Shown here: positions 1 through 64,000 of the stretch, piece by piece
How the letters are laid out: every line of letters starts with the position of its first letter
How positions within the stretch are numbered: position 1 is the first letter of the stretch
IMG/VR virus record: IMGVR_UViG_3300032242_000738
Span: 20,220 to 84,219 of that record
Strand: one strand, 5' to 3'
DNA from: a virus
Length of the DNA: 64,000 nucleotides
Position numbers and translations under genes: made by a program
Notes under the pieces: generated by a model
Databases searched by the model: none
What the model saw: only the letters and a program-made list of their open reading frames with translations
What the model was told of the DNA's origin: nothing

Positions 1-1
1 T

Positions 2-286
2 AACATACTTAAACATGCTGTGGCCTGGTGTACATTTGACAAAAGAAACATGATATCTCAAGCAAATAGAATATTAAAATTGGATAATTTATTAGCAGGA
101 TTGGATGTGGATATATCCATACATAGTAAAATCTTCAAAAATTCTAAAAATAGTGAGGATCGGTTGATCGTTCTAGCCAAATTAAGTGAAGATAAACTGA
201 AAAAACGACAGATTACACAAGAATTAAACATGTATATTAATGATTCTAAGAGATGGCAAAATAATAGATTTAACACAAAACCTTAA
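2..286 (+). CDS. C-terminal part of an unrecognised protein, cut by the window edge
   Basis: The frame is open from the first base and ends at a TAA at 284-286, so the visible 94 residues are the C-terminus of a gene that starts upstream. A GTG at 20 is in frame but has no Shine-Dalgarno in front of it, and nothing forces a start there. The fragment is basic and helical-looking, with many Lys, Asn and Ser, and has no membrane segment or recognisable motif. It lies directly before the late-promoter box of the next gene, so it belongs to an upstream transcript. Function unknown. Confidence 0.55.
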   Translation, partial: NILKHAVAWCTFDKRNMISQANRILKLDNLLAGLDVDISIHSKIFKNSKNSEDRLIVLAKLSEDKLKKRQITQELNMYINDSKRWQNNRFNTKP

Positions 287-301
287 CAATAATACAAAAA
301 A

Positions 302-309
302 GATAAATA
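302..309 (+). promoter_or_regulatory. T4-type late promoter box GATAAATA
   Basis: Exact GATAAATA, 27 nt before the start codon of the gene at 336. It differs from the T4 late consensus TATAAATA only in the first base and recurs before most structural genes of the window. Confidence 0.75.
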
Positions 310-335
310 CTTTATATTAGTCTTGGAATATAACT

Positions 336-1070
336 ATGAAACTAACTGAATTTGACAACAAAAAAATATCAACTGCCGCTAAAGCGTTGAATGAACACTA
401 TTCTCTTCCGTTCAATACAAAGAGAATGACCGTTACGGAAACTAAGTCTATGCTTAGTAAAGTTCGTGGATTGATTAATGAAACTAAATCATCTGCTGAA
501 TTTTATCAAAGCCAGACTAGTCCATCATACATGAAACTAGTGTTTATGGAACAAGCATTAGCTGACCATTTTAGCTACTTACAGTCACTACCTAAAACAC
601 GTATCGTTATTGAGAACGAAGAAGTTGAGAAGTCACAGGTTGTTCTTGCAGCCCAAGACATGGTAGACCAAGTACAGAAGATGGTTGAAGAAGTATCTGA
701 TATGCTAGTAAAAGAATTACCAGCATTGACATCTGGTGTACAAAGCGAGATTGGTGTTAACGAAAGTGAATCTTTCAATCAACAAGTTACTGAAGCATTA
801 ACTTCATTACAAGCCGCATTGACACAAAGTAAGGGAACATTGCAATCTGCATTGAACGGTATTACTGGTCAGGGTGGTGACATGATGGGTGGCAATACAG
901 CAGATGATGCATTTGGTGATGACGGTGATGTATCTGCCGATTTAGATATGGACATGTCTGGTGATCTAGCCGGTGACGGTGAAGATGATTTCAGTGTTGA
1001 TGATGACATTTCTGTTGAAGAACCAGAAGAAGAAGTTCCTGTAGCTGGTGCTGGCCGCGCAAAGAGATAA
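336..1070 (+). CDS. Acidic virion or prohead-core-like protein, 244 aa
   Basis: It begins MKLTEF, where L-T-E followed by F fits the (I/L)-x-E cleavage rule of the T4 prohead protease, so the first residues may be a capsid-targeting peptide. Residues about 10-190 look helical and coiled-coil-forming. Residues 185-240 are a low-complexity acidic tail rich in Asp, Gly and Glu that ends in a basic GRAKR. Long helices plus an acidic tail are typical of scaffold or internal head proteins. From memory, similar proteins occur in T4-like cyanophages and pelagiphages, sometimes labelled prohead core. It is expressed from the late box at 302 and its stop overlaps the next start (TAATG). A scaffolding role is inference. 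Confidence 0.6.
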   Translation: MKLTEFDNKKISTAAKALNEHYSLPFNTKRMTVTETKSMLSKVRGLINETKSSAEFYQSQTSPSYMKLVFMEQALADHFSYLQSLPKTRIVIENEEVEKSQVVLAAQDMVDQVQKMVEEVSDMLVKELPALTSGVQSEIGVNESESFNQQVTEALTSLQAALTQSKGTLQSALNGITGQGGDMMGGNTADDAFGDDGDVSADLDMDMSGDLAGDGEDDFSVDDDISVEEPEEEVPVAGAGRAKR

Positions 1071-1393
1071 TGCGTTTATTTGAACTATCTAATCCAAACC
1101 CACTATTAGTAAGATTAGTTGCTGTAACAAGTCAGTTAACTAGTGATATTGATAGTGGTGTTGAGCATTCGGATTGGACAGTTGATGAATTATTAAACTA
1201 TTACAAAGATAATGATATCATATTAGCCAAAGATGATTTGTATGATATGATTAAAAAACCACCATTGAAGAATAAAATCTCAAACATTCAAGGTGATAAG
1301 GTTATATTTAAAGGGCAAGAAACACCAGTTGAGCCTGAAATAGATGATAGTAAAAAAGTTGTCAAGCAAATGGCACAAAAAGCAATGAAGTAA
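1070..1393 (+). CDS. Conserved small protein with a leader-like N-terminus
   Basis: This 107-residue protein starts inside the stop codon of the upstream gene (TAATG), so it is translationally coupled to it and likely made at the same time. The N-terminus MRLFEL has the L-x-E pattern seen at the start of several candidate internal head proteins here. The middle (residues 40-75) is helical and charged, and the C-terminus is Lys-rich. No catalytic motif, signal peptide or membrane segment is visible. Probably a minor virion or assembly protein; function not recognised. Confidence 0.5.
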   Translation: MRLFELSNPNPLLVRLVAVTSQLTSDIDSGVEHSDWTVDELLNYYKDNDIILAKDDLYDMIKKPPLKNKISNIQGDKVIFKGQETPVEPEIDDSKKVVKQMAQKAMK

Positions 1394-1394
1394 G

Positions 1395-1721
1395 ATGATT
1401 ACGATCACCGAAAAAGCTTCCAATAAAATAAAACAAATAATAACAAAACGTGGTAAGGGTCTAGGAATACGAATAGGCGTCAAGACCACAGGTTGTAGTG
1501 GTTTGGCATATGTATTAGAATATGTTGATGAATATAGTTATGATGAATCTACCATAAATTATGCACAAGATACATTTATTGTGTTAGTGGATAAGAAGCA
1601 TGATGTATATTTAAAGAACATGATTGTAGATTATGTGCGTAATGGACTAAATGAAGGTTTTGAGTTCAGCAACCCAAATGAACGTGACCGATGTGGTTGC
1701 GGAGAGAGCTTTAGAGTTTAA
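1395..1721 (+). CDS. iscA-like: IscA/HesB-type iron-sulfur carrier
   Basis: A-type Fe-S carrier protein of 108 aa, the usual family size. The three ligand cysteines are in place: C34 in TTGCSG, and C100 and C102 in CGCGESF at the C-terminus. In bacteria these proteins receive and pass on Fe-S clusters to apo-enzymes. The gene starts one base after the upstream stop, without a strong Shine-Dalgarno, and so appears co-transcribed with virion-type genes. A phage copy could mature phage or host Fe-S enzymes during infection; that role is inferred, the family assignment is firm. Confidence 0.9.
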   Translation: MITITEKASNKIKQIITKRGKGLGIRIGVKTTGCSGLAYVLEYVDEYSYDESTINYAQDTFIVLVDKKHDVYLKNMIVDYVRNGLNEGFEFSNPNERDRCGCGESFRV

Positions 1722-1729
1722 CCTAAATA
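1722..1729 (+). promoter_or_regulatory. Degenerate late box CCTAAATA
   Basis: It carries the TAAATA core of the late motif immediately in front of the early promoter of the exonuclease gene, so the gene may be readable in both phases. The first two bases are off consensus. Confidence 0.3.
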
Positions 1730-1730
1730 C

Positions 1731-1759
1731 TTGTATTGTGTTATATAATATATTATAAT
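1731..1759 (+). promoter_or_regulatory. Sigma-70 promoter of the exonuclease gene
   Basis: The -35 TTGTAT is at 1731-1736, the spacer is exactly 17 nt, and TATAAT is at 1754-1759. The expected transcript start falls at or next to the ATG at 1766, which predicts a leaderless mRNA. Confidence 0.7.
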
Positions 1760-1765
1760 AGCTAA

Positions 1766-2452
1766 ATGTACATTCCAAACAAATATAACTATGTCCCTAT
1801 GAGCCGTGTAGAAATTGACGGCAAACGCAGATATGCTACACCAGATGGCGAAAAACTCCCTAGTGTTACAACTATTTTAGATGCTACTAAAAGCGAAGAA
1901 TCTAAGAAAGCATTACACGAATGGCGGAAACGTGTCGGTGTTCAGAAAGCACAAGAAATCACTACAGAAGCCGCAGGACGTGGAACACGTATGCACAAGT
2001 GGCTTGAGAACTATATTAAAACAGGAGAAACAGGTGAGCCCGGAAGCAATCCGTATAGCATCCAAAGCCATAAAATGGCACAATCTATCATTAGTCAAGG
2101 TCTTGTCAAATGTAATGAATACTGGGGCACAGAAGTTCCCCTTTACTACCCTAAAGTATATGCCGGAACAACTGACTTGGTTGGCGTACATGATGGTATT
2201 CCTGCTATCATGGATCACAAACAGTCTAACAAACTAAAAAAGCGTGAGTGGATTGAAGATTACTTTGTTCAATTAGCCGCATATGCTAATGCACACAATG
2301 AAGTACATGGTACGAATATCCGTAAAGGTGTTATTTTTATGTGTACAGCAGACAATGTATATCAGGAATTCATTATTGAAGGTAATGAATTTGATAGTTG
2401 GACTGATCGTTGGTTCAAGCGTGTTGAGAAGTATTACGAACAGTTCTTGTAA
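1766..2452 (+). CDS. RecB/MGME1-like PD-(D/E)XK exonuclease
   Basis: 228 aa. It has the layout of phage exonucleases related to mitochondrial MGME1 and the RecB nuclease domain: an N-terminal PSVTTIL motif, RGTRMH (residues about 72-77), then TTDLVG and IMDHKQSNK supplying the metal-binding D...D-x-K core, followed by QLAAYA, the RecB-family motif. It probably trims DNA ends during phage recombination, repair or host DNA breakdown. It has its own sigma-70 promoter, so it is an early gene between late genes. Its 5' end probably coincides with the start codon, and no Shine-Dalgarno is visible. Confidence 0.85.
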   Translation: MYIPNKYNYVPMSRVEIDGKRRYATPDGEKLPSVTTILDATKSEESKKALHEWRKRVGVQKAQEITTEAAGRGTRMHKWLENYIKTGETGEPGSNPYSIQSHKMAQSIISQGLVKCNEYWGTEVPLYYPKVYAGTTDLVGVHDGIPAIMDHKQSNKLKKREWIEDYFVQLAAYANAHNEVHGTNIRKGVIFMCTADNVYQEFIIEGNEFDSWTDRWFKRVEKYYEQFL

Positions 2453-2460
2453 GAAATAAT

Positions 2461-2468
2461 GATAAATA
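2461..2468 (+). promoter_or_regulatory. Late promoter box GATAAATA of the tail fibre gene
   Basis: Exact motif 28 nt before the ATG at 2497. The left arm of the hairpin at 2466-2498 overlaps its last bases. Confidence 0.75.
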
Positions 2469-2498
2469 AGTATAAATCTATTAAAGAATTATACTTAT
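2466..2498 (+). promoter_or_regulatory. Inverted repeat covering the start codon of the fibre gene
   Basis: A perfect 10-bp inverted repeat: ATAAGTATAA at 2466-2475 and TTATACTTAT at 2489-2498. The right arm includes the AT of the start codon. In a read-through transcript this would pair and hide the start. A late transcript starting a few bases after the box at 2461-2468 would lack most of the left arm. Confidence 0.5.
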
Positions 2499-4323
2499 GG
2501 CCATTATACAGATATCTAAAATCCAACAACGTTCAGGTAACCTTGTAGACCTGCCACAATTAGACCAAGCTCAATTGGGCTGGGCCAATGATGCTAAACG
2601 TCTTTTTATAGGAACTACTAGTCCTAATCCAAATGAAAATGTTGAAGTATTAACAGCATATTCAACTATTACCTTTAGTCAAATTTCAGGTGGTGAGGGT
2701 AATTTAAACATCTCTAATTCTCAGAATGGGCAAATATTAACTTATGTTAGTAGTACCGATACCTGGGAAAACTATACAGGAAATTCTGTCCAACTAGGTG
2801 GACATAAACTTCAGCTTGGTAATGTAGCAAATATATCCATGACCGGTGGTGCCATTGGATATGTATTAGAAACAGACGGATTGGGTAATCTAAGTTGGAC
2901 ATCTAAATCAACAATTACTGCATATATCAGTGCAGTATCAAAAGCTAATCCTGGGGTAGTAACTACCACAGTTCCTAATTTCTTTACAGCCGGTGCATTA
3001 GTAACCATTACCGATGTTGTTGGTATGACTCAGCTTAATGGTAACAGTTATTATGCGAAGATATTAACATCTAATACGTTCTCATTATATTCTGATTCTG
3101 GGTTAACTACGCCGGTTGATACAAGTGGCTATACTACATATACTAGTGGTGGTAGAGTAATTTCTTCAGTAGGAGGATCTGGATCAAGTGCGGCAGCTGG
3201 TAGTAATACCACAGTACAATTTAATGATAACAATGTTCTTCAAGGTAGTGCAGGATTTACCTTTAATAAACTATCAGGAGTTTTAACAGCACCAAATCTT
3301 GCAGGTGATGGCGGTAGATTATCAAATATTGCTGGTGCTAATATTACAGGTTCAATACCTCTTGCTACATATGCAACAACTGCAAATAGTGTAGCTGGTG
3401 CTAATGTTTCAGGTGCAGTAGCATACGCAACAACAGCTAATAATGTAGCCGGTGCTAATGTGTCAGGTCAAGTCAGTTATGCGGCTGTAGCCAATAGTGT
3501 AGCAGGAGCCAATGTTTCAGGTACAGTAGGTCTTGCTACATATGCAACAACTGCAAATAGTGTTGCTGGCGCTAATATAAGCGGCGCTGTAGGTCTTGCT
3601 ACATATGCGACAACAGCTAATAGTGTAGCCGGTGCTAATGTTTCTGGTGCAGTCAGTTATGCAACAACAGCTAATAGTGTAGCAGGTGCTAATGTTTCTG
3701 GTGCAGTTAGTTATGCAACAACCGCTAATAGTGTAGCAGGTGCGAATGTAAGTGGTACTGTAAGTAGTGCAACTACAGCAGGTACTGTAACAACCGCGGC
3801 ACAGCCAAATATCACAAGTGTTGGTACATTAACTTCATTAAATGTAAGTGGTCAAATAACGAATAATAATATTACAACGGGTGCTAGTTCAACACCGGGC
3901 AATCTTACTGGTGCTTGGACATTAAGTAGCGGTTCAACACTACAAGCCACATATGCTGACTTAGCAGAATATTATGAATCTGATAATATCTATGAACCAG
4001 GTACTGTATTAGCATTTGGTGGTGATAAAGAAGTTACCATAGCAGAAGATGCCACTACAAAAGTTGCAGGTATTGTTTCTACCAATCCAGCATATGTAAT
4101 GAATAGTGCATGTGAAGGTGAACATATTGTAGCATTAGCATTACAAGGTCGTGTTCCGTGTAAAGTACGTGGAAATATTAAAAAGGGTGATATGTTAATA
4201 AGTGCAGGATATGGCTTTGCTCGTCCAGCATCATTCCCTGTATTGGGTACAGTCATCGGTAAATCATTAGAAAACTTTGATGGTGTAGAAGGTATCATTG
4301 AAGTAGCAGTCGGCAGACTTTAA
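2497..4323 (+). CDS. Tail fibre/adhesin with C-terminal G2-type (IMC-like) domain
   Basis: 608 aa. The N-terminal 60 residues (ISKIQQRSG, DLPQL, LGWANDAKRLFIG) match the attachment head of many T4-like cyanophage fibres. Residues about 190-225 are a small beta domain common in phage tails (YYAKI...FSLYSDS). Residues about 285-430 are seven to eight copies of a roughly 16-residue repeat, YATTANSVAGANVSGA. The last 130 residues (ADLAEYYES, GIVSTNPAYVMN, GRVPCKV, KKGDML) resemble the peptidase G2/intramolecular chaperone domain that ends many fibres. The repeats and the end domain are shared with the giant fibre at 27273. Role: host attachment. Confidence 0.8.
   Translation: MAIIQISKIQQRSGNLVDLPQLDQAQLGWANDAKRLFIGTTSPNPNENVEVLTAYSTITFSQISGGEGNLNISNSQNGQILTYVSSTDTWENYTGNSVQLGGHKLQLGNVANISMTGGAIGYVLETDGLGNLSWTSKSTITAYISAVSKANPGVVTTTVPNFFTAGALVTITDVVGMTQLNGNSYYAKILTSNTFSLYSDSGLTTPVDTSGYTTYTSGGRVISSVGGSGSSAAAGSNTTVQFNDNNVLQGSAGFTFNKLSGVLTAPNLAGDGGRLSNIAGANITGSIPLATYATTANSVAGANVSGAVAYATTANNVAGANVSGQVSYAAVANSVAGANVSGTVGLATYATTANSVAGANISGAVGLATYATTANSVAGANVSGAVSYATTANSVAGANVSGAVSYATTANSVAGANVSGTVSSATTAGTVTTAAQPNITSVGTLTSLNVSGQITNNNITTGASSTPGNLTGAWTLSSGSTLQATYADLAEYYESDNIYEPGTVLAFGGDKEVTIAEDATTKVAGIVSTNPAYVMNSACEGEHIVALALQGRVPCKVRGNIKKGDMLISAGYGFARPASFPVLGTVIGKSLENFDGVEGIIEVAVGRL
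3340..3775 (+). repeat. In-gene tandem repeats encoding YATTANSVAGANVSGA
   Basis: Repeat units of about 45-60 bp. The protein unit is nearly constant while third codon positions vary, so the repeats are old and kept by selection on the protein. The same unit recurs dozens of times at 28190-33760. Confidence 0.8.
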
Positions 4324-4340
4324 AATAATAGGAAAATAAA

Positions 4341-4628
4341 ATGGCATCAACAATTTACACAGCAAACGGCACCAGTCAACGTACATCAGCTAGTACTACA
4401 GACAAAGTTCGTATTGCTACTACAACATCAGCAATTGCAATATCTTCAGGCAATTCAAGTGTTACTACTGATTTAACAAACGGTACAATTATACCAGCAA
4501 ATACAGTAAACAACAACTTTTTAGTTGGTCAAGGTAATTACATTGCTTATATTAATGTAGCCGGAACAGCAGGTGCATTCAGTATTAGCACATTGGGGGC
4601 AAATCACGCTAATACAGGTACTCAATAA
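4341..4628 (+). CDS. Small Thr/Ser-rich virion protein
   Basis: 95 aa, almost free of charged residues, with alternating Thr, Ser, Ala, Ile and Val that suggests an all-beta fold. There is no signal peptide or catalytic motif. It follows the fibre gene by 17 nt with AATAGGAAAAT as a plausible ribosome binding site, so it is read from the same late transcript. It could be a decoration or fibre-associated protein; the family is not recognised. Confidence 0.55.
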   Translation: MASTIYTANGTSQRTSASTTDKVRIATTTSAIAISSGNSSVTTDLTNGTIIPANTVNNNFLVGQGNYIAYINVAGTAGAFSISTLGANHANTGTQ

Positions 4629-4639
4629 TAGAGTTTTAA

Positions 4640-4647
4640 GATAAATA
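4640..4647 (+). promoter_or_regulatory. Late promoter box GATAAATA
   Basis: Exact motif 85 nt before the ATG of the gene at 4732, giving an unusually long late leader that holds two hairpins. Confidence 0.7.
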
Positions 4648-4655
4648 TATAATAC

Positions 4656-4711
4656 ACTTGCATTCGGCAAGTTTATGCAGTAACCCACTGCGTAGCGTCT
4701 AGAACACGCTA
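4656..4711 (+). promoter_or_regulatory. Two consecutive perfect hairpins in a late 5' leader
   Basis: Hairpin 1: ACTTGC (4656-4661), ATTCG loop, GCAAGT (4667-4672). Hairpin 2: TAGCGT (4693-4698), 7-nt loop, ACGCTA (4706-4711). They lie between the late box and the Shine-Dalgarno AAAGGA and leave it free, so they are more likely mRNA-stabilising elements than blockers. That function is inferred. Confidence 0.5.
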
Positions 4712-4731
4712 ATTTTATAAAGGAAAATCAA

Positions 4732-6126
4732 ATGGGACGTCCTCTAAAAATCGCAAAGGCTCAAGCAGTCTTAACAATTACTGATACAGCACAAACAGGC
4801 AGTATCGTTACAATATCAGGTGGTAATCTAACAACTAACCCAACTGTTGGTGTAGCAGAAGGTATGAAATTTGTAGTTGCAACTACAGTTGGTGGTTTAG
4901 TTGCTGGCACAACATATTATGTTAATGTAGTATTATCAAATACTACATTTAGTGTTTCAGCTACACAAAAAAGTGTACAACCGCAAGTTATGGCACCGAT
5001 GACAGATACCACTGGTCAATCTGTTAGTGCAACATTTAATGGTGTTGATTCATATTTTAACAATCCAGTATCTGGTACAGGTTATCCAGCAACAAATACA
5101 GCAACATACGGTGTAGTTGGTGGAAATACTGCTATCTACGGTAAGCAAGTATTATGTAATGTAGCATTTGGTGTTCAGGGTACAGGTACTGTATTCGCAA
5201 GCACAAGTAGCAACAATGTAGTTGGTCTTGGTACTGACTTTGCTAACGTAGCTACAGGTTCAATATTATTTGCTCAATGGGGTAATGACCCAAATGTAGC
5301 AATGTTATTAGGTACTACAACTAGTACTAAGGGTAATTTGAGTGTAGTTGTTGCTAACACAACAGTATCAGGTAGTATCATTGGTACTTCTGGAAATGCA
5401 CAAACATTGACAGTAAATACTCCAGTAGTGTTTGATTCTACATTTGGTAGTTTGACAGCAGGTACAACATACTTTGTTAAGACTATTGCTAATGCAGCCG
5501 CATTTACTGTTTCTACTACACCTGGTGGTGCAGTAAAAACATTGACAGCAAATGCTAGTGTTACTGGTAACGCAATTCAGAACCGTGTTGTATTAGGTGC
5601 TGTATCAGCAAATAACGCAACTGGTGCTACTAGTTATGGTGATCCATTCGTTCAAGCATTACCAGAAGCAGGTTATATTGTTCGTCAAAAAGGCAAAACA
5701 AAGTATTTGGTAACAGGTACAGTTACAGGTTTGACAGGTGCAGTATATACAGCTAATGTTGCTAACACAGCATTAACACCAAACACAATGAGTATTATTG
5801 CTACTAATGCAGCCTCTGGTACACAATATGTTTCAAGTGTAAATGACTATCAAACAGAATTGTTCCCAACAACAGTTGCCCCAGGAGCATTAAGTGTAGG
5901 TACATTGTATACAATTTATCAATCAGGAACAACAGATTGGACAGCATGTGGTGCAGCAAGTAACTTAACAGGTGTTACATTTACTGCTACTGCTACAGGT
6001 AGTGGTACAGGTCTTGCAGTATTGAATACAGTTAATCCTGATGTGATTTCTTCATTCAATGCGGCTGCCGCAGCTAATGCTAACCCAGGTCAGCCTAACC
6101 CAATCGTAACTATTGCTAATGCTTAA
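4732..6126 (+). CDS. Beta-rich virion protein with shared carbohydrate-type modules
   Basis: 464 aa, Thr, Val, Ala and Gly-rich with very few charges. Two copies of a module (VAGTTYYVNVVLSNTTFSVS and TAGTTYFVKTIANAAAFTVS) also occur in the proteins at 35830 and 38244. Near residues 385-425 is another widespread phage-tail motif (GTLYTIY, GTTDWTACGA, GVTFTATATGSGTG). The N-terminus MGRPLKIAKAQAV is basic and could be the anchor. It has its own late promoter, a structured leader and a strong AAAGGAAAA binding site, so it is probably abundant. Likely a fibre, whisker or capsid-decoration protein; exact location unknown. Confidence 0.6.
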   Translation: MGRPLKIAKAQAVLTITDTAQTGSIVTISGGNLTTNPTVGVAEGMKFVVATTVGGLVAGTTYYVNVVLSNTTFSVSATQKSVQPQVMAPMTDTTGQSVSATFNGVDSYFNNPVSGTGYPATNTATYGVVGGNTAIYGKQVLCNVAFGVQGTGTVFASTSSNNVVGLGTDFANVATGSILFAQWGNDPNVAMLLGTTTSTKGNLSVVVANTTVSGSIIGTSGNAQTLTVNTPVVFDSTFGSLTAGTTYFVKTIANAAAFTVSTTPGGAVKTLTANASVTGNAIQNRVVLGAVSANNATGATSYGDPFVQALPEAGYIVRQKGKTKYLVTGTVTGLTGAVYTANVANTALTPNTMSIIATNAASGTQYVSSVNDYQTELFPTTVAPGALSVGTLYTIYQSGTTDWTACGAASNLTGVTFTATATGSGTGLAVLNTVNPDVISSFNAAAAANANPGQPNPIVTIANA

Positions 6127-6128
6127 TC

Positions 6129-6440
6129 ATGTCACGAACTATTAATATGCCAGCACAGACTACAAAAACTGATATCGCTGTACTTCAAGTTCAAGTTAAA
6201 AACATTGAACAAGATGTCAGCGAGATCAAAAGTAGTCTTAAAGAGATGCATGAATGTCTTGACCGTAACGCACATGAAACAAGAGAAATGTTGAAAGAAA
6301 TGCGTGAGGAAGATATTAAGGCACACAAAGAACTAGGATCAAAAGTCTCTGCATTAGAAAAGTGGAGATGGATGATGATGGGTGCAGGCGTAGTAATAGG
6401 GTCATTAGGTTTTGATACATTAGCAAAACTACTGAAATAA
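6129..6440 (+). CDS. Putative holin: coiled coil plus one C-terminal membrane segment
   Basis: 103 aa. Residues about 13-78 are a charged heptad-like coiled coil (VQVKNIEQDVSEIKSSLKEM), followed by a single hydrophobic segment at 80-97 (WRWMMMGAGVVIGSLGF) and a short basic tail. This is the layout of XhlA/hemolysin-type holin proteins. It starts 2 nt after the upstream stop and is followed by a strong terminator. A second holin candidate is at 47453 and the endolysin at 35207, so which one triggers lysis cannot be decided here. It could also be a spanin-like or signalling protein. Confidence 0.6.
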   Translation: MSRTINMPAQTTKTDIAVLQVQVKNIEQDVSEIKSSLKEMHECLDRNAHETREMLKEMREEDIKAHKELGSKVSALEKWRWMMMGAGVVIGSLGFDTLAKLLK

Positions 6441-6466
6441 AAAAACGGTCTTAGGACCGTTTTTTC
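6440..6466 (+). terminator. Bidirectional terminator between convergent genes
   Basis: AAAAAACGGTC, TTA, GGACCGTTTTTT: a near-perfect palindrome with A and T runs on both sides, able to stop transcripts from both directions. The TTA in the loop is the TAA stop codon of the minus-strand Nudix gene, so that gene ends inside its own terminator. Confidence 0.9.
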
Positions 6467-6867
6467 GTAAGTGCTTTTAATTTCTTCTGTACAACATCAA
6501 AGTTTACTGTACTAAATAACCCAGGATGTAATGGTTTAGGATATTGATTGTCCCCTACCCAAGCATACCCGCAATGTTCATAGTTTAATAACGGGATAAA
6601 TTCTTCATCTATTGCACAAAAGAATGTATGATATGTAAATGTGTTATTGACAAATTTTTGTATTGGAACTAGTTTTGGATTTTTAGGAAAGTATCCAATT
6701 TCTTCATTACATTCTCTAGCGATACCAACTAATAATGTCTCGCCGTTTTCTATTTTACCACCTGGTATACCCCAGTTACCCGGATTTTTATTGTCCGTTC
6801 TAAGTAGGTATAAGAATCGTTGTGTTTTTTTAGCGTAAAAGAATACGCCTGCGGATATATTTGACAT
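6451..6867 (-). CDS. Nudix hydrolase
   Basis: 138 aa. The complete Nudix box G-x5-E-x7-R-E-U-x-E-E-x-G lies at residues 37-58 (G37, E43, R51, E52, E55, E56, G58), followed by the usual beta-rich remainder. Such enzymes hydrolyse nucleoside diphosphates linked to another group; T4 carries NudE, and phage copies may clean nucleotide pools, cleave ADP-ribose or dinucleoside polyphosphates, or decap RNA. The substrate cannot be told from sequence. It has its own early promoter overlapping the end of the gp15 gene, with an extended -10 close to the ATG and no clear Shine-Dalgarno. Confidence 0.92.
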   Translation of the reverse strand: MSNISAGVFFYAKKTQRFLYLLRTDNKNPGNWGIPGGKIENGETLLVGIARECNEEIGYFPKNPKLVPIQKFVNNTFTYHTFFCAIDEEFIPLLNYEHCGYAWVGDNQYPKPLHPGLFSTVNFDVVQKKLKALTKKRS

Positions 6868-6877
6868 ATGCTAATAT

Positions 6878-6906
6878 ATTATAGCATAAAGTAAATCAGA
6901 TTACAA
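6878..6906 (-). promoter_or_regulatory. Minus-strand sigma-70 promoter for the Nudix gene
   Basis: On the minus strand: TTGTAA (6906-6901), 17 nt, then TATAAT (6883-6878), preceded by TGC as an extended -10. The -35 lies in the last codons of the gp15 gene. The -10 ends 10 nt before the ATG. Confidence 0.65.
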
Positions 6907-8272
6907 TACTATAATCGCCCTGGCCATACCAGCCTTCCCAACTTTTCATCCAAGCTCCTTCGGTATTAACGTAACGATATTGTACGGTTGTTGTTAAATT
7001 GGTAACATATTCTACTGTAGTGGCTGTTGCGCTATCAAATGACACAAACCATTCACCAGTACCACTATCATATTCAATAATGTCATTAGCATATGCTATA
7101 ACATTTCCCCATGCTATGGTTGAATCACCTGTACTACCGATATGATCTACTATAAGATATCTCATACCATTTTCGGCTGGAGGTAACCCTGCATTTGGTC
7201 CTGTGACTAATGGGTTAATCACGCTGTCTACAGGAGCCAATGTATTTTGAGGCAGGGTATCTGGGTCAATATCATATATCAATAATCTATCATCAACTGG
7301 GTCAGGTACAATCGTACCCACAATCTCTGTATTCATATATGGATTTTGTAACCATATCTGACTAATACCCGGTCTTAATGTACCATATACATTTAATAAA
7401 CTACTCCAATATAAACTTGTATTAGGGTTAGGAGGTAATTCTAAATCTTCATTGTTTGGATAGAAATCCTGATCAGCTGGTAATAATTGTAAACTATTAC
7501 CTATTAGTAATAACTTATATCCATATGGTGTAATCTTTTGTCTAGTACCTAATAACAAATCATCATTCTGTATATCATCAAGTGCCTTACCAGAAAATAT
7601 ACTTGCAATAATCTTTTCAATAACACCCATCTTTTTAAGTTTAGCCGCATTGCTAATCCATATAGGCATATAGAATTTCCAACTCATTACATCAATTGGA
7701 TTTTGTGTACCTTGTGGTATACTACGACTACTAAATGTTAATCCATCTTGATATACAACGCTTAAACTTGTCCAATCAATAAAGTTATCAGTACTTTGTA
7801 TTTCTAAAGATGGATTGAATAATGTACCTAGTTGTTCTATCAATTGTAATTTTTGATTATAATTAGTTGTCCAAAAATCTACACTAATACGTAATGTATA
7901 GGGCACTGGCATTAATCGTTCTACTGTAAATGCTTGTCCTTGTACTGATTCATAACTTTGTGTTTCACTATTATATGTACGTTGACGAACTTGAATCTTA
8001 TCAATAAATGTAGGATCTTGTGTACGTCTTTGATCGTATTCTAAACCAGTAATGTAATAGGTAATTAGTGGGGCACTAGGTGTATTGCTAGCACTGTTAT
8101 TAGCAATAATTGTAGCAGCCTGTCTACTACTATCGCCATACATAACTGGTACACGTACAAGTATTTCATTACCGTTAGGATCTTTACCTTTAGTAACATA
8201 CCAATTACTAAAGATTTTTCCAAATTGAATTAGAAATCTGCGTACCTGATTATCATAGAAAAATTGTGCCAT
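6896..8272 (-). CDS. 15: Tail completion and sheath stabiliser protein, gp15-like
   Basis: 458 aa. The N-terminus (FFYDNQVRRF, KIFSNWYV, VRVPVMYG) lines up with T4 gp15 (YFYNSSFRRY, LFSNIQI, IRVPITYA), and the region 110-230 (PYTLRISVDFWTTNYNQKLQLIEQ, then FNPSLEIQ and W-x-F-x-M-P-I-W) keeps the gp15 core. gp15 caps the finished tail tube and sheath and joins the tail to the neck. T4 gp15 is 272 aa; here about 190 residues of beta-rich sequence are added at the C-terminus. It directly follows the gp14 gene (adjacent stop and start) and shares its minus-strand late promoter. Confidence 0.85.
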   Translation of the reverse strand: MAQFFYDNQVRRFLIQFGKIFSNWYVTKGKDPNGNEILVRVPVMYGDSSRQAATIIANNSASNTPSAPLITYYITGLEYDQRRTQDPTFIDKIQVRQRTYNSETQSYESVQGQAFTVERLMPVPYTLRISVDFWTTNYNQKLQLIEQLGTLFNPSLEIQSTDNFIDWTSLSVVYQDGLTFSSRSIPQGTQNPIDVMSWKFYMPIWISNAAKLKKMGVIEKIIASIFSGKALDDIQNDDLLLGTRQKITPYGYKLLLIGNSLQLLPADQDFYPNNEDLELPPNPNTSLYWSSLLNVYGTLRPGISQIWLQNPYMNTEIVGTIVPDPVDDRLLIYDIDPDTLPQNTLAPVDSVINPLVTGPNAGLPPAENGMRYLIVDHIGSTGDSTIAWGNVIAYANDIIEYDSGTGEWFVSFDSATATTVEYVTNLTTTVQYRYVNTEGAWMKSWEGWYGQGDYSIVI

Positions 8273-9991
8273 TTAAATTACCGGTGGTATTGAATTTGGT
8301 GATAATGTTAAGATAGTTGACAGACCTTGTTTCTGAGGTATAGTTGTTCCATCTGTAGTTATTGTCACATTGCTGTTATTTATGAAGCTAGATTGTTGTG
8401 ACAAATCTCCTTCAGTGAATCCTGTTTGTGTTCTTACATTCTTAGATATACGAACCCATATTCTACCGTCCCAGCGATAGAGAATTTGTGGTAGATAATC
8501 TGTACGTAAGAAATATGCACCTACTTGTGGGTTTTGCGGGAAACTTATTCCTGCACCAGTTGGGAATCCATTTGGCGCTTCGCCTGTACCATCTAAGTAT
8601 CCTGTGGTATATCCAAAGCTTCTTGGGCTACTACGTGCAATGAATTGGAATCTTGGATCACAATCAGCACGATAGTCCATAGTATCTGGACCATATGGTT
8701 GTGTACCTGTAAAGCCCGGAGCTACTGGATTTTGATCTGCAGTGGCATATGTATTATCTGCTGTACCATATGGACCAGTGACCGGACCTGTCGGCAATGC
8801 CGTTAATACTATTTCTCCTTGTACAGGACCAGATCCATTACCTATAAGTGTTGGTGCAATTGTTGTTGTTTCTAAGTTTACTTGCCTACTATTTTGTAAT
8901 GGCTCAATAAACATATCTATTGTCATGTCCCAAATACTTTGTACAGTTGATTTTGGAATACGTAATACTGGACTTGGGTTTTTATATTTAGGGTTATGAA
9001 CCATTGCAACAGAGGCTCTGGCTACAACCGGTGCACCATTATTATTGGCTATAACATTTACTGGTGGTGCAGGTTGATTATATTTACCTGATAGTTCAGT
9101 ATTAGTTTCAAATGTACCATAAGTAGGAACAATATATAATTTACTCTTATCATAACCTGATTTAGGTACTAATCTATTAGCTTCTTCAATAATAGAATTA
9201 TTGATTTGTAGATTTTTATTATATGTAGCAAGAATATCTTTAAGATTTTGATTAGGATCAAGTTCCCAGAAAGTATCATTAGGTGGTATAATACCAATTG
9301 GTACATCCTGTTTAGCTAGATAATTCTTATCACCATATGTAATAACATAACCAGCTGGATATGTTTTATTAGCTTCCCATAATCCAAGATAATTATCTGT
9401 GTTAATTGGTTGTTCTAATATCTGACTAAATTCTTGGCTATCAACTAATGGTTCACATTTAATACGCCATAAATGCGGATACCAAGTTGGGCTAAATCCT
9501 TCACTTGCAAAATTACCATCAGTAATTTGATAAAATCTTTTTAATGCAACTGGTATAGTTTCTTTTAATGGATTATAATCTAGTAGATGAGGTAATTCTA
9601 ATACATCACCTACCATTAACTTACGACCAACTAAATCAATCATATCATTATAATGAACGGTAATAAAGATAATGTCATTGTTTAAGAATAATCCAAATTG
9701 ACTTAAATCAAAATCTAAATTCTGTACATTATAATGTCCACGTAATCTATAAATACTGGTATCATATGTTCTATCTCTATTTTCTAAAAACAATAAATCT
9801 TGTATATTAGTAGGATCTAACGCATCATATTGTGGTTGAGTATAATCAATACTAGGACCTTGATTAGTTGGTCCTAAATATTTGTGTATATATAAATCAG
9901 TTGCGCCAACAGTAAACATCTCTGATATTGTTCTATCAAAGAAACGATAATCATTTGATTTCGTGGGGTGATATAATGAGAGTCTAGGCAT
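8273..9991 (-). CDS. 14: Neck protein, gp14-like, with long extension
   Basis: 572 aa against 256 in T4. The first 190 residues carry the gp14 pattern: FFDRTISEMFTVGATDLYIHK, then QFGLFLNNDIIFITV, LMVGDVLELP and FYQITDGNFASEGFSPTWYPHLWRIKCEPL, corresponding to the T4 segments around FGMQVQDEVTLSIN and GDLIYFP. The rest is Pro, Thr and Asn-rich beta sequence with no recognised domain, possibly whisker or fibre contacts. gp14 forms the neck that seals the filled head. It is transcribed with gp15 from a late box just upstream. Confidence 0.75.
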   Translation of the reverse strand: MPRLSLYHPTKSNDYRFFDRTISEMFTVGATDLYIHKYLGPTNQGPSIDYTQPQYDALDPTNIQDLLFLENRDRTYDTSIYRLRGHYNVQNLDFDLSQFGLFLNNDIIFITVHYNDMIDLVGRKLMVGDVLELPHLLDYNPLKETIPVALKRFYQITDGNFASEGFSPTWYPHLWRIKCEPLVDSQEFSQILEQPINTDNYLGLWEANKTYPAGYVITYGDKNYLAKQDVPIGIIPPNDTFWELDPNQNLKDILATYNKNLQINNSIIEEANRLVPKSGYDKSKLYIVPTYGTFETNTELSGKYNQPAPPVNVIANNNGAPVVARASVAMVHNPKYKNPSPVLRIPKSTVQSIWDMTIDMFIEPLQNSRQVNLETTTIAPTLIGNGSGPVQGEIVLTALPTGPVTGPYGTADNTYATADQNPVAPGFTGTQPYGPDTMDYRADCDPRFQFIARSSPRSFGYTTGYLDGTGEAPNGFPTGAGISFPQNPQVGAYFLRTDYLPQILYRWDGRIWVRISKNVRTQTGFTEGDLSQQSSFINNSNVTITTDGTTIPQKQGLSTILTLSPNSIPPVI

Positions 9992-9997
9992 ATCTAT

Positions 9998-10005
9998 TAT
10001 TTATC
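9998..10005 (-). promoter_or_regulatory. Minus-strand late promoter box GATAAATA
   Basis: Reads GATAAATA on the minus strand, 6 nt upstream of the ATG of the gp14 gene (ending at 9991). No Shine-Dalgarno is visible in that gap, so the late message is probably leaderless. It shows that the motif works on whichever strand the structural gene lies. Confidence 0.7.
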
Positions 10006-10054
10006 GTTTATCCATTGCCCGTCAAATACATGTAAATTTGGGTCAATAGAAAAG

Positions 10055-10083
10055 TTGACAATAAACTAAACATATGCTATAAT
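10055..10083 (+). promoter_or_regulatory. Consensus sigma-70 early promoter
   Basis: TTGACA at 10055-10060, 17-nt spacer, TATAAT at 10078-10083 with TGC in front as an extended -10: a full consensus match and the strongest promoter seen in the window. It drives the operon 10116-12336. Confidence 0.9.
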
Positions 10084-10115
10084 ACACAAATGAAGTACAA
10101 TTCTAGGAGAAACTA

Positions 10116-11309
10116 ATGGCAACACGTAAACCCATAAAGAAAATCATTAAAGCTAGTGATTATTCACAGGTTAAGACACTTAACCCTAAAGACCCGGATA
10201 CAGAATATTTAGGTCCTGAACCTATGTTTGCCGTACAGCCCGATGCAGATAGACGCCGAGTAGCACTTATGCGTAGTTTTACTTGGTATGGACGTTTTTA
10301 TGGTAAGAAAGATGCTAAAGAATTCTTAGCACAATACTTAGACCTACGTGACCGCCCACAAGAAGCTAAAATCATGCGTAAGATTGATGAGAAAGAATGT
10401 ATCAATACACTATGCTGGTTAGCACGTATGGAATTGCGTGGATTAGAACTGTCCGAAACAGAATCAGATACACTACAAAACGAAATTGTACGATTGCTTG
10501 AAACTATTAATAAGCCACAAGTAGTTGAAGCTTCAATTACCGGTGCACCTGAAGTTCCCACAAGACCTAATATTCAGGAAATTCTTAAAGATAAAGCACG
10601 TGAAGCCGGTGGTGAACTTGAAGGACTGTTTGATGAATATATTACATCAGGCGCCGGAACAAAACATACATTACGTCCAATTGACGAAGTGGCTAAAAAG
10701 AATGTAATGCCACAACATATCAGTATGTTGACCGAAGTATGGAAAAAGAAATTGAATGAGATTGAAGAGGTACTGAAAGGTACGGATAGTCAATTGGTTC
10801 AGGGATATCAGCATCTATCCAAAACACAACTAAAGAATGTTGTAAAGTTTATTGAATTGGTCATCAATGATTTAAACAGTTATATTAGTGTTAAGAAAGC
10901 GGCAAAAGCACCACGTGCCCGAAAAGCTGTTCCTGTAGAGAAACAGGTGGCAAAATTGAAATATCTGAAAACATTTGTAGATACTGCAAATAAGCTTGAT
11001 TTAGTAAGTGTCAGTCCTATCAAACTACATGGTGCAAGTGAAGCTTGGGTATATGATACCGCAAAGCGTAAACTACATCATTATGTTGCAGATGAATATA
11101 GCAAAACATTTACTGTTAAAGGTAGCACATTGTTAGGTTTTGATACTGCACAAAGTGAAACTAAGACATTGAGAAAGCCGAGTGAACAGATTAAAGAAGT
11201 TATGGGTAGCAAGCCGGCTGCACGTAAATTCTACAAAGATATTAAAGCAGTTAGCACAACACCTAATGGTCGCTTTAATGAGAATATGATTATACTGAAA
11301 GCATTTTAA
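10116..11309 (+). CDS. Conserved T4-like early protein of unknown function
   Basis: 397 aa with a good AGGAG binding site and the consensus early promoter in front. The N-terminus is basic (ATRKPIKKIIKASDY). Residues about 45-140 (WYGRFYGKKDAKEFLAQYL, then a helical Glu-rich part) and 200-290 look helical, and residues 300-397 look mixed and basic. No Walker, nuclease or zinc motif is visible. From memory, similar proteins are conserved but uncharacterised in T4-like phages of marine bacteria. Its place at the head of a strongly promoted operon with MazG-like and MutH-like genes suggests a role in early nucleic-acid metabolism; this is inference. Confidence 0.6.
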   Translation: MATRKPIKKIIKASDYSQVKTLNPKDPDTEYLGPEPMFAVQPDADRRRVALMRSFTWYGRFYGKKDAKEFLAQYLDLRDRPQEAKIMRKIDEKECINTLCWLARMELRGLELSETESDTLQNEIVRLLETINKPQVVEASITGAPEVPTRPNIQEILKDKAREAGGELEGLFDEYITSGAGTKHTLRPIDEVAKKNVMPQHISMLTEVWKKKLNEIEEVLKGTDSQLVQGYQHLSKTQLKNVVKFIELVINDLNSYISVKKAAKAPRARKAVPVEKQVAKLKYLKTFVDTANKLDLVSVSPIKLHGASEAWVYDTAKRKLHHYVADEYSKTFTVKGSTLLGFDTAQSETKTLRKPSEQIKEVMGSKPAARKFYKDIKAVSTTPNGRFNENMIILKAF

Positions 11310-11743
11310 TGAGTAATATTGATTTAAACAGATACAAAGATTTTGTAGAACAAGTAACTAGTCAACCTAGTGATGATTTGACTACATTCATAAACCGTCT
11401 TGATGAACTTGATGGTAATTACATTGGTGATGGTGTTCATGGACCTAATATCAATGTACCATTATTATTGACTGCATGTTTAGGACTTGCAGCCGAAAGT
11501 GGCGAATTCATTGAAGTGCCCAAGAAGATGTTTTTTCAGGGTAAACCGCTCAATGAAGAAAATCTATTTCACATGAAACGTGAATTAGGTGACATTATGT
11601 GGTATTGGATCAATGCATGTAGAGCATTGAATCTTGATCCAAATGATGTTATTGATGAGAATGTGCGTAAATTAGAAAGTCGCTATCCCGGTGGCTCGTT
11701 TGATGCACATTATAGTGAAAATCGTAAAGAAGGTGACTTATGA
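11309..11743 (+). CDS. MazG-like nucleotide pyrophosphohydrolase
   Basis: 144 aa. It shows the MazG/all-alpha NTP pyrophosphatase signature: AAESGEFIEVPKK (first E-x-x-E metal site) followed by ELGDIMWYW (E-x-x-D site) and a helical tail. It would hydrolyse (d)NTPs to monophosphates, to clean nucleotide pools or to lower an alarmone signal as proposed for phage MazG. It overlaps the upstream stop by one base (TAATG) and the downstream start by four (ATGA), so it is tightly coupled in the early operon. Confidence 0.85.
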   Translation: MSNIDLNRYKDFVEQVTSQPSDDLTTFINRLDELDGNYIGDGVHGPNINVPLLLTACLGLAAESGEFIEVPKKMFFQGKPLNEENLFHMKRELGDIMWYWINACRALNLDPNDVIDENVRKLESRYPGGSFDAHYSENRKEGDL

Positions 11744-12336
11744 AAGCTAAAATTAAATCTCTAAAAGTAAATTTATCTGAGGTGGATTTTGTAGATCCAT
11801 CAAAGGTAAATGATGGTACTAATGGTAAAATCCTTGAACAAGCAATGATTGAACAAGGATTCCCTGTAGACACACAAGGAACAGTAGATTTGCCGGGTGT
11901 TGAAGTTAAAAGCAGGAAAGCAACTACAAATTGTATGCATACAGTTGGTACTATGACATATGATGATATCATTAACACACCCTGGGATCAAATTCCTTTG
12001 AAAGATAAGCTACAAAAACAATATCGTGTTACTATTGATAAGGATGAAACAACAGATACAATTAATGCCACCGGCAAAGTTGTAGATTTAACTGATCCGG
12101 AGATTCAAGAAAGATTTAAAGAGGCATATGAAAAGAATCGTGCAGTACTTATTGCACAAGGTAAAATTCATAAAGGTCAAACTATCACTGCCGGTGGACA
12201 GTATGGCGCATTAGAACATAAACCTACTAAAACCGGTAAAGGTAAAAGTTATGCAATACGTATTCCAAATTCAGGTATGAAAAAAGTACTTAATATTGCC
12301 AATAGTACATACTCTACTTTGTTTGAAGAAGTCTAA
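11740..12336 (+). CDS. MutH/Sau3AI-like PD-(D/E)XK endonuclease
   Basis: 198 aa. The segment NGKILEQAMIEQGF followed by VDLPGVEVKSRK supplies the ordered E...D...E-x-K residues of the MutH/Sau3AI-type endonuclease fold: an N-terminal Glu, the Asp before a hydrophobic strand, and EVK. Further on are Gly-rich strands and a basic C-terminus. It is translated by overlap with the MazG-like gene (ATGA). It could nick or cut host DNA, or act in mismatch or hairpin processing. The fold is a motif-based reading without a structure search. Confidence 0.65.
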   Translation: MKAKIKSLKVNLSEVDFVDPSKVNDGTNGKILEQAMIEQGFPVDTQGTVDLPGVEVKSRKATTNCMHTVGTMTYDDIINTPWDQIPLKDKLQKQYRVTIDKDETTDTINATGKVVDLTDPEIQERFKEAYEKNRAVLIAQGKIHKGQTITAGGQYGALEHKPTKTGKGKSYAIRIPNSGMKKVLNIANSTYSTLFEEV

Positions 12337-12337
12337 T

Positions 12338-12379
12338 CATATATGTTTCCTGATAAATATAAGTTAGGAAACATATATG
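12338..12379 (+). promoter_or_regulatory. Perfect hairpin enclosing a late promoter and hiding SD and AUG
   Basis: CATATATGTTTCCT (12338-12351) pairs perfectly with AGGAAACATATATG (12366-12379). The 14-nt loop begins with GATAAATA. The right arm holds both the AGGA binding site and the ATG of the gene at 12377. Read-through RNA from the early operon would be locked; late RNA starting about 12365-12367 would lack the left arm and be open. This is the arrangement known for T4 gene e. Confidence 0.8.
12352..12359 (+). promoter_or_regulatory. Late promoter box GATAAATA inside a hairpin loop
   Basis: Exact motif 17 nt before the start codon of the repeat adhesin. It shares the stretch GTTTCCTGATAAATA with the promoter at 13374. 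Confidence 0.8.
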
Positions 12380-13345
12380 TCAATAACAATTACAGGTGGA
12401 ATAACTTTTGGTAGTGTAGGTGGTGTAAGTATTATTGCACCGCCCGGTGGCACTCAAAAGGCTATATTTGGATATGGTGCAAATTCTGGTGCCATAGCTG
12501 TTAAAATAACTAACTTAGTAAGTAATACCGGTGTTGTTGCTACGGATACCGCAGGCGCAGGTACAGCTAGGCTTTCTCTATCAGCCTCTATATACGGCGG
12601 TGATAAAGCTGTATTTGGGTATGGTGCGGATACCGGCGGAGGTGCATTATCAATGACCAATCTAGTAAGTAATACAGGTGTGGTAGCGACAGATACAACC
12701 GGTGTTGGTATTACTAGGTTTTCATTAGCCGCGGCAGGCTATGGCACAGATAAAGCTATATTTGGATATGGCGCAAATTCTGGTGCTACGTCAATATCAA
12801 TAACCAACTTAGTATCAAATGCCGGTGTAGTAGCTACAGATACAACAGGTGTTGGTACTGCTAGACGATATCTTGCTGCCGCCGGCTATGGTACAGATAA
12901 AGCTATATTTGGATATGGTGAAGATAGCGGTGGCGGTACATTGTCAATGACTAACTTAGTAAATAATACCGGTGTTGTTGCTACAAATACCACAGGTGTC
13001 GGCACTGATAGAAGTCACCTTGCAGCCACAGGATATGGTAGTTCAGGACAGGCTATATTTGGATATGGATCAAATTCCGGCGGTATTGGAGTAAAAATAA
13101 CCAACCTAATAAGTAATACCGGTGTTGTTGCTACTGATACTACAGGAGTAGGCTCTGCTAGGCTTTCTCTATCAGCCTCTATATACGGCGGTGATAAAGC
13201 TGTATTTGGGTATGGTGCGGATACCGGCGGAGGTGCATTATCAATGACCAATCTAGTAAGTAATACAGGAGTAGTTGCTACAGATACAGCTGGTGTAGGT
13301 ACTGCTAGATATGGATTAGCAGCCGCAGGGTATTCATTAACCTAA
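12377..13345 (+). CDS. Repeat adhesin, six or more about 49-residue propeller-like repeats
   Basis: 322 aa. An N-terminal anchor (MSITITGGITFGSVGG then APP) closely resembles that of the protein at 23315. The rest is repeats of about 49 residues with the core KAIFGYG, NLVSNTGVVATDT, G-x-G-x-x-R and L-A-A-x-G-Y, which suggests a kelch-like or related beta-propeller/beta-helix built from six to seven units. There are no catalytic residues. Likely a virion surface appendage that binds host or particles. It holds a 113-bp exact direct repeat in frame, so its length could change by recombination. Expression is gated by the hairpin over its start. Confidence 0.65.
   Translation: MSITITGGITFGSVGGVSIIAPPGGTQKAIFGYGANSGAIAVKITNLVSNTGVVATDTAGAGTARLSLSASIYGGDKAVFGYGADTGGGALSMTNLVSNTGVVATDTTGVGITRFSLAAAGYGTDKAIFGYGANSGATSISITNLVSNAGVVATDTTGVGTARRYLAAAGYGTDKAIFGYGEDSGGGTLSMTNLVNNTGVVATNTTGVGTDRSHLAATGYGSSGQAIFGYGSNSGGIGVKITNLISNTGVVATDTTGVGSARLSLSASIYGGDKAVFGYGADTGGGALSMTNLVSNTGVVATDTAGVGTARYGLAAAGYSLT
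12566..12678 (+). repeat. 113-bp exact direct repeat, copy 1
   Basis: Identical base for base to 13157-13269; the flanking bases differ. The distance between copies is 591 bp, or 197 codons, so a cross-over would remove four protein repeats in frame. Confidence 0.95.
13157..13269 (+). repeat. 113-bp exact direct repeat, copy 2
   Basis: Second copy of the repeat at 12566-12678. The rest of the gene shows only diverged repeat units, so this identity points to a recent duplication or gene conversion. Confidence 0.95.
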
Positions 13346-13366
13346 AAATCATAATTATTATCTATA

Positions 13367-13397
13367 GTTTCCTGATAAATACAATATACAGGTAAAC
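13367..13397 (+). promoter_or_regulatory. Hairpin around the late promoter of the gp13-like gene
   Basis: GTTTCCTG (13367-13374) pairs with CAGG-T-AAAC (13389-13397) with one bulged T. The right arm contains the CAGG binding site. The late box GATAAATA begins at the end of the left arm. It is a weaker relative of the hairpin at 12338. Confidence 0.5.
13374..13381 (+). promoter_or_regulatory. Late promoter box GATAAATA of the gp13-like gene
   Basis: Exact motif, 20 nt before the ATG at 13402, embedded in TTTCCTGATAAATACAAT. Confidence 0.8.
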
Positions 13398-13401
13398 AAC
13401 T

Positions 13402-14199
13402 ATGACAATATCATCAACAGCAAATATCCTATCTACACCATCTGGTCTACGACTAGATGAACTAAAACAGGCACTATTCCAAAACATTAGATATCGTCTA
13501 GGTGATGGTATCATTGACTTAGAATTAGATCCTCAACACTATGAGGCTGCTTATAACTATGCTATTAAAGTATATCGTCAAAGAGCACAAAACGCTACAT
13601 CAGAATCTTATACTCTTTTTACAATAGAAAAAAACGTAGATACTTATACACTTCCTAGTGAATTCATCAATGTACGCTGTTTATATCGTAGAACAGTTGG
13701 TCTTGAAACAGGGCCAGGTTCTAGCAGTTTTGATCCATTCAGTAGTGCTATTCTTAATACATACTTACTAAACTATAACTATGCAGGTGGTATGGCAACA
13801 TATGACTTTTATGCTGGTTATGTTGAATTAGCCGCACGTATGTTTGGTGGTTATGTTGTATATACATTTGATCCAGTAACAAAAGTTTTACGTATAGTTC
13901 GTGATCCAAAAGGTAGTGGTGAACGTGTTCTTATTTGGGCAGACATACAACGAACAGAAGAAGTATTATTACAGGATCCGGGCGCTGGTGTTTGGATTGG
14001 CGACTTTGTGTTAGCTAATCTTAAAGTAATTATCGGTGAAGCACGTGAGAAATTTGCTAGTATTGCAGGGCCAGGTGGTGGAACAAGTTTAAATGGTGCA
14101 GCCATGAAAGCTGAAGGAAAGGCTGCAATGGAACTATGTATTGACGAACTCAAACGTTATGTAGATTATAGTCAACCACTAACTTGGGTACAGGGCTAA
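13402..14199 (+). CDS. 13: Neck (head-tail connector) protein, gp13-like
   Basis: 265 aa. The N-terminal part LDELKQALFQNIRYRLGDGIIDLELDPQHYEAAYNYAI and the following YTLPSEFINVRCLYRR are typical of gp13-like neck proteins in T4-like marine phages. The middle contains beta strands, and the C-terminal part is a helix with AAMELCIDELKRYV. gp13 binds the portal after DNA packaging, together with gp14. In T4 genes 13, 14 and 15 are contiguous; here gp13 is on the plus strand 3.4 kb from the minus-strand 14 and 15. The assignment rests on family resemblance. Confidence 0.7.
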   Translation: MTISSTANILSTPSGLRLDELKQALFQNIRYRLGDGIIDLELDPQHYEAAYNYAIKVYRQRAQNATSESYTLFTIEKNVDTYTLPSEFINVRCLYRRTVGLETGPGSSSFDPFSSAILNTYLLNYNYAGGMATYDFYAGYVELAARMFGGYVVYTFDPVTKVLRIVRDPKGSGERVLIWADIQRTEEVLLQDPGAGVWIGDFVLANLKVIIGEAREKFASIAGPGGGTSLNGAAMKAEGKAAMELCIDELKRYVDYSQPLTWVQG

Positions 14200-15369
14200 A
14201 TGAGAGCCAATGAATTCATAACAGAAGTCAGAGATCGGATGTATCAATACATCCGAAGCATTGTTCCTACATGGCCAGAATATGTTGTGCAAGACTTGTT
14301 GTATAAAGGTCGCGGTAAAAATAAAAATTATAATGTCAATAGTGATGTCAAAGGCGAAATCCTTGAAATGATTGCGGACGCAGGACTAAGTCCCAACACT
14401 AACCCTTGGCAACTTGTGCCCAACATGAAGTTTACCATGGATATGTTTACTCCAAAGACCAAACAGAATTTAATAGCAAGGGCTGGCGGAAAAAGTGATT
14501 TAGGTATGGGCATACCAAAAGATGCTGAAAGACATGCTACACAAGCCGCACTTGTTCAACAAGTAGGTGTGAGTAAAGAACCAGTGATCTTAATAAAAAC
14601 ACCACACGGATATGCTCTACCAGAAGGTTGGCACAGAACTATACAACACTTTGCCAAGTATCCTGACGGATATACGGGTCCTGCTTATGTAGCAGTGGCA
14701 CATGGTCAGAACAGTTTGGAGGAAGGCTTGGAAGATTATGAAGGTATAAAAATCAAGTTCAGCAAAGATTCTAATGGAGTAGCAATCAAAGCATTATCAA
14801 ATGACAGCAACAAAGTATTAGGAAGTGTTGAACTATTTTTCAACGAAAAGGGACAGTTAGAACCGCAAGACCTTTGGGTCAATGATCGTTATCAAGGACA
14901 AGGCATTGCTAAAGCAATGTATGACTTTTTAAAAAATAAAGGCTACACTATTATTAGAAGTTGGGATCAAACTGACGCAGGTGCAGGATTTTGGAACAAG
15001 CACAAAGGCACAGGGGTCAATGTCTGGGAACAAGGTGTGGCGGAAGGCATCTCAAACGACATGTCTACAAAAGATATGATTGCATATCTAAGACAACACC
15101 ATGATACAAATCTACATCAAGATTATCTAAATCACATAAACACATTTAGCAAGTTTGTGTTACAAAATGTTCCTGTAAATTCAATCAAAACAAATTTGCC
15201 TAAACTAGATCCTGCAAAAGTAGAACAATACAAACAAATGGATTTTAGTAAGGCTCCTCCTATTGTAATGGGCGGGGGATATATTTTAGATGGTTACCAC
15301 AGAGCCAACGTAGCAAAAGCATTGGGTATTCCTACTATTAAAGCCTATGTTGGTATCACAACAAAATAA
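14200..15369 (+). CDS. Candidate capsid-targeted polyprotein: ParB-like, GNAT, ParB-like domains
   Basis: 389 aa, starting directly after the gp13 stop. N-terminus MRANEFITEV looks like a T4 capsid-targeting sequence with I-T-E at 7-9. Module 1 (10-172) ends with a ParB/sulfiredoxin-like stretch (PVILIKTPHGYALPEGWHRT). The junction L-E-E-G (173-176) follows. Module 2 (177-278) is a GNAT acetyltransferase-like domain: LWVNDRYQGQGIAKAMYDFL and a final GFW-x-K. The junction V-A-E-G (280-283) follows. Module 3 (284-389) has a second ParB-like motif (ILDGYHRANVAKALGIPTI, AYV). Both junctions match the prohead-protease rule (hydrophobic-x-E before G). Packaging and cleavage are inferred; ParB-like and GNAT are motif-level calls. 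Confidence 0.65.
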   Translation: MRANEFITEVRDRMYQYIRSIVPTWPEYVVQDLLYKGRGKNKNYNVNSDVKGEILEMIADAGLSPNTNPWQLVPNMKFTMDMFTPKTKQNLIARAGGKSDLGMGIPKDAERHATQAALVQQVGVSKEPVILIKTPHGYALPEGWHRTIQHFAKYPDGYTGPAYVAVAHGQNSLEEGLEDYEGIKIKFSKDSNGVAIKALSNDSNKVLGSVELFFNEKGQLEPQDLWVNDRYQGQGIAKAMYDFLKNKGYTIIRSWDQTDAGAGFWNKHKGTGVNVWEQGVAEGISNDMSTKDMIAYLRQHHDTNLHQDYLNHINTFSKFVLQNVPVNSIKTNLPKLDPAKVEQYKQMDFSKAPPIVMGGGYILDGYHRANVAKALGIPTIKAYVGITTK

Positions 15370-15378
15370 CCTAATCTC

Positions 15379-15407
15379 TTTACTTTATAGCTCTCCTGTA
15401 GTATAAT
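15379..15407 (+). promoter_or_regulatory. Sigma-70 promoter of the dNMP kinase gene
   Basis: TTTACT (15379-15384), 17 nt, TATAAT (15402-15407). The in-frame ATG at 15408 touches the -10 and would lie upstream of the transcript start, so it cannot be the normal start codon. Confidence 0.6.
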
Positions 15408-15428
15408 ATGTATTACAGGAGTTACCAT

Positions 15429-16061
15429 ATGATTATTGGAATTACGGGACTAATTTCGAGCGGCAAAGACACTATTGCCGACTATCTTTGCACATTTCAC
15501 GGGTTCAAGCGTGTTAGTTTTGCGGCATCATTGAAAGATGCAGTAGCAGCCGTCTTTGGTTGGGATAGAGAATACTTAGAAGGTTCAACTAAAAAAAGCA
15601 GAGAATGGCGAGAACAAAAAGACCAATGGTGGAGTGATCGTTTAGGAATGAATATTACACCAAGATGGGTATTACAATACTGGGGAACAGAGGTATGTCG
15701 TAATAACTTTCACAATGATATTTGGGTAGCTAGCGTAGAGAATAAATTACGTCAAACCACTGATAATATTGTAATTACCGATTGTCGTTTTGCTAATGAA
15801 GTAAGTGCAATTAAGAATGCCGGCGGAATTACTATGCGTGTTAGTCGTGGTCTACGTCCAGAATGGTATAGTGCGGCAGTTGATTACAATAATGAACCTG
15901 CAGGTAGCGAATCACATCAAAAAGCTATGGTAGAATTAGCTAATTATGCAGTACATGCCAGTGAATATAGCAGTATTGGATTATTGTATGACCATTATAT
16001 TGATAATAATGGATCAATTGATGATTTGCACAAGCAAGTCAACTCAGTAGTCAACTTGTAA
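15429..16061 (+). CDS. 1: Deoxynucleoside monophosphate kinase, T4 gp1-like
   Basis: 210 aa from the chosen start at 15429, which has AGGAG 8 nt upstream (15417-15421); the longer frame from 15408 overlaps the -10 box. The P-loop GLISSGKDT is at residues 7-15, followed by GTEVCR, VITDCRFANE and a C-terminal part typical of phage dNMP kinases. The enzyme phosphorylates dNMPs released from host DNA, feeding phage DNA synthesis. It is early, from its own sigma-70 promoter. Its 3' end overlaps the convergent HNH gene by 18 nt. Confidence 0.88.
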   Translation: MIIGITGLISSGKDTIADYLCTFHGFKRVSFAASLKDAVAAVFGWDREYLEGSTKKSREWREQKDQWWSDRLGMNITPRWVLQYWGTEVCRNNFHNDIWVASVENKLRQTTDNIVITDCRFANEVSAIKNAGGITMRVSRGLRPEWYSAAVDYNNEPAGSESHQKAMVELANYAVHASEYSSIGLLYDHYIDNNGSIDDLHKQVNSVVNL

Positions 16062-16388
16062 GTCACCACGTTTCCAAGTAACTTCTTTCTTTTTAACTAC
16101 TTCTACACAGTTAAGACATATACTACGTAAGTTAACCAAGTCAGCATTTTCTAAATTACCGTCAATATGAAAGACGGTAATCTGACTTGGGAATAGACTT
16201 TTGAAACCGCATAAATCACATGCGGTTTTTTTCTTATATCCTTTAGTTTTCCATTTAGGATTTCTAGGTTTAAGTTTGTTTTTCTTTCTACCACACTCAT
16301 CACACAAGCTTCTATAGTGTGTTATACCTAGCCGTTTATAGTTAACAGCACAGTGGTTCTTTCCGCAAGTATTACATATAGGTCGCAT
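16044..16388 (-). CDS. HNH-type zinc-binding endonuclese-like protein
   Basis: 114 aa from the preferred Met at 16388; the frame stays open to 16466, but homologues known to me begin MRPICNTCGKN. Three Cys pairs occur: CNTC, CDEC and CDLC, plus C-x-x-C at the end (CLNC). The HNH-like core is VFHIDGNLENADLVNLRSICLNC (H, N and NL-x-x-x-C). Such small proteins are frequent in T4-like cyanophages. It could be a free-standing homing-type nuclease or a recombination or packaging-linked nuclease. It is convergent with dNMP kinase, with an 18-nt overlap of coding ends. Confidence 0.75.
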   Translation of the reverse strand: MRPICNTCGKNHCAVNYKRLGITHYRSLCDECGRKKNKLKPRNPKWKTKGYKKKTACDLCGFKSLFPSQITVFHIDGNLENADLVNLRSICLNCVEVVKKKEVTWKRGDLQVDY

Positions 16389-16447
16389 GATGTATTTACT
16401 CACGGAACCTTCAAAGGCACGGTAAGACTGTCTTTTTAAAGGTATTT

Positions 16448-16455
16448 GATAAATA
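16448..16455 (+). promoter_or_regulatory. Late promoter box GATAAATA of the sheath gene
   Basis: Exact motif 54 nt before the sheath ATG at 16509, followed by a leader ending in AAAGGAAATATAAA. It lies inside the unused 5' extension of the minus-strand HNH frame. Confidence 0.75.
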
Positions 16456-16508
16456 TTAATATGCAATCAGGTAGTAAACCTCAAAATTTTACATAAAGGA
16501 AATATAAA

Positions 16509-19500
16509 ATGGCATTAACATCTCCAGGCGTAGAAGTACAAATCATTGACCAGAGTCAATACCTTCCAGCCCCAACGAATTCAGTCCCACTTATTTTAGT
16601 AGCAACAGCACAAAACAAAGCTGATGCATCTGGAACAGGTGTAGCAGCCGCGACAACAGCAGCTAACGCAAACAAATTATTCCAAGTAACAAGTCAGAGA
16701 GACTTAGTAAACTTGTATGGTACACCGTTCTTCTATACAACGACAAATGGTACACCAATACAGGGTTATGAGTTAAATGAGTATGGTTTATTAGCAGCCT
16801 ACAGTACATTAGGTGTAACAAATCGTTGTTATGTCTTACGTGCTGATATTGATCTAGCAAGTTTAGTAGGTCAAACAGGTCGTCCAACAGGTAGCCCAGA
16901 CAGTGGTACATATTGGTTAGATACTACAACTAGTACATGGGGTATATATGAATTTAATCAAACTACTGGTCAATTCATGTTACAGAATCCTATTGTTATT
17001 ACAATGGATAGTGATTTAACAGCAGGTGTACCAAACAATAGTATTGGTAATATCGGCGATTATGCTGTAAATGCTATGCAAGCCATGAGTGACCCTGAAG
17101 CGTTAAATGATAGAACATATTTTTACAAAACATCATCAAATGCATGGACAATATTAGGTTCAAGTGCTTGGAAATTAGATGTTCCTACAATACAAGCAAC
17201 ACAATCTAATCCAACATTAGGTGCAGGTGTATTCACTATCAATTTATCTGGTACATCAGGCGTTACTGCAACTATTAATGTTTCTAGTGGCAACACTGTT
17301 GATAATGTTGCATCTACTATTAATGGTTTTGGATGGGCTGGTATGTATGCTGAAGTTCGTAGTGGTAAATTATGTATTTTCAGTAATCAATTTGGCAATG
17401 GTTCTTGTTTAATTATTGCTAATGTATCTGGTACTGCACTTGCAGATATAGGTATTGCAACTGGTCGTTATAATCAGCCTGCATTTGTATATGGTACAAG
17501 TGCCCAAATGCCATTATGGAACACAAGTCAAACAACTCCTCGTCCAACAGGTAGTGTATGGTTAAAAGTTGGATCAGCTGGTACTGGTTTAAGTCCAGCA
17601 CTTTCTGTATACAACGGTGCTACAAATTCTTGGTCAGCTAAGAATGTATCTTTAGCAACAAGTGATTGGGTAGCAAGCGCAAACTTAGATGCTACTGGTG
17701 GTAAAGCAATACTTCCGGGAACTGTATATTGCCAATATGCATTTGATGCAACAGGTGTTAATCCAAGTCAGACTGCTCCTATTTACATGTGGGAAAGAAT
17801 AGCGACAGGTGAAACAGTAGTTACAGGTAATGTAAGTAATCCAATGTTTAATCTTGGTCCATATTACATGGAAGTATCTGTAAGTGTTCCTGGAAGCACA
17901 ACTTTAGACGGTCCATATTATTTTGAATTAGACGATAATAGTGATGCAGTTGATTTTGTAACAGCATGGCAAGCAGCTGGTATATCTTATACAACTGCAA
18001 TGGTAACAACAGACGGTGCTATTCAATTAACACATACTGAAGGTGGTGAAATCATATTAAATGACTTTGTTAATAGCTCATTTACTAATACAAATGCTTC
18101 TAATGGATTAATTGCCGCAGCTGGATTTGTTATAGATACAACATCTGGAGTAAAATATGGTCCTTCTAATACAACATATTTGAATGTTACTGGCACAGGT
18201 GGTACTGGATCAGGAGCTACTTATGACATTCTAGTAACTGCTGGAGTATATATAGTACATAATGCTGGCATAACAAGTCCAGGTGCAGGTGGTTATACAT
18301 TGGGTGATCAAATTACTATACCAGGTACACAACTTGGTGGAACTAGCCCAGCAAATAATTTAGTTGTTGAAATAACATCAGTATCAGTAGGTGGTAACCC
18401 AACATCAATTACTTATGTATCAGGTAATCCTACACATACATATCTAACACAGTTAAGTAACTGGAGAGAGTTCACTTATATTGCTAATGAAGGTGCGCCA
18501 GCAATGGCTCCTGCGAATGATACTAACTGGTTCTATAGTGTAGTAGATCAAGTTGATATTATGGTAAACTTCAGTGGTAACTGGTATGGTTATGGTAATC
18601 GTAACTATGATAGTAACGGATTCCCATTACCAACATTCAGTACATCAGCTACTAATCCAACTGGTCCATTAATTAGTGCAACTGCACCAACAACACAAAG
18701 TGATGGTACTAATTTAGTATACGGTGATATTTGGATTGACACTAGTGATTTAGAAAATTATCCAATTATTAATCGTTGGCAAAGTGTTAATGGTATAAAT
18801 CAATGGGTATTACTTGATAATACAAATCAAACAAGTAGTACAGGTGTAGTATTTGCTGACGCACGTTGGTCAAGTAATCAAAACACTATTAGCCCAGTTG
18901 ATGATCCTATACCAACAATCACTGGCTTATTAGCTAGTAACAACCTTGATTTAGATGCACCTGATCCAACATTATATCCTTCTGGTATGTTGTTATTCAA
19001 CACACGCCGTAGTGGTTATAACGTAAAACAGTTCAGAACTAACTACTTCAATGGTACTAGTTTCCCTGATACACAATTACCATATTACAAAGATACTTGG
19101 GTAACAGTAAGTGGTAATCAAGCAACAGGTGCACCTTACATGGGTCGTAAAGCACAACGTGCAATGGTTGTACAATCATTGAATATGGCAATTGCTACTA
19201 ACACAGCAATACGTGATGAAGATAACTTCTTCAACTTGTTAGCAACACCAAACTATCCAGAACTACAACCTGGTATGATTACATTAAATAATGACCGTGG
19301 TCAAACTGGTTATATTTTAGGTGACACACCGTTGCGTTTACCTGATAGTGCTACTGCAATTCAAGCATGGGCTAACAATGAAGCTGGCGCAGCAAGTACA
19401 GGTGAAGAAGGTTTAGTAACACGTGATACATATATGGGTCTATTCTATCCAAGTGGATTAGCAACTGACTTACAAGGTAATCAAGTTGCAGTACCAGCAT

Positions 19501-20084
19501 CATATATGATGTTGCGTACATTCTTACGTAATGATACGATTAGTTATCCTTGGTTAGCGGCAGCTGGTACTCGTCGTGGTACAATTGACAATGCATTAAG
19601 TATTGGTTACGTTGATAATATGACTGGTGAGTTTATGCCGATCAAGACACGTTTAGGTATACGTGATGTATTGTATATCAATTTCATTAATCCTTTAGTA
19701 TTCTTTACTGGTGTAGGACTATTGAATTATGGTAACAAGACTAGCTTTAATAGTCAAAGTGCGTTAGATAGAACTAACGTTGCACGATTGATTGCTTATA
19801 TACGTAGACAATTAACATTAGCAGCAAGACCGTTTGTATTTGAACCTAACGATGCATTGACACGTAATCAAATCGCAGGTGTTGTACAGTCATTGATGGT
19901 TGATTTAGTTGCTAAACGCGGTCTATACGATTATCTTGTAGTATGTGACGAAAGTAACAATACGCCAGCAAGAATTGATAGAAGTGAACTATGGATAGAT
20001 GTTGCAGTTGAACCTGTTAAGGCAGCTGAATTTATCTATATCCCAGTTCGTATAATGAACACGGGCGCTATTGGTGCTCAATAA
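16509..20084 (+). CDS. 18: Tail sheath protein, gp18-like, very large
   Basis: 1191 aa against 659 in T4. The N-terminus (SPGVEVQIIDQSQY, then VPLILVATAQNK) and the C-terminal quarter (FYPSG, VPASYMMLRTFLRNDTISYPWLAAAGTRRGTI, FINPLVFF, RLIAYIRRQL, FEPNDALTRNQI, DESNNTPARIDRSELWIDVAVEPVKAAEFIYIPVRI) are classic contractile-sheath elements. The region from about 225 to 830 is inserted beta-rich sequence without recognised motif and would face outward on a contractile tail. It has a late promoter, a strong AAAGGA binding site, and a stem-loop after the stop. Confidence 0.95.
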   Translation: MALTSPGVEVQIIDQSQYLPAPTNSVPLILVATAQNKADASGTGVAAATTAANANKLFQVTSQRDLVNLYGTPFFYTTTNGTPIQGYELNEYGLLAAYSTLGVTNRCYVLRADIDLASLVGQTGRPTGSPDSGTYWLDTTTSTWGIYEFNQTTGQFMLQNPIVITMDSDLTAGVPNNSIGNIGDYAVNAMQAMSDPEALNDRTYFYKTSSNAWTILGSSAWKLDVPTIQATQSNPTLGAGVFTINLSGTSGVTATINVSSGNTVDNVASTINGFGWAGMYAEVRSGKLCIFSNQFGNGSCLIIANVSGTALADIGIATGRYNQPAFVYGTSAQMPLWNTSQTTPRPTGSVWLKVGSAGTGLSPALSVYNGATNSWSAKNVSLATSDWVASANLDATGGKAILPGTVYCQYAFDATGVNPSQTAPIYMWERIATGETVVTGNVSNPMFNLGPYYMEVSVSVPGSTTLDGPYYFELDDNSDAVDFVTAWQAAGISYTTAMVTTDGAIQLTHTEGGEIILNDFVNSSFTNTNASNGLIAAAGFVIDTTSGVKYGPSNTTYLNVTGTGGTGSGATYDILVTAGVYIVHNAGITSPGAGGYTLGDQITIPGTQLGGTSPANNLVVEITSVSVGGNPTSITYVSGNPTHTYLTQLSNWREFTYIANEGAPAMAPANDTNWFYSVVDQVDIMVNFSGNWYGYGNRNYDSNGFPLPTFSTSATNPTGPLISATAPTTQSDGTNLVYGDIWIDTSDLENYPIINRWQSVNGINQWVLLDNTNQTSSTGVVFADARWSSNQNTISPVDDPIPTITGLLASNNLDLDAPDPTLYPSGMLLFNTRRSGYNVKQFRTNYFNGTSFPDTQLPYYKDTWVTVSGNQATGAPYMGRKAQRAMVVQSLNMAIATNTAIRDEDNFFNLLATPNYPELQPGMITLNNDRGQTGYILGDTPLRLPDSATAIQAWANNEAGAASTGEEGLVTRDTYMGLFYPSGLATDLQGNQVAVPASYMMLRTFLRNDTISYPWLAAAGTRRGTIDNALSIGYVDNMTGEFMPIKTRLGIRDVLYINFINPLVFFTGVGLLNYGNKTSFNSQSALDRTNVARLIAYIRRQLTLAARPFVFEPNDALTRNQIAGVVQSLMVDLVAKRGLYDYLVVCDESNNTPARIDRSELWIDVAVEPVKAAEFIYIPVRIMNTGAIGAQ

Positions 20085-20089
20085 AATAT

Positions 20090-20115
20090 GATACCCCGAA
20101 AGGGGTATCTATTTC
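20090..20115 (+). terminator. Strong stem-loop after the sheath gene
   Basis: GATACCCC (20090-20097), GAAA tetraloop, GGGGTATC (20102-20109), then TATTTCT. The U-run is weak, so it may be a partial terminator or a 3' end stabiliser separating the sheath from the tube gene's own promoter. Confidence 0.65.
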
Positions 20116-20120
20116 TAATA

Positions 20121-20128
20121 GATAAATA
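20121..20128 (+). promoter_or_regulatory. Late promoter box GATAAATA of the tube gene
   Basis: Exact motif 20 nt before the ATG at 20148, with ACAGGAGAA as Shine-Dalgarno. Confidence 0.8.
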
Positions 20129-20147
20129 TTAATAACAGGAGAAAAAA

Positions 20148-20786
20148 ATGGCAACAGCCTCACAATCATTGTTTAACATGACAGTAGCGTCAGATAACTC
20201 TGGCGGAAATCAGGGCTTGCTAATGCCCAAACTACAATATCGTTTTAGAGTTAATTTTCTAAACTTTGGAGTTAGTAATGCCACTAATGAATTAACTAAG
20301 CAAGTTATTGACGTAACACGCCCATCAGTTAGTTTTGGTGAAATTAACATACCAGTTTATAACTCTACTATGTATTTGGCAGGTAGACATGAATGGCAAC
20401 CACTAACGGTTAATGTTCGTGATGATGCATCCGGTAGTGTTTCAAAATTAGTTGGACAACAGTTACAGAAACAAATGGACTTTGTTGAACAAGCTTCAGC
20501 CGCAACAGGTCAAGATTATAAGTTTCAAACAAATATTGAAATACTAGACGGTGGTAACGGTACTGCTACTCCAGTTGTATTAGAAACATGGGAAGTATAT
20601 GGTTGCTTCTTGCAGGCAGCTAATTACAATAACCTAGCTTATAGTTCTAACGAAGTTGTAACAATACAATTATCAATTCGCTTTGACAATGCAATTCAAT
20701 CACCATTGAGTTCTGGAGTTGGTACAAGTGTTGGTCGTGCCTTAGGTGGTAAATCAACTACAGGTATTGGTTCTGGTCAAGCTTAA
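20148..20786 (+). CDS. 19: Tail tube protein, gp19-like
   Basis: 212 aa. The order and motifs match tail tube proteins of T4-like phages: an N-terminal KLQYRFRVNF strand, KQVIDVTRPSVSFGEINIPVYN, then AGRHEWQPLTVNVRDD and a C-terminal ETWEVYGCFLQAANYNNLAYSSNEVVTIQLSIRFDNA. The tube forms the DNA channel inside the sheath. It lies immediately after gp18, as in T4, with its own late promoter and a strong binding site. A Gly/Ser-rich tail follows the core. Confidence 0.93.
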   Translation: MATASQSLFNMTVASDNSGGNQGLLMPKLQYRFRVNFLNFGVSNATNELTKQVIDVTRPSVSFGEINIPVYNSTMYLAGRHEWQPLTVNVRDDASGSVSKLVGQQLQKQMDFVEQASAATGQDYKFQTNIEILDGGNGTATPVVLETWEVYGCFLQAANYNNLAYSSNEVVTIQLSIRFDNAIQSPLSSGVGTSVGRALGGKSTTGIGSGQA

Positions 20787-20804
20787 TATATTTTAATATA
20801 TTAA
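20783..20804 (+). promoter_or_regulatory. Intercistronic hairpin between gp19 and the next start
   Basis: TTAATATAT, TTTA, ATATATTAA: a perfect 9-bp AT stem that overlaps the gp19 stop and ends one base before the next ATG. There is no Shine-Dalgarno for the downstream gene, so its translation probably depends on ribosomes coming from gp19. Confidence 0.45.
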
Positions 20805-21992
20805 ATGTCTGGATTTTTTCAGAACTTATTAACAGACACTGCCGCGGGATTCTTCGGCAGTGAATACCTTCGTGATTATACTCATGCTAGTAAAACATTT
20901 AGACCTAATGCATATCAATATGCACCTAAGTTTAAGTTTCTGTTTCATGTATATTTTGAAATCAATCAAAGTGCATATGCTGTGGGATTACCACAAGGTG
21001 CAAATTTTGGTCTAGCAGTTAAATCTGTAAAATTACCAAGCTATAGTTTTGATACACATACGATGAATCAATATAATCGTAAACGTATCGTGCAAACAAA
21101 AATAAAATATGATCCAATTGATATTAATTTCCATGATGACAATGGAAATTTAATACGTAACATGTGGTATAACTACTATACATATTACTATAAAGATGCA
21201 AGTATTCCAGTAGCATCAGTATCAGGCCGTCAAGCACAACAAACAGGTAATGGTAGTACAAATAGTCCCAATAATGCAAACTATAACCTACGCAACATAT
21301 ATTCACAATCTATTACCGGTGACACAGATTGGGGCTATATAGGTGAAACATCAAGTACGCCTGCAACTAACATACAAGCAGGTAATGGACAAACCAAAAT
21401 TCCATTCTTTAAAAATGTTACAATATTTGGTTTCAATCAACATAAGTATGTAGCTTATACATTAATTAATCCTATCATTAATAGATTTGCACATGATACA
21501 TACAATTATGCCGAAGGTAATGGTACTATGGAAAATACAATGACGTTGGATTATGAAACTGTTAAGTATTTCCAAGGTGCTATTAGTGGCAAAGAACCTA
21601 GTAACATTGTTGCTGGTTTTGGTCTAGATCAAAATTATGATAGAATAGTTAGTCCTATTAGTAGACCGGGTAGTCAGGCTAGTATATTAGGTCAAGGCGG
21701 ACTAGTTGACGGTGTTAATGGTGTCATTGATGATTTATCAGGATCTAATAAAAATATATTAGGTGCTATACAAAAAGCTGGTGCAACATATAATACTCTT
21801 AAAAATATCAATTTAAAACAAGCAATTAAGAGTGAAGTAACTGCAGGTATTACTAATGCTATTATGAATCCATTAAATAATACTGGAAGAAATGTATTGT
21901 TTAATTTACCTATATTTGGTAGTACCCCGAATCAAGCAGCACAAGCAAATGGTAGAAACGTACTTCCTCCGGATATAAATATAGGGGGATAA
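20805..21992 (+). CDS. Tail-tube-related baseplate protein (tube initiator or cap type)
   Basis: 395 aa. Residues about 35-125 (APKFKFLFHVYFEI, LAVKSVKLPSYSFDTHTMNQYNRKR, KYDPIDINFHDDNGN) show the tube-protein fold pattern also found in gp19, gp48 and gp54. Residues 200-270 give the second half (VTIFGFNQHKYVAYTLINPII, MTLDYETVKY). The C-terminal 120 residues are low-complexity and helical. Position after gp19 and fold suggest the baseplate protein that starts or caps the tube; which of gp48 or gp54 it corresponds to is not decided. It has no Shine-Dalgarno and follows a hairpin. Confidence 0.6.
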   Translation: MSGFFQNLLTDTAAGFFGSEYLRDYTHASKTFRPNAYQYAPKFKFLFHVYFEINQSAYAVGLPQGANFGLAVKSVKLPSYSFDTHTMNQYNRKRIVQTKIKYDPIDINFHDDNGNLIRNMWYNYYTYYYKDASIPVASVSGRQAQQTGNGSTNSPNNANYNLRNIYSQSITGDTDWGYIGETSSTPATNIQAGNGQTKIPFFKNVTIFGFNQHKYVAYTLINPIINRFAHDTYNYAEGNGTMENTMTLDYETVKYFQGAISGKEPSNIVAGFGLDQNYDRIVSPISRPGSQASILGQGGLVDGVNGVIDDLSGSNKNILGAIQKAGATYNTLKNINLKQAIKSEVTAGITNAIMNPLNNTGRNVLFNLPIFGSTPNQAAQANGRNVLPPDINIGG

Positions 21993-21995
21993 ATT

Positions 21996-22358
21996 ATGGC
22001 AAGAATTATAGACGAAAGAACATCAACTGATTTAACAGTTAAAATATTTGACGATTTCTACGCATTTAACATGGTAGTAAATAGCAATGAATTTGACATT
22101 GTTAATGGATATTTTAATTCTGTATGTGATACTAAAGCTATTGCGGGAAACTTTACAACGTTTTTATTTAGAATATCACAAGAAACAGGAATACCTGTAT
22201 TAGATTTGTTAGGACAAATTCAAGGTACAGGTAGTAAGTTGCAAATGAATCAAATCATAACATACTATCTAAACAGTTTTAAATCTAAAACAAGTTTATA
22301 TGGTGTAAGTACTGTACCACAATCTAATCAACCTGTAGCACGTAATATCGTGCAATAA
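21996..22358 (+). CDS. Conserved small tail-region protein
   Basis: 120 aa, four bases after the upstream stop, with AGGGGGAT just upstream as binding site. Mainly helical, with DFYAFNMVVNSNEFDIVNGYF and FTTFLFRISQETGIPVLDLL. No catalytic motif or membrane segment. Similar small proteins sit at this position in T4-like cyanophages as I recall, without assigned function. Co-transcribed with gp19 and the head-completion gene, it is likely a baseplate or assembly factor. Confidence 0.55.
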   Translation: MARIIDERTSTDLTVKIFDDFYAFNMVVNSNEFDIVNGYFNSVCDTKAIAGNFTTFLFRISQETGIPVLDLLGQIQGTGSKLQMNQIITYYLNSFKSKTSLYGVSTVPQSNQPVARNIVQ

Positions 22359-22360
22359 TC

Positions 22361-22798
22361 ATGGCTAAGTTTGCTCAAGGTACATTTGTCCCCAAAAATA
22401 CTCAAAAATATGTAGGTAAACATACCCCAAGATATCGTAGTGGATGGGAACTAACATTTATGATGTTCCTGGATTCTAATTCAAACATAATTCAATGGGC
22501 AAGTGAATCTATTAGAATTCCATATAGAAATCCCTTAACCGGAAAAGCTAGCATATATGTCCCGGATTTTTTAGTTTTATATGAAAATAAGTATAAGAAG
22601 CAAATAGCTGAACTTGTTGAAATCAAACCAAAAAAACAATCACTAATTGAAAGTAAAACAGCTAGTGCTAGAGACCAAGCTATTGTAGCAGTTAATCACG
22701 CTAAATGGGCATCCGCACGTGCATGGTGTTCTCAGAACGGTTTAACTTTTAGAGTAATTAATGAAAATGATCTTTTCTATAATGGGCGAAGCAAGTAA
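22361..22798 (+). CDS. 4: Head completion protein, gp4-like, with PD-(D/E)XK core
   Basis: 145 aa. The pattern F-x-P-K-N-x-x-K-Y-x-G, YRSGWELTFMMFLD, WASESIRIPYRNPLTGK, YVPDFLV and ELVEIKPKKQ is that of T4 gp4 (gene 50/65 product), needed to finish packaged heads. PDF and E-I-K are the D and E-x-K of a TnsA-like nuclease fold, so it may trim the packaged DNA end. It begins 2 nt after the upstream stop. Family assignment is confident; nuclease activity is inferred from the motif. Confidence 0.85.
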   Translation: MAKFAQGTFVPKNTQKYVGKHTPRYRSGWELTFMMFLDSNSNIIQWASESIRIPYRNPLTGKASIYVPDFLVLYENKYKKQIAELVEIKPKKQSLIESKTASARDQAIVAVNHAKWASARAWCSQNGLTFRVINENDLFYNGRSK

Positions 22799-22805
22799 CT
22801 AAATA
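22798..22805 (+). promoter_or_regulatory. Degenerate late box ACTAAATA directly before the small terminase gene
   Basis: The TAAATA core ends 5 nt before the ATG at 22811. No Shine-Dalgarno lies in between, so a late transcript from here would be leaderless. Confidence 0.5.
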
Positions 22806-22810
22806 CTTGT

Positions 22811-23296
22811 ATGACAAAAAAATTAACCGAATTGTTTGAGCTACCACAAGATGAGATTGACAGCTTGCATGTTCCTATTCCGGAAAATGCCAATGAAATA
22901 ACAAGTGATGCATTAAGTGCGTTAGAAAAGATTGACCAAGCATTGCCACAAGTACGTGGATTAGATGCAAGTGATAGTGAGTTAGATGAATTAGCACAGA
23001 TGGCTGTAGATAGTTTTAAGGATCTAAGTGATTTGGGTATGCAAGTTGATAGTAGATTTAGTAGTGAGATTTTTAGTGTTGCTAGTAATATGTTAGGACA
23101 TGCTATTACAGCAAAGACTGCTAAATTAAATAAGAAGTTAAAGATGATTGATTTACAGCTTAAGAAAGCACAATTAGACCAGAAATTATCTAGTAAAGCA
23201 GAAGAAATAGAGAACACACCAGTTGGTGAAGGTAAAGCATTAGACCGTAATGAATTATTGAAGATGTTGGCTAATAAAGAACCGTCTGATAAATAA
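22811..23296 (+). CDS. 16: Terminase small subunit, gp16-like
   Basis: 161 aa, mostly helical. The pattern MTKKLTELFELP, IDQALPQVRGLDASDSELDELAQMAVDSFKDLSDLGMQVDSRF, GHAITAKTAKLNKKLKMIDLQLKKA and the C-terminal LDRNELLKML matches small terminases of T4-like marine phages. gp16 rings mark concatemeric DNA for the large subunit gp17, which is not in this window. No Shine-Dalgarno is visible at the start. Confidence 0.85.
   Translation: MTKKLTELFELPQDEIDSLHVPIPENANEITSDALSALEKIDQALPQVRGLDASDSELDELAQMAVDSFKDLSDLGMQVDSRFSSEIFSVASNMLGHAITAKTAKLNKKLKMIDLQLKKAQLDQKLSSKAEEIENTPVGEGKALDRNELLKMLANKEPSDK
23288..23295 (+). promoter_or_regulatory. Late promoter box GATAAATA overlapping the gp16 stop
   Basis: The motif overlaps the last codons and TAA of the small terminase gene and lies 19 nt before the ATG of the propeller-like adhesin, with AGGAAT as binding site. 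Confidence 0.7.
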
Positions 23297-23314
23297 TAGT
23301 ATAGGAATAAAGAT

Positions 23315-24286
23315 ATGTCAGTAACATTTAGTGGAGCATTTACATTTGGTGGTGGTGGATTTACTGCTACTTTGGCACCACCCTCAACACCCACAGCAGG
23401 TTGGTTTAGTACAGGTGCATATCTATCAACCGTAGATAGAATGATATTTGCAACTGACACCGCAGCAGTATCTGTTCGTGGACCAATTAGTGTAGTTAAA
23501 AATGGCGCAGCCGCATTTGGCTCAAATACTTATGGATATAATACTGCAGGATACAATAGCCCAGCAGGTGTAATGTCATCAGTTGATAGAATAACATATG
23601 CGACAGACACAGCAACATCAAGTGTACGTGGTCCATTAGTAACAGCTAGATGGAGACATGGCACAACAAGTGACACTACAACATATGGTTGGGCTGCTAC
23701 AGGAGATAGTGTAAATTCATCAGTGGATCGTGTTACTTTTGCAGCCGACACTGCAACTGCTAGTGTACGCGGTCCATTAAGTTTGGCTAGATATGGATTA
23801 GGATCAACCGGGACAAATAGTTATGGATGGTTTATAGGTGGGCGATATGATAATCCAACTGCTGTAGTTGTTTCTACCATTGACCGCATTACATATGCAT
23901 CTGACACTGCAACTGCTAGTGTACGTGGACCATTAAACTCAGTTAGATATTATGGTGTGGGAGCAGTCACAGACTATAATACGTATGGCTGGTACGGTGG
24001 AGGTAACCCACTAGGCCCAGTCACGTCTGCAATTAGTCGTATTACTTATGCAAATGATACAGCAACTACTACTGTTAGAGGTTCATTATCAAACACCTAC
24101 CTACAAGGCGGTGCAACCGGAGCGAGCGATACAACATATGGTTGGTGGGGAGGTGGTAATGCAGGAGGATCACCGACGTCTATTATTACCCGTATTACAT
24201 TTGCAACTGATACTGATATTACAACTAATAGAACCGTGTTGTCATCAACTAGATATCAAATTGCAACAACTTCAGGTATCCAATAA
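23315..24286 (+). CDS. Kelch-like six-bladed propeller adhesin
   Basis: 323 aa. The N-terminal anchor MSVTFSGAFTFGGGGF then APP parallels that of the protein at 12377. Five to six repeats of about 50 residues follow, each with S-x-V-D-R-I-T-Y-A-x-D-T-A-x-x-x-V-R-G-P-L, then ARY and YGW-x-x-GG, the double-Gly pattern of kelch-type propeller blades. No enzyme motif. I infer an exchangeable receptor-binding head mounted by a common anchor peptide. It is a late gene with its own promoter box. Confidence 0.7.
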   Translation: MSVTFSGAFTFGGGGFTATLAPPSTPTAGWFSTGAYLSTVDRMIFATDTAAVSVRGPISVVKNGAAAFGSNTYGYNTAGYNSPAGVMSSVDRITYATDTATSSVRGPLVTARWRHGTTSDTTTYGWAATGDSVNSSVDRVTFAADTATASVRGPLSLARYGLGSTGTNSYGWFIGGRYDNPTAVVVSTIDRITYASDTATASVRGPLNSVRYYGVGAVTDYNTYGWYGGGNPLGPVTSAISRITYANDTATTTVRGSLSNTYLQGGATGASDTTYGWWGGGNAGGSPTSIITRITFATDTDITTNRTVLSSTRYQIATTSGIQ

Positions 24287-24328
24287 CTCCCCAAGCATTT
24301 TACGAAATGCAAATAAAAATCATAAATA

Positions 24329-24336
24329 GATAAATA
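24329..24336 (+). promoter_or_regulatory. Tandem late boxes CATAAATA and GATAAATA
   Basis: CATAAATA at 24321-24328 is followed directly by GATAAATA at 24329-24336, 21 nt before the ATG at 24358. A short stem (GCATTT, TACG, AAATGC at 24295-24310) precedes them. Confidence 0.75.
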
Positions 24337-24357
24337 TATATAAGAAAAAGGATACCT

Positions 24358-24987
24358 ATGCGTAGTCTAAAACAATACATAACCGAAAGTCTTAAAAGTT
24401 ACAATTATACTATAAAGATTGCTGGTGATGTGGATAAAAACTTCTTAGATATGTTTAAATACAATCTAAACAAGTTTGACCCGATCAGAATCAGCGAGCC
24501 AACTAAAACACCTATACAGAAAGATCCGTATGGATTTCCTAATTTAAATAATCAATCTGTAACTATTATTAAAGCTGATTTTAGATATCCAGCTACTGAG
24601 CCAATGATACAACAAATTGCTCAATTATTGGGCTATAATGTTAACATGGTTCGTGTTATTAGTAGCCATTATGATGATAGCATTAATAGTGAGGCTGAAG
24701 GCTATGCTAATGAAATGAAAGATAGTCCAATACTTACACATGAAGAAATGGGTGAGCAACCTGGTGCTAAAGAAGCTGCCAAACAATATGGTGATAGTTA
24801 TTTAACTAGTATTAAAGATCAAATGAAGGGTTCAACTATTGATATTCCTTATGCAGGTCAAAAGACTCCTGATGCGTTTGATCCATTCAAGCCATATTTG
24901 GATGATAAAAAAATGGGCGATAAGAGTCCAATGAGTACAATTAAACGCCCACCAAAGCCAGCAACTGGCGCTAGCGTATCAAAATAA
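24358..24987 (+). CDS. Candidate internal head protein with capsid-targeting leader
   Basis: 209 aa. The N-terminus MRSLKQYITESL closely resembles T4 internal-protein leaders (MKTYQEFIAE), with I-T-E at 8-10 followed by S as the predicted prohead-protease cut. Residues 17-110 form an alpha/beta domain (YTIKIAGDVDKNFLDMFKYNL, QSVTIIKADFRYPAT). The rest is Pro/Lys-rich with SPMSTIKRPPKPATG at the end. Similar proteins, as I recall, are conserved in T4-like cyanophages. It has late promoters, AAAGGATACC as binding site, and is followed 12 nt later by another leader-bearing gene. Confidence 0.6.
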   Translation: MRSLKQYITESLKSYNYTIKIAGDVDKNFLDMFKYNLNKFDPIRISEPTKTPIQKDPYGFPNLNNQSVTIIKADFRYPATEPMIQQIAQLLGYNVNMVRVISSHYDDSINSEAEGYANEMKDSPILTHEEMGEQPGAKEAAKQYGDSYLTSIKDQMKGSTIDIPYAGQKTPDAFDPFKPYLDDKKMGDKSPMSTIKRPPKPATGASVSK

Positions 24988-24999
24988 AAGGAACATAAA

Positions 25000-27177
25000 A
25001 TGGATTTCAAAAGTTTATTATCACAACTAGACCAGTTGAACGAAGCAAAAGAAAAAACTAAAACTGGATTAAAGCATACTGCTGAGCCAGGTGGTTACGG
25101 CCGTAAAGACGATGAAGATGACGAGGGTCATAAAGTTAAAGCCACTAGTGTCAAAAAAGGCAAGGGTCGTCCTAAGAAAGATGCAGATGATTCAGGTGAA
25201 ACTAAAAAGTATGACTTTAGTGCATTTGGTGTTAAGTCTGGTAAAGATGTTAAGTTACCTAAACATGATAAGAAGAAAACTACAGTAGTTAAAGGTAAAT
25301 CACAAAGCCATGCCTCTAATAAAGTAGATGACGGTACTGATCCAGGAGAAGAACCTAAAACAAAGAAAAAAGGTCTAAAAGAATATTTTGATTCATTGGA
25401 TAAAGCATTGAACGAAGCTGAACAGATTGTAATCAAACCAGCAAGTCAAATGCCTAAACAACCTGGACAAACATCAATGGGTCAGAAGCCAGCAGTTCCT
25501 GGTCAGCAACAACAAGTTGCAGGTCAGCCACAAAAAGATACACAAGTTATTGCTCAAGGTAATAAGACATTAGGTACAGTTGACAATCCACAATTAGCAC
25601 AACAGATTAAACAAAGTATCGGTAAAGGCGAAATGACTTTGATGCCTGATCAAATGCACGAAGAAATGGACGAAGATAGTAACTACAGTGCAAAAGACGC
25701 ACGTGCAGGTAAAGATATTGGTAAGCCAGGCAAATCATTTAGTAAAATTGCAAAATCTGCAGGTGAAAGATATGGTAGTAAAGCAGCCGGTCAACGTGTT
25801 GCAGGTGCAGTATTAGCTAAACTACGTAAAACAAATGAAGCCGATCAACCACCAAACGATAGTTTGTTAAGCCCAATGAGTGAAGTCAAGAAGCCAGATG
25901 CTAACAAGAATGGTATCCCTGACTATGCTGAAGATGGTAAGGGTAAAAACGATTTGAAGAAAAAGAAAGTTAAAGAAGGTATGGAACATAAATTAAAAGC
26001 AGCTCGCCATACGGGTAAGGCACATGCTTTAGCTAAAGAAAGTTATAACTGCCGTTATGATGATATGGAAGAAGCAAGACATTACCATGAAGGCTATAAA
26101 GAAGGTCTAGATGAATGCTATGGTCAAATGCCAATTCAAGGTTATGTTGGTGAAACTGGTAATGAATTAGGAAATATGGCTAGTTATGGTGCACATACTC
26201 CTACAATGGAAGATGATTTGGATGAAGTAAGCCGCGGTGAGTACATGAAGCAAAAAGCAAAAAGCACACCGGGCGATACATTTAAAGCATTTGGACAAAC
26301 TTTCCAAGACAAAGAAGTATTAGAAGATAATCCATTCTTTGAATCATTTGAAAAGCAATTAAATTCACTATTAGAAAGTGAAGAAGTTACTGAAGGTATG
26401 ACTGTTTCTATCAGTAAAGGTCAGCAAGGTAGTCCTGATTCAGTAAGTGTTTCAGCACAAGATGGTGAAGCCGATCAGTTGTTATCATTAATCAAATCTG
26501 CTGGTTTAGGATTATTTGGTGGTGATGAACAAGCAGTATCAACTGGTTCACAACCAATGAGTGTTGCAGTTGACGGTGAAACTACACCTGCTGATATAGA
26601 AGTTGTTGACGACCATGATGATATGTTATCATTGATCCGTAAGATGACTGGTCAAGGCCCTGCAGTAGCAGCCGGTGATTATGAAGAAGAAGGTGGTGAA
26701 CCAGCACATGGTCAACATGGACATGAAGAACATGAAGAACATGAAGAAAATTGCAATGAATGCGGTATGGCTTATGAGTCATGTGGTTGTGATGACAACG
26801 CAGTAGAAGAAAATGAGTCAATGGATCAACGTGAATATGAAGTAGCTGAAGCCGCCGTAGAGACTGATGCTGAAGCTGATGAAAATGCAGAGGCTGCAGA
26901 AGACCAAGCACTAGCTACAGTAGATGCCGCACAAGATGAAAGTCAAGTTGATGAAGAAGAAAAAGTAGAAGAATCATATGCTAATGGTGATGATGATACA
27001 TTTGAATCTGATATTGATTTTATGACTAATGTTATTAGTGGTGGTTTAAACAAGCGTAAATCTACTGGTCAGTCAACAATTCCAGTTGTATCTACACAAG
27101 TAAATCGTTTAGGTAGTCCAATGAAAGAATCTACAGATTTATTAACAGATTGGCGTAAACTAAGCGGTATTAAGTAA
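25000..27177 (+). CDS. Large low-complexity internal head or scaffold-like protein
   Basis: 725 aa, strongly charged. It begins MDFKSLLSQLDQLNEAK with L-N-E/A at 13-16. Features in order: AT-hook-like KGKGRPKK (about 53-60), a Gln/Pro-rich linker, the module DARAGKDIGKPGKSFSKIAKSAG (about 233-255), DANKNGIPDYAEDGKG (about 300-315, EF-hand-like spacing), several E-A/E-S/E-G sites, His/Glu-rich HGQHGHEEHEEHEE, C-x-x-C, C-x-C, and a long acidic region before a basic C-terminus. This suggests an unfolded, DNA-contacting or scaffold protein cut into pieces during head maturation. That is inference; no enzyme domain is seen. Confidence 0.55.
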   Translation: MDFKSLLSQLDQLNEAKEKTKTGLKHTAEPGGYGRKDDEDDEGHKVKATSVKKGKGRPKKDADDSGETKKYDFSAFGVKSGKDVKLPKHDKKKTTVVKGKSQSHASNKVDDGTDPGEEPKTKKKGLKEYFDSLDKALNEAEQIVIKPASQMPKQPGQTSMGQKPAVPGQQQQVAGQPQKDTQVIAQGNKTLGTVDNPQLAQQIKQSIGKGEMTLMPDQMHEEMDEDSNYSAKDARAGKDIGKPGKSFSKIAKSAGERYGSKAAGQRVAGAVLAKLRKTNEADQPPNDSLLSPMSEVKKPDANKNGIPDYAEDGKGKNDLKKKKVKEGMEHKLKAARHTGKAHALAKESYNCRYDDMEEARHYHEGYKEGLDECYGQMPIQGYVGETGNELGNMASYGAHTPTMEDDLDEVSRGEYMKQKAKSTPGDTFKAFGQTFQDKEVLEDNPFFESFEKQLNSLLESEEVTEGMTVSISKGQQGSPDSVSVSAQDGEADQLLSLIKSAGLGLFGGDEQAVSTGSQPMSVAVDGETTPADIEVVDDHDDMLSLIRKMTGQGPAVAAGDYEEEGGEPAHGQHGHEEHEEHEENCNECGMAYESCGCDDNAVEENESMDQREYEVAEAAVETDAEADENAEAAEDQALATVDAAQDESQVDEEEKVEESYANGDDDTFESDIDFMTNVISGGLNKRKSTGQSTIPVVSTQVNRLGSPMKESTDLLTDWRKLSGIK

Positions 27178-27193
27178 TTAATACTATTCAAAG

Positions 27194-27222
27194 AATACCC
27201 GAGTTTATCGGGTATTTTTTTG
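27194..27222 (+). terminator. Rho-independent terminator
   Basis: AATACCCGA, GTTTA loop, TCGGGTATT followed by a run of seven T (27215-27221). It ends the 24.3-27.2 kb late operon. Confidence 0.9.
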
Positions 27223-27244
27223 GTTATAGTGTTTATAGGAAAAC

Positions 27245-27252
27245 GATAAATA
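27245..27252 (+). promoter_or_regulatory. Late promoter box GATAAATA of the giant fibre gene
   Basis: Exact motif 20 nt before the ATG at 27273; AAGGTAA serves as binding site. Confidence 0.8.
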
Positions 27253-27272
27253 CTAAATAAGGTAATATAGTT

Positions 27273-30200
27273 ATGAGCCAACAAAATATAGATTTCGGTG
27301 CTTTTCCGGATGATCCTCAAGCAGATGCTATAAGAATAGCGTTTCAAAAAGTACAAAATAACTTTGACCAGTTATTTTCAACTGCATCCGTAGGCGTAGT
27401 TACATCAGTAAATCAAAATGCCGGTGCCGGCATACAAGTTAATACACCTACCGGTAACGTAATTGTTAGTGCTAATATTGCTTGTGTTCAAGTTGCTACT
27501 AGTTCATTAAGTATTGGTCAGGGTGGTAATGGTGGAACTTCTGCAACTATTACACAATCTAGTCAAACACTGGTAGTTGATATTAATCCAGCAAACGTAT
27601 TTTCAAACAATTTTGCGGCTGTGGGTGGCGGATTAGCCAATATAACAGGTACACTAACTGCATCCGCTTCAGCACAACCTAATATTACTACTGTAGGAAC
27701 ATTGGGTAATTTAGTAGTAACCGGTGATACTACTTCAGGTAATGTATATGCTAATTCAGGAACAGTAGTAGCAAGTATACTAACTGGAACACTAACCACA
27801 AACGCACAACCAAATATTACTAGTGTTGGTACATTAAGTAGTTTAACAGTTACAGGTACTATTACTAGTGGTAATGCTACTTTAGGTAACACAGCTAATG
27901 CTAATTATTTTGTTGGTGATGGTAGTCAATTAACTAATATTCGTGCTGATGGTGGTACATCAACTATATTATCTAACGGTACTAGTAATGTAAACATTCC
28001 AGTAGTTAGTAGCAATGTTACGATAGGTGTTAGTGGTACTGCTAACACAGTTGTTTTTACTACAACAGGTGTTAATGTAAGTGGATACTTAAATGCAAAT
28101 AGATTAATATCTACTGTTGCCACAGGTACAGCACCGTTAACAGTAACATCTACTACTCAAGTTGCAAACTTAAATGCAGCTACTGCAGGTCTTGCTACAT
28201 ACGCCACTACAGCAAATAGTGTAGCAGGTGCAAATGTTTCAGGAGCAGTACCTTATGCAACTACAGCAAATAGTGTTGCCGGTGCTAACGTAAGTGGTGC
28301 TGTTGGTAGTGCAACTAATGCATCTGCAGTATTAAATAGCACACAAACGACAGGAACATATTATCCTGCATTCGTTTCATCAACAGTAACCGGTAATTAT
28401 GCTTTAGCATCTAATACAGCATTTAGTGCTAACTTAGCTAATGGATCATTAACAGCAACAACTTTCATTGGTAATGTTCAGGGTAATGTAAATGGTAATA
28501 TTTCTGGTAACATTAATGTAAGTGGTAGCAATACACAGGTGTTGTTCAATGATTCAGGTAATGCTAACGCTACTGCAGGTTTTACATTTAACAAATCATC
28601 AAATCTAGTAACAATGGCTGGTAACTTAATTACAGCTAATGCTAATTTGGGTAATGCCGCATCAGCTAATTATTTTATTGGAAGCGGTAATAATTTAAGT
28701 AATATTCAAGGTGCTAACGTTTCTGGTGCTGTACCTTATGCAACAACAGCTAATAATGTAGCTGGTGCTAATGTAAGTGGTATTGTAGCTAATGCCACAT
28801 ATGCGACAAATGCCGGATCAGCAACGACAGCTGGTACAGTAACAACAGCCGCACAACCAAATATCACAAGTGTTGGTACACTATCTTCATTAATTGTTAG
28901 TGGCAATATTAATGCCGGCAATCTTAGTGCAAATAACTTTACAGTTAATAATGCTAATATATCAGGTCAATATATAACAACACTAACTACAGGTACTGCA
29001 CCATTAGTAGTATATTCAACTACACAAGTGGCTAACTTAAATGCAGCTACAGCAGGTCTTGCTACATATGCTACAACCGCAAACGCAGTAGCTGGCGCAA
29101 ATGTTTCAGGTGCAGTAGCTTATGCAACCACAGCTAATAGTGTGGCTGGTGCTAATGTCAGTGGTGCTGTTGCTAGTGCTACTAATGCATCTGCAGTATT
29201 GCAAAACACATCAACTGCTACTACAGCTTATCCTACATTCACTACATCATCTGCTAATGGTAACTCATCAATAGTAATTAATACTAGTATTAATGCTAAT
29301 TTATCTAATGGTGCATTAACTGCAACAACATTTATAGGTAACTTCCAAGGTAATATTTCTGGTAATATTAGTGTAGGTGGCAGTAATACACAAGTATTGT
29401 TTAATGATTCAGGTAATGCTAATGCTACTGCAGGATTTACATTTAATAAATCATCAAACCTTGTTACATTATCAGGTAATTTAATAGCAGCAAATGCTAA
29501 TTTAGGTAATGCCGCAACAGCTAATTACTTTATTGGTAACTTCTATGGTTTGGCTAATAACTCAACAACAGCAGGTACAGTAACCTCTAACGCACAACCA
29601 AATATCACTAGTTTGGGTACATTAAGTAGTTTATCAGTAACTGGCAATATATCATCAGGTAATGCTAGTTTAGGAAATAGTGTATCAGCTAATTACTTTG
29701 TTGGTTCAGGTAATAACTTAAGCAATATACAGGCTGCTAATATTACAGGAGCAATTCCATATGCTAATATCGCAAATAATGTAGCCGGCGCAAATGTCTC
29801 TGGACAAGTAGGTAATAGTTTAATTGCAAGTACAGTTTATACTAATGCACAGCCAAACATAACTAGTGTAGGTACACTAACTGGTTTAACTGTATCTGGG
29901 TCAACGAATTTGGGTAATGTAGGCAACGTTACAATTACTGGAGGTAGTGCAAACTATTTCTTAATGACAAATGGTTCTGGTGCATTAACTTGGACTAATG
30001 CCGCATTATCGCCTGTACCAGGTTCTAATACACAAGTTATCTTTAATGACGGTAGTGCGTACGGAGCAAATAGTAATTTAACATTTAATAAATCAACAGG
30101 AGCATTAAGTGCTACATTACTAACCGGTACATTAACAACAGCGGCTCAACCAAATGTTACAAGTGTTGGTACATTAACTTCATTGATTGTTAGTGGTAAT

Positions 30201-33200
30201 ATCAATGCAGGTAACGTTACTGGTGGTAATGTAGTTAGCGCAAATTATTTAACTGGTAACTTAACAACAGCGGCTCAACCTAATATAACAAGTGTTGGTA
30301 CATTAACAAGTTTAGGTGTTAATGGTACAGTGACCGCAGTGGCATTTACTGCTAATACAGGTGTGTTCACTGGTAATGGTGCTGGATTAACTAACTTAAA
30401 TGGTGCAAATGTATCTGGTTCTATTGCTAATGCAACATATGCACTAAGTGCAAATACAGCAAACACTGCAATTACTGTAACAGGTAATAGTCAACCAAAT
30501 ATAACTAGTGTTGGTACGTTAACTTCATTGATTGTTAGTGGTAATATTAATGCCGGCAATGTCAGTGGTGGTAATGCAGTATCAGCTAATTATCTTATAG
30601 GTAACTTATATGGTACAGCTAATTTAGCTACATATGCAACAACTGCTAATAGTGTTGCCGGTGCTAATGTCTCTGGTCAAGTGGCTAACAGTTTGGTTGC
30701 AGGCACAGTATATACAAATAGTCAGCCAAATATTACAAGTGTTGGCACATTAACTAGCTTAACAGTATCTGGTACAACTAATTTAGGTGCCGTAGGTAAT
30801 GTTACAATTACTGGTGGTACTAGTGGTTATTATTTACAGACAAATGGATCAGGCACACTAACTTGGGCAGCTATCCCAGTTGGTTCAGGTATAAGTAATG
30901 GTAATAGTAATGTAAATATTCCTAGTAGTAATGGTAATGTTAATATCAGTGCTGTGGGTAACGCCAATGTACTAATAGTTACAGGCACAGGGATTAATGT
31001 AGCTGGCACACTAAATGCTACAGGCAATGCAAACGTAGGTAATATAGGTGCTACTAATGGCGTATTTACTAATGTTAGTGGTAACGGATCAGCATTAAGT
31101 TCTATTACAGGTGCTAACGTAACTGGTACAGTCGCCAACGCAACAAATGCAACTAGTGCAACAAATGCGGCTGCGTTATTACAAAACACATCAAGTGCTA
31201 CAACAGTTTATCCAACATTCACTACTAGTAGTGCTAATGGAAACTCATCAGCAGTAATTAATACTAGCATCAGTGCTAATTTAGCCAATGGATCATTAAC
31301 TGCAACAACATTTATAGGTAATGTTTCAGGTAACATCTCTGGAAATATTGCAGTAAGTGGTAGTAATACACAAGTGTTGTTTAATGATTCTGGCAACGCT
31401 AATGCTACAGCAGGATTTACATTTAACAAATCATCAAACTTAGTAACAATGACAGGCAATTTAGTAACTGCTAATGCTAATTTAGGTAATGCCGCAACAG
31501 CTAATTACTTCATTGGTAACTTCTATGGAACTGCTAACTTAGCTACATATGCAACTACAGCTAATAGTGTCGCTGGTGCTAATGTCTCTGGTCAAGTGTC
31601 TAATAGTTTAGTTGCAGGTACTGTATATACGGCAGCTCAGCCAAATATTACGTCAGTTGGTACACTAAGTAGTTTAACTGTAACAGCTAACACAACTAGT
31701 GGTAACTTAGTAACCGGTGGAGTAATAACAGTTAGTGGTACAGGCGTAAGTTCTATTAACGGTAATTTGAACATGAACAGCAAATATGTTGTTTCTGTGT
31801 CTGATCCAGTTAATGCACAAGATGTTGCAACAAAGAACTATGTAGATGGTTTGGTAGCCACTGGATTAGCATATCATACAGCAGTAGTAGCAGCCACAAC
31901 TACTACATTAGCAATTACTACAGGTGGTACAGTAACATATAACAATGGTGCATCAGGTGTTGGTGCAAATCTTGTAACAACAGGTTCATTTAATCTAATT
32001 GATACTGCAAACGTACAGACGGTAGGTACTCGTATCTTAGTTAAAGATGAAGCCAACGGAGCTTGGAATGGTGTTTATACATGGGCTAATGCTACTACTA
32101 TTGTACGTTCAACTGATACCAATAGTTATGGTCCGGGTACAACTCAATTAAGCGAAAACGATTATTTCTTTGTAAGTAGTGGTAGTGTTAATAAAGGATC
32201 TGCTTGGGTTGTAACTACTGCAGGTACAATTACTTTTGGTACAACTAATATTATTTTTAGTCAGTTTAGTAGCTCACAGACTTATAATGCTGGTACTGGT
32301 TTAACACTAGCTAGTACAACATTTAGTATTAGCAATACGGCAGTAACGGCAGGTTCATATGGCAATGGTGATCGTGTTTCAACATTTACAGTAAATAATC
32401 AAGGTCAATTAACTGCCGCAAGTAATACTGCTATAACTGCTAATGCGGCTAACTTGACAGGTACTACTCTTGCTTCAAGTGTTGTAACATCAAGTTTAAC
32501 TACAGTAGGAAATGTAACAGCAGGTATCTGGAATAACAACATTGGTTTAAGTGCAACATTTGCCGCAGGACTGTCAGGTGCAAACTTAGCAAGCATCACT
32601 GGTGCTAACGTAACTGGACAAGTTGGTAACAGCTTAGTTGCAGGTACAGTATACACAAATGCACAACCTAATATTACAAGTGTTGGTACACTAACAAGTT
32701 TAGGTGTTAATGGTACTGTAACTGCTGTAGCATTTACTGCTAATACAGGAATATTTACAGGTAATGGTTCTGGATTAACTAACATTAATGGTGCTAACGT
32801 AACTGGCTCTGTATCAACTACTGTAAGTGCAACAAATGCATCTGCGTTATTACAAAATACATCAAGTGCTACAACGGTATATCCAACATTTACTACTAGT
32901 AGTGCAAATGGAAATTCACAAGCAGTATTCAATACTTCTATCAGTTCTAATTTAGCTAATGCATCTATTACTGCTACCACGTTTGTTGGTGCATTAAGTG
33001 GTACTGCTAGTTTAGCTACATATGCAACAACTGCTAATAGTGTTGCCGGCGCTAACGTAAGCGGTGCAGTAGCATACGCAACCACAGCTAATAGTGTAGC
33101 AGGTGCTAATGTCTCCGGGGCTGTCACATATGCAACAACTGCTAATAGCGTAGCAGGTGCTAATGTAAGCGGTACCGTAGCTAATGCAACATATGCAGTA

Positions 33201-35192
33201 ACAGCAGGAACAGCATATTCAGTAAGTGCAGGAAATATTTCTGGTACAGTCAATCTTGCCAATTATGCAACCACAGCTAACAGTGTTGCTGGTGCTAATG
33301 TAAGTGGTGCGGTATCATACGCAACAACAGCCAACAGTGTCGCTGGTGCTAACGTAAGTGGTGCTGTAGCGTATGCAACCACTGCTAATAGTGTAGCCGG
33401 TGCTAATGTTTCTGGTGCTGTAGCAAGTGCAACTAGTGCAACAAATGCAGCCGCATTATTACAAAATACATCTAGCGCAACGACTGTATATCCAACATTC
33501 ACTACTAGTAGTGCAAATGGAAATTCACAAGCAGTATTCAATACTTCTATCAGTTCTAATTTAGCCAATGCATCTATTACTGCTACAACATTTGTAGGTG
33601 CATTGAGTGGTACGGCAAGTTTAGCGACATATGCAACAACTGCTAATAGTGTAGCTGGTGCTAATGTATCCGGAGCAGTAAGCTATGCAACAACAGCCAA
33701 TAGTGTAGCCGGTGCTAATGTAAGTGGTACAGTAGCCAATGCAACATATGCTACTAGTGCAGGCAGTGCAAGTTCAGCAAGTAGCGCAACTACTGCAGGA
33801 AGTGTAACTAACGCAGTAACATTCAACAATGGTGGAACAGGCGACGTATCAGGAACTACATACAACGGTGGTGCTGCAAGAACTGTTTCATATAATACAG
33901 TTGGTGCTCCAAGTACTACAGGTACGAATGCCAGTGGTACATGGAATATTAATGTTACAGGTAGTGCAGGTAGTGCAAGCACAGCCGGTAGTGCTACTAC
34001 AGCCGGTAGTGCTACTACAGCAGGAAGCGTAACTAATTCTGTAACATTCAATAGTGGTGGTGCAGGAGACGCATCAGGTACTACATTCAATGGCGGCGCC
34101 GCAAGAACAGTTTCATATAATACAGTAGGTGCGCCTAGTACTACTGGCACAAATGCTAGTGGTACATGGAGTATTAATGTTACCGGTAGTGCAGGTAGTG
34201 CAGGTAGCGCATCCAGTGCAACCACTGCAGGTAGTGTAACAAACTCAGTTACATTTAGTACTTCAGGAGGTGCTGCAGCCGGAACGACATTTAACGGAGG
34301 TGCTGCTAGAACTGTTGATTATAGTACAGTAGGTGCGCCTAGTACTACTGGTACAAATGCTAGTGGTACATGGAGTATTAATGTTACCGGTAGTGCAGGT
34401 AGTGCAAGTACAGCAGGTACTGTAACAACTGCGGCACAACCAAACATTACTAGCGTTGGTACATTGAGTAGCTTATCTGTATCTGGTAACATTAGTGGTG
34501 GTAACGTTGGGGGTATTATTAGACCTACTGCAGGTAGTGGTACAGCTGGTATTATATTCCCTGCAGACCCCGGAGGCGGATCCGGCGATTTGGCAACAAT
34601 CAAATATTATGCAATAACAGGTGAAACAACTGTATTAGAATTAACTGTAACTAATGATGCTGATGATACTATTAAGTTAAATGCCAGTGGCGGAACAACT
34701 ATTACAAACACATTAACTACTACATCTATAAGTGCAGGATCTAGTGGCACAGCCGGTACTATTACTGGCAACTGGTCACTAAGTGGTGGTTCACGCTTAA
34801 ATGCAACATATGCTGACTTAGCAGAATATTACAAATCTGATACTGAACTTGTTGCGGGTGACGTAGTTGTACTAGGTGGTGATTTTGATGTAACACTAAC
34901 AGATGAATCACACGACCACAGAGTTGCAGGTATTGTTAGTACTGATCCAGCATATTTAATGAATCGCAAAGAAGATGATACAGGATATGTTGCTGTTGCA
35001 CTAACAGGACGAGTACCATGCAAAGTAAATGGACCAGTAAGAAAAGGTGATTTATTAGTAAGCTCATCACAAAAAGGTGTAGCACAAAAATTAGATAATA
35101 CAAAATGGGTACCAGGTTGTGTTATAGGTAAAGCTATGGAAAACGTTGATGAAGGGCTACATATCATTGAAGTAGCAGTCGGTCGTTTCTAA
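27273..35192 (+). CDS. Giant tail fibre/adhesin, 2639 aa
   Basis: The N-terminus (IDFGAFPDDPQADAIRIAFQKVQNNFDQLF) is typical of T4-like fibre attachment. The body has dozens of SVGTLTSL-x-VSG and YATTANSVAGANVSGA repeats, several copies of VLFNDSGNANATAGFTFNKSSNLV, a gp37-like segment DPVNAQDVATKNYVDG near residue 1510, and three C-terminal copies of NGGAARTVSYNTVGAPSTTGTNASGTW. It ends in the same G2-type domain (ADLAEYYKS, GIVSTDPAYLMN, GRVPCKV) as the fibre at 2497. Such domains trimerise and may self-cleave. Likely a long receptor-binding fibre. It has a late promoter, and the endolysin gene follows 14 nt later. Confidence 0.8.
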   Translation: MSQQNIDFGAFPDDPQADAIRIAFQKVQNNFDQLFSTASVGVVTSVNQNAGAGIQVNTPTGNVIVSANIACVQVATSSLSIGQGGNGGTSATITQSSQTLVVDINPANVFSNNFAAVGGGLANITGTLTASASAQPNITTVGTLGNLVVTGDTTSGNVYANSGTVVASILTGTLTTNAQPNITSVGTLSSLTVTGTITSGNATLGNTANANYFVGDGSQLTNIRADGGTSTILSNGTSNVNIPVVSSNVTIGVSGTANTVVFTTTGVNVSGYLNANRLISTVATGTAPLTVTSTTQVANLNAATAGLATYATTANSVAGANVSGAVPYATTANSVAGANVSGAVGSATNASAVLNSTQTTGTYYPAFVSSTVTGNYALASNTAFSANLANGSLTATTFIGNVQGNVNGNISGNINVSGSNTQVLFNDSGNANATAGFTFNKSSNLVTMAGNLITANANLGNAASANYFIGSGNNLSNIQGANVSGAVPYATTANNVAGANVSGIVANATYATNAGSATTAGTVTTAAQPNITSVGTLSSLIVSGNINAGNLSANNFTVNNANISGQYITTLTTGTAPLVVYSTTQVANLNAATAGLATYATTANAVAGANVSGAVAYATTANSVAGANVSGAVASATNASAVLQNTSTATTAYPTFTTSSANGNSSIVINTSINANLSNGALTATTFIGNFQGNISGNISVGGSNTQVLFNDSGNANATAGFTFNKSSNLVTLSGNLIAANANLGNAATANYFIGNFYGLANNSTTAGTVTSNAQPNITSLGTLSSLSVTGNISSGNASLGNSVSANYFVGSGNNLSNIQAANITGAIPYANIANNVAGANVSGQVGNSLIASTVYTNAQPNITSVGTLTGLTVSGSTNLGNVGNVTITGGSANYFLMTNGSGALTWTNAALSPVPGSNTQVIFNDGSAYGANSNLTFNKSTGALSATLLTGTLTTAAQPNVTSVGTLTSLIVSGNINAGNVTGGNVVSANYLTGNLTTAAQPNITSVGTLTSLGVNGTVTAVAFTANTGVFTGNGAGLTNLNGANVSGSIANATYALSANTANTAITVTGNSQPNITSVGTLTSLIVSGNINAGNVSGGNAVSANYLIGNLYGTANLATYATTANSVAGANVSGQVANSLVAGTVYTNSQPNITSVGTLTSLTVSGTTNLGAVGNVTITGGTSGYYLQTNGSGTLTWAAIPVGSGISNGNSNVNIPSSNGNVNISAVGNANVLIVTGTGINVAGTLNATGNANVGNIGATNGVFTNVSGNGSALSSITGANVTGTVANATNATSATNAAALLQNTSSATTVYPTFTTSSANGNSSAVINTSISANLANGSLTATTFIGNVSGNISGNIAVSGSNTQVLFNDSGNANATAGFTFNKSSNLVTMTGNLVTANANLGNAATANYFIGNFYGTANLATYATTANSVAGANVSGQVSNSLVAGTVYTAAQPNITSVGTLSSLTVTANTTSGNLVTGGVITVSGTGVSSINGNLNMNSKYVVSVSDPVNAQDVATKNYVDGLVATGLAYHTAVVAATTTTLAITTGGTVTYNNGASGVGANLVTTGSFNLIDTANVQTVGTRILVKDEANGAWNGVYTWANATTIVRSTDTNSYGPGTTQLSENDYFFVSSGSVNKGSAWVVTTAGTITFGTTNIIFSQFSSSQTYNAGTGLTLASTTFSISNTAVTAGSYGNGDRVSTFTVNNQGQLTAASNTAITANAANLTGTTLASSVVTSSLTTVGNVTAGIWNNNIGLSATFAAGLSGANLASITGANVTGQVGNSLVAGTVYTNAQPNITSVGTLTSLGVNGTVTAVAFTANTGIFTGNGSGLTNINGANVTGSVSTTVSATNASALLQNTSSATTVYPTFTTSSANGNSQAVFNTSISSNLANASITATTFVGALSGTASLATYATTANSVAGANVSGAVAYATTANSVAGANVSGAVTYATTANSVAGANVSGTVANATYAVTAGTAYSVSAGNISGTVNLANYATTANSVAGANVSGAVSYATTANSVAGANVSGAVAYATTANSVAGANVSGAVASATSATNAAALLQNTSSATTVYPTFTTSSANGNSQAVFNTSISSNLANASITATTFVGALSGTASLATYATTANSVAGANVSGAVSYATTANSVAGANVSGTVANATYATSAGSASSASSATTAGSVTNAVTFNNGGTGDVSGTTYNGGAARTVSYNTVGAPSTTGTNASGTWNINVTGSAGSASTAGSATTAGSATTAGSVTNSVTFNSGGAGDASGTTFNGGAARTVSYNTVGAPSTTGTNASGTWSINVTGSAGSAGSASSATTAGSVTNSVTFSTSGGAAAGTTFNGGAARTVDYSTVGAPSTTGTNASGTWSINVTGSAGSASTAGTVTTAAQPNITSVGTLSSLSVSGNISGGNVGGIIRPTAGSGTAGIIFPADPGGGSGDLATIKYYAITGETTVLELTVTNDADDTIKLNASGGTTITNTLTTTSISAGSSGTAGTITGNWSLSGGSRLNATYADLAEYYKSDTELVAGDVVVLGGDFDVTLTDESHDHRVAGIVSTDPAYLMNRKEDDTGYVAVALTGRVPCKVNGPVRKGDLLVSSSQKGVAQKLDNTKWVPGCVIGKAMENVDEGLHIIEVAVGRF
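32892..32956 (+). repeat. 65-bp exact repeat, copy 1, inside a longer duplication
   Basis: Identical to 33501-33565. The surrounding 75 codons are identical at protein level (ALLQNTSSATTVYPTFTTSS onward) with a few silent changes. Confidence 0.9.
33501..33565 (+). repeat. 65-bp exact repeat, copy 2
   Basis: Copy of 32892-32956, 609 bp (203 codons) downstream, so recombination between them stays in frame. Confidence 0.9.
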
Positions 35193-35206
35193 TAAAAGGA
35201 AAATAA

Positions 35207-35827
35207 ATGGTAACAATAGAATTATTAACAGCAATGTGTCCAAAAACAAAACGCTCTATATTAGAGGGTTATGTTGAGCCACTAAACACAGTAGCAGAAT
35301 ACTATGAGATGTTTGACAACCCAAAACGTGTTGCAGGCTTCTTAGCACAAGTAGCACATGAAAGCGGTGGGTTTAATGCTACAGTTGAAAACTTAAATTA
35401 TAGTGCTAAGGGATTGATGGGTACTTTTAAAAAGTATTTCCCGTCAGAAGATATCGCTAAACAATATGAACGTAAGCCAGAAATGATTGCTAATCGTGTT
35501 TATGCTAATCGTATGAAAAATGGTGATGAACATAGTGGTGATGGCTACAGATTTAGAGGGCGTGGATTAATACAATTGACCGGTCGTGATAACTATACCA
35601 AGTTTGCTGAAGCATTAGATATGAGTATTGAAGATACAGTAGCATATTTAGAAACACCAAATGGTGCTGTTGCGAGTGCCGGTTGGTTCTGGGATAACAA
35701 TAAACTAAATCAATACTGTGACCGTGATGATTTTGTTACATTAACAAAACGTATTAATGGTGGTACTATTGGTTTGGAAGATAGACAACATCACTATCAT
35801 ATTGCATTACAATATTTAGGCGCATAA
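35207..35827 (+). CDS. Endolysin, glycoside hydrolase 19 (chitinase-like)
   Basis: 206 aa. Family 19 signature: AGFLAQVAHESGGFNATVENLNYSA with the catalytic Glu in HESGGF, then ANRVYANRMKNGDEHSGDGYRFRGRGLIQLTGRDNY and ASAGWFW. It cleaves peptidoglycan glycan strands at the end of infection. No signal peptide or membrane segment is visible, so it needs a holin (candidates at 6129 and 47453). AAAGGAAAAT is the binding site. It sits between fibre genes. Confidence 0.93.
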   Translation: MVTIELLTAMCPKTKRSILEGYVEPLNTVAEYYEMFDNPKRVAGFLAQVAHESGGFNATVENLNYSAKGLMGTFKKYFPSEDIAKQYERKPEMIANRVYANRMKNGDEHSGDGYRFRGRGLIQLTGRDNYTKFAEALDMSIEDTVAYLETPNGAVASAGWFWDNNKLNQYCDRDDFVTLTKRINGGTIGLEDRQHHYHIALQYLGA

Positions 35828-35829
35828 TA

Positions 35830-38211
35830 ATGGCACAACCAATTTGGAATACCCCAGCTGGCTCTTTAGGTAGATATCCTGCTACAATAGCATTGGCAAC
35901 ACAATTATCAGCTACAGCCGTATCTCCTGCAACTACCGTCACTTATAAAGTATTAAGTGGCAAATTGCCATCTGGAATTAGTATCAGTTCTAATGGATTA
36001 ATTAGTGGTACTCCTACATTGGTTACGTCAGATACAACTAGTTCTTTTACTATTAGAGCTACTGATAATTTGTCTAATATACGTGATAGAACTTTCTCAA
36101 TGACAATATCTGGTTTAGCTATACCAAGGTTTACTACGCCAATTGGTAGCATATTAAACACGTTAGATAGTTTATGGATTTCATTACCTATAACATATTC
36201 AAATCCAGTAAGCACAAATAAAATTGTAGTAGAATTACAAGAGGGCACATTGCCACCTGGATTAGAAATAAATAGTCAAGGATTGATTAGAGGATATCCA
36301 AATCCTCCTACAGTAAATGTTACTTTAAATCAAGTAACCACAGTAGCAACATTATCAGATACTACTAATTTGATAACATGTACTAGTACTACACAATTTA
36401 CAGTAGGCAGACCAGTAGTTTTTACAGGTACAACATTTGGTGGTATAGTTAGCGGTACTACATATTATATAAAGACCATTAATAGTAATACTACTTTTAC
36501 TATATCAGCTACTCAGTACGGTAATGTATTTACGTTAACGTCCGGATCAGGATCAATGACTGTTACTTTACCTGCAACATCGGTAGGTCAACCAACAATA
36601 CGTACATATTCATTCGTACTTAGACTATCAAGTCTATTAGGTGGAGATACCGCAAATTATACAATTACAGTAGTAAATCAAAATACACCTGTTAATCAAG
36701 GTGGTCCAGGTAATGTTTCTAATTCACGTACCCCTACAATACTTAACACTAGACCTAGAACATTTGTAATACCAAATAGCGACCCCTATCAAGGATATTA
36801 TATATTACCACCTGTTAGTCCTTCTGTAAATGCATTTATAGGCACCATAAAAAGTGGAGAATACTTTACTTTTAAAGTAATAGGTTATGATTTTGATGGT
36901 AATTCACTAACATATCACTATACAAATTTACCTACAGGATTAACAGGAGATACTGTTACTGGTTGGATAACAGGTACACCTACACTAAGTTCAAATGGAT
37001 TAAGTACCTTTAGTTTTTCTGTAAATGTATATAAAACAAATAACAGTAGTATAACTTCTACTAACTTTAATTATAGTTATAATGTAAGTAAAGTAATTAC
37101 TGATACCGTAATATGGATAACTCCATCAGATTTGGGAACAATATCTAATAGTACAGTAAGCACATTAAGTGTATTTGCTGAAGCAGATACTACTTTAAAT
37201 TATAGAATAACTAGTGGTTTATTGCCCAATAATCTTATACTACTAGACAACGGTGAAATAACCGGTAGAGTAGCGGATCAACCTACTAGTACACTATTAG
37301 CACAAAACAGTGAAACAGTTTTTACATTTACAATACAAGCCTATTCAGAACTATATCCAGGAGTAGAGTCTAGTAAGACATTTACAGTAACAGTATTACA
37401 GCAATATGCTAGACCAACTGATACGCTTTATATTAAGGCAACTCCTAGTGTAGATGATAGAAATATTATCAATAGTTTATTGACAAATACTACATTAATT
37501 CCTGATGAGTATGTATATAGACTTGATGATATATATTTTGGAAAAGCAACTGATGTAATATATGAACACGCATATGGTATATATGCAAGTGATATAGGTG
37601 AGTATTTGGCAGCGGTCACCGAAAATCATTATTGGAGAAATATTACATTAGGTGAGATAAAAACTGCAGTAGCAAAAAATAGTGCAGGCGATGTAATTTA
37701 TGAAGTAGTATACAGCGAAGTTATTGACGATCTGGTTAATCCATCAGGTATTAGCGTACAACAAGAGATATATTGGCCTAGACCAATAGATTTAAACCCG
37801 GGTACTGTAAGAACATTATACCCAAACAGTTTATTTAATATGCGTAATCGTGTAGCACAAGTTGTTGGACAAGAATATGACAGTGGATTGTTACCTTTGT
37901 GGATGACCAGTCAACAGTCAAATGGTGGTATATTGGGCTATACACAAGCTTGGGTAATATGTTATACTAAACCGGGATTTGCTAATAAAATTAAACAAGA
38001 TATACAAGATACGTGGCCATATACATTAAATCAAATTAATTTTAAAATTGACAGATTTACTGTAGATAAGAGTGAAACATATAATTATGATAAGAACTTA
38101 ACTCCGGCAGCTTGGACAGGATTACCCAGTGCAAGTCCTGTACCCGATCCATTGGACAGTAAGGATTTCTATGTATTGTTCCCTAGACAAACAATTTTAC
38201 CAAACCAATAA
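35830..38211 (+). CDS. Tail/baseplate protein with Ig-like (He_PIG) domains
   Basis: 793 aa. At least four repeats with the He_PIG Ig-like signature: TYKVLSGKLPSGISISSNGLISGTPT, ELQEGTLPPGLEINSQGLIRGYP, then YHYTNLPTGLTGDTVTGWITGTPT and YRITSGLLPNNLILLDNGEITG. Near residues 195-250 is the GTTYYIKTINSNTTFTIS module shared with other virion proteins here. The C-terminal 250 residues are a different mixed domain (YIKATPSVDDRNIINSLL, YWPRPIDLNPG). Cell-surface or carbohydrate contact is likely. It starts 2 nt after the endolysin stop. Confidence 0.7.
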   Translation: MAQPIWNTPAGSLGRYPATIALATQLSATAVSPATTVTYKVLSGKLPSGISISSNGLISGTPTLVTSDTTSSFTIRATDNLSNIRDRTFSMTISGLAIPRFTTPIGSILNTLDSLWISLPITYSNPVSTNKIVVELQEGTLPPGLEINSQGLIRGYPNPPTVNVTLNQVTTVATLSDTTNLITCTSTTQFTVGRPVVFTGTTFGGIVSGTTYYIKTINSNTTFTISATQYGNVFTLTSGSGSMTVTLPATSVGQPTIRTYSFVLRLSSLLGGDTANYTITVVNQNTPVNQGGPGNVSNSRTPTILNTRPRTFVIPNSDPYQGYYILPPVSPSVNAFIGTIKSGEYFTFKVIGYDFDGNSLTYHYTNLPTGLTGDTVTGWITGTPTLSSNGLSTFSFSVNVYKTNNSSITSTNFNYSYNVSKVITDTVIWITPSDLGTISNSTVSTLSVFAEADTTLNYRITSGLLPNNLILLDNGEITGRVADQPTSTLLAQNSETVFTFTIQAYSELYPGVESSKTFTVTVLQQYARPTDTLYIKATPSVDDRNIINSLLTNTTLIPDEYVYRLDDIYFGKATDVIYEHAYGIYASDIGEYLAAVTENHYWRNITLGEIKTAVAKNSAGDVIYEVVYSEVIDDLVNPSGISVQQEIYWPRPIDLNPGTVRTLYPNSLFNMRNRVAQVVGQEYDSGLLPLWMTSQQSNGGILGYTQAWVICYTKPGFANKIKQDIQDTWPYTLNQINFKIDRFTVDKSETYNYDKNLTPAAWTGLPSASPVPDPLDSKDFYVLFPRQTILPNQ

Positions 38212-38215
38212 CAAT

Positions 38216-38223
38216 ACTAAATA
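38216..38223 (+). promoter_or_regulatory. Degenerate late box ACTAAATA
   Basis: TAAATA core 20 nt before the ATG at 38244; the first two bases depart from GATAAATA. ACGGAAC could act as a weak binding site. Confidence 0.45.
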
Positions 38224-38243
38224 TATAACGGAACAAAAAGAAT

Positions 38244-39641
38244 ATGAGTACAATTAACACAAACGGTATCAATGTAAATTACCCTGTACCAGGGGTGAAT
38301 AACAATAGTCAAGGATTCAGAGATAACTTTGCATCTATTAGAACTAATTTAAATACAGCTGCCAATGAAATCACTGACCTACAAAATAAAGTTGTAGTTA
38401 AATCTGCACTGGCTAACTCTATTGTTAATAACGACATGGCTAATACTCTTATTAGTAATGCATTAACACGTAGTTTTCGTGCTAGTACTTATAATTTGGG
38501 CGGCGCACTATCTGGTATCGTGTCAGTTAATGTATCATTAGGTGATGTACAATATGGTACAATCGCAGGTAATACTACCATTCAATTTACAGGATGGAGT
38601 CCAACTGGTACTCAAAGTAATGTACAATTACAACTAGCAGTATCAAATAACTTAGCAACAATTTCATTACCAGCAGAAGTTACAACTGGTGTAACATCAT
38701 TAGAAAACTATGCAAATGTTGCTAATACTACTACCATTACAGTACCGTATGGTGTAACACAATTAGATTATAGATTTAGTACAATTGATTGTGGTAATAC
38801 AATAGTTGTAGAACCATATAATAATAGTAGAGTAGCATCACAAGTTCAAAGTCGCACACCATCTCCAACTGGTTCGCAAGGTGATGTAGCCGGTGATGTT
38901 GCTGTAGATGCAAATTACATTTACGTTTGTACTGGTTCATTTGATTCAAATGTAGCAAATACTATATCTATACCCAGTATTACATCAACATATGCAGGTA
39001 ATTTAATAGACTGTGTTACTACTAGTAGTTTAAGAGTAAATTCACCAATCATATTTAATGGAACTACTTGGGGAAATATTGTTGCAAATACAGTTTATTA
39101 TATCAAAACAATACCTGACTCTGCTAATATAACAATTAGTGCTACTGGTTTTAGTGGTATTGCTGGATCAACATTTGTTATTAGTGCTGGCACCGGTGCT
39201 ATGGCAGCGAATAGTTATAACGGTACAGCTATATGGAAAAGTATTGAATTGGCTGGTTTGGGTAGTGCTAATCAAACAATTCAGGGTAGTTTAACAGTGG
39301 GTGGACTATTAGCAGTAAGTTCTAGTGATACTGTTACCGCAGCCGGAACTTTCCAATCAAATGCTACATTATTGTCAAATAATATTAATATTGTAACCAC
39401 TGCACCAACTAGTTCAGGTGTAAAATTACCAATAGCAGTTGCTGGATATAGAATAATCATAAGAAATAATACAGCTAATACAATAAATGTATATCCAAAT
39501 ACAGGATCTGAGATTAACGGCGGATCTATCAATGTTCCAGTAACACTAGGTGCTTCATCCTCAACAGAATATTTCTGTTCTACCAGTGCTATCTCTAATG
39601 TAGGTGGACATTGGTATACATTAAATTCTACTTACGCATAA
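38244..39641 (+). CDS. Virion structural protein with shared beta module
   Basis: 465 aa. The N-terminus VNYPVPGVNNNSQGFRDNFASIRTNLNTAANEITDLQNK is a conserved helical attachment segment of many T4-like fibre or baseplate proteins. The body is beta-rich. Residues about 285-330 hold VANTVYYIKTIPDSANITIS, a copy of the module found in the proteins at 4732 and 35830. The C-terminal 80 residues (AGYRIIIRNNTANTINVYPNTGSEING and EYFCSTSAISNVGGHWY) form a small capping domain frequent in fibres. Probably a short fibre or baseplate accessory. Confidence 0.65.
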   Translation: MSTINTNGINVNYPVPGVNNNSQGFRDNFASIRTNLNTAANEITDLQNKVVVKSALANSIVNNDMANTLISNALTRSFRASTYNLGGALSGIVSVNVSLGDVQYGTIAGNTTIQFTGWSPTGTQSNVQLQLAVSNNLATISLPAEVTTGVTSLENYANVANTTTITVPYGVTQLDYRFSTIDCGNTIVVEPYNNSRVASQVQSRTPSPTGSQGDVAGDVAVDANYIYVCTGSFDSNVANTISIPSITSTYAGNLIDCVTTSSLRVNSPIIFNGTTWGNIVANTVYYIKTIPDSANITISATGFSGIAGSTFVISAGTGAMAANSYNGTAIWKSIELAGLGSANQTIQGSLTVGGLLAVSSSDTVTAAGTFQSNATLLSNNINIVTTAPTSSGVKLPIAVAGYRIIIRNNTANTINVYPNTGSEINGGSINVPVTLGASSSTEYFCSTSAISNVGGHWYTLNSTYA

Positions 39642-39663
39642 AAATATCAAGGACATATTATCC

Positions 39664-39671
39664 GATAAATA
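39664..39671 (+). promoter_or_regulatory. Late promoter box GATAAATA abutting a start codon
   Basis: Exact motif ending 5 nt before the ATG at 39677, with no Shine-Dalgarno in between: predicted leaderless late mRNA. Confidence 0.7.
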
Positions 39672-39676
39672 TTTGA

Positions 39677-39910
39677 ATGGAACATCCCTTCATCTCATCA
39701 CTATCGGATAAGACATTAGAAGAACTACAAACTTCTATTTCTGAACTAACCAAAAAACTTAACTTTGCATATCGTATGCAGAATGGAGCAATGATCCATC
39801 AATTAAATATGGTAATAGAAAGTTACCGAAAAGAATACGGTCGCAAAATGGATGAGTTACTCAAAAAGCAAGGTGACCGTACACAAATTAACATTCAAAA
39901 AGAAAGCTAA
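39677..39910 (+). CDS. Small conserved helical protein
   Basis: 77 aa, all helical: LSDKTLEELQTSISELTKKLNFAYRMQNGAMIHQLNMVIESYRKEYGRKMDELLKK is an amphipathic coiled coil, with a polar tail. Similar small proteins occur in T4-like cyanophages as I recall, without known role. The GATAAATA box lies immediately in front of the ATG and no ribosome binding site is visible. It may be an assembly or scaffold adaptor. Confidence 0.6.
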   Translation: MEHPFISSLSDKTLEELQTSISELTKKLNFAYRMQNGAMIHQLNMVIESYRKEYGRKMDELLKKQGDRTQINIQKES

Positions 39911-39912
39911 AA

Positions 39913-40515
39913 TTGACCACACGTATACAAAGAGACTTTTCATTTCAAGCAGGTGTTTATTTTAAAGAAGAATTTTTAATGAGCCTCTATACTATAACAT
40001 GTTACATGGAAGTAGAAACTGAATCTATCAGAGAACAAAACGTAGCAATGGAACGAATAAAGTATTTCTTAAACGAATGTTTAGACAATTGTTTTTTTGT
40101 TCAGGATATTGAACATAAAGTGATTGAGAAATACATGTCATGTGGTTTTAAAGTGTGTACCGTACCAGAAGAACCCTATGACCAAATTGTTGCACTATTA
40201 CTATTAACTAAACTTAACAGTATAACTGAAGGTAGGTTGGTTATTACTGACCTAACATTAGGTTCACGTATAAGTGATGAAGTTAAGTTTATATGTGATA
40301 TTGAAAGTCCTCTTGGTCCATTGGAAGCACCAGGTTGGTGGACAGATAACGGAACATCAATCTCTAACCCTATTAAAAAATCAGTAAAAAAAGATAAAAT
40401 AGTTAAACTATTTAAAACTACAACAACAGATTGGGCAGACTATAATTTAGTTTGGAAAGAAAAAGACCCATTGTCTAAGTGTGAAATTGTTTTTACAACT
40501 GAACAAGAAAAATAA
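39913..40515 (+). CDS. Conserved T4-like hypothetical protein
   Basis: The frame from TTG at 39913 gives 200 aa; an ATG at 39979 (MSLYTITCYMEVETES) gives 178 aa and looks like the conserved N-terminus, so the true start is uncertain. Alpha/beta, with FVQDIEHKVIEKYMSCGFKVCTVPEEPYDQIVALLLLTKLNSITEGRLVITDLTLGS as the most conserved-looking part and a basic C-terminal region. No catalytic motif. It follows the small helical gene by 2 nt and precedes the early operon promoter. Confidence 0.55.
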   Translation: MTTRIQRDFSFQAGVYFKEEFLMSLYTITCYMEVETESIREQNVAMERIKYFLNECLDNCFFVQDIEHKVIEKYMSCGFKVCTVPEEPYDQIVALLLLTKLNSITEGRLVITDLTLGSRISDEVKFICDIESPLGPLEAPGWWTDNGTSISNPIKKSVKKDKIVKLFKTTTTDWADYNLVWKEKDPLSKCEIVFTTEQEK

Positions 40516-40528
40516 GTATCCAAAATTA

Positions 40529-40557
40529 TTGTATTACAATACCATTTGTGATATAAT
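40529..40557 (+). promoter_or_regulatory. Sigma-70 promoter of the replication operon
   Basis: TTGTAT (40529-40534), 17 nt, TATAAT (40552-40557). The ATG at 40564 is 6 nt past the -10, so the transcript should start at the start codon. Confidence 0.75.
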
Positions 40558-40563
40558 AAACAA

Positions 40564-41070
40564 ATGAAAACAGACAAATACGGACAATTAATATATAATC
40601 AAGATGATTTATGTAATCTGTTTTTACAAGATCCAACACGCACTATCAGTAACGCCTTAGTAGATAGACCAATAGAATTTAATGGGTTTCTATCATTAGA
40701 AAACGTTCCAAATTTAAAAGAATATGTTAATTCAACGTTATCTTTAGAAAAATTTGATAAAATAAATCAATCAAACTGGCATATGCCCATAGAATACTAT
40801 GAGCTAGATATTGCTAAATGGGTGTTAGATCAATGTAAAGATGAAAGTGAATTGCAACGTGCAGGTGATGAACTGATTAAGTTCCAAGAACGTAATATGT
40901 TTGTATTGCTTCAATATTTAAAATATTTGGTTGATACAATGCGTAAACATAACATAGTATGGGGTGTAGGTCGCGGTAGTAGTGTAGCAAGTTTTGTATT
41001 GTTTATTATAGGAATACACCGTATAAATAGTTTATATTACCAATTAGATATTGGTGAGTTTTTAAAATAA
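40564..41070 (+). CDS. Fragment-like protein related to DNA polymerase III alpha
   Basis: 168 aa. The C-terminal part, VWGVGRGSSVASFVLFIIGIHRINSLYYQLDIGEFL (about 131-166), matches the G-x-GRGS element of bacterial C-family polymerases (DnaE: GPGRGSGAGSLVAYAL and onward to FERFLNP). The protein stops exactly before the region that in DnaE carries the catalytic aspartates (PDFDVDF), so it cannot be a polymerase. From memory, short proteins of this kind are conserved in T4-like cyanophages, which argues for function rather than decay, perhaps host polymerase binding. First gene of an early operon; no Shine-Dalgarno. Confidence 0.7.
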   Translation: MKTDKYGQLIYNQDDLCNLFLQDPTRTISNALVDRPIEFNGFLSLENVPNLKEYVNSTLSLEKFDKINQSNWHMPIEYYELDIAKWVLDQCKDESELQRAGDELIKFQERNMFVLLQYLKYLVDTMRKHNIVWGVGRGSSVASFVLFIIGIHRINSLYYQLDIGEFLK

Positions 41071-41079
41071 GGAAATAAT

Positions 41080-41460
41080 ATGGCTAATTACAGAACAGCA
41101 ATGGGTAAAAACGTTGACATGGCAGCACTAACTGCTAAAAATGAAAAAACCAGAGCAGTGGGAAATATGAAAGTTAATGCACGTGGTGATTCTATTGATG
41201 CAAATGGACATATTGTGCAAACTGCAACAACTAAGGTCAATAATGCATATAACAGAACTGTGGGCAATCGTTCAGCACAACCTGTACGAGCAAGACCATC
41301 AGCTCCGGCTCCTACGCCACCTAAGCCGTCAATTGATTTGTCACAACTAAATGAAATTGAACGTGAACTAGAAGAATCATTGGAAGATGATTTGGAAATT
41401 GAAAAGATCAAAGCACAAGAAGTTGAAAAAATTAAAACACAGGAAAACAAAAAGAAATGA
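41080..41460 (+). CDS. Conserved basic/acidic small protein
   Basis: 126 aa. The N-terminal half (MANYRTAMGKNVDMAALTAKNEKTRAVGNMKVNARGD) is a conserved-looking basic stretch, followed by a Pro/Ala linker and a C-terminal Glu/Lys coiled coil (LNEIERELEESLEDDLEIEKIKAQEVEKIK). AAGGAAAT is the binding site; the stop overlaps the next start (ATGA). Homologues I recall from cyanophages have been reported among virion proteins. Function unknown. Confidence 0.55.
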   Translation: MANYRTAMGKNVDMAALTAKNEKTRAVGNMKVNARGDSIDANGHIVQTATTKVNNAYNRTVGNRSAQPVRARPSAPAPTPPKPSIDLSQLNEIERELEESLEDDLEIEKIKAQEVEKIKTQENKKK

Positions 41461-41834
41461 GTGATTACAGTAAACCGGCATTTAGCCCCACCAAAGTTGA
41501 TAAATTAACATTCTTCAATAAAGATATCATTGTAACTGATATGAAGTTTGACCAACGTGTAACTTCAGGTGGTATTATATTGTTGGACGATGACAAGAAA
41601 AGTTCGGGTATTCGTCCAAGATGGGCTAAGATTTATGGTTTGGGTCCAGAACAAGATGACCCACAATTAAGTATTGGAAAATATATCCTTATCAGTCACG
41701 GTCGTTGGACACGTGGAATTACTGTTGAAACACCAGAGGGCAAATTGACGTTGCGAAAAGTAGATCCTAATGATATACTACTAGTATCGGATGAGCCGAT
41801 GGACGATGAAACATTAAGCGATAAGGTATACTAA
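41457..41834 (+). CDS. 31: GroES/gp31-like co-chaperonin
   Basis: 125 aa. Pattern IIVTDMKFDQRVTSGGIILLDDDKKSSGIRPRWAKIYGLGPEQ, IGKYILISHGRWTRGI and DPNDILLVSDEP corresponds to the GroES-type beta barrel, with TSGGIILLDDDKKSSGI as the mobile loop that would contact GroEL. T4 gp31 replaces GroES so that GroEL can fold the capsid protein. It is in an overlapping operon (ATGA upstream, TAATG downstream) with the clamp loader. Good family match; substrate inferred. Confidence 0.75.
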   Translation: MSDYSKPAFSPTKVDKLTFFNKDIIVTDMKFDQRVTSGGIILLDDDKKSSGIRPRWAKIYGLGPEQDDPQLSIGKYILISHGRWTRGITVETPEGKLTLRKVDPNDILLVSDEPMDDETLSDKVY

Positions 41835-42127
41835 TGAAAAGCTGGATTAGACAAAAATTACATAATTTTATATTCCCACACGATAATGAGGTTGTGGAAA
41901 CTAAAACTCATAGAAGAGGTGCTATTGTTTCTTCTAGATCCTCACATATTGATAGTAGAGGTATGAACTTTACAATACATATGGCTAATGGCGGGTATGT
42001 GTTAGAGTACTCAACATACAATGAAAAAACAGACAGGCACGATACCGCACTACACATCATTACTTCTGATACAGATTTGGGTCAAGGTATTGCACACGTT
42101 ATCACACTAGAAATGCTAAGAAAATGA
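41834..42127 (+). CDS. Conserved small protein between gp31-like and gp44 genes
   Basis: 97 aa. A basic helix at the start (MKSWIRQKLHNFIFPH) is followed by a small alpha/beta domain (MNFTIHMANGGYVLEYSTYNEKTDRHDTALHIITSDTDLGQGIAHVITLEMLRK). It overlaps both neighbours (TAATG in front, ATGA behind), so its level is tied to the clamp loader. Known to me only as a conserved hypothetical in T4-like cyanophages. Function unknown. Confidence 0.6.
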   Translation: MKSWIRQKLHNFIFPHDNEVVETKTHRRGAIVSSRSSHIDSRGMNFTIHMANGGYVLEYSTYNEKTDRHDTALHIITSDTDLGQGIAHVITLEMLRK

Positions 42128-43047
42128 ACAAGAAACTTTGGGTAGAATCATACAGACCACAAACAGTACAAGATTATGTATTTGTGGATGATAGACAAAA
42201 AGATCAGGTAGAAGGTTGGGTACGTGATGGTAGTATTCCACATCTGTTACTATCAGGTGATCCGGGTACTGGTAAAACAACACTTGCTAAAGTATTGATA
42301 CATGAACTTGATGTAAGTGAATATGATGTATTAGAAATCAATGCAAGTCGTGAGAATAGCGTTGATGTTGTGCGTAATAAGATTGTTAACTTTGTACAAA
42401 CAATGCCCTTTGGTAATTTCAAAGTGGTATTACTAGATGAAGCAGATTATTTGACACCAGCTGGTCAAGCGGCATTGCGTAACGATATGGAAGCATATCA
42501 CATGACCGCACGATTTATATTAACTTGTAACTATCAACATAGGATTATCCCTGCATTGAAGTCACGCTGCCATGAGTTTCACATTACAAAAACAGATAAA
42601 ACAGAGTTCACTGCGAGAGCGGCAACTGTGTTAGTAAGTGAAAACATTGAGTTTGATTTAGATGATTTAGATAGTTATGTTCGTGCTACATATCCAGACT
42701 TACGTAAATGTCTAAATCAATTACAAGTTAATAGTAGTACAGGTAAACTATTACCACCACAAACACAAGGTAGTAGTGAAGATGAGTTATTAGTAGAAGC
42801 AACTAATCTATTCAAAGCAGGTAAGATACTTGAAGGTAGACAGCAACTATTGCAATATATTGCATTGTATCCTACACGTATTGAAGATACATATGCATGG
42901 ATGTATCAGAATTTAGATTTGTGGGGTAAGTCTAATGAAAAGCGTGATGCCAGTATTATTGTTATTAGAAATGGTTTAGCTAATCTAAGCTTAGTGGGTA
43001 TTCCCGAGATAAGTTTGGCAGCCACATTGGTAGAATTAACAAGTTAA
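42124..43047 (+). CDS. 44: Sliding clamp loader large subunit, gp44-like
   Basis: 307 aa, close to T4 gp44 (319). AAA+ ATPase: WVESYRPQTVQDYVF at the start, Walker A GDPGTGKT at 45-52, Walker B VVLLDEAD, sensor ILTCNY and the SRC arginine finger motif ALKSRCHEF. It loads the ring clamp (gp45) onto primed DNA with gp62; neither partner gene is in the window. It overlaps the upstream gene by 4 nt. Confidence 0.95.
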   Translation: MNKKLWVESYRPQTVQDYVFVDDRQKDQVEGWVRDGSIPHLLLSGDPGTGKTTLAKVLIHELDVSEYDVLEINASRENSVDVVRNKIVNFVQTMPFGNFKVVLLDEADYLTPAGQAALRNDMEAYHMTARFILTCNYQHRIIPALKSRCHEFHITKTDKTEFTARAATVLVSENIEFDLDDLDSYVRATYPDLRKCLNQLQVNSSTGKLLPPQTQGSSEDELLVEATNLFKAGKILEGRQQLLQYIALYPTRIEDTYAWMYQNLDLWGKSNEKRDASIIVIRNGLANLSLVGIPEISLAATLVELTS

Positions 43048-43057
43048 AGGAAACAAA

Positions 43058-44134
43058 ATGATTAAAAATATATTAATAGGAATATTGATTAGTGTAGCAT
43101 TGATAGCTAAGGCAGAAGATGCACCAACAACATTACTAAACTCTGGTACTATAAGCCCTTATAAGGCTCATCGTGGTGGAATATTCTTAGCACCAGACTT
43201 TCTAGCTATTATTCCAGGAGATACAAAACTTGACATAAGTACTCAGTCTTGGGTAGATTCTTCAAACAATACAATTGTTCTTTCAAAGATGCCATATGTC
43301 AGTGGTACTAAGTATGCTAAAGACTATGCAAAAGAAGGCAGTGTTTTTACTGTAACCACTGATAACAGGTATCGTTATTTTAAAGGTAACGGATTACCAT
43401 CAACACCAATGGGAGAGTATCCTGTACAACAAGGTACCGAAGCATATAAGTATTATAGTGTTGCACCCGGTGGACATGATTTTAGAACAGGCATTCCTGG
43501 TTCAGACTATTCTAGTGCTGCCGCTATTGGCATTAGTCCTTATAACTTAACAGTTCAATTACCAAAACATCCTAAGGCAGCTATTACCCCAAATCCAATT
43601 GCTTCATTGCCAATTGGTGTAACACTAACTGGTACTGTGTGGCATTTTGAACTAGCAAATGCTAGCGGTACTGCATGGTATAATCCAACTTCATTATTGC
43701 CAATTGACCAATGTTGGGGGCATCCTTATGCTCAACAATATCACCTACATGGCTATTCATGGAAGTGTTTCCCTAATCAAGGAACAGAAGGACATTCACC
43801 ATTGTTTGGTTATGCATTTGATGGATTTGGCATTTATGGCCCTAGAGGTGATGACGGTGTGATGGTTACTAACGAACAACTAGATGAATGTCATGGACAC
43901 ACTCATCCAGTACTATGGGACGGTAAAATGAAAAACATCTATCACTATCATCTGAACAATGAGTATCCATATAGTATTGGTTGTTTTAGGGGTAAAGTTA
44001 ACTATGCTGAAGCATTAGGATCACCTGATATGAAGGCACATGGTAAAATGGTTCATGGTACAATGGGACATAAACACACAGAAGATAAAAATCTACCGGA
44101 TATTATGATTATTCCAAGGAAACCGTTTCAATGA
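43058..44134 (+). CDS. Secreted YHYH-domain protein
   Basis: 358 aa. Signal peptide at 1-19 (positive MIKN, hydrophobic ILIGILISVALIA, then KAEDA). The C-terminal half is the YHYH domain: QYHLHGYSWKC (227-237), SPLFGYAFDGFGIYGPRG (247-264), DECHGHTH (276-283), and YHYHLN (295-300), with cysteines 219, 237, 278 and 309 suited to disulfides. The clustered His residues suggest metal binding. The family is bacterial and largely uncharacterised. It sits inside the replication operon (AAGGAAAC binding site; ATGA overlap with the next gene), so it is made early or middle. A periplasmic role in infection is inferred. Confidence 0.88.
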   Translation: MIKNILIGILISVALIAKAEDAPTTLLNSGTISPYKAHRGGIFLAPDFLAIIPGDTKLDISTQSWVDSSNNTIVLSKMPYVSGTKYAKDYAKEGSVFTVTTDNRYRYFKGNGLPSTPMGEYPVQQGTEAYKYYSVAPGGHDFRTGIPGSDYSSAAAIGISPYNLTVQLPKHPKAAITPNPIASLPIGVTLTGTVWHFELANASGTAWYNPTSLLPIDQCWGHPYAQQYHLHGYSWKCFPNQGTEGHSPLFGYAFDGFGIYGPRGDDGVMVTNEQLDECHGHTHPVLWDGKMKNIYHYHLNNEYPYSIGCFRGKVNYAEALGSPDMKAHGKMVHGTMGHKHTEDKNLPDIMIIPRKPFQ

Positions 44135-44397
44135 GATATTTACTGATTACATTTATGAGAAAGCCTAACGGGCAAATTGATGAACAAGTTGCAGTATCTA
44201 AGAAAGTTAAACCTAGCGATTACCAAACTTGCAATGTTATATTAGATTATGCTAATAAAAAAATAGATAAGTGTGTAATTGAGGGTAAGGCTCTAGATAG
44301 AGAGTGGGATAAAATGCATGAATATTATGTAAGAATTTATCCTAATCTTATTGCACAACTTGAAAAAGAAGCTAGTATTACTGCCAAAGCAGAATGA
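44131..44397 (+). CDS. Conserved small protein of the replication operon
   Basis: 88 aa, alpha/beta: MRYLLITFMRKPNGQIDEQVAVSKKVKPSDYQTCNVILDY is the conserved-looking core, followed by a helix. It overlaps both neighbours by four bases (ATGA). Reminiscent of a hypothetical protein that accompanies gp44 and gp62-type genes in cyanophages. No catalytic motif; function unknown. Confidence 0.6.
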   Translation: MRYLLITFMRKPNGQIDEQVAVSKKVKPSDYQTCNVILDYANKKIDKCVIEGKALDREWDKMHEYYVRIYPNLIAQLEKEASITAKAE

Positions 44398-45308
44398 AAT
44401 TTCTAGTTAATTTTTCTAATAACATATCTATAACATATGATTTAGTAGATGAACCCATAGTGTATACGTGGGCTGAAGCAATTAAACATAAAACAGTTGA
44501 TAATTTACGTAAGATTAATCATTATGTGGGATATGCAGATGAAAATTTAATACACAGTCATATACAAAGATTATATGAGTTGGCTGATAAAATTAACCTG
44601 CGTATCCCTAATAGAGTTATTAAGAAAGAGATAACTAAAGATACTTGGAAAGAAGCATTACATGTAATGCATGTTCATTTTCCTGAGTTTAGAAATCATG
44701 AGGATTACCGTGACATTTGGGAATATCTTAGTGATTACAATGATATAATACATTGGTTAGAAGTAATATTATATAATGTTTGGTCTGATAATTCTCCATT
44801 AGAATCAATATCTAGTTTATTTCGTATCACATTGGTTTTTAAGAGTACATTACAAGACTTCTTAACTATTCCTGAAGAAGCATATAAGTTATTTGACCCC
44901 ACTACAAATTTTGGTGATCTATCATTACAATATGTACATGTGGGTAAATATGCTTGGGAACTATTTACGGTTAATGATTTAACCTGCCCACCATCACAAT
45001 TTATACCACAAACACAATTTACAGCATCATGTAGGTTAATATTTACTGATTATTTTCACAATACTGAAATAAAGAAAGAGTTACTACAGCAACGATGGGA
45101 AAAGTTTTATGTAGATCGTGGTGGGTATGAGTTTTGGGGTTATGATATAGATGATCCTAGATTATCATTTGGTCATTTAAAAATAGGACAACTATCTAAT
45201 ATTTCTATTGATGGTGTAGATATACCTATACCAGTAACGATAGATGAGTTATGTGATTTTAGAAAACAATTAGTATTGACTAATGTTATTAATTGGGAGA
45301 TAATTTAA
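44394..45308 (+). CDS. Conserved hypothetical protein, 304 aa
   Basis: Aromatic-rich, mainly helical protein (WAEAIKHKTVDNLRKINHYVGYADENLIHSHIQRLYELADKINL; HVHFPEFRNHEDYRDIWEYLSDYNDIIHWLEVILYNVW), with a more beta-like end. No signal peptide, Walker or zinc motif. Last gene of the operon starting at 40564, overlapping its neighbour by 4 nt and followed by a stem-loop. Not recognised beyond resemblance to hypothetical proteins of marine T4-like phages. Confidence 0.55.
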   Translation: MKFLVNFSNNISITYDLVDEPIVYTWAEAIKHKTVDNLRKINHYVGYADENLIHSHIQRLYELADKINLRIPNRVIKKEITKDTWKEALHVMHVHFPEFRNHEDYRDIWEYLSDYNDIIHWLEVILYNVWSDNSPLESISSLFRITLVFKSTLQDFLTIPEEAYKLFDPTTNFGDLSLQYVHVGKYAWELFTVNDLTCPPSQFIPQTQFTASCRLIFTDYFHNTEIKKELLQQRWEKFYVDRGGYEFWGYDIDDPRLSFGHLKIGQLSNISIDGVDIPIPVTIDELCDFRKQLVLTNVINWEII

Positions 45309-45330
45309 ATGGGGCCGTAGCCCCATTATT
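45309..45330 (+). terminator. Stem-loop between convergent operons
   Basis: ATGGGGC, CGTA, GCCCCAT (45309-45326) followed by ATTGTT. The stem is strong but the U-run is poor on both strands; it separates the convergent 44394 and PhoH genes and probably serves both. Confidence 0.6.
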
Positions 45331-45331
45331 G

Positions 45332-46114
45332 TTAACTATATAAGTTAAGCACATGTTCAATTATGCGATGACGTTGAACATCTTTTAGTTCAAACTTGCA
45401 TAACTGCAATCCCGGAATCACCCCCTTCCTCAACCTATTTTGTAAATCTAATAGCCCGTTGTCGGCTGTTTTACGATCGGCTTGTTCAATATCGCCAGTA
45501 ATTACAATTTTACTACCGACGCCGATTCTGGTCATAATCATTTTGAGTTGACCCGGGGTTGCGTTTTGTGCCTCGTCTAATACTACCCAACTATTTTTGA
45601 AATTTCGTCCTCGACAAAATGCTAGAGGTGCAATTTCCACTATCTGTTCTTCTAGCATGTGGGTTATTTCCTTTGTGGTATAGTATTCACGCAGAACGTC
45701 TAATAACGGTCTAGTCCATGGTTCCATCTTTTGGTTGATATCACCGGGTAAGAAACCGTGCTTCTCATCATCAACACCTACTGCAGGTCTGGATAATATA
45801 ATTCTATCACATTCACCATTACGCATAGCTTTAATCGCCGCTAGCATTGCTAAGTAAGTTTTACCAGTACCCGCAGGACCTGTGACTACGACAATATCTG
45901 TCTGTTCATCCAGTAGTGCGAGGATATAATTTTCTTGGTTAACTGACTTTGGGACTAGTTGTACAGGCTTTTTATTTACCCTAATTTCCCTTTGTGCTTG
46001 TGCGAAATCTATTGTTTTTGATCCATGTGTATAGAAAGTTTGATTATCTTGCTTTTTATTGTGTGAAAACCGTGTGTCTTGTGTACGTAATGCGCTAGTT
46101 TTTCTTTTGCTCAA
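45332..46114 (-). CDS. phoH: PhoH-family ATPase
   Basis: 260 aa. Walker A GPAGTGKTYLA, SRPAVGVDDEKHGFLPGD, PLAFCRGRNFKNSWVVLDEAQNATPGQLKMIMTRIGVGSKIVITGDIEQAD and the C-terminal DVQRHRIIEHVL are diagnostic. The N-terminal 40 residues are a basic, unstructured extension. PhoH-like genes are very common in marine phages; the proteins are putative RNA helicase-like ATPases, and the phosphate-starvation link is not proven in phages. It has AAAGGAGAA as binding site and a possible extended -10 (TGC TATTAT) on the minus strand at 46185-46190. Confidence 0.95.
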   Translation of the reverse strand: MSKRKTSALRTQDTRFSHNKKQDNQTFYTHGSKTIDFAQAQREIRVNKKPVQLVPKSVNQENYILALLDEQTDIVVVTGPAGTGKTYLAMLAAIKAMRNGECDRIILSRPAVGVDDEKHGFLPGDINQKMEPWTRPLLDVLREYYTTKEITHMLEEQIVEIAPLAFCRGRNFKNSWVVLDEAQNATPGQLKMIMTRIGVGSKIVITGDIEQADRKTADNGLLDLQNRLRKGVIPGLQLCKFELKDVQRHRIIEHVLNLYS

Positions 46115-46215
46115 GTTAATTCTCCTTTGTAGAGCGGTGAGTTCTCATAACACTCAAATCTATTTAAGGTCAATATAATCAGTCATAATAGCATACTTAT
46201 TGTGCAAAGTTTTAT

Positions 46216-46223
46216 GATAAATA
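46216..46223 (+). promoter_or_regulatory. Late box GATAAATA, distal copy
   Basis: Exact motif 63 nt before the ATG at 46286; a second copy is at 46273. The gene may have two late starts, one leadered and one leaderless. Confidence 0.55.
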
Positions 46224-46272
46224 TTAGGCTACGGTGTGTATCATTGTTATTTGATATATTCAAACTACAAAA

Positions 46273-46280
46273 GATAAATA
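46273..46280 (+). promoter_or_regulatory. Late promoter box GATAAATA abutting a start codon
   Basis: Exact motif ending 5 nt before the ATG at 46286; no Shine-Dalgarno between. Confidence 0.7.
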
Positions 46281-46285
46281 TATAT

Positions 46286-46894
46286 ATGAAAACCGCAGAC
46301 GAATTTTTTGACAACGTTGATTATGTAAGTATAATTGACACCGTAAAAGGTATATTTACCAGTGACGGATCTATGGCTGTATTACTAGACTATGAACGAG
46401 TACTAGATGAAGCCGACTTATATGCATTTAAAAACTGGGAATTGGGAGAATTAGTCCAAGGTCCTGATGTTAAACGCTATACAGTAGCATGTATATTCAT
46501 GTACCCATACAAATTAATGCCCGACCCACGTGGTGCTAAACGACTAGCTAGTGTAGGATGCAAAATAAAGTTCAAAAAAACTAAAATCAAAGTACCAGTT
46601 GCAGTTGAAAACCCAGATGATTATATACCAGGCACACGTTATCCAAAGACTGCTATGCGTGAAGTATGGTTAGTTTATATAGAAATGCCTAAAGAATTGA
46701 TGGATGATATACGTGAAGGTTCAATTGATTTAGCAGGTCAAAATATTGACTTAAATGAATTAGATGACGCATATGATGATGATTTAGATAAAGAAGATAC
46801 CGGTGAAGCTGACGACCAAGAACAAGATATGATGGATCAAACTGGTACAGCAGCACCGGGATTAGGTGCACCTCCCCCATTACCACAAATGTAA
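46286..46894 (+). CDS. Conserved virion-associated protein
   Basis: 202 aa from the chosen ATG at 46286; the frame is open further up to 46202, but that part crosses two promoter boxes. The core MKTADEFFDNVDYVSIIDTVKGIFTSDGSMAVLLDYERVLDEADLYAFKNWELGELVQGPDVKRY, then FMYPYKLMPDPRGAKRL, is a pattern I recall from many marine T4-like phages. The C-terminus is acidic and Pro-rich (GLGAPPPLPQM). No catalytic motif. A late box abuts the start, so it is likely structural or assembly-related. Confidence 0.6.
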   Translation: MKTADEFFDNVDYVSIIDTVKGIFTSDGSMAVLLDYERVLDEADLYAFKNWELGELVQGPDVKRYTVACIFMYPYKLMPDPRGAKRLASVGCKIKFKKTKIKVPVAVENPDDYIPGTRYPKTAMREVWLVYIEMPKELMDDIREGSIDLAGQNIDLNELDDAYDDDLDKEDTGEADDQEQDMMDQTGTAAPGLGAPPPLPQM

Positions 46895-46895
46895 T

Positions 46896-47453
46896 ATGAC
46901 TAATAAAACTATATTAAACGAAGGCTTAGATTATCATGACCTAGAAGGGCAAATGATACCTACAGTAACGGTAGATGAATATGCCGCACACATGGGTACC
47001 GACAGTGAAATTGTAACATTAGCATTTACTATTAAAAGTGAAGCAGCCGGTAATGATTTAGTTGATTGGTTTGAGCGTGGTTATGATTTTGTATTAGATG
47101 CACAAGTAAGTGAAGGTGAAGTTAAGCCTGGACGATATCTAGTGTTTGTAGAAATGAATCGTAGAACTAGTGTACCAAAACGTATAATAGAATTATTAGA
47201 TGATTTAGAGACATTAACAGCTATACCAGTTAAAGATTGGACAATTATAGTTGATGATGAAGAATATCCACCTGAAGAAGATATATTAAAGCAAGTTATT
47301 ACTATCAGTCCACATGATTATCGTGAGACTGAAGAAGTTGAAGAAGAAGAAATAAATGAAATGCGTGAACGTGCTGGACTAGAAGTTAAAGCTATTCATT
47401 CAGATAAACAAGATGCTGATATTAAAGCATACAAATCAATGGCAGGACTATAA
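46896..47453 (+). CDS. Conserved late protein paired with its upstream neighbour
   Basis: 185 aa starting at 46896 (MTNKTILNEGLDYHDLEGQM), 1 nt after the upstream stop; an in-frame ATG at 46866 would overlap the preceding gene. Alpha/beta core (VTLAFTIKSEAAGNDLVDWFERGYDFVLDAQVSEGEVKPGRYLVFVEMNRRTSVPKRIIELLDDLETLT) and an acidic C-terminus. This gene pair is conserved together in related phages as I recall. Its stop overlaps the next start (TAATG). Function unknown. Confidence 0.6.
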   Translation: MTNKTILNEGLDYHDLEGQMIPTVTVDEYAAHMGTDSEIVTLAFTIKSEAAGNDLVDWFERGYDFVLDAQVSEGEVKPGRYLVFVEMNRRTSVPKRIIELLDDLETLTAIPVKDWTIIVDDEEYPPEEDILKQVITISPHDYRETEEVEEEEINEMRERAGLEVKAIHSDKQDADIKAYKSMAGL

Positions 47454-48103
47454 TGGCAACTATATTACCAAAAAAAGCAGGATACGAAAACCCAATAGCA
47501 ACTGATGATGATCACCATGAAGCATTAGCGGCTGACCCTACGATAAGTCAATTCCCACAAGGAAGTACATTTGGAGATAATAATGGTTTCAACACATCAT
47601 CAAGCGGGCCTTCAGCATTTGGCTCATCTACAGCAGGAGGCTTCGGATCAGCCGGCACTTTTGGTTCATCAGCTACAGCAGGCTTTGGTTCAAGTTCAGG
47701 GTTTGGAGCACCAGCGAGTTCGTTTGGCGGAACAACCAATAACATGGGATCCACCGGCACAAGCAACATGAATATGAGTGTTGGCAATCAGCCTGTACTT
47801 ACTGGTGCAGGATCTAATGCCGCACAAGGTGCAGATGTGTTAGTAGCAAATGATAACACAGATTGGATCAACAAAAAATGGCGTCCTGTTATGGGCTGGG
47901 TTTATATGATGACATGTACATGTGACTTTGTTATATTCCCCGTATTATGGAGCTTATTACAGGCAATGAGTAAGGGTAGTGTTACTAGTCAATGGCAACC
48001 ACTAACATTACAGGGTGCTGGATTATACCACATCGCTATGGGTGCTGTACTTGGTATCGCAGCTTACGGGCGAACAAAAGAAAAAATTGAAGGTAAATCA
48101 TAA
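47453..48103 (+). CDS. Membrane protein, GTA-type holin candidate with FG-repeat N-terminus
   Basis: 216 aa. Residues about 38-92 are a disordered Ser/Gly/Ala stretch with seven FG dipeptides (TFG, AFG, GFG, SFG). After a short linker, DWINKKWRPVMGWVYMMTCTCDFVIFPVLWSLL (137-169) and LYHIAMGAVLGIAAYGRTKEK (191-211) give two membrane segments in the pattern of the 3TM/GTA-type holin family (W-R-P then a final G-R-T-x-E-K). It is late and overlaps the upstream stop by one base. Lysis or DNA-ejection membrane role possible; the FG domain is unusual. Confidence 0.6.
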   Translation: MATILPKKAGYENPIATDDDHHEALAADPTISQFPQGSTFGDNNGFNTSSSGPSAFGSSTAGGFGSAGTFGSSATAGFGSSSGFGAPASSFGGTTNNMGSTGTSNMNMSVGNQPVLTGAGSNAAQGADVLVANDNTDWINKKWRPVMGWVYMMTCTCDFVIFPVLWSLLQAMSKGSVTSQWQPLTLQGAGLYHIAMGAVLGIAAYGRTKEKIEGKS

Positions 48104-48109
48104 TAAATA

Positions 48110-48138
48110 TTGACTTAACACACTAACTGTGTTATATT
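48110..48138 (+). promoter_or_regulatory. Sigma-70 promoter of the J-domain/ClpA operon
   Basis: TTGACT (48110-48115), 17 nt, TATATT (48133-48138). The ATG at 48146 lies 7 nt past the -10, so the mRNA should begin at the start codon. Confidence 0.65.
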
Positions 48139-48145
48139 TGATATT

Positions 48146-48952
48146 ATGACAGACTACTATTCAACTTTAGGTGTTGGTAAAAATGCTAACGCCGATGAAA
48201 TTAAACAAGCATATAGAAGATTAGCAGGTAAACATCACCCGGATAAAGGTGGTGATACCGCTACATTTCAAAAGATAGAAGAAGCATATCGCATTCTTAG
48301 TGATCCACAACAACGTCAACAATATGATAATCCAATTAATCAGGGTAATCCCTTCCAAGGATTTCCGGGAGGTGGATTCCAATTCAATATGAATGGATTC
48401 AATATGGATGAAATATTTGGACAAATGTTCAGACAACAACATAATAATCCATTTAATCAACAAAACACATATAGAACTACATATTGGATTAGTTTAGAAC
48501 ATGTGTATAATGGCGGTGAAGAAGTATTGAAATTACAAACTCCCACCGGAGCACATATGGTTAAAGTAAATATTCCAAAAGGAATACAAGATGGTGGACA
48601 GGTTCGCTATGAAAAAGTTATTGATTCTAGTGATTTAATTGTAGAATATAGAATTCACCCACATTTAAAATATGAAAGAAGAATCAATGACTTGTATAGT
48701 AATCATCCTATATCTGTATTAGATTTAATTGTGGGTAGTACTTTTGAATTTGTTACTATCAGTGGTAAAAAATTAGAAGTAACTGTACAGCCCAACACAC
48801 AACCATATATGCATCTGAAACTAAACAATCAAGGACTTCCAATACAGGGAACTAATATATTTGGTGACCAAATCATCTTGCTAAAACCCTTTATTCCTGA
48901 TAATATAGACAGTCGTATAACTGATAGCATTTTGCTATCTAAAGCACAGTAA
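48146..48952 (+). CDS. J-domain (DnaJ/CbpA-type) co-chaperone
   Basis: 268 aa. J domain at 1-65 with DYYSTLGVGKNANADEIKQAYRRLAGKHHPDKGGD and the invariant HPD at 31-33; a Gly/Phe/Asn region at 66-105; then the two beta-sandwich substrate-binding domains (LEHVYNGGEEVLKLQTP, VNIPKGIQDGGQVRY) without the zinc finger, so class B like CbpA. It would recruit host DnaK to chosen clients. It stands directly in front of the phage ClpA gene (24 nt) behind one promoter, which suggests a joint chaperone-unfoldase task. Confidence 0.93.
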   Translation: MTDYYSTLGVGKNANADEIKQAYRRLAGKHHPDKGGDTATFQKIEEAYRILSDPQQRQQYDNPINQGNPFQGFPGGGFQFNMNGFNMDEIFGQMFRQQHNNPFNQQNTYRTTYWISLEHVYNGGEEVLKLQTPTGAHMVKVNIPKGIQDGGQVRYEKVIDSSDLIVEYRIHPHLKYERRINDLYSNHPISVLDLIVGSTFEFVTISGKKLEVTVQPNTQPYMHLKLNNQGLPIQGTNIFGDQIILLKPFIPDNIDSRITDSILLSKAQ

Positions 48953-48976
48953 ATATTATTTTAAAAGGAAATACTA

Positions 48977-51253
48977 GTGAATAATTCACCCGAAATTGAA
49001 GCTATCATTGAACAGGCTATTGAGTTTTCTAAACAACGAAAACATCAATATTGCACTATTGAACATTTGTTATTATCGCTTATAACACATACTCCATTTA
49101 AAAAATGTTTAGATAGTTTTGGTTGTGAAACACAAACTATGATTCAGGAAGTTACTTCATATATTGATAGCTTACACGCTATCGTAGCAAAAGTAGACCC
49201 TGAAGTGGAAGTACAACCCAAAAAGACAAATAGCTTAGAACGTGTAATGAATCGTAGTGTAACACAAGTTCTATTCACAGGACGTAGACAAGTAACTACC
49301 ATTGACTTGTATCTAAGTATCTCAAGTGAGGGCAATAGTCATGCACATTACTTCTTGTTGAAATATGGTATCAATAAAAATGACTTTGTACCACATTGGC
49401 AAAAAACATACAAGGGTGCAGAATTTACTACTAAATTGTCTGAAAGTCAAGCAGATGAGATACTTGAAGAATATACTACTAATCTCAGTCAATTAGCACG
49501 TCAAGGTAAACTTGAACCACTAATTGGACGCACTAAAGAACTTGATGACATTATCAATGTACTTGCTAAACGATTTAAGAGTAATGTATTGATGGTAGGT
49601 GATCCAGGTGTGGGTAAAACAGCTATTGCAGAAGGTCTTGCACAAACAATCGCACTAGGTGATTGTCCTGAATTCATTATTAACCACGATGTATATAGTC
49701 TTGAAATAGGTGCATTGCTTGCTGGTAGTAAATATCGCGGTGACTTTGAAGAAAAAGTTAAAGCTGTATTAGACGCATTGAATACTAAAAAGAAAGCAAT
49801 ATTGTTCATTGATGAAGCACATACCATGAAGGGTAGTGGTTCTTCAACTAGTGGATCTATTGATTTTGCCAACATGATTAAACCTGCAATTACTAAAGGT
49901 ACACTTAAAGTTATTGCTAGTACTACTTGGGAAGAATACTACGAAAGCTTTGAGAAAGACCGTGCATTGATGCGTAGATTCTATCGTGTATCAGTGGATG
50001 AACCATCACATGATAGTACAATTCGCATTCTTAGTGGATTAAGCACACGATTGAATGACTTTCATGAAGTAGAAATCAGTGAAGAAGCAGTAACGGCAGC
50101 GGTAGAAATGTCAGCACGATATATTCACGACCGTAAGAATCCAGATAAATCTATTGACCTACTTGATGCGGCTTGTGCTAAACAACGTGTTGCAGGTAAT
50201 AAAGGTATAATCATTACTAAAGACTTGATCCACGAGCAAGTTGAGAAATTCACCGGCGTCCCTGCTGATAAGCTTAATGGTGATAACTATGACCGTATCA
50301 ATAATCTTGAGATTAACATCAAGGGTAAATTGTATGGACAAGATGAAACAGTTGAACAAGTATTAGAACGTATCTATGTTAGCTTTGCTGGCATTGGTAA
50401 TGAATCTAAGCCTACAGCAAGTTTTATCTTCTTAGGCCCAACTGGTACAGGTAAAACAGAATTGGCTAAGTTGTTAAGTAAAAACCTTGATATGCCATTA
50501 CTCAAGTATGATATGAGTGAATATAGTGAGAAACATTCAGTATCAAGTTTGATTGGTCCTCCCCCTGGCTATGTTGGCTTTGGTGATAGTCAAGTTGGTG
50601 GTGGACGATTAATCAATGACTTAAGCAAGAACCCACATAGTATTTTGTTATTTGATGAGGTTGAGAAAGCACATCCAGATATCTTTAATATCTTCTTACA
50701 GATGTTAGATGAGGGTCGTATTACTGGTAGTAATGGTAAAGAAGTTAACTGTAAAAATACCATCATTATTATGACAAGTAACTTGGGTAGTAGTGATAGT
50801 GAGAAAAACAATATTGGATTCGGTAGCCAAGAAAAGATTGGTGAGGATGACAAAGCAATTAAAGAATTCTTTAAACCAGAATTTAGAAATCGTGTTGATT
50901 TGATTTGTAAGTTTGGTAAACTAGATACATTAGCTATTAAGAAGATTGTTGTTAAGTTTACAGAAGATTTGAAGAAATCATTGGTTGAGAAGCATAATAT
51001 CAGTTTGAATCTAAGTGAGCCAGTTGTTGATTATCTAGCTGATAAGGGTTATGATAAGAAAATGGGTGCTCGTCCATTAGGTCGTAAGATTGATGAATTG
51101 ATTCGTGTACCATTGAGTAAGAAAATATTGTTTGAACGTATTAAAAATGCTACAGTAACATGTGTATTGGTAGATAATAATATTGAATTTAATGTAGTTC
51201 AAAAATCAATTGCGAAAGTAGGATCAGATGGCATTATTGAAATCAGTAACTAA
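48977..51253 (+). CDS. clpA-like: ClpA-type AAA+ unfoldase with ClpP-docking IGF loop
   Basis: 758 aa, the E. coli ClpA size, GTG start with AAAAGGAAAT upstream. Clp N-domain (1-145), first AAA+ module with Walker A GDPGVGKT at 208-215 and LFIDEAH (276-282), second module with GPTGTGKT at 487-494 and LLFDEVEKAHPDIF (557-570). No ClpB middle coiled coil. Between sensor 1 and FKPEFRNRVD lies NNIGFGSQEK (611-620), whose IGF at 613-615 is at the place of the ClpA IGL/ClpX IGF loop that docks ClpP. No ClpP is in the window, so it probably uses the host protease. The next gene overlaps by 26 nt. Confidence 0.93.
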   Translation: MNNSPEIEAIIEQAIEFSKQRKHQYCTIEHLLLSLITHTPFKKCLDSFGCETQTMIQEVTSYIDSLHAIVAKVDPEVEVQPKKTNSLERVMNRSVTQVLFTGRRQVTTIDLYLSISSEGNSHAHYFLLKYGINKNDFVPHWQKTYKGAEFTTKLSESQADEILEEYTTNLSQLARQGKLEPLIGRTKELDDIINVLAKRFKSNVLMVGDPGVGKTAIAEGLAQTIALGDCPEFIINHDVYSLEIGALLAGSKYRGDFEEKVKAVLDALNTKKKAILFIDEAHTMKGSGSSTSGSIDFANMIKPAITKGTLKVIASTTWEEYYESFEKDRALMRRFYRVSVDEPSHDSTIRILSGLSTRLNDFHEVEISEEAVTAAVEMSARYIHDRKNPDKSIDLLDAACAKQRVAGNKGIIITKDLIHEQVEKFTGVPADKLNGDNYDRINNLEINIKGKLYGQDETVEQVLERIYVSFAGIGNESKPTASFIFLGPTGTGKTELAKLLSKNLDMPLLKYDMSEYSEKHSVSSLIGPPPGYVGFGDSQVGGGRLINDLSKNPHSILLFDEVEKAHPDIFNIFLQMLDEGRITGSNGKEVNCKNTIIIMTSNLGSSDSEKNNIGFGSQEKIGEDDKAIKEFFKPEFRNRVDLICKFGKLDTLAIKKIVVKFTEDLKKSLVEKHNISLNLSEPVVDYLADKGYDKKMGARPLGRKIDELIRVPLSKKILFERIKNATVTCVLVDNNIEFNVVQKSIAKVGSDGIIEISN

Positions 51254-51953
51254 TGTACCGGGTATTGATTATTACGATTACCGAGATAGTGACTATTACA
51301 ACAAGTACATTTATCGGGTAAGATTCAAAATGCCTAGTATTAGGTATATAATCAATGAAACGTCTGTTGATGGTTTGATGAAGCGGTATAATGCTACCAG
51401 TGGATGGAGAGTTATTAAAGATACCGATCGTCCAGAAGTTACAGCAGATTTAGAAGCACTTAAACAATTAATAGAATTACGTAAATCATTTAAAAAAGAT
51501 GGCTCAGCAATTATTCGTTTAGAATGGCATACAGCATCAATTTTTAGTAATGATTTATCTTTACTGAAACGTATTGAAAATATCAAGCCTGAATTAGATT
51601 ATGATTATACCCAAGTACAGACAAATAATTTTGTAGGGGTAAAATCATTTGCTAAAGAGCCTAAACATAAGTTTAGAGTATATTTAAAATCTAAGATAGT
51701 TAAAGGTGGTTTAGTAGAACAGCTTGATGAATTATTAAAACGTACCCCTAGCTTATATCCCTGTAATTCATTAAAATATTGGTTATTGGGTGCAGTTCTT
51801 ACTAAAAATCAATATAGTTGGAGATATCGTTTTACCAGCCCTATACATTTCATTGATTATGATGATGAAAGTACATTAAGTTATCTAGCATTAATGCATG
51901 GGGAATATCTTGGAAAACGCTATAAATTAGAAAAACGCCTTGAACCTATCTAA
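51228..51953 (+). CDS. Conserved hypothetical protein overlapping the clpA end
   Basis: 241 aa from the in-frame ATG at 51228, which lies 26 nt inside the ClpA gene. Aromatic and basic: DYYDYRDSDYYNKYIYRVRFKMPSIRYI, then alternating strands and helices; SWRYRFTSPIHFIDYDDESTLSYLALMHGEYLGKRYKLEKRL at the end. No signal peptide or catalytic motif; function not recognised. Coupling to ClpA suggests co-expression, though the ATG is not the only possible start. Confidence 0.55.
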   Translation: MALLKSVTNVPGIDYYDYRDSDYYNKYIYRVRFKMPSIRYIINETSVDGLMKRYNATSGWRVIKDTDRPEVTADLEALKQLIELRKSFKKDGSAIIRLEWHTASIFSNDLSLLKRIENIKPELDYDYTQVQTNNFVGVKSFAKEPKHKFRVYLKSKIVKGGLVEQLDELLKRTPSLYPCNSLKYWLLGAVLTKNQYSWRYRFTSPIHFIDYDDESTLSYLALMHGEYLGKRYKLEKRLEPI

Positions 51954-51956
51954 AAT

Positions 51957-51964
51957 GATAAATA
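51957..51964 (+). promoter_or_regulatory. Late promoter box GATAAATA of the small gene at 51989
   Basis: Exact motif 24 nt before the start codon. It also forms the left arm of a hairpin that covers the binding site. Confidence 0.7.
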
Positions 51965-51986
51965 CTCTAATAAAATGGAGTATTTA
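51959..51986 (+). promoter_or_regulatory. Hairpin formed by late box and ribosome binding site
   Basis: TAAATACTC (51959-51967) pairs with GAGTATTTA (51978-51986) across a 10-nt loop; the right arm holds the GGAG binding site of the gene at 51989. Late RNA starting about 51970 would lack the left arm and be free. Confidence 0.6.
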
Positions 51987-51988
51987 CC

Positions 51989-52153
51989 ATGGCAAAGATT
52001 GTAACAGAATCAATCGTAATCACGTTTAGTAAGATAGTAAAAGATACTGAGCAGGGAGCTAGTATTACTAGTCCTGAGATAGAAGCGGCTTTAGAACAAG
52101 TTGCCCAAGAATTAATTGGCGATAGTGTAGTTGTTGAGGTTGTAAAAGCATAA
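51989..52153 (+). CDS. 54-residue small acidic protein
   Basis: Small gene with its own late box, a GGAG binding site and coupling to the next gene (TAATG at 52151). The product, starting MAKIVTESIVITFSKIVK and ending in GDSVVVEVVKA, has beta strands at both ends and an acidic helix (SPEIEAALEQVAQELI) between. I recall similar very small proteins in T4-like cyanophages. Function unknown; its regulation and coupling make it a convincing gene. Confidence 0.65.
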   Translation: MAKIVTESIVITFSKIVKDTEQGASITSPEIEAALEQVAQELIGDSVVVEVVKA

Positions 52154-52539
52154 TGAGCCAAACAACCACACTTATATTATTGCCACAAACAGCTTATGTT
52201 AATCCAGGCAATGCCGCACCCTATACCGTAACGGGTAATAGCCAACCCGGTGCATCATATATTATAGCCCCTAGATCACTACAAACAGTTAATATTAACT
52301 TGACAAATTGTACTGGTAATATTACAATAGAAGCTAGTTTAGCTACCACGCCTGCCGACGGTGATTGGTTTAAGGTATATGAACTAGAAGCCAATGCAAA
52401 TGCGGCATCAAACTCCGCCCCGCAAATTGCAAGTAATGCATCTGTATATACAAATATAGATGGTAACTTTGTATATATGAGAGCTAAAGTTGTTGACTTT
52501 AACGGTGGATTAGTTAATTTTGTAAAGCTAAGTTATTGA
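52153..52539 (+). CDS. Small beta-sandwich virion protein
   Basis: 128 aa, few charges, beta-rich: TTTLILLPQTAYVNPGN, PRSLQTVNINLTNCTGNITIEASLATTPADGDWFKVYEL, GNFVYMRAKVVDFNGGLVNFVKLSY. The layout resembles small capsid or fibre-associated beta-sandwich proteins of T4-like phages. It starts in the upstream stop (TAATG). No enzyme motif. Confidence 0.6.
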   Translation: MSQTTTLILLPQTAYVNPGNAAPYTVTGNSQPGASYIIAPRSLQTVNINLTNCTGNITIEASLATTPADGDWFKVYELEANANAASNSAPQIASNASVYTNIDGNFVYMRAKVVDFNGGLVNFVKLSY

Positions 52540-52540
52540 T

Positions 52541-53530
52541 ATGAGATATATTGTTGTCATGCCGGGAGGCTTTCACCCATTTCATGCTGGACATGCCGCA
52601 TTGTATCAGAGTGCAGTAAAAGCATTTCCCGGTGCCGACGTTTATGTGGCTGCAACTAATGACACAAAGACACGTCCGTTTCCGTTTGCTATTAAAGAGA
52701 AACTAGCAAAACTTGCAGGTGTAGCTGATAAACACTTTGTACAAGTTAAAAGTCCATTTCAACCTAGAGAAATAACCGATCACTATAACCCTGCAGAAGA
52801 TGTATTAATCTTTGTACGTAGTGAAAAGGATCGTAATGAAAGCCCTAAACCAGGTGGTACAAAGAAAGATGGTAGTCCTGCTTATTTTCAACCATGGACA
52901 GGTAAAAATGTACAGCCATTTGGTAAACAAGCATATATTGCTTATCTGCCGACAGTAGAGTTTGGCCCTGGCATTACTAGTGCAACAGAGATACGTAATG
53001 CATGGCCTACATTGAATGATAAACGTAAGACAGCGATGGTTATGAGTTTATATCCTGTAACACAAAAGAATCCTAAACTAGCCGCTAATGTTGTTAAGAT
53101 GTTAGATATGGGTATGGGTAGTGAACTGTCGGAGGGCGAAATTATCCCATTCAAACAACCATCAAAAACATTAACATGGCAACAAGTACCTAGAGATATT
53201 TTGTTACTAGCCAATGATTGGTTTTGGGCAAGTGAAGATAACTCAGGTCTTGCCGCTACTATAGATCCTGAGGGTTTTGGTAATGGTACTGCTAATGATG
53301 TAAAATATTTAACAGCAAAACTTCAACAAAAAGGCTGGACAATTGATTTTAATGATGAATATGATGGTCCGGGAGAATACAATCTAAGACTTACTAACAA
53401 ACGTGGACAAACGGTATTATTGTCTATTGAGGATGCTCAGACATTTACCGGTTGGGCAAAGGGTACTAGTCAATATGATTTAGAAGAAACTACTGTTACC
53501 GAAAACTTAGATTACCTAGAAGAAAAATAA
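52541..53530 (+). CDS. HxGH nucleotidyltransferase with a cleavable-looking C-terminal module
   Basis: 329 aa. Residues 1-190 are a nucleotidylyltransferase of the HIGH superfamily (NMNAT/PPAT type): GGFHPFHAGH at 9-18 with H15-A-G-H18, and SATEIR at 147-152 in place of ISSTxxR. L-S-E-G at 196-199 then separates a different module (205-310: WQQVPRDILLLANDWFWASEDN, GWTIDFNDEYDGPGEYNLRLTN) and an acidic end. The substrate is unknown; NAD synthesis is one option. The junction fits a prohead-protease site, but the N-terminus is not a leader peptide. Confidence 0.75.
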   Translation: MRYIVVMPGGFHPFHAGHAALYQSAVKAFPGADVYVAATNDTKTRPFPFAIKEKLAKLAGVADKHFVQVKSPFQPREITDHYNPAEDVLIFVRSEKDRNESPKPGGTKKDGSPAYFQPWTGKNVQPFGKQAYIAYLPTVEFGPGITSATEIRNAWPTLNDKRKTAMVMSLYPVTQKNPKLAANVVKMLDMGMGSELSEGEIIPFKQPSKTLTWQQVPRDILLLANDWFWASEDNSGLAATIDPEGFGNGTANDVKYLTAKLQQKGWTIDFNDEYDGPGEYNLRLTNKRGQTVLLSIEDAQTFTGWAKGTSQYDLEETTVTENLDYLEEK

Positions 53531-53582
53531 TTTGATCACCTTGTTTTGATGTAAATAATACTATCTTAACAAGAGGATCAAA
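53531..53582 (+). promoter_or_regulatory. Hairpin hiding the ribosome binding site, late-like box in the loop
   Basis: TTTGATCACCTTGTT (53531-53545) pairs with AACAAGAGGATCAAA (53568-53582) with two mismatches. The right arm contains AAGAGGA and the A of the ATG; the 22-nt loop holds TGTAAATA (53550-53557). Confidence 0.65.
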
Positions 53583-54562
53583 TGGCAACAAAGAAAACAA
53601 CCGAAAAGGCAGCAGAGAAACCTGCAAAAGCCGCAACAAAAACAACTGCTACTAAAGCACCAGCAAAAACAAAAGCTACTAAAGAACCTAAAACAGTTCC
53701 TGTAGAAAAGGTACAAGAAATAGCTGAACAGGCTGCACAAGAAGCTGCACAAGCTCCGGCAGCACCTTCTCCCGGACAAGTACAAGTTAACGTAGATTTT
53801 CTAAAAACTACTAAAGTACATATCGCTATGCCATGTTATGGGGGTATGCTTACCGAATCTACATTCATGAGTTTCATTAAGTGGGCCAACACAGCTCGTC
53901 AACTTGGTATTGATTGGACATTAGAAACAATGGTTAATGAATCACTTATTAGCCGAGCACGTAATACACTAACTGCTAAGTTCTTAGACATGCCAGACGC
54001 AACACACTTATTCTTTGTTGATGCTGACATTGGTTGGGAGCCATGGCACTTGTTAGTACTATTAAACCGTGACGTTGATGTTATTGGTGGATTGTACCCA
54101 ATGAAGACTATGCCAATCAAATGGGTAGTTAACGGATTTGAAGGTGCAGAAGAAGGCACTGATGGCTTACAAGAAGTAAGTAAAGCAGGTACAGGTTTCT
54201 TATTGATGAAGAAACATGTATTTGAGAAAATGAAATCTCACCCAGCTGTTAAACAGTATAAGAATGATATTGGTTTAGATCCAAAGTTTGACCAACACTT
54301 AAAGACCTATTTTGATACAGCAGTACGTCAGAATCGTTATTATAGTGAAGACTGGACATTCTGTGAAAACTGGCGTGACTTAGGTGGACGTATTTGGGTT
54401 GACAAACGTGTATTACTACGTCACAGTGGTAGTTATGTATTCTGTATGGAAAATCAGGAACATCTATTGAAAACAGTTGGACCTATGTTCCTACAAGAAC
54501 AGCAAGAAAAACATGGAATAAAGATTCTTGATAAAGATGGTAATGAAATAAAGAAACCATAA
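53582..54562 (+). CDS. GT-A glycosyltransferase with histone H1-like tail
   Basis: 326 aa. Residues 1-40 are a Lys/Ala/Thr-Pro tail (AEKPAKAATKTTATKAPAKTKATK), 41-65 a helical Ala/Gln/Pro linker, then a glycosyltransferase-like domain: VHIAMPCYGG (79-88), NESLISRARNTL, THLFFVDADIGWEPWHLLVLL (D-x-D), VIGGLYPMK, and GTGFLLMKKHVFEKM with a late EDWTFCENWRDLGGRIWVD. Similar proteins are frequent in marine T4-like phages. The basic tail could bind DNA, targeting the enzyme to phage DNA; this is inference. A strong terminator follows, and translation is probably controlled by the hairpin at its start. Confidence 0.75.
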   Translation: MATKKTTEKAAEKPAKAATKTTATKAPAKTKATKEPKTVPVEKVQEIAEQAAQEAAQAPAAPSPGQVQVNVDFLKTTKVHIAMPCYGGMLTESTFMSFIKWANTARQLGIDWTLETMVNESLISRARNTLTAKFLDMPDATHLFFVDADIGWEPWHLLVLLNRDVDVIGGLYPMKTMPIKWVVNGFEGAEEGTDGLQEVSKAGTGFLLMKKHVFEKMKSHPAVKQYKNDIGLDPKFDQHLKTYFDTAVRQNRYYSEDWTFCENWRDLGGRIWVDKRVLLRHSGSYVFCMENQEHLLKTVGPMFLQEQQEKHGIKILDKDGNEIKKP

Positions 54563-54565
54563 AAC

Positions 54566-54589
54566 AAAGGCCCCGAAAGGGGCTTTTTT
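54566..54589 (+). terminator. Rho-independent terminator
   Basis: AAAGGCCCC, GAAA, GGGGC then TTTTTT: GC-rich stem with tetraloop and U-run immediately after the glycosyltransferase stop. Confidence 0.92.
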
Positions 54590-54688
54590 AATGGCATAAT
54601 GTCCATTTTGTCACATTATTGACACATATTATCAATTAAATAATAGTGTGCCATGGTGGCACAAAAACTAACCCACAAGGAGAGACCC

Positions 54689-55336
54689 ATGAGATTAGAA
54701 GATTTGGCCGCAAGATTAGTAGCTGTAGAAGCTAAGTTAGCCAGTTTAACTGGTGTAGCAGTTAACACAGACAATGCCACAAGTATTGAAGAATTAGATG
54801 CAAGATTATCAGTCGTTGAAGTTCAAGTTGACCAATTAATTGCAGAAAAAACAGAAAGCCACATTGATGCTATTGTTGCCGCAGTTGCAAATGATGCACC
54901 GGTTGATGTAGCAGAAGTAGTTGCATTATCACCAAGTGCTGAACATGTAGAAGCTTCTGAAATCGTTGCTGATGTTGTTACAGCACAATTAGAAGCAGAA
55001 CCTGTTGCCCACGCAGAAGTTGCTGAAATTGTTGCAGCCGCAATCTCTGCTGTTGTTACAGCAGAGCCAGAAGTTGTTGTTGACCCTGTAGCAATTACAG
55101 CCGCAATCATGGTGGCAGTTGCTGATATGCCCGCACCCGCACCTGAAGTTGCAGAAGTAGTTGCAGCCGCAGTTGCTGAAGTAATTGCTACAGCTACAGG
55201 TGTTGAAGAAGTTTCTCCTGAAGTAACACAACAAATCGCTGAAGCAGTTTCAACTCCAGCTGATCCTGCATTAGATATAATTGAAGAACGTCTAAACGTC
55301 GCAGAAGCAAAAGTTGATTTTTTATTGGGAAAGTGA
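54689..55336 (+). CDS. Ala/Val/Glu-rich coiled-coil protein
   Basis: 215 aa from ATG 54689 with a strong AAGGAGAG; a GTG at 54653 extends the frame but has no binding site. Residues 1-55 and 198-215 are heptad-type segments (RLEDLAARLVAVEAKLASL; ELDARLSVVEVQVDQLI; IEERLNVAEAKVDFLLG) that resemble each other. Between them is a long repeat of V-A-E-V-V/I-A-A-A-type units. Composition is extreme: Ala, Val and Glu exceed half, no Trp, Cys or Tyr. A TTGACA at 54619-54624 with a weak TAATAG -10 may be its promoter. Probably a fibrous or oligomerising protein; function unknown. Confidence 0.6.
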   Translation: MRLEDLAARLVAVEAKLASLTGVAVNTDNATSIEELDARLSVVEVQVDQLIAEKTESHIDAIVAAVANDAPVDVAEVVALSPSAEHVEASEIVADVVTAQLEAEPVAHAEVAEIVAAAISAVVTAEPEVVVDPVAITAAIMVAVADMPAPAPEVAEVVAAAVAEVIATATGVEEVSPEVTQQIAEAVSTPADPALDIIEERLNVAEAKVDFLLGK

Positions 55337-55441
55337 TAACTGGCGTTAAACGCTGGTTCATAAACCTCTTTAGATCGGACACAAAATAGCGTGTCGCTGG
55401 ATTTGCGTAACCAGTACTAAGAGCCTAAAAGGCTCTTTTTT
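55337..55441 (+). ncRNA. Possible structured RNA or long 3' leader ending in a terminator
   Basis: The 80 nt before the terminator contain paired segments: CTGGTT (about 55354-55359) with AACCAG (55408-55413) as an outer stem, and GACAC with GTGTC (about 55378-55396) as an inner one. It has no open frame. It could be an independent small RNA or just the structured 3' end of the coiled-coil gene's mRNA. It does not fold as a tRNA. Confidence 0.25.
55419..55441 (+). terminator. Rho-independent terminator
   Basis: AAGAGCC, TAAAA loop region, GGCTCTT with a run of T up to 55441. Confidence 0.92.
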
Positions 55442-55474
55442 AATGGACTTACTGTCACATATTTGTCATAATAT

Positions 55475-55482
55475 TATAAATA
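55475..55482 (+). promoter_or_regulatory. Late promoter box with the exact T4 consensus TATAAATA
   Basis: TATAAATA followed by AATAC; the only copy here with the canonical first base. It ends 8 nt before the ATG at 55491, without Shine-Dalgarno. Confidence 0.7.
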
Positions 55483-55490
55483 AATACAAG

Positions 55491-56240
55491 ATGAAGACAT
55501 ACCGCTCTATATTTGTTAGTGATGTTCATCTTGGTACTAAAGATAGCCAAGCAGATAAGTTAAATAATTTTCTTAAACATAACACCTGTGACACATTATA
55601 TCTTGTAGGTGATATTATAGATGCATGGCGTATACAACAAAACAAATGGAGATGGAAACAAAGTCATACCAATGTAGTTCGTAGAGTATTAGGTCATGCT
55701 AAACGTGGAACTAAAGTTATATATATTGCAGGCAATCATGATGAATTCTTACGACCTATGATACCATATGGATTTAGTTTTGGTCTTATAGAGATACATA
55801 ATCAGATTGAACATATAGGTGTAGACGGTAAACATTATTTGGTAGTGCATGGTGACTTATTTGATGGTATAACACGATTAGCACCATGGTTAAGTTTTTT
55901 AGGAGATAAAGCATATGATTTCATTTTATCGTTTAATAGTAAATTCAATTGGATCCGTCATCGCATGGGTTTTGGGTACTTTAGTATTAGTAAATATCTT
56001 AAACACAAAGTAAAAAAAGCTATAGATTTTATATTTCAGTTTGAGAAAAATATTACCGCTTATTGTAAAAAGCGCGGTTTTGATGGTGTTATCGTAGGTC
56101 ATATTCACTCAGCCGAAATAAAAGAAATGGATGGCATAATCTACATGAATGATGGTGACTGGGTTGAATCGTGTACCGCATTAGTAGAACATCATGACGG
56201 TAAGTGGGAAATAATCACCTGGACTAAAGAACACGATTAA
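55491..56240 (+). CDS. LpxH-like metallophosphoesterase
   Basis: 249 aa from ATG 55491 (MKTYRSIFVSDVHLGTK); the frame is open to 55443, but that part covers the promoter box. Calcineurin-type phosphoesterase motifs: SDVHLG, GDIIDAW, AGNHDE, VVHGD, VGHIHSAE. The insert WRIQQNKWRWKQSHTNVVRRVLGHAKRGTKVIYIAGNHDEFLRPM is that of COG2908 UDP-2,3-diacylglucosamine diphosphatases (lipid A synthesis). A phage copy could alter LPS or act on another phosphodiester. Family firm, substrate inferred. Confidence 0.85.
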   Translation: MKTYRSIFVSDVHLGTKDSQADKLNNFLKHNTCDTLYLVGDIIDAWRIQQNKWRWKQSHTNVVRRVLGHAKRGTKVIYIAGNHDEFLRPMIPYGFSFGLIEIHNQIEHIGVDGKHYLVVHGDLFDGITRLAPWLSFLGDKAYDFILSFNSKFNWIRHRMGFGYFSISKYLKHKVKKAIDFIFQFEKNITAYCKKRGFDGVIVGHIHSAEIKEMDGIIYMNDGDWVESCTALVEHHDGKWEIITWTKEHD

Positions 56241-56273
56241 AACACAATATATGTTCACATATTACATCGTGGG

Positions 56274-56281
56274 CATAAATA
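56274..56281 (+). promoter_or_regulatory. Late-like box CATAAATA abutting a start codon
   Basis: Ends 4 nt before the ATG at 56286; first base off consensus; no Shine-Dalgarno. Confidence 0.5.
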
Positions 56282-56285
56282 CAAT

Positions 56286-57113
56286 ATGATGAACTTGCTA
56301 GGACTTAAACATTACCTAATTAATACTATCTACGGGTCAGATGGAAAAATATCCACAGGGAAATTTAAAAGCCTACCGATAGAAGTTAAAAATAGTATTT
56401 TACATTTTACCAATAAATGCCAATCAGATAAGTTATCCGAACGGATTTACTGGATACTAAACGATTTACAAGATTATCCTGCTAAATGTAAATACTCTGC
56501 CTGTGATAACCCACTGAGATTTAAAGGTGGTTATCAAGGAGTATTCTGTTCATATAGTTGTAATTCAAAATACCAATTGTCAGTGTTGCCGAATCCTTTT
56601 AGTGGACTATTAGGAATACAGCGTAGGAAAAATGGGATGATGAAAAAATATGGTGTAGACCATAATATGAAGACTAAAGAAAGTCTTGTTAAACGACAAC
56701 AAACTTATATTGACAACTATGGTGTTGACCATCCATTGAAATCAAAAGAGATTATAGATAGCGTAAGAAAGAAAAATGAAGATGCTGGCAGATGGACTCC
56801 TGAAGAACAAATGGAAGAATTTTATCTGTATAGACGAAAGGTATGGCACTATACTAATCAGCAACCGATTGAAACTCTGCCTAACTATACCCTACGGGGA
56901 CACGCAAGTAATAAAACCGCCTACTCATTGGATCATAGATTTTCTTGCCACGAAGGGTTTATGAAAAACATCCCTCCGGAAATAATAGGGAACATATCAA
57001 ATCTTGAGTATATACCTAACGTACAGAATTCAAGCAAGAAGACTGCTTGCTCACTAACCAAAGAAGAATTGTATGAAAGATATAACAGCTCAAATACAAA
57101 AATAACAGAATAA
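56286..57113 (+). CDS. Free-standing homing endonuclease-like protein
   Basis: 275 aa. A zinc-ribbon-like N-terminal part (CKYSACDNPLRFKGGYQGVFCSYSC), then two copies of KYGVDHNMKTKE/NYGVDHPLKSKE, a repeat typical of DNA-binding regions in phage homing endonucleases, and a C-terminal HNH-like core SLDHRFSCHEGFMKNIPPEIIGNISNLEYIPNVQNSSKK. Such genes spread by cutting alleles that lack them. It sits in an intergenic place between the phosphoesterase and an orphan leader peptide, which it may have separated from its gene. Confidence 0.75.
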   Translation: MMNLLGLKHYLINTIYGSDGKISTGKFKSLPIEVKNSILHFTNKCQSDKLSERIYWILNDLQDYPAKCKYSACDNPLRFKGGYQGVFCSYSCNSKYQLSVLPNPFSGLLGIQRRKNGMMKKYGVDHNMKTKESLVKRQQTYIDNYGVDHPLKSKEIIDSVRKKNEDAGRWTPEEQMEEFYLYRRKVWHYTNQQPIETLPNYTLRGHASNKTAYSLDHRFSCHEGFMKNIPPEIIGNISNLEYIPNVQNSSKKTACSLTKEELYERYNSSNTKITE

Positions 57114-57140
57114 ATATAAGATAAGAATATAGTAACTACT

Positions 57141-57212
57141 ATGACAAATAAATCGCTTAGAGATTACATCAATTTAATAGAATCAAACGAGCAAGGTTTG
57201 GCGGGCAAATGA
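57141..57212 (+). pseudogene. Orphan capsid-targeting leader, 23 codons
   Basis: MTNKSLRDYINLIESNEQGLAGK then TGA. L-I-E/S at 12-15 and the charged helical start match the leader type of the proteins at 24358, 60225 and 61147 and of T4 internal proteins. The frame stops after the leader, so only the targeting peptide remains, 28 nt after the homing endonuclease gene and 12 nt before a glycosyltransferase gene. It reads as the 5' remnant of a lost internal head protein; a real micro-peptide is possible. Confidence 0.55.
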
Positions 57213-57224
57213 CCAACGACAATC

Positions 57225-57935
57225 ATGAAATTCAGTGATAAAATTACTATTGTTATTCCTTGCAAAAATGAAGAAAACTATATTCATCATTTATTAGAAT
57301 CACTACGTTTACAATACATAGGTGATACTAGGATTATCATTGCAGACTGTTCCACTGACAATACTAGAAAAGTCATAAAGGATAATAGTTATTCATTGAA
57401 CGTAGAAATCATTGATGGTGGTCCTGTTAGTATTGCCAAGAATAATGGTGCCAAATTAGTCACAACACCATATATACTATTCATTGATGCTGATGTACGT
57501 TTCTTTAAAAATAATGTAATTCATGATGCGGTTAAAGAAATAGAAGCTAAACGATTGGATCTTGTTGGATTGAACATTAAATCTTATGATAATGATCCAA
57601 GAGCAATGATTAGCTTTGCTATTTTTAATACAATCAATCATACATTGAAATATTTTAGTCCATTTGCTGTTGGGGCATTTATGTTAACACGCACAGACAA
57701 GTTTATGGAATATGGTGGATTTCCAGAAAAGTTTGCAACATCAGAGGACTATTTCTTATCTAGGAAATATAGCCCTAGAAAATTTAAAATTGTTAAACAT
57801 CATTTTGGTCAAGATAGCCGTAGATTTAAAAGAATGGGATATCTAGGTATGGCTAAATATCTGGTCAAGAATTTTGTCAATCGTAACAACAAACAATATT
57901 GGGATAAACTAGATTCATCTAAATATTGGAGTTGA
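57225..57935 (+). CDS. Family 2 glycosyltransferase
   Basis: 236 aa. GT2 signature: ITIVIPCKNEENYIHHLLESL (start), IIIADCSTDNTRKVI, a D-x-D in YILFIDADVRFF, and EDYFLSRK as the ED motif. No membrane segment. GT2 enzymes add sugars to cell-surface polymers or, in phages, to DNA or virion proteins; the target is unknown. Its ATG lies shortly after the orphan leader stop, without a clear binding site. Confidence 0.85.
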   Translation: MKFSDKITIVIPCKNEENYIHHLLESLRLQYIGDTRIIIADCSTDNTRKVIKDNSYSLNVEIIDGGPVSIAKNNGAKLVTTPYILFIDADVRFFKNNVIHDAVKEIEAKRLDLVGLNIKSYDNDPRAMISFAIFNTINHTLKYFSPFAVGAFMLTRTDKFMEYGGFPEKFATSEDYFLSRKYSPRKFKIVKHHFGQDSRRFKRMGYLGMAKYLVKNFVNRNNKQYWDKLDSSKYWS

Positions 57936-57973
57936 TAACGGTTCTTTTTATTCAGTACTAATGACTTGTTACT

Positions 57974-57981
57974 GATAAATA
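57974..57981 (+). promoter_or_regulatory. Late promoter box GATAAATA abutting a start codon
   Basis: Exact motif, 4 nt before the ATG at 57986; no Shine-Dalgarno; predicted leaderless late mRNA. Confidence 0.75.
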
Positions 57982-57985
57982 CTCT

Positions 57986-60169
57986 ATGGACCTAAAAGAA
58001 CTACACTCCTTCAAATTGTCAGATGCTGTGACATTTCACGATCACCTAAATCCTAAACTATTTCGTGGTCAACATCTACAACCTGAAGTAGAACTACAAC
58101 TAAAAACAATTGCAAAAGATTTCCTACAAGAGATGGGAATACATGATTTAGATGTACGTGATATTACTATATCCGGAAGTAATGCAGCCTATAGCTATAC
58201 AGACCATAGCGACTTAGATTTACATATTCTAGTTAATATGAGTGATTTACCTAACGATGAAATATACCGTGAATTGTTTACAGCTAAAAAAGACTTATAT
58301 AATGATTCACATGATATTACTATTCACGGAATTCCAGTAGAATTATATATACAAGATGCATCAGAACCTGTAGTTAGTTTAGGTGAGTATAGTATTAAAG
58401 ATAACAAATGGTTACGTTTACCTACAAAACGTAGAGCAAACTTTGACCAAACAGCTACTAAAGCAAAATATAATAAGTTATTAGATGTAATTGAGAAAAC
58501 ACTACAAACTGATAATATAGCCAAAGTATCAAAAGTATTGAAGAAAATCAAACAATATCGTCAAGCTGGATTAGATAAAGGTGGAGAGTTTGGCCCTGAA
58601 AACTTAGCATATAAAATGTTGCGTAGCCAAGGTTATATTACAAAATTATATGATTTGCGTGATAAGTTACATAGCAAAATATTAAGTTTGAATGGTATGT
58701 ATTCTAATGTACTTGATGAAATTATAGATATGCCTCCAATTACTAGGCGTATGGATATACAATCAATGTATAATGATGTACAGACTAAACTTAAATATCA
58801 TCAGGCAACTAAGTTAACATCTATTAATTTTCCTATGAAAAATCAAGTATTTCGTGAAGATAATTATGGATATAAGTTTTTCTTATTTAACAAAGAGAAT
58901 AAACCAGTGTTTTATCTTGGTATAAGTAAGTTTCATGATGGTTACAAAACAGGTGCGGTTGCGGGTGAAAGTGAAGTTAGTGGACAGGGTTTAGGATGGA
59001 AGTTATATAAAGCAGTAAGTGATTATTTAAATGTACCTTTATATAGTGATAGCACACAAACATCTGATAGTAAGAAGGGTATTTGGCAAAAACTAATACA
59101 TAATTATCCTAAACAAGTGGTAGGATATGACCAAATATCACGTAAGGATGTACCCATTAAAAACATATATCAACCATTACCACAAGATCAGTTACGACAT
59201 GTAGATGATGATACCAGAAGAAATACATTGTTATTAAAGTTTCTACCAGCTGTAGTACAAGAAGATTTAAATGAATCATTTGGTATAGGTCCACTACAAG
59301 TAGGTGATATGTGGTTTGATATTAGAAAACATGCATTAGAGAGATTAGAAGAACGTAGGGTACCTATATCTACTGCAAAAGAATTGTTACGTAGAATTTC
59401 ATTAATGAAGAATAAAATTCAACAAATGGATGCGGGACAGGCTTTTTGGGTTCATGATCCTAGTTTAGGTATTTCAATGGGTATGAGGTTATTGGGCAGT
59501 GGTAAAGTTCAATGGGCTACTACTATTATAGGTGAACCTAGAAACCGTGATGCTAATAATCCAATAATTGATATCAATGAAGCTTTTCATAAGCCATATT
59601 CATTTAAATGGGAAAAGAGTGAGTACGGTGATTATGATGCATTAGCAAAACTACCAGACGACACAAACTTAAGCATTATGTTTAATCTAGCCGATATGTC
59701 AGATAATAACTGGGGGGTTGAATTTTATAGAAACAATAGTCAATCGGTCACCGGGGAAGGTGATGCTCAACGAGTATTTGCTACAGTACTAAATGCTATT
59801 AGTCAATTTATTAAAAAGAAAAAACCTAATACTCTATTTTTTACCACTGTAAAAGAAGAAGATCCTACTGGCAGCAGAACAAAACTATACGATAGATTAG
59901 CTCAACGATATGCTACTGGGTTAGGTTACGATTTAAAAAAAGTAGAATATCCTGAACAAATAGGATATAAGTTAACACGCAACGAACAAAAAGTAACAGA
60001 AGCCTCTGGTTATATTCCTAGCGAAAAAGAAAAGAATGACCCACGTTACAAGACAGCATTAACTGTGGATGTACATCCAGATAGTATCAAAAAGAACGCT
60101 AAATCCTTCTATTGGAAGACTAATAGAGCTGGAATTCCACCAACAGCTAATCCTTCAGGCAAAATCTAA
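57986..60169 (+). CDS. Modular protein: nucleotidyltransferase, GNAT-like and further modules with E-S/E-A junctions
   Basis: 727 aa. Starts MDLKEL (L-K-E). Module 1 (about 1-280): nucleotidyltransferase, GSNAAYSYTDHSDLDLH with D76 and D78, third acid E119 (IPVELYI). Module 2 (285-395): GNAT-like, SGQGLGWKLYKAVSDYL and GIWQKL. Junction L-N-E/S at 428-431. Module 3 (432-528): IRKHALERLEERRVPISTAKELL, WVHDPS, GKVQWATTI, reminiscent of small toxin-like domains. Junction I-N-E/A at 530-533. Module 4 (534-668): PYSFKWEKSEYGDY and a GNAT-like end. Junction V-T-E/A at 670-673, then a basic tail (GYIPSEKEKNDPRYKTALTVDVHPDSIKKNAK) that I recall as a common module of marine phages. Cleavage and packaging are inferred. 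Confidence 0.7.
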   Translation: MDLKELHSFKLSDAVTFHDHLNPKLFRGQHLQPEVELQLKTIAKDFLQEMGIHDLDVRDITISGSNAAYSYTDHSDLDLHILVNMSDLPNDEIYRELFTAKKDLYNDSHDITIHGIPVELYIQDASEPVVSLGEYSIKDNKWLRLPTKRRANFDQTATKAKYNKLLDVIEKTLQTDNIAKVSKVLKKIKQYRQAGLDKGGEFGPENLAYKMLRSQGYITKLYDLRDKLHSKILSLNGMYSNVLDEIIDMPPITRRMDIQSMYNDVQTKLKYHQATKLTSINFPMKNQVFREDNYGYKFFLFNKENKPVFYLGISKFHDGYKTGAVAGESEVSGQGLGWKLYKAVSDYLNVPLYSDSTQTSDSKKGIWQKLIHNYPKQVVGYDQISRKDVPIKNIYQPLPQDQLRHVDDDTRRNTLLLKFLPAVVQEDLNESFGIGPLQVGDMWFDIRKHALERLEERRVPISTAKELLRRISLMKNKIQQMDAGQAFWVHDPSLGISMGMRLLGSGKVQWATTIIGEPRNRDANNPIIDINEAFHKPYSFKWEKSEYGDYDALAKLPDDTNLSIMFNLADMSDNNWGVEFYRNNSQSVTGEGDAQRVFATVLNAISQFIKKKKPNTLFFTTVKEEDPTGSRTKLYDRLAQRYATGLGYDLKKVEYPEQIGYKLTRNEQKVTEASGYIPSEKEKNDPRYKTALTVDVHPDSIKKNAKSFYWKTNRAGIPPTANPSGKI

Positions 60170-60173
60170 TAAG

Positions 60174-60218
60174 TTTCCATATTACGGTATTTTGATAAAT
60201 ACACTATTAGTATGGGAA
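60174..60218 (+). promoter_or_regulatory. Hairpin with the late promoter in its loop
   Basis: TTTCCATATTA (60174-60184) pairs with TAGTATGGGAA (60208-60218) over 11 bp with two G-U pairs. The right arm holds the GGGAA binding site of the gene at 60225. The 23-nt loop carries GATAAATA at 60194-60201. Confidence 0.65.
60194..60201 (+). promoter_or_regulatory. Late promoter box GATAAATA in a hairpin loop
   Basis: Exact motif 23 nt before the ATG at 60225; a late transcript would start within or just before the right arm of the hairpin. Confidence 0.75.
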
Positions 60219-60224
60219 TCCTTT

Positions 60225-61145
60225 ATGAAAATCAGTCAAATCATCAGTGAAACAACTACAGCAGGCTCAATAGCTACTGTAGACACAGCTTTAGGTGCTA
60301 CACAATCTAGGGGTAATCCTAGCATATATGGCAATAAGAAAGTTGGTAACCTTTTTAAAGGCAAGAAAACAAAAGCTCCATACGCTAATAGCATCAATGA
60401 AAGTGCTGAAATTAGCGAACAAGATTTAAGTGAACAAGATTTAATTGTTGTTCCTGGTCAGGGGCGTAGTCTTAAAACTGGATTTGTCAAACATGATCCT
60501 GATCGTGCAGAACATGAAGGACAAACATTAAAGAATAGTTTACATACTATTATTCGTGTAGCAAAACATTTGGATCAAGAATTATCAACAAGAGATGACT
60601 TCCCTGAGTGGGTTTCAGAGAAAATTGGTGCTACAAAGAGCATGATGGTATCTGTTATGGATTATTTAATTAGTGCAAAAGAAATGAATCATGATCCAGA
60701 TGCGGTTGATGAAAGTATAGAAAATAATCCAGTTGCAAATGCAATCATAAGTCATGTTATGAAATATCGTCCTGATTTATTAAAACATGGTGCTGACCGT
60801 GTAGGTGATGCTATTGATAGAATTGTAAGTCGTGTAGGTAATGTTAAATATATCAGTCCTGATAACTTAAACAAATTGATAAAACAAGTTGAATACTATG
60901 TTACATCTAATAACCATGACATGTATGAAGGTAAACCTAATACAAAATGTGTATGCAAAACAATGGGCCAAGATCAATGTCCAGTACATGCTCCATTAGA
61001 TGAAGGTGCTAAAGTAGACCGTATGGTTAAGCATGTTGCACAATCAGAAAAGAAACTTGGTCACAGTAAAAAAGAAGCAGAGAACATTGCTTGGGCTACA
61101 GCCAACAAGCGTGGCATGTTAGACAATAAAAACAAGAAGAAGTAA
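60225..61145 (+). CDS. Candidate capsid-targeted internal protein
   Basis: 306 aa from ATG 60225; the frame runs open upstream into the previous gene, but the promoter and binding site point to this start. N-terminus MKISQIISET, with I-S-E at 7-9. A conserved-looking leader follows (TTAGSIATVDTALGATQSRGNPSIYGNKK), then sites I-N-E/S (57-60) and a small duplication SEQDLSEQDL. The helical middle (EWVSEKIGATKSMMVSVMDYLISAKEMN) is followed by C-x-C...C-x-V-H (CVCKTMGQDQCPVH) and a basic end DRMVKHVAQSEKKLGHSKKEAENIAWATANKRGML. Likely an internal head protein or set of peptides; function inferred. Confidence 0.65.
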   Translation: MKISQIISETTTAGSIATVDTALGATQSRGNPSIYGNKKVGNLFKGKKTKAPYANSINESAEISEQDLSEQDLIVVPGQGRSLKTGFVKHDPDRAEHEGQTLKNSLHTIIRVAKHLDQELSTRDDFPEWVSEKIGATKSMMVSVMDYLISAKEMNHDPDAVDESIENNPVANAIISHVMKYRPDLLKHGADRVGDAIDRIVSRVGNVKYISPDNLNKLIKQVEYYVTSNNHDMYEGKPNTKCVCKTMGQDQCPVHAPLDEGAKVDRMVKHVAQSEKKLGHSKKEAENIAWATANKRGMLDNKNKKK

Positions 61146-61146
61146 T

Positions 61147-64000
61147 ATGAGTAATATTCTTAAAGGTATATTAAACGAATCTAATCCTTTTTATGGACAT
61201 AATGATCCAGCAAAAGAATACGGAGCTGATGCACCCACATATCGTAAACGTGGCCCTTATTCACATACAGATGATGATGAAGATGTTAATCCATTTGCTG
61301 AATATGAACGTCAGCAAAAAGACTTTGCTATTGGTCGTGCAAAGAAAGCGGCAGCTGAAAAACAACAACGTGATAGTGACCATGATAGATTAGCTAGTGG
61401 TACAAATGAAAGTATGGATGATCCATGGGGACCACAAGGTAACTTTGCAGGTGATACGCCAGTCAATTTAGGTGGTGTGTCTATGAAGATCATACAAGTA
61501 GGTGATACTGTTAAGTATTTTGGATACCCTGCTAAAGTAGTTGATATGAGTAAGGATCGTAAGTATTCACGCATTACAATTACTAAAGGGATGGGTAGTG
61601 TTACACAAGATGTATTAACAAGTGATTTACAACAATTAGGTCGTGGTAAAGAAGTACGAGAAGATAATAATACTAGAATGAAAATGGATCAGTATTATGA
61701 ATTAGCAGATGCTATTCAAGAAAAACTCAGAAACGCAATACAGTTTGGTGATAAAGAACTTATAAAAAAATTAAACAAAGAACGTGAAGAATTAGATGCA
61801 CGTGTTAAACAACATGGATTGATGCCCGAATCAGAACAACTAGATGAAATCTCTAATGAGAAACTAGCACAATATAAAACAGCTGCCGCTGCCGATGCAG
61901 GCAAAGCTGATAGTGAAGGTGATTACAAACGTGGTGATAAACGTTTCAGTGGTATTGTTCGTGCAACTAAAAAACAATTTGCTAATGATGCAAAGAAATC
62001 TGCTATTAGTCAAGGTATAAATGAATTTTCTGTAAATCCTACTGGTCCTAAAGGTCCTAAAGATTACGGTCAACCAAATAGTTCACGTTATATAGGTGGT
62101 AACAAGTTTGTAGTAGGTACTACTAACAACTATGTGTTAACTGCAACAATAGACAAATGGGGATTAGAATGGGATGAGGATGATGAAGTATGGTTCTTAG
62201 ACAGTCCTGGTGCCGCACATATTGCTGATGCAAGTGAAGGTGAAATAGAATTGCCCCCACCACGTGAACAGAGATATCAAATACATGATTTAGTAACTGA
62301 TTATCTCAATAGTAAAAATTTAGCAGATTTACAAAAAGTAGCCAAATACTATGGTCATAGTGATGACGGTGAAATGGCAACAAATGAAGAATATAGACCT
62401 ACAACTGGTCAAGCTAATAATATACGTAAACAAACTGCACAGAAAATGAATCCAGGCAGTAGTAAATTTGTTTGGAAAAGACCTAATCAAATAAGTGGTA
62501 GTCATACTGAACAAGAATTACTATCAATGGGTTTTCGTAAATCTACAAAGAGTAACGTATGGGGCGGTACACAAGATATGTGGAATCGTTTATCAGAATC
62601 ATTATATGAATTTGCACCAAATAATGATGATGACGATTCAGATGACTATCAGATGTTAAGAAAACTAGCGTCACAATGGTATAATGGATCTGATGACCAA
62701 ATGTTAAAGATTGAACATGTGTTATCTACCATGGGTTGGGAAATAGGTGAAGATGAATCTGGTGAACCAGATGCAGGTGTATTTGTAATACGCACCGGTG
62801 ATATCAATGGTGATACATATATTGCTTTCCCCGAAAGTGAATTAAATTTAAATGAAAACTTAGGTGATCAATTAAAATCTACATCATTAGATGCATTGAT
62901 TCAAGCTAAACTAGCTATAGAGAAACAACGTGAAGCTGACATAGAAGCTTGGAGACAGGATTTTGAAAAGAATACTGTACAAAAAGCACAACAAGGTTTA
63001 CGTAGACAATTTGAACCAACACCAGTATCACAGCCTGGCGAGAAGCATTCAGTATTAAAGAATAGATTAATGCAATTGAATAGTGCTATAGAGAAACAAG
63101 AAATAGTAGATAAGTTAGTTGATAGATTAGAACGTAAGGGTTTAATGACTCCTGCAATGAAGAATGATACTGATACAAGAATGCATGTTAGATATGGTGC
63201 AAAAGATAACTATCAATCATTAAATCAGAAATTGGATAATGCTATTAATATGTTAAAACATAGATTGGCAATGCGTAAGATTTCTGGATTGAAGGAAAGC
63301 AATGATGAAGAACAATTAGATGAATTAAGTTGCTGGTCTGGTTATCATAGAGTTGCTGGTACCAAAGCAGGCTTTCCAGGTAGTTGTGAAAAAAACAAAA
63401 CTAATGAAGATCACACCGAGAAATGCCCGCACTGTGGTGGCGAATTGGTCAGTGAAGAATTGATGAATGAAAAGAAAGATGCTTGCTACTATAAAGTTAA
63501 GAGCCGTTATAAAGTATGGCCAAGTGCTTATGCTAGTGGTGCGTTAGTTAAGTGCCGCAAGAGCCATGGTAGTTGGGGCAATGGTGGAAAGAAGAATGAA
63601 AGTTCTATACTAGAAGGCATTGAAAGAGCAGATGAGAACTTACACCAATGGTTCAAAGAAAAGTGGGTACGTTTTGGTCCTGATGGAAAGATTCGTGGTG
63701 ACTGTGCTAGAGGTGATGATAGTGAAGGTAAGCCAAAGTGTTTACCACAAAGTAAAGCACAAAATTTAGGTAAGAAGGGTCGTGCAAGTGCTGCTGCACG
63801 TAAGCGTAGAGAAGATCCTAATCCAGAACGTAGTGGTAAAGCCATCAATGTTAACACCAAAAAGAAGTCTAACGAAGGTGTGGCGGAAGGCTCTAACGCC
63901 GGAGATATTGAATTATCACATAGTATGTCTCCTGATATGTTGTATGTACACGCTACATCAGATGGAACAGATGTAGGTGGCGCAAGATTTAAAAAAATAG
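61147..64000 (+). CDS. Very large modular internal-head-type polyprotein, cut by the window edge
   Basis: 951 codons are visible, still open at the right edge. Starts 1 nt after the upstream stop with MSNILKGILNES (L-N-E/S at 9-12). Modules: 90-175 small beta domain; 233-285 LDEISNEKLAQYKTAAAADAGKAD with KRFSGIVRATKKQF; 290-370 unknown; 480-570 LYEFAPNNDDDDSDD then WEIGEDESGEPDAGVFVI; 570-715 coiled coil; 725-750 CWSGYHRVAGTKAGFPGSCEK; CPHC (760-763); 779-813 ACYYKVKSRYKVWPSAYASGALVKC; 834-890 WFKEKWVRFGPDGKIRGDCARG with KRR, DUF5872-like. Junctions include L-S-E/S (482-485), L-E-G (822-824) and V-A-E/G (912-915). The C-terminal half is basic and Cys-rich, suiting DNA contact. Roles are inferred. 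Confidence 0.7.
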   Translation, partial: MSNILKGILNESNPFYGHNDPAKEYGADAPTYRKRGPYSHTDDDEDVNPFAEYERQQKDFAIGRAKKAAAEKQQRDSDHDRLASGTNESMDDPWGPQGNFAGDTPVNLGGVSMKIIQVGDTVKYFGYPAKVVDMSKDRKYSRITITKGMGSVTQDVLTSDLQQLGRGKEVREDNNTRMKMDQYYELADAIQEKLRNAIQFGDKELIKKLNKEREELDARVKQHGLMPESEQLDEISNEKLAQYKTAAAADAGKADSEGDYKRGDKRFSGIVRATKKQFANDAKKSAISQGINEFSVNPTGPKGPKDYGQPNSSRYIGGNKFVVGTTNNYVLTATIDKWGLEWDEDDEVWFLDSPGAAHIADASEGEIELPPPREQRYQIHDLVTDYLNSKNLADLQKVAKYYGHSDDGEMATNEEYRPTTGQANNIRKQTAQKMNPGSSKFVWKRPNQISGSHTEQELLSMGFRKSTKSNVWGGTQDMWNRLSESLYEFAPNNDDDDSDDYQMLRKLASQWYNGSDDQMLKIEHVLSTMGWEIGEDESGEPDAGVFVIRTGDINGDTYIAFPESELNLNENLGDQLKSTSLDALIQAKLAIEKQREADIEAWRQDFEKNTVQKAQQGLRRQFEPTPVSQPGEKHSVLKNRLMQLNSAIEKQEIVDKLVDRLERKGLMTPAMKNDTDTRMHVRYGAKDNYQSLNQKLDNAINMLKHRLAMRKISGLKESNDEEQLDELSCWSGYHRVAGTKAGFPGSCEKNKTNEDHTEKCPHCGGELVSEELMNEKKDACYYKVKSRYKVWPSAYASGALVKCRKSHGSWGNGGKKNESSILEGIERADENLHQWFKEKWVRFGPDGKIRGDCARGDDSEGKPKCLPQSKAQNLGKKGRASAAARKRREDPNPERSGKAINVNTKKKSNEGVAEGSNAGDIELSHSMSPDMLYVHATSDGTDVGGARFKKI

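Follow-up and report, generated by a model that had tools for sequence, protein, structure and literature searches.

A modular phage polyprotein with prohead-protease-type junctions and a linker shared at the DNA level, probably packaged and cut in the prohead

Introduction

Eukaryotic RNA virus polyproteins yield several proteins from one chain through a viral protease, and in integrons and polymorphic toxins modules are swapped at a constant joint. Phage proteins delivered from the head act before phage gene expression, and known anti-restriction factors are among them. Several of the closest described systems are of this second kind. The T4 proteins IPI-IPIII and Alt are accessory proteins that are carried in the head and ejected, and they bear a leader of about 10 residues which is cut after the Glu of L/I-x-E; in IPIII the first 10 residues direct targeting, and L/I-x-E is the site after which the protease gp21 cuts (PMC9026906). 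Several S77-type cuts after Glu in a single head protein are known from T4 gp22 and gp67 and from inner-body/ejection proteins of the phiKZ and SPN3US type (PMC9026906, PMC10052503). The internal antirestriction proteins DarA and DarB of P1 are likewise packaged in the head and delivered with the DNA, DarB being targeted by its N-terminus and DarA believed to be processed (PMC9024508).

Here we describe a 389-residue phage protein that departs from each of these systems. Each T4 internal protein is a single protein, whereas the chain described here combines several unrelated modules and repeats an internal site. The fragments of gp22, gp67 and the phiKZ- and SPN3US-type proteins are mostly discarded scaffold or propeptide, whereas each predicted fragment here is a folded, exchangeable domain, and for DarA and DarB neither a multi-module chain nor a shared linker has been described. 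Unlike in RNA virus polyproteins, integrons and polymorphic toxins, cutting here would fall to a capsid-maturation protease inside the prohead, and the cleavage site would be encoded by the joint itself. We know of no T4 counterpart to the DNA-conserved linker or to the module shuffling. In the open-licence literature we found no description of the linker peptide, of a phage polyprotein with a prohead protease or of capsid targeting combined with a polyprotein, which is weak evidence of absence; polyproteins with the shared linker are apparently a large, undescribed class of phage proteins.

Results

The window, a stretch of 64,000 bases (bases 20220-84219 of an 84,219-base virus record), is a T4-like phage fragment. 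The ORF list and translation place the modular polyprotein gene on its + strand at 14200-15369, with an ATG that abuts the stop codon of an upstream head-tail adaptor gene (13402-14199, PHROG head-tail adaptor Ad2). The ORF, its leader and its two junctions are exactly as an initial annotation of this DNA had described them. The leader MRANEFITE (14200-14226) resembles T4-type capsid-targeting propeptides and has a predicted cut after E9 (14224-14226). It is followed by module 1 (residues 10-175; 14227-14724), ParB/sulfiredoxin-like in predicted structure and containing EGWHRT, and by junction 1, NSLEE↓G (14710-14727; the arrow marks a predicted cut, here after E175 at 14722-14724), which is diverged linker DNA. 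Module 2 (residues 176-282; 14725-15045) is a GNAT acetyltransferase by Pfam and Foldseek. Junction 2, QGVAE↓G (15031-15048; predicted cut after E282, 15043-15045), is an exact copy of the shared linker CAAGGTGTGGCGGAAGGC and leads into module 3 (residues 283-389; 15046-15366), whose predicted structure is ParB-N/sulfiredoxin-like and which contains LDGYHRA. All these features lie on the + strand. No T4 late promoter (TATAAATA) was found near the gene, and the count of this motif in the window was below chance.

The GNAT domain was the only one that Pfam recognised by sequence in the 389-residue protein (Acetyltransf_1, 22.9 bits against a cut-off of 20.7), and in the full AlphaFold model Foldseek matched the same region to the GNAT structure 3pp9 (E 6e-4). 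Matches of the full model to sulfiredoxin (E 4e-3) and ParB-N (E 7e-3) structures (2rii, 5k5d) were individually weak. Folded alone, module 1 gave a confident model with weak matches to 6ky4 and 6ryk (E 6e-3 to 4e-2, sulfiredoxin at 6e-3). A GxHR loop is present in both outer modules, as EGWHRT in module 1 and DGYHRA in module 3. No ParB sequence family was matched above its cut-off, and modules 1 and 3 are at most ParB-like in fold, not ParB proteins. The acetyltransferase proposed by the initial annotation was thus confirmed, and its two ParB-like modules stand as ParB/sulfiredoxin-like folds on weak structure matches. AlphaFold, run with a 39-row alignment, gave three domains, and its low-confidence stretches (169-173 and 270-285) are the two junctions; a single continuous fold across them was not seen. 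Since the GNAT domain is recognised by sequence, AlphaFold separates the domains and Foldseek matches them to GNAT and to sulfiredoxin/ParB-N, we read the modelled protein as a chain of three separate folds. A search of the PDB by sequence gave no match, a defence library search no convincing match, and no cultured phage was found with this protein or with either of two linker-rich polyproteins.

The letters EFI-x-E are those of T4 internal-protein leaders. Scanning for the leader only, blind to downstream sequence, we found MRAxEFIxE on at least 95 ORFs of many kinds, so that proteins otherwise largely unrelated share an N-terminal leader, some 10 residues long and with hydrophobic-x-Glu at its end, as expected if it is of the T4 internal-protein type that had been proposed. 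At the N-termini of polyproteins, a first leader regular expression gave no significant excess (28/113 vs 543/2856, p 0.14), and a second, simpler [ILVM]-x-E test gave a significant one (64/113 vs 602/2855). In some leader proteins the Glu is followed by a NASVGATSSGSVATV-like sequence, which also stands behind the predicted capsid cut (LAE↓SATAGATSAGNIATLNRV) in the same phage group, and this post-cleavage arm of the capsid protein follows a Glu in 12 non-capsid ORFs. Leader genes among the matches listed are often two small genes side by side. Pairs of small leader genes, of about 125 residues and of the 'DPYxxYRFGVAxA' and 'DRxYxLNRxMMA' types, lie 370-420 bases apart in many contigs, jumbo ones included (L047, L048, L049, L064, L073, L077, L089, L091, L092, L103 and L119).

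Further leaders occur in the window itself, again on the + strand. The gene at 24358-24987 is conserved in the structural block and begins MRSLKQYITE↓S; its divergent homologues keep Y[IL]xE↓S (MKKFHDYLAE↓S in G017, MRPFAQYLAE↓S in G013). The protein encoded at 60225-61145 begins MKISQIISE↓TTTAGSIATV, and the residues after its predicted cut resemble the mature N-terminus of capsid proteins. Upstream of it lies a modular ORF (57986-60169) with a nucleotidyltransferase domain first and several V/I/L-x-E junctions, one of which, KVTE↓ASGYIP, has the counterpart QGVAE↓ASGYIP in L021; downstream, another modular ORF with the leader-like start MSNILKGILNE↓S (61147-64000) continues past the window end. 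These three ORFs form a second cluster of the same modular, leader-bearing class.

The junction recurs far beyond the window. QGVAE↓G was found in more than 100 viral contigs, with up to about 10 copies per ORF, and a fully degenerate search for [KEQ]QGVAEGS returned at least 117 distinct hits, in ORFs with a median length of 651 residues and up to 11 motif matches each. The codons at QGVAE are nearly fixed (at least 232 sites in at least 92 non-redundant ORFs), Val being GTG in 93% against a background of 24% and Ala being GCG in 93% against 12%, a fixation that the degenerate search did not demand. Among the matches listed, one 15-mer is common to 182 of 232 QGVAE sites, and conservation ends sharply beyond about 19 bases. 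With codons so nearly fixed, protein function cannot be all that holds the junction constant. Each of the 268 distinct exact copies of the viral 17-mer among the matches listed sits within an open ORF, in the frame that reads QGVAEG; across 257 Gb of bacterial genomes we counted 70 scattered copies in mixed frames, near the chance level of about 30 estimated for a random 17-mer by base count alone. The junction is thus fixed as a DNA word, about CAAGGTGTGGCGGAAGG, yet among the matches listed always in one reading frame. The 17-mer under E282 is the only exact copy in the window; at up to 3 mismatches there are 2 copies against 0.03 expected, the other being at 63874-63891 (+ strand, one mismatch, EGVAE↓G) inside the modular ORF 61147-64000. 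The DNA under E175 (14710-14727) matches 13 of 18 bases of the linker consensus, a score reached or exceeded on the + strand of the window, the two clear copies aside, at three other positions only.

At the protein level the linker is constrained unevenly. Among 346 copies with up to 2 mismatches, none selected by pattern and all taken from loci retrieved on account of other linker copies, Glu occupies P1 in 342 and one of V/M/L/I occupies P3 in 343, and variation is seen at the linker's first Gln and at the residue that follows the cut. The GAA codon shows a nonsynonymous:synonymous ratio of 4:32 vs 129:3 for the CAA codon (p 1e-26), two codons with the same mutational options. Because of this contrast, which recombination alone would not produce, selection acts on a protease signature, a hydrophobic P3 and a near-invariant P1 Glu, which supports the initial annotation's reading of the junctions as gp21-type. 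The P3 residue at QGVAE is Val, whereas T4 gp21 prefers Leu/Ile.

The linkers also divide what is exchanged. We cut 163 non-redundant polyproteins at the motif, and 126 of the 375 internal segments obtained matched another segment over their full length, compared with 6-8 full-length matches when the cuts in the same polyproteins were shifted. The neighbours of homologous segments were homologous in 7 cases and not homologous in 566. Homology blocks ended within 10 residues of a junction in both proteins in 20-26% of cases vs 2% for random positions; as a definition of module borders this signal was moderate only, and the cut-and-match test was used instead. The class thus consists of independently folding modules divided by repeated, selected motifs of cleavage type. 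Most of 26 related viral loci have only one module in common with the window protein, and the local matches end near the predicted cuts. Module 1 directly follows the leader in some relatives (MRASEFLIE↓, MRAQEFIVE↓) and is internal in other chains, module 3 stands after unrelated modules in L011, L012 and L023 with copies 79-87% identical, and L003 has a polyprotein that lacks the GNAT module. The same modules in other orders, for which the initial annotation had proposed a search of related phages, were therefore found; the conservation of the junction at the DNA level and the junction as a point of module exchange it had overlooked.

Strong conservation of the linker as DNA together with free shuffling requires recombination and does not require cleavage. 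The linkers could accordingly be recombination joints only, with QGVAEG tolerated as a flexible linker in an uncleaved multidomain protein. We regard this as unlikely: conservation by DNA homology alone should not give 4:32 at the P1 Glu beside a freely drifting Gln codon, the variants retained (V/M/L/I-x-E) stay near the gp21 rule, the leaders end in the same motif as the linkers, and the capsid proteins of relatives carry the same kind of site.

Those capsid proteins come from 39 linker- or leader-bearing records, 11 of which have a full gp23 match; all 11 also have an S77 protease, and their capsid proteins contain L/I-x-E sites of the LAE↓S and ILE↓N type. The T4 portal was found in 13 of 24 tested records. 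Neither S77 protease nor gp23 was found in the 84-kb contig that contains the window. Both, and the portal, are present in G032 and G033, the nearest tested relatives by tail tube (77-78% identity), where the head genes lie 120-145 kb from the tail-tube locus and, in G033, occupy 63-66 kb. The head locus is absent from half of the large linker-bearing records, including the 342-kb G013, and a search of head-less records with Peptidase_S78 and an S77 profile gave no match. Since some head-less records keep the window's tail/terminase block (G013 and G017 have it and lack head genes), those contigs are probably incomplete and stop short of the head locus; for G013 and G017 a different head is possible. 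The description of the polyprotein as "self-dicing" was wrong, as the cutter would be a separate S77 prohead protease of the phage.

A protease that removed the leader alone would leave the internal junctions uncut in the prohead, and the whole chain would be injected. The leader is indeed the sole part that resembles a classical T4 capsid-targeting sequence, and in SPN3US the identified cuts all removed N-terminal propeptides, the protease's own C-terminal propeptide excepted (PMC10052503). However, where module 1 is internal it is preceded by VAEGxEQI[TN]E↓, which combines VAE↓G with xQI[TN]E↓, and the latter looks, from its sequence, like a leader remnant inside the chain. The junction Glu is also strongly selected, and gp21 cleaves a number of T4 core proteins, gp22 and gp67 among them, into multiple pieces (PMC9026906), so that we consider removal of the leader alone distinctly improbable.

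Although a word of about 17 bp conserved to its synonymous positions amid otherwise unrelated contexts might suggest a mobile or site-specific DNA element, such as an endonuclease or recombinase target translated by coincidence, we rejected this as very improbable, since such an element would be expected also out of frame, antisense and in intergenic DNA and the exact viral copies among the matches listed are all in one frame.

A link to virions comes from a cultured phage. Mass spectrometry detected gp154, gp156 and gp160 in virions of cyanophage S-CREM2 (PMC10665884). By our comparison, gp156 matches the window ORF 57986-60169 (36%, E 4e-39), gp160 matches ORF 61147-64000 in two parts that stand in the opposite order, and gp154 matches polyprotein modules in other contigs. 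Because of these homologies, modules of the linker-polyprotein class appear to be virion-associated; none of them is a module of the 389-residue protein, and in S-CREM2 the three are separate genes whose sequences lack the QGVAEG linker. The protein gp154 (L463, 2555-3415) begins MKNFSSFLTE↓A, a gp21-type leader on a virion protein detected by mass spectrometry. It is a cytidylyltransferase; the window gene 52541-53530 looks cytidylyltransferase-like by eye, and gp154 does not match it at E 1e-3.

Discussion

The 389-residue protein is probably an effector polyprotein that is packaged and then cut in the prohead, and that was put together by shuffling of modules through the linkers, because packaging, cutting and ejection jointly account for the leader, the Glu-specific constraint, the match to capsid sites and the virion-associated homologues. 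Points on the other side are the Val at P3, the near-fixed codons, the first leader test, the modest share of homology-block ends near junctions, and a contig in which neither S77 protease nor gp23 was found. By homology, the leader MRANEFITE would act as a propeptide for capsid targeting and carry the chain into the core of the prohead. There an S77 (gp21-type) prohead protease would cut after E9, E175 and E282 and set free the GNAT and the two ParB/sulfiredoxin-fold modules as three separate small proteins, which would be ejected with the DNA and may modify host targets at an early stage of infection. With T4 Alt and IPI as the basis of analogy, reasonable guesses at what the payload does are acetylation, nucleotide-dependent modification of host proteins or counter-defence.

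The class would evolve through exchange of whole modules at the junctions, with one word, about CAAGGTGTGGCGGAAGG, that both encodes the putative cleavage site QGVAE↓G and is the putative crossover point. Crossover in the linker during module exchange would keep linkers alike and may be the simplest source of their constancy as DNA. More broadly, the balance tips slightly towards T4-like environmental phages running a cassette system for head-delivered effectors, in which recombination across unrelated phages maintains one word of about 17 bp that is both the crossover joint and the code for the prohead-protease site. A phage with such a system could gain an injected effector by one in-frame insertion, and the effector would need neither its own gene nor a separate promoter or leader. 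If the junctions mark packaged effectors, the 17-bp word finds, from metagenomes alone, many head-carried modules, nearly all with no assigned function. Two testable questions follow: can a capsid-maturation protease also process polyproteins, and do phages maintain a joint in their DNA through which effectors are traded? The linker and leader could also serve as tags to load and release cargo in phage heads.

Three other features of the window were noted. A small HNH-like protein is encoded beside the tail sheath gene (16044-16466, - strand), in the same place as in G013 and G017. Two adjacent tail-tube-like genes (20148-20786 and 20805-21992) both belong to PHROG 4542, the second being nearly twice as long. 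The protein encoded at 12377-13345 consists of repeated FGYGANSG.../NLVSNTGVVATDT units.

Follow-up and report, generated by a model that had tools for sequence, protein, structure and literature searches.

Leaderless mRNAs are known in bacteria, for example for lambda cI and in mycobacteria, and recognition of a 5'-terminal AUG is known for lambda cI. In T4, the late promoter box spans positions -13 to -6 (excerpt of PMC1524935), and at gene e the mRNA that reads through from upstream hides the ribosome site, which the mRNA from the gene's own promoter does not (excerpt of PMC3014915). For the jumbo phage AR9, measured leaders range from 26 to 491 nt, and its authors note that transcripts of phages frequently lack a leader (PMC5312081). 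Our searches of the open-access PMC literature turned up no recognisable description of the clade treated here, nor any of late genes without leaders in T4-like phages. Judging from promoter anatomy, we propose that a large minority of the promoter-proximal genes of this clade give leaderless mRNAs from two initiation systems, and that the rest would be short-leadered, usually with a Shine–Dalgarno (SD) sequence; we put the probability of this reading at about 0.82.

The window, that is, the whole 64,000-base stretch of DNA analysed, comes from a large freshwater phage, covers bases 20220–84219 of an 84,219-base IMG/VR virus record, has a GC fraction of 0.36 and encodes T4-like proteins (sheath, tail tube, clamp loader, Clp ATPase). 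One viral-contig scan gave 80 related loci, with clamp loader identities of 72–96%; one of these loci is contained in a 348,701-base record, G001. We compared five contigs of the clade, namely the window's own contig and the uncultivated relatives G001, G002, G003 and G004, in which 89, 384, 255, 242 and 246 genes were scored, respectively. The nearest cultured relatives found form the PA5oct group (50% identity in the clamp loader, 42% in the sheath and 40% in the Clp ATPase). Genes were called piecewise, mostly in 20-kb stretches, with our own caller, which uses a hexamer score and picks starts without upstream signals; genes with less than 60 nt of upstream sequence were excluded. Coverage ended 4 kb short of the end of G004 and 5 kb short of the end of the comparison phage KVP40, and took in the first 400 kb of Atu_ph07, to 90 kb short of its end. 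The late box searched was the T4-type NATAAATA or ATAAATA; the sigma-70 class combines a TTGACA-like with a TATAAT-like hexamer at a spacing of about 17 bp, the search for its members demanding TTG and at least three matches to TTGACA, and the pair counted against shuffles was TTG, 17 bp and TATAAT. "Early" and "late" are used here as labels of promoter sequence, not of timing. Two adjoining pieces of G001 (L100, L101) hold 24 tRNA genes, and the window holds none.

The original prediction listed eleven promoter boxes standing 4–10 nt from a start codon without an SD, and all eleven are present where it placed them, with gaps of 4–8 nt for the late type and 6–10 nt for the sigma-70 type; an SD 4-mer at -16 to -4 occurs at 0 of the 11. 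The late box GATAAATA at 39664..39671 (+) lies 5 nt before ATG 39677 of a 77-aa ORF (39677..39910, +), which is predicted to be leaderless, has no PHROG match and has a start that aligns in 72 of 73 orthologues. The same octamer GATAAATA is found at 9998..10005 (-), 6 nt before the virion structural gene 8273–9991(-), whose geometry is alike in G001, G002 and G003; at 46273..46280 (+), 5 nt before ATG 46286 of another virion structural gene; and at 57974..57981 (+), 4 nt before ATG 57986, where the G001 gene L105:11921-12835(-) has gataaatactctATGGACTTAAAA. A non-canonical, late-like box, ACTAAATA, at 22798..22805 (+) stands 5 nt before ATG 22811, and the G001 gene of the same length (161 aa, L107:1140-1625; matched by length, not by alignment) has AATAAATA 4 nt before its ATG. 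Two overlapping late boxes, TATAAATA and AATAAATA, at 55475..55486 (+) end 8 and 4 nt before ATG 55491 of a metallophosphoesterase-like gene, and the box CATAAATA at 56274..56281 (+) ends 4 nt before ATG 56286 (ATGATG) of a homing-endonuclease-like gene.

Each of the four listed sigma-70 sites carries a TTG -35 element, with a spacing of 17 bp. TTGTAT-17-TATAAT at 1731..1759 (+) lies 6 nt before ATG 1766 of an exonuclease gene, whose orthologues in G002, G003 and G004 have sigma-70 boxes at similar spacing (the called start in G001 is unaligned). TTGTAA-17-TATAAT at 6878..6906 (-) precedes the Nudix hydrolase gene 6451–6867(-) by 10 nt, which predicts a leader of about 4 nt, and G001 and G002 are similar. 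TTGTAT-17-TATAAT at 40529..40557 (+) ends 6 nt before ATG 40564 of a 168-aa protein with a "DNA polymerase" PHROG, and TTGACT-17-TATATT at 48110..48138 (+) ends 7 nt before ATG 48146. An in-frame stop lies at most 48 nt upstream in nine of the eleven genes (all except 46286 and 55491). Because the next in-frame start lacks an SD-like 4-mer before it at all 11 genes, a later start codon is unlikely to be used; for 6867(-), 40564, 48146 and 55491 that start lies more than 200 nt downstream, and for 6867(-) it is past the gene end. Elsewhere in the window, at 10055–10118, a sigma-70 promoter has its TATAAT 6 nt ahead of a short ORF (ATGAAGTACAATTCTAGGAGAAACTAA), and the stop codon of this ORF overlaps the start of gene 10116 at its ATG; the short ORF is a possible leaderless leader peptide. 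An Rfam freshwater-2 RNA (RF02980, 67.9 bits) at 4656–4734 ends at the start of gene 4732.

In DNA of this GC content, a few ATAAATA–ATG pairs are expected at random, and 19 of the 47 such pairs in the window's own contig and G001 lie away from called starts, so that chance or a gene-calling artefact could be held to produce the short gaps. As the original prediction had suggested, box-to-AUG distances were counted against a shuffled control, here 100 dinucleotide shuffles per contig, and short gaps were in excess in five of five clade contigs. Late boxes 4–6 nt before the start numbered 5/89 in the window's own contig, 23/384 in G001, 15/255 in G002, 8/242 in G003 and 7/246 in G004, whereas the shuffles predicted 0.23, 1.02, 0.48, 0.40 and 0.38, respectively; sigma-70 pairs 5–7 nt before the start numbered 5, 9, 7, 6 and 5, against 0.05–0.18 expected. 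The short spacing thus occurs in both promoter classes, as had been claimed, and is above shuffles in each. For the window's own contig, the largest shuffle counts were 2 for late boxes (5 observed) and 1 for sigma-70 pairs (5 observed, 0.05 expected). A binomial test on late-box positions alone gave a weaker p=0.009 there and 9e-12 in the 348-kb relative. Overall, the relatives show the pattern more strongly than the window does.

The excess does not depend on gene calls. On both strands of G001 and G002, an ATG stands 4 nt after ATAAATA 20 times and 5 nt after it 29 times, compared with about 5 times at other distances, and GTG and TTG show no peak 4–5 nt after ATAAATA in the same gene-call-free count. 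De novo k-mer counting over 1152 non-identical starts, with no promoter model, recovered SD words 4–8 nt before the start, ATAAATA ending 4–5 nt and then again 17–21 nt before it, TTGACA ending at 29 nt and TATAAT at 6 nt; with the ATG's A counted as +1, these last two hexamers thus fall at -35 and -10. When the 1610 genes were grouped into 161 families, late boxes ended 4 nt before the start in 5 families, 5 nt in 3 and 6 nt in 4, at each distance of 7–16 nt in at most one family, and at 17–22 nt in 3–7 families. The reverse complement of the late box gave a flat distance profile over the 161 families; a mirror control is useless for ATAAATA because it reads identically backwards. Since T4, Munch and Atu_ph07, whose GC content is similar, show none of these cases, and since the peak is limited to ATG and the geometry is kept in orthologues, we consider chance or miscalled genes hardly tenable. 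AT-richness is refuted for the clade by the shuffles, the comparison phages and the conservation, which bear out the claim that the spacing is unlikely to be accidental, although single sites may still be chance.

Late-box distances are bimodal: the box lies either 4–6 nt before the start without an SD, or about 17–27 nt before it, usually with one. Over the five contigs, the leaderless class comprises 65 late and 41 sigma-70 genes and the leadered class 105 late and 41 sigma-70 genes, counted as individual genes uncorrected for relatedness (family-level counts are given separately); 964 genes have neither arrangement. Since leadered genes with an SD outnumber the leaderless ones, the phrase "general strategy" in the original prediction is too strong and should be reworded as "one of two common strategies." The start codon is ATG in 65/65 late and 39/41 sigma-70 genes of the leaderless class. 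An SD 4-mer is present in 3% (late) and 0% (sigma-70) of that class, in 66% and 83% of the leadered genes and in 45% of the rest; its scarcity in the leaderless class follows in part from the box itself, which takes up the place of an SD. A TATAAATA-like late octamer lies upstream of tail tube, head-tail adaptor and virion structural genes. As a contrasting, leadered late gene, the tail tube gene of the window has its upstream region at 20121..20147 (+), with the box ending 19 nt before ATG 20148 and an AGGAG. The second codon is GCN in 4/106 leaderless genes versus 47/146 leadered ones (2/50 versus 19/74 families), a bias suggesting that the leadered genes may be the highly expressed ones. 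A T at -1 was considered as an initiator sign; it precedes 77% of late leaderless and 58% of leadered late ATGs and is near background in the sigma-70 class, and it was not used.

The spacing is also maintained over evolutionary distance. Orthologues were counted by upstream sequences distinct in their last 30 nt with an aligned start, 13 orthologues of 40564 being left out since their start is unaligned. By this count, the short spacing is kept in 38/45 upstreams of 46286, 40/47 of 40564 and 35/43 of 48146, at protein identities down to 57%, 55% and 44%, respectively, and in the orthologous upstreams inspected, the box and its distance to the ATG persist while the flanks change. The nominal site, 39677, is the least conserved of the four window genes tested: 17 of 46 distinct upstreams have a late box at 4–6 nt and the other 29 have no late box. 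Several of its orthologues instead start directly after the upstream stop codon, so that coupling to the upstream gene may serve there. Of 52 promoter-linked families found in at least two of the five contigs, 20 are always leaderless, 26 always leadered and 6 mixed.

The 39677 orthologues that keep their start without a box would fit another view, in which the AT-rich box is a translation signal, an A/U-rich enhancer within a longer leader, and transcription starts farther upstream. Read-through would be possible for the 40 of 65 late leaderless genes that have a co-directional upstream neighbour. This view, however, does not explain the -35/-10 spacing, the sigma-70 class keeping its TTG at 17 bp in 37/41 genes, and the same octamer also stands about 17–27 nt upstream of SD-bearing leadered genes, like T4 late promoters; we regard it as improbable. 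Back-to-back late boxes in divergent pairs, leaderless on both sides, leave almost no space for a leader, as only 21 bp (G001 L100:1226-2395) and 27 bp (G002 L213:11749-12975) separate the start codons. Judged from the sequences by eye, one gene is clearly common to these two pairs.

From the anatomy, its statistics and its conservation, we infer both the transcription start and translation from a 5'-terminal AUG. Two systems would operate: sigma-70, with TATAAT mostly 6 nt before the AUG, and a T4-type late system, with NATAAATA mostly 4–5 nt before it. RNA polymerase would initiate on the A of the AUG or no more than a few bases from it and so produce a leaderless mRNA, and such mRNAs would be read through 5'-terminal AUG recognition. 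A gp55-like late sigma factor (phrog_234, about 1e-22) is encoded in G001, G002 and G004; it was not seen in records G000, G003, G005, G006 and G008, which are possibly fragments. With the T4 box at -13 to -6, a 5-nt gap makes the A of the ATG +1, and a 4-nt gap, as in 25/65 late leaderless genes, puts it at -1 in strict T4 geometry, so that a start one base early would be needed. Gaps of 8–10 nt, in 8/41 sigma-70 leaderless-class genes, predict leaders of about 2–4 nt. The geometry agrees with the claim that transcripts begin on the AUG or a few bases from it; an exact coincidence of +1 with the A would not be predicted by it at these 4-nt late and 8–10-nt sigma-70 gaps. Ultra-short leaders of 1–5 nt or mixed starts, SD-less without being strictly leaderless, would accommodate the gaps of 6–10 nt seen in both classes, such as the 10 nt of 6867(-); the modal gaps of 4–5 nt (late) and 6 nt (sigma-70) instead fit a +1 at or beside the A, and we think this alternative rather unlikely. 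"Leaderless" is well supported as the best reading of the promoter anatomy.

We offer tentatively, at somewhat less than even odds, the idea that such an arrangement makes the translation of a gene depend on transcription from its own promoter. In an mRNA that reads through from upstream, the AUG would be internal, lack an SD and go untranslated, and the mRNA from the own promoter would be translated. Some leadered late genes seem to reach the same end through a hairpin of the T4 gene e type. Pairing of the SD/AUG region with DNA lying upstream of the start site, at a helix score of at least 20, was found in 10/105 leadered late genes (0.6 expected); no such excess appeared in leadered sigma-70 genes (1/41, 0.5 expected) or in 300 other genes sampled (3, 2.6 expected). 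In the leadered late gene starting at ATG 12377, a 16-bp inverted repeat at 12338..12379 (+) encloses the late box 12352–12359, and its right arm covers the SD and ATG. This matches the layout described, in the excerpted source, for the hairpins of T4 genes e, soc, 49 and I-TevI, which sequester the ribosome-binding site and have the late promoter inside (PMC3014915). Unlike these T4 genes, the leaderless genes of the clade need no hairpin, and the parallel would be one of purpose. Inverted repeats flanking a promoter box and including the SD/ATG, gene e-like, were seen at 12338–12379, upstream of 60225 and upstream of 15429, where CTCCTGTA...TACAGGAG surround a TATAAT-like box. A broader proposal, that leaderless starts are a translation lock insulating genes from read-through and that a phage-encoded bS21 may further bias ribosomes to 5'-AUG mRNAs in some members, we consider doubtful. 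The 20 of 65 late leaderless genes with a divergent neighbour count against a lock, as their arrangement cannot be explained by read-through from that neighbour.

On the ribosome side, a bS21 gene is present in 4 of 10 records (G001, G003, G006, G009), and no IF3 domain or IF3-like gene was found in 8 records; both findings were counted against the leaderless explanation. Connecting bS21 with leaderless mRNAs is guesswork. Phages with bS21 described in PMC9723584 are predicted to infect Bacteroidetes, and the main text of that article, as excerpted, does not use the word leaderless. In G001, the bS21 gene (L111:1453-1671, -) adjoins a ClpX-like gene, named from its sequence by eye. Against genome contigs, the G001 bS21 gave only four weak matches, labelled Chthonomonas or Armatimonadetes, with 38–44% identity over a short part, which are uninformative as to the host. 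G001 also has a permuted tmRNA (L092:18344-18717, -; RF01850 beta_tmRNA, 91 bits; tag ANDSQFALAA), and this match points to the betaproteobacteria as host or as source of the gene. A resemblance of the bS21 C-terminus is no more than a lead.

With tens of genes predicted to be leaderless under two sigma factors, this clade would be a natural test bed for leaderless translation and would show promoter placement serving to control translation. Gene finders tuned to an SD may misplace such starts.

Compared with bacterial leaderless mRNAs, the clade has in common the AUG start, the lack of an SD and a predicted 5'-terminal AUG; it differs in being a T4-like jumbo phage clade that uses two promoter classes. 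T4 gp55-dependent late promoters (TATAAATA) are alike in the octamer core, in the gp55-like sigma of G001, G002 and G004 and in the distance seen at leadered genes. However, the short spacing is missing from five of the seven comparison phages: late boxes 4–6 nt and sigma-70 pairs 5–7 nt before the start number 0 and 0 in T4 (255 genes), Syn9 (185), KVP40 (359), Munch (511) and Atu_ph07 (612), which have only the longer late-box distance group. Thus, ATAAATA at 4–6 nt precedes 0/255, 0/359 and 0/185 starts in T4, KVP40 and Syn9, and in the clade it is one of two modes. The PA5oct group shares a gp55-like sigma with the clade and differs in lacking leaderless enrichment, PA5oct (352 genes) having 2 late cases against 1.5 expected and 1 sigma-70 case. 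The Pelagibacter phage HTVC008M (192 genes) shares the late short spacing, with six late cases, all at a gap of 5 nt (L173-L180); of these, the tape measure, DNA end protector and baseplate wedge genes were looked up, and all three starts agree with the deposited annotation. Unlike the clade, it has no clear sigma-70 leaderless class (one case). The short promoter spacing so appears to mark the clade and is paralleled in part by one pelagiphage.

Follow-up and report, generated by a model that had tools for sequence, protein, structure and literature searches.

Our analyses indicate that the window, a stretch of 64,000 bases comprising bases 20220–84219 of an 84,219-base virus record, probably (we would put it at about two chances in three) comes from a jumbo phage of a freshwater lineage with a Clp proteostasis system of its own (ClpAPS/ClpXP), one half of which is a linked pair of genes for a J-domain protein and a ClpA-type unfoldase. 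In the mechanism that we propose, the J protein and ClpA would be transcribed from a host-type sigma-70 promoter, probably early, and the other half of the system would be provided by an island 53–73 kb downstream that encodes ClpX, Hsp20, ClpS, ClpP and sometimes DnaK. Proteins with destabilising N-termini would be handed to the phage ClpA by the phage ClpS, and the two ATPase rings of ClpA would unfold these substrates and thread them into the phage ClpP, docked via an IGF loop. The same ClpP may also be fed by ClpX, and DnaK (of the phage or of the host) would be recruited by the J protein, with substrates kept soluble or handed over. Gene content, motifs, gene order, co-inheritance and the type of promoter are read from the sequence, and from these we infer how the phage Clp system may assemble, act, be timed and choose its substrates.

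The J protein and ClpA of the window

The J protein is encoded on the plus strand at 48146–48952 (268 aa) and shows Pfam matches to DnaJ (1.2e-22) and DnaJ_C (4.7e-23) together with a G/F-rich linker; because no zinc-finger match was found for it in Pfam, we assign it to class B. Its HPD motif (residues 31–33) is retained in 79/79 of the relatives that have the J gene. After a gap of only 24 bases it is followed on the same strand by the gene for ClpA (48977–51253; 758 aa; GTG start), both genes being full-length. The Pfam domains of this ClpA are Clp_N, AAA, AAA_lid_9, AAA_2 and ClpB_D2-small, and residues 5–733 of E. coli ClpA are collinear with it (E 1e-183); in a protein of this length and collinearity, a middle domain of the ClpB/ClpC type is absent. 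Both of the ATPase sites are intact, viz. the D1 Walker A motif GDPGVGKT (49598–49621) with its Walker B at 49799–49822 and the D2 Walker A motif GPTGTGKT (50435–50458) with its Walker B at 50642–50668, as is the D2 pore loop GYVG (50567–50578), all on the plus strand.

The predicted ClpP-docking loop, I613-G614-F615 (50813–50821, plus strand), aligns with IGL617–619 of E. coli ClpA. Across the lineage, all 81 sequences carry IGF at this site while adjoining positions vary: I613, G614, F615 and G616 are unchanged in all of the 46 non-redundant relatives, compared with 57% at position 606, 63% at 608 and 54% at 617. With Clp_N, two AAA+ modules, paired Walker motifs and an [ILV]G[FL] loop, the window ClpA has the characteristics of Hsp100 class I. 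These results bear out the initial annotation in its description of a class B J protein and a full-length ClpA with both ATPase sites, the N-domain and an IGF at the docking position. PADLOC matches of ClpA were dismissed as generic AAA+ similarity.

ClpP, ClpS and the downstream island in related phages

The initial annotation had further stated that no ClpP or ClpS is present. This is true of the 84,219-base record, within which neither was found, but is not borne out as a property of the virus. The record is a fragment that ends 12.7 kb past ClpA, and its lack of ClpP and ClpS is as expected of a fragment. Among close relatives (ClpA 76–93% identical to that of the window), the length of each record past ClpA was compared with the presence of ClpP. 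All 8 of the records that extend at least 53 kb past ClpA (G002, G003, G007, G008, G011, G012, G013 and G014) contain ClpP, located 53–73 kb past ClpA and on the same strand as it, and none of the 8 records that extend 52 kb or less (G000, G001, G005, G006, G009, G010, G015 and G016) contains it. ClpS divides the long and short records in the same manner. The record G004 (524 kb) was left out of the ClpP count, as several markers occur in it twice at inconsistent spacing and it is probably chimeric. The absence of ClpP and ClpS was hence dropped as evidence, being a fragment artefact, since all adequately long relatives encode both; by synteny with these relatives, both proteins are very probably encoded by the window phage.

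The island of G002 consists, in order, of ClpX (zinc finger plus AAA_2), DnaK, Hsp20, ClpS, a SprT-like protein and ClpP; the island of G003 agrees with it, and those of G008 and G013 are without DnaK at that place. DnaK is encoded in G002, G003, G004 and G013, whereas several long records (G008, G011, G014, Atu_ph07 and Phosso) yielded no DnaK. The three DnaKs examined form one clade (100/100) within the Burkholderiales in our tree, in the Comamonadaceae/Sphaerotilaceae group, which suggests a betaproteobacterial host. A search for a phage GrpE returned none. The Ser-His-Asp catalytic triad is complete in all 21 of the phage ClpPs examined. In E. coli numbering, the ClpS of the window lineage retains N34, D35, T38, M40, H66, E79 and K84, has T in place of M62 and carries D, E or N at the position of D36; we take the positions compared to be residues of the N-degron pocket, with roles as for E. 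coli ClpS. RaK2-like phages show greater divergence in their ClpS than the window lineage does. Aat (Leu/Phe-tRNA-protein transferase, PF03588) was found in 0/15 phage records, and the host Aat could act in place of a phage one.

Among isolated jumbo phages, a full-length ClpP and a ClpS match are present in 12/12 of those that carry a Clp_N-type ClpA (viz. Atu_ph07, Phosso, Paride, RaK2, Vibrio 2.275.O, 7t3, KP13-7, Hallingskeid, GAP32, slurp01, SNUABM_47 and XaC1), the ClpS match of XaC1 being weak (18.4 bits, under the cut-off); most of the twelve are mutually related, and the counts for ClpA, ClpP and ClpS do not represent independent events. In Paride, ClpX, ClpS and ClpP lie inside 12 kb. 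ClpS was found in none of 9 jumbo controls without a Clp_N-type ClpA (phiKZ, G, PaBG, SPN3US, XacN1, phiR1-37, KVP40, CcrColossus and Ea35-70), and a full-length ClpP in one of them (G, next to ClpX), with weak partial S14 matches in three. ClpA matches in phage records labelled 'Listeria', 'Enterococcus' and 'Acinetobacter MD-2021a' were left out, as they look like bacterial contamination.

These observations bear directly on the explanation that the initial annotation had put forward, viz. that a ClpA without a phage partner takes over the host machinery: early in infection the phage ClpA would dock on host ClpP, the J protein would engage host DnaK, and proteolysis would be redirected. The intact IGF loop and the sigma-70 promoter agree with this explanation, as does the failure to find DnaK in several long records, in which case the J protein must frequently rely on the DnaK of the host. 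A parallel for the J half is provided by RB43 Rki, like the window J a phage J protein, which is expressed early and binds and acts on E. coli DnaK (PMC3486835); no ClpA linkage is reported for Rki, and the window protein differs from it in having DnaJ_C and being of the class-B type. However, the argument from a missing partner fails for a lineage with its own ClpS, ClpX, triad-intact ClpP and, in some members, DnaK. In the RaK2-like phages, furthermore, the docking loops have drifted (IGV, IGM, VGM, LGM, IGG, MNM and VGF) and the phage ClpP has drifted too (~35–38% identical to E. coli ClpP), which suggests adaptation of the loop to the phage's own ClpP. Host takeover thus appears unlikely as an account of the whole unit, though possible for the J protein, and the genome no longer leads us to predict docking on host ClpP. 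If instead the phage has its own Clp system, jumbo phages carrying a whole regulated protease would remove proteins independently of the host Clp system, and the prediction shifts from a phage that borrows host ClpP to one that should tolerate its loss.

Three ClpA records are without a full-length ClpP or ClpS, viz. those of the Vibrio phages 1.170.O and P018-4, and LR756501. The ClpAs of the first two (L148 2322–4577 and L149 1676–3850) have an N-domain that is not Clp_N and retain GIGF/GVGF, and that of LR756501 has lost the docking loop. Because they combine the docking loop with the absence of a full-length phage ClpP, ClpAs of the Vibrio 1.170.O type would seem better candidates for hijacking of host ClpP than the ClpA of the window.

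Transcription of the J–ClpA unit

A sigma-70 promoter (TTGACT-17-TATATT, with a TG-extended −10) is located ahead of the J gene at 48110–48138 on the plus strand. A generic promoter scan of the region gave results at chance level (26 sites versus 23.9 expected), and it was replaced by an analysis of conservation across relatives with shuffled sequences and neighbouring genes as controls. A score of at least 10.5 out of 12.5 (TTGACA/TATAAT at normal spacing) was reached by 39 of the 48 distinct 60-base regions upstream of J, versus 1.4% of shuffles and 0–1 of ~50 regions for each of six neighbouring genes. The elements of this promoter are kept among relatives despite a diverged spacer, which argues that it is real, and the earlier claim that J and ClpA share one sigma-70 promoter is thereby upheld. 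The spacer contains an operator-like palindrome, TAACACA-CTAAC-TGTGTTA (48116–48134), which is probably an operator for a regulator: its letters change between relatives with compensating changes and its symmetry stays, with arms of at least 5 in 26 of 44 relatives (shuffled mean 6.1, maximum 15). A regulon sharing the palindrome was not established, as among the island genes inspected a similar promoter precedes clpP in G008 only; ahead of clpP in G013 there is a sigma-70-like site but no palindrome, and in G002 and G003 neither is present. The window's other strong sigma-70-type site, a perfect TTGACA-17-TATAAT with an extended −10, lies at 10055 before a 397-aa gene at 10116 (phrog_11903).

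An uncharacterised ORF of 241 aa (51228–51953, plus strand) shares its first 26 bases with the 3′ end of the ClpA gene and is found in all 77 of the relatives with room for it. It has no match in Pfam or PHROG and is probably the third gene of the J–ClpA transcript. A possible function is that of an adaptor or a substrate of the Clp system.

The motif ATAAATA, mostly as GATAAATA, is found ahead of 18 of the 57 genes of the window (1.2 expected). GATAAATA is strongly biased in strand (16 on plus, 1 on minus) and sits ~20–50 bases ahead of many structural genes; by likeness to the T4 late promoter TATAAATA, it is probably the late promoter of the window phage. One copy (46216–46223, plus strand) precedes the upstream structural genes and another (51957–51964, plus strand) precedes the gene at 51989 and marks the downstream limit of the sigma-70 unit, so that J, ClpA and the 241-aa ORF would form a sigma-70 unit within a late region. 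The early expression assumed in the initial annotation is plausible for a unit with its own conserved sigma-70 promoter among structural genes that carry GATAAATA, but a late-like AATAAATA lies directly upstream of the −35 element, an A/GATAAATA site being present in 25 of 78 relatives, and late expression in addition is possible. The sigma-70 promoter alone proves neither early nor exclusive expression.

The location of the unit also relates to a second alternative, in which J–ClpA would be a late machine of virion assembly or quality control that folds, unfolds and clears very large structural proteins. Structural genes flank the unit on both sides, and it is preceded by PhoH and two virion structural genes in an order common to Paride and Atu_ph07; the RaK2-like ClpA adjoins tail-sheath and giant virion genes, and one ClpP peptide has been reported from the CBB virion (PMC5259590). 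Such a role is nonetheless rather improbable, for the unit has a conserved sigma-70 promoter of its own instead of the GATAAATA motif of its neighbours, and Clp is not mentioned in the text of the RaK2 paper, which has virion proteomics. In the product of the gene immediately before J (47453–48103), a possible holin, a long low-complexity region is followed by a GTA_holin_3TM-like domain at the C-terminus.

Known systems and spread of the J–ClpA unit

Like ClpA of E. coli ClpAPS (PDB 6w1z and 7uiv series), the window ClpA has Clp_N, two AAA+ rings, GYVG and the docking loop, to which its phage relatives add a triad-bearing ClpP and a ClpS with most of the N-degron-pocket residues. Unlike E. 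coli ClpAPS, the proteins are phage-encoded, clpA is partnered with a J-protein gene and not with clpS, the phage clpS and clpP are found together with clpX and hsp20 at a distance of tens of kb, M62 of the window-lineage ClpS is T, and no Aat was found in the phage records searched. Individual Clp and chaperone genes of jumbo phages have already been published (PMC6102473, PMC7824862, PMC12619734, PMC9723584). The gene list of Agrobacterium phage Atu_ph07 includes ClpX, ClpA, ClpB, ClpP, ClpS and DnaJ (Attai et al. 2018, PMC6102473); this phage resembles the window in having J directly before ClpA, with a ClpA only 38% identical to that of the window, and its genes are listed singly in that paper, which describes no linked J–ClpA unit, promoter or co-inheritance. 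A survey found ClpP, ClpS, ClpA and DnaJ in jumbo phages and described some phages as having ClpS 'instead' of ClpP, feeding host ClpAP (PMC7824862), whereas ClpS in our data shares genomes with phage ClpA and ClpP (12/12 isolates). In Moraphages, which are large (200–307 kb) and mostly freshwater, ClpA is a core family and DnaJ, DnaK and Hsp20 occur in some, according to the text consulted (PMC12619734), which gives a DnaK of Bacteroidota and in which no discussion of ClpP/ClpS was found, whereas DnaK of the window relatives falls within the Burkholderiales and their records reach about 350 kb. Among the openly accessible papers searched, none was seen to describe the J–(PDF)–ClpA unit (PDF being peptide deformylase), its promoter or the co-inheritance of ClpA, ClpP and ClpS, and both the co-inheritance and the unit appear to be undescribed.

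The J gene immediately precedes ClpA in all 79 of the close loci that leave room for it, and likewise in Atu_ph07 and Paride. Scans with the Paride and Atu_ph07 ClpAs yielded 104 distant loci with room, in 93 of which J is upstream (66 of 74 after dropping ClpAs >90% identical). The ClpAs of the distant loci are 32–46% identical to that of the window, which indicates that the J–ClpA unit is old. Peptide deformylase, identified from the motifs EGCLS and HExxH (Pfam 7.8e-35 in Phosso), lies between J and ClpA in 40 of these 93 loci, or 32 after the removal of near-duplicates (L268–L382). All of the distant ClpAs aligned have [IVL]GF as their docking loop, which together with the invariant IGF of the lineage (81/81), the lack of a ClpB-like middle domain and the co-inherited ClpP makes it very improbable that ClpA and J/DnaK act like ClpB as a protease-independent disaggregase, in spite of the resemblance of the J–ClpA adjacency to the way in which DnaK/J and ClpB work as a pair, and of the loop-less ClpA of LR756501, a genome without a ClpP or ClpS match.

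Within the phage's own Clp system, J–(peptide deformylase)–ClpA and ClpS–ClpP may conceivably, though this is doubtful, constitute a phage-built pathway for protein N-termini, in which deformylase and ClpS would decide which N-termini become exposed and recognised and J, as a dedicated partner, would hand Hsp70-bound clients to ClpAP. We know of no J–ClpA adaptor pairing of this kind in bacteria. The J–(PDF)–ClpA unit would offer a route to substrates, and to the question of whether Hsp70 co-chaperones feed ClpA directly. In Paride, the gene directly before ClpA encodes Paride_0096 (L125 3239–3928), which carries a hypothetical annotation and is a J-domain protein by its Pfam match (DnaJ 3e-17).
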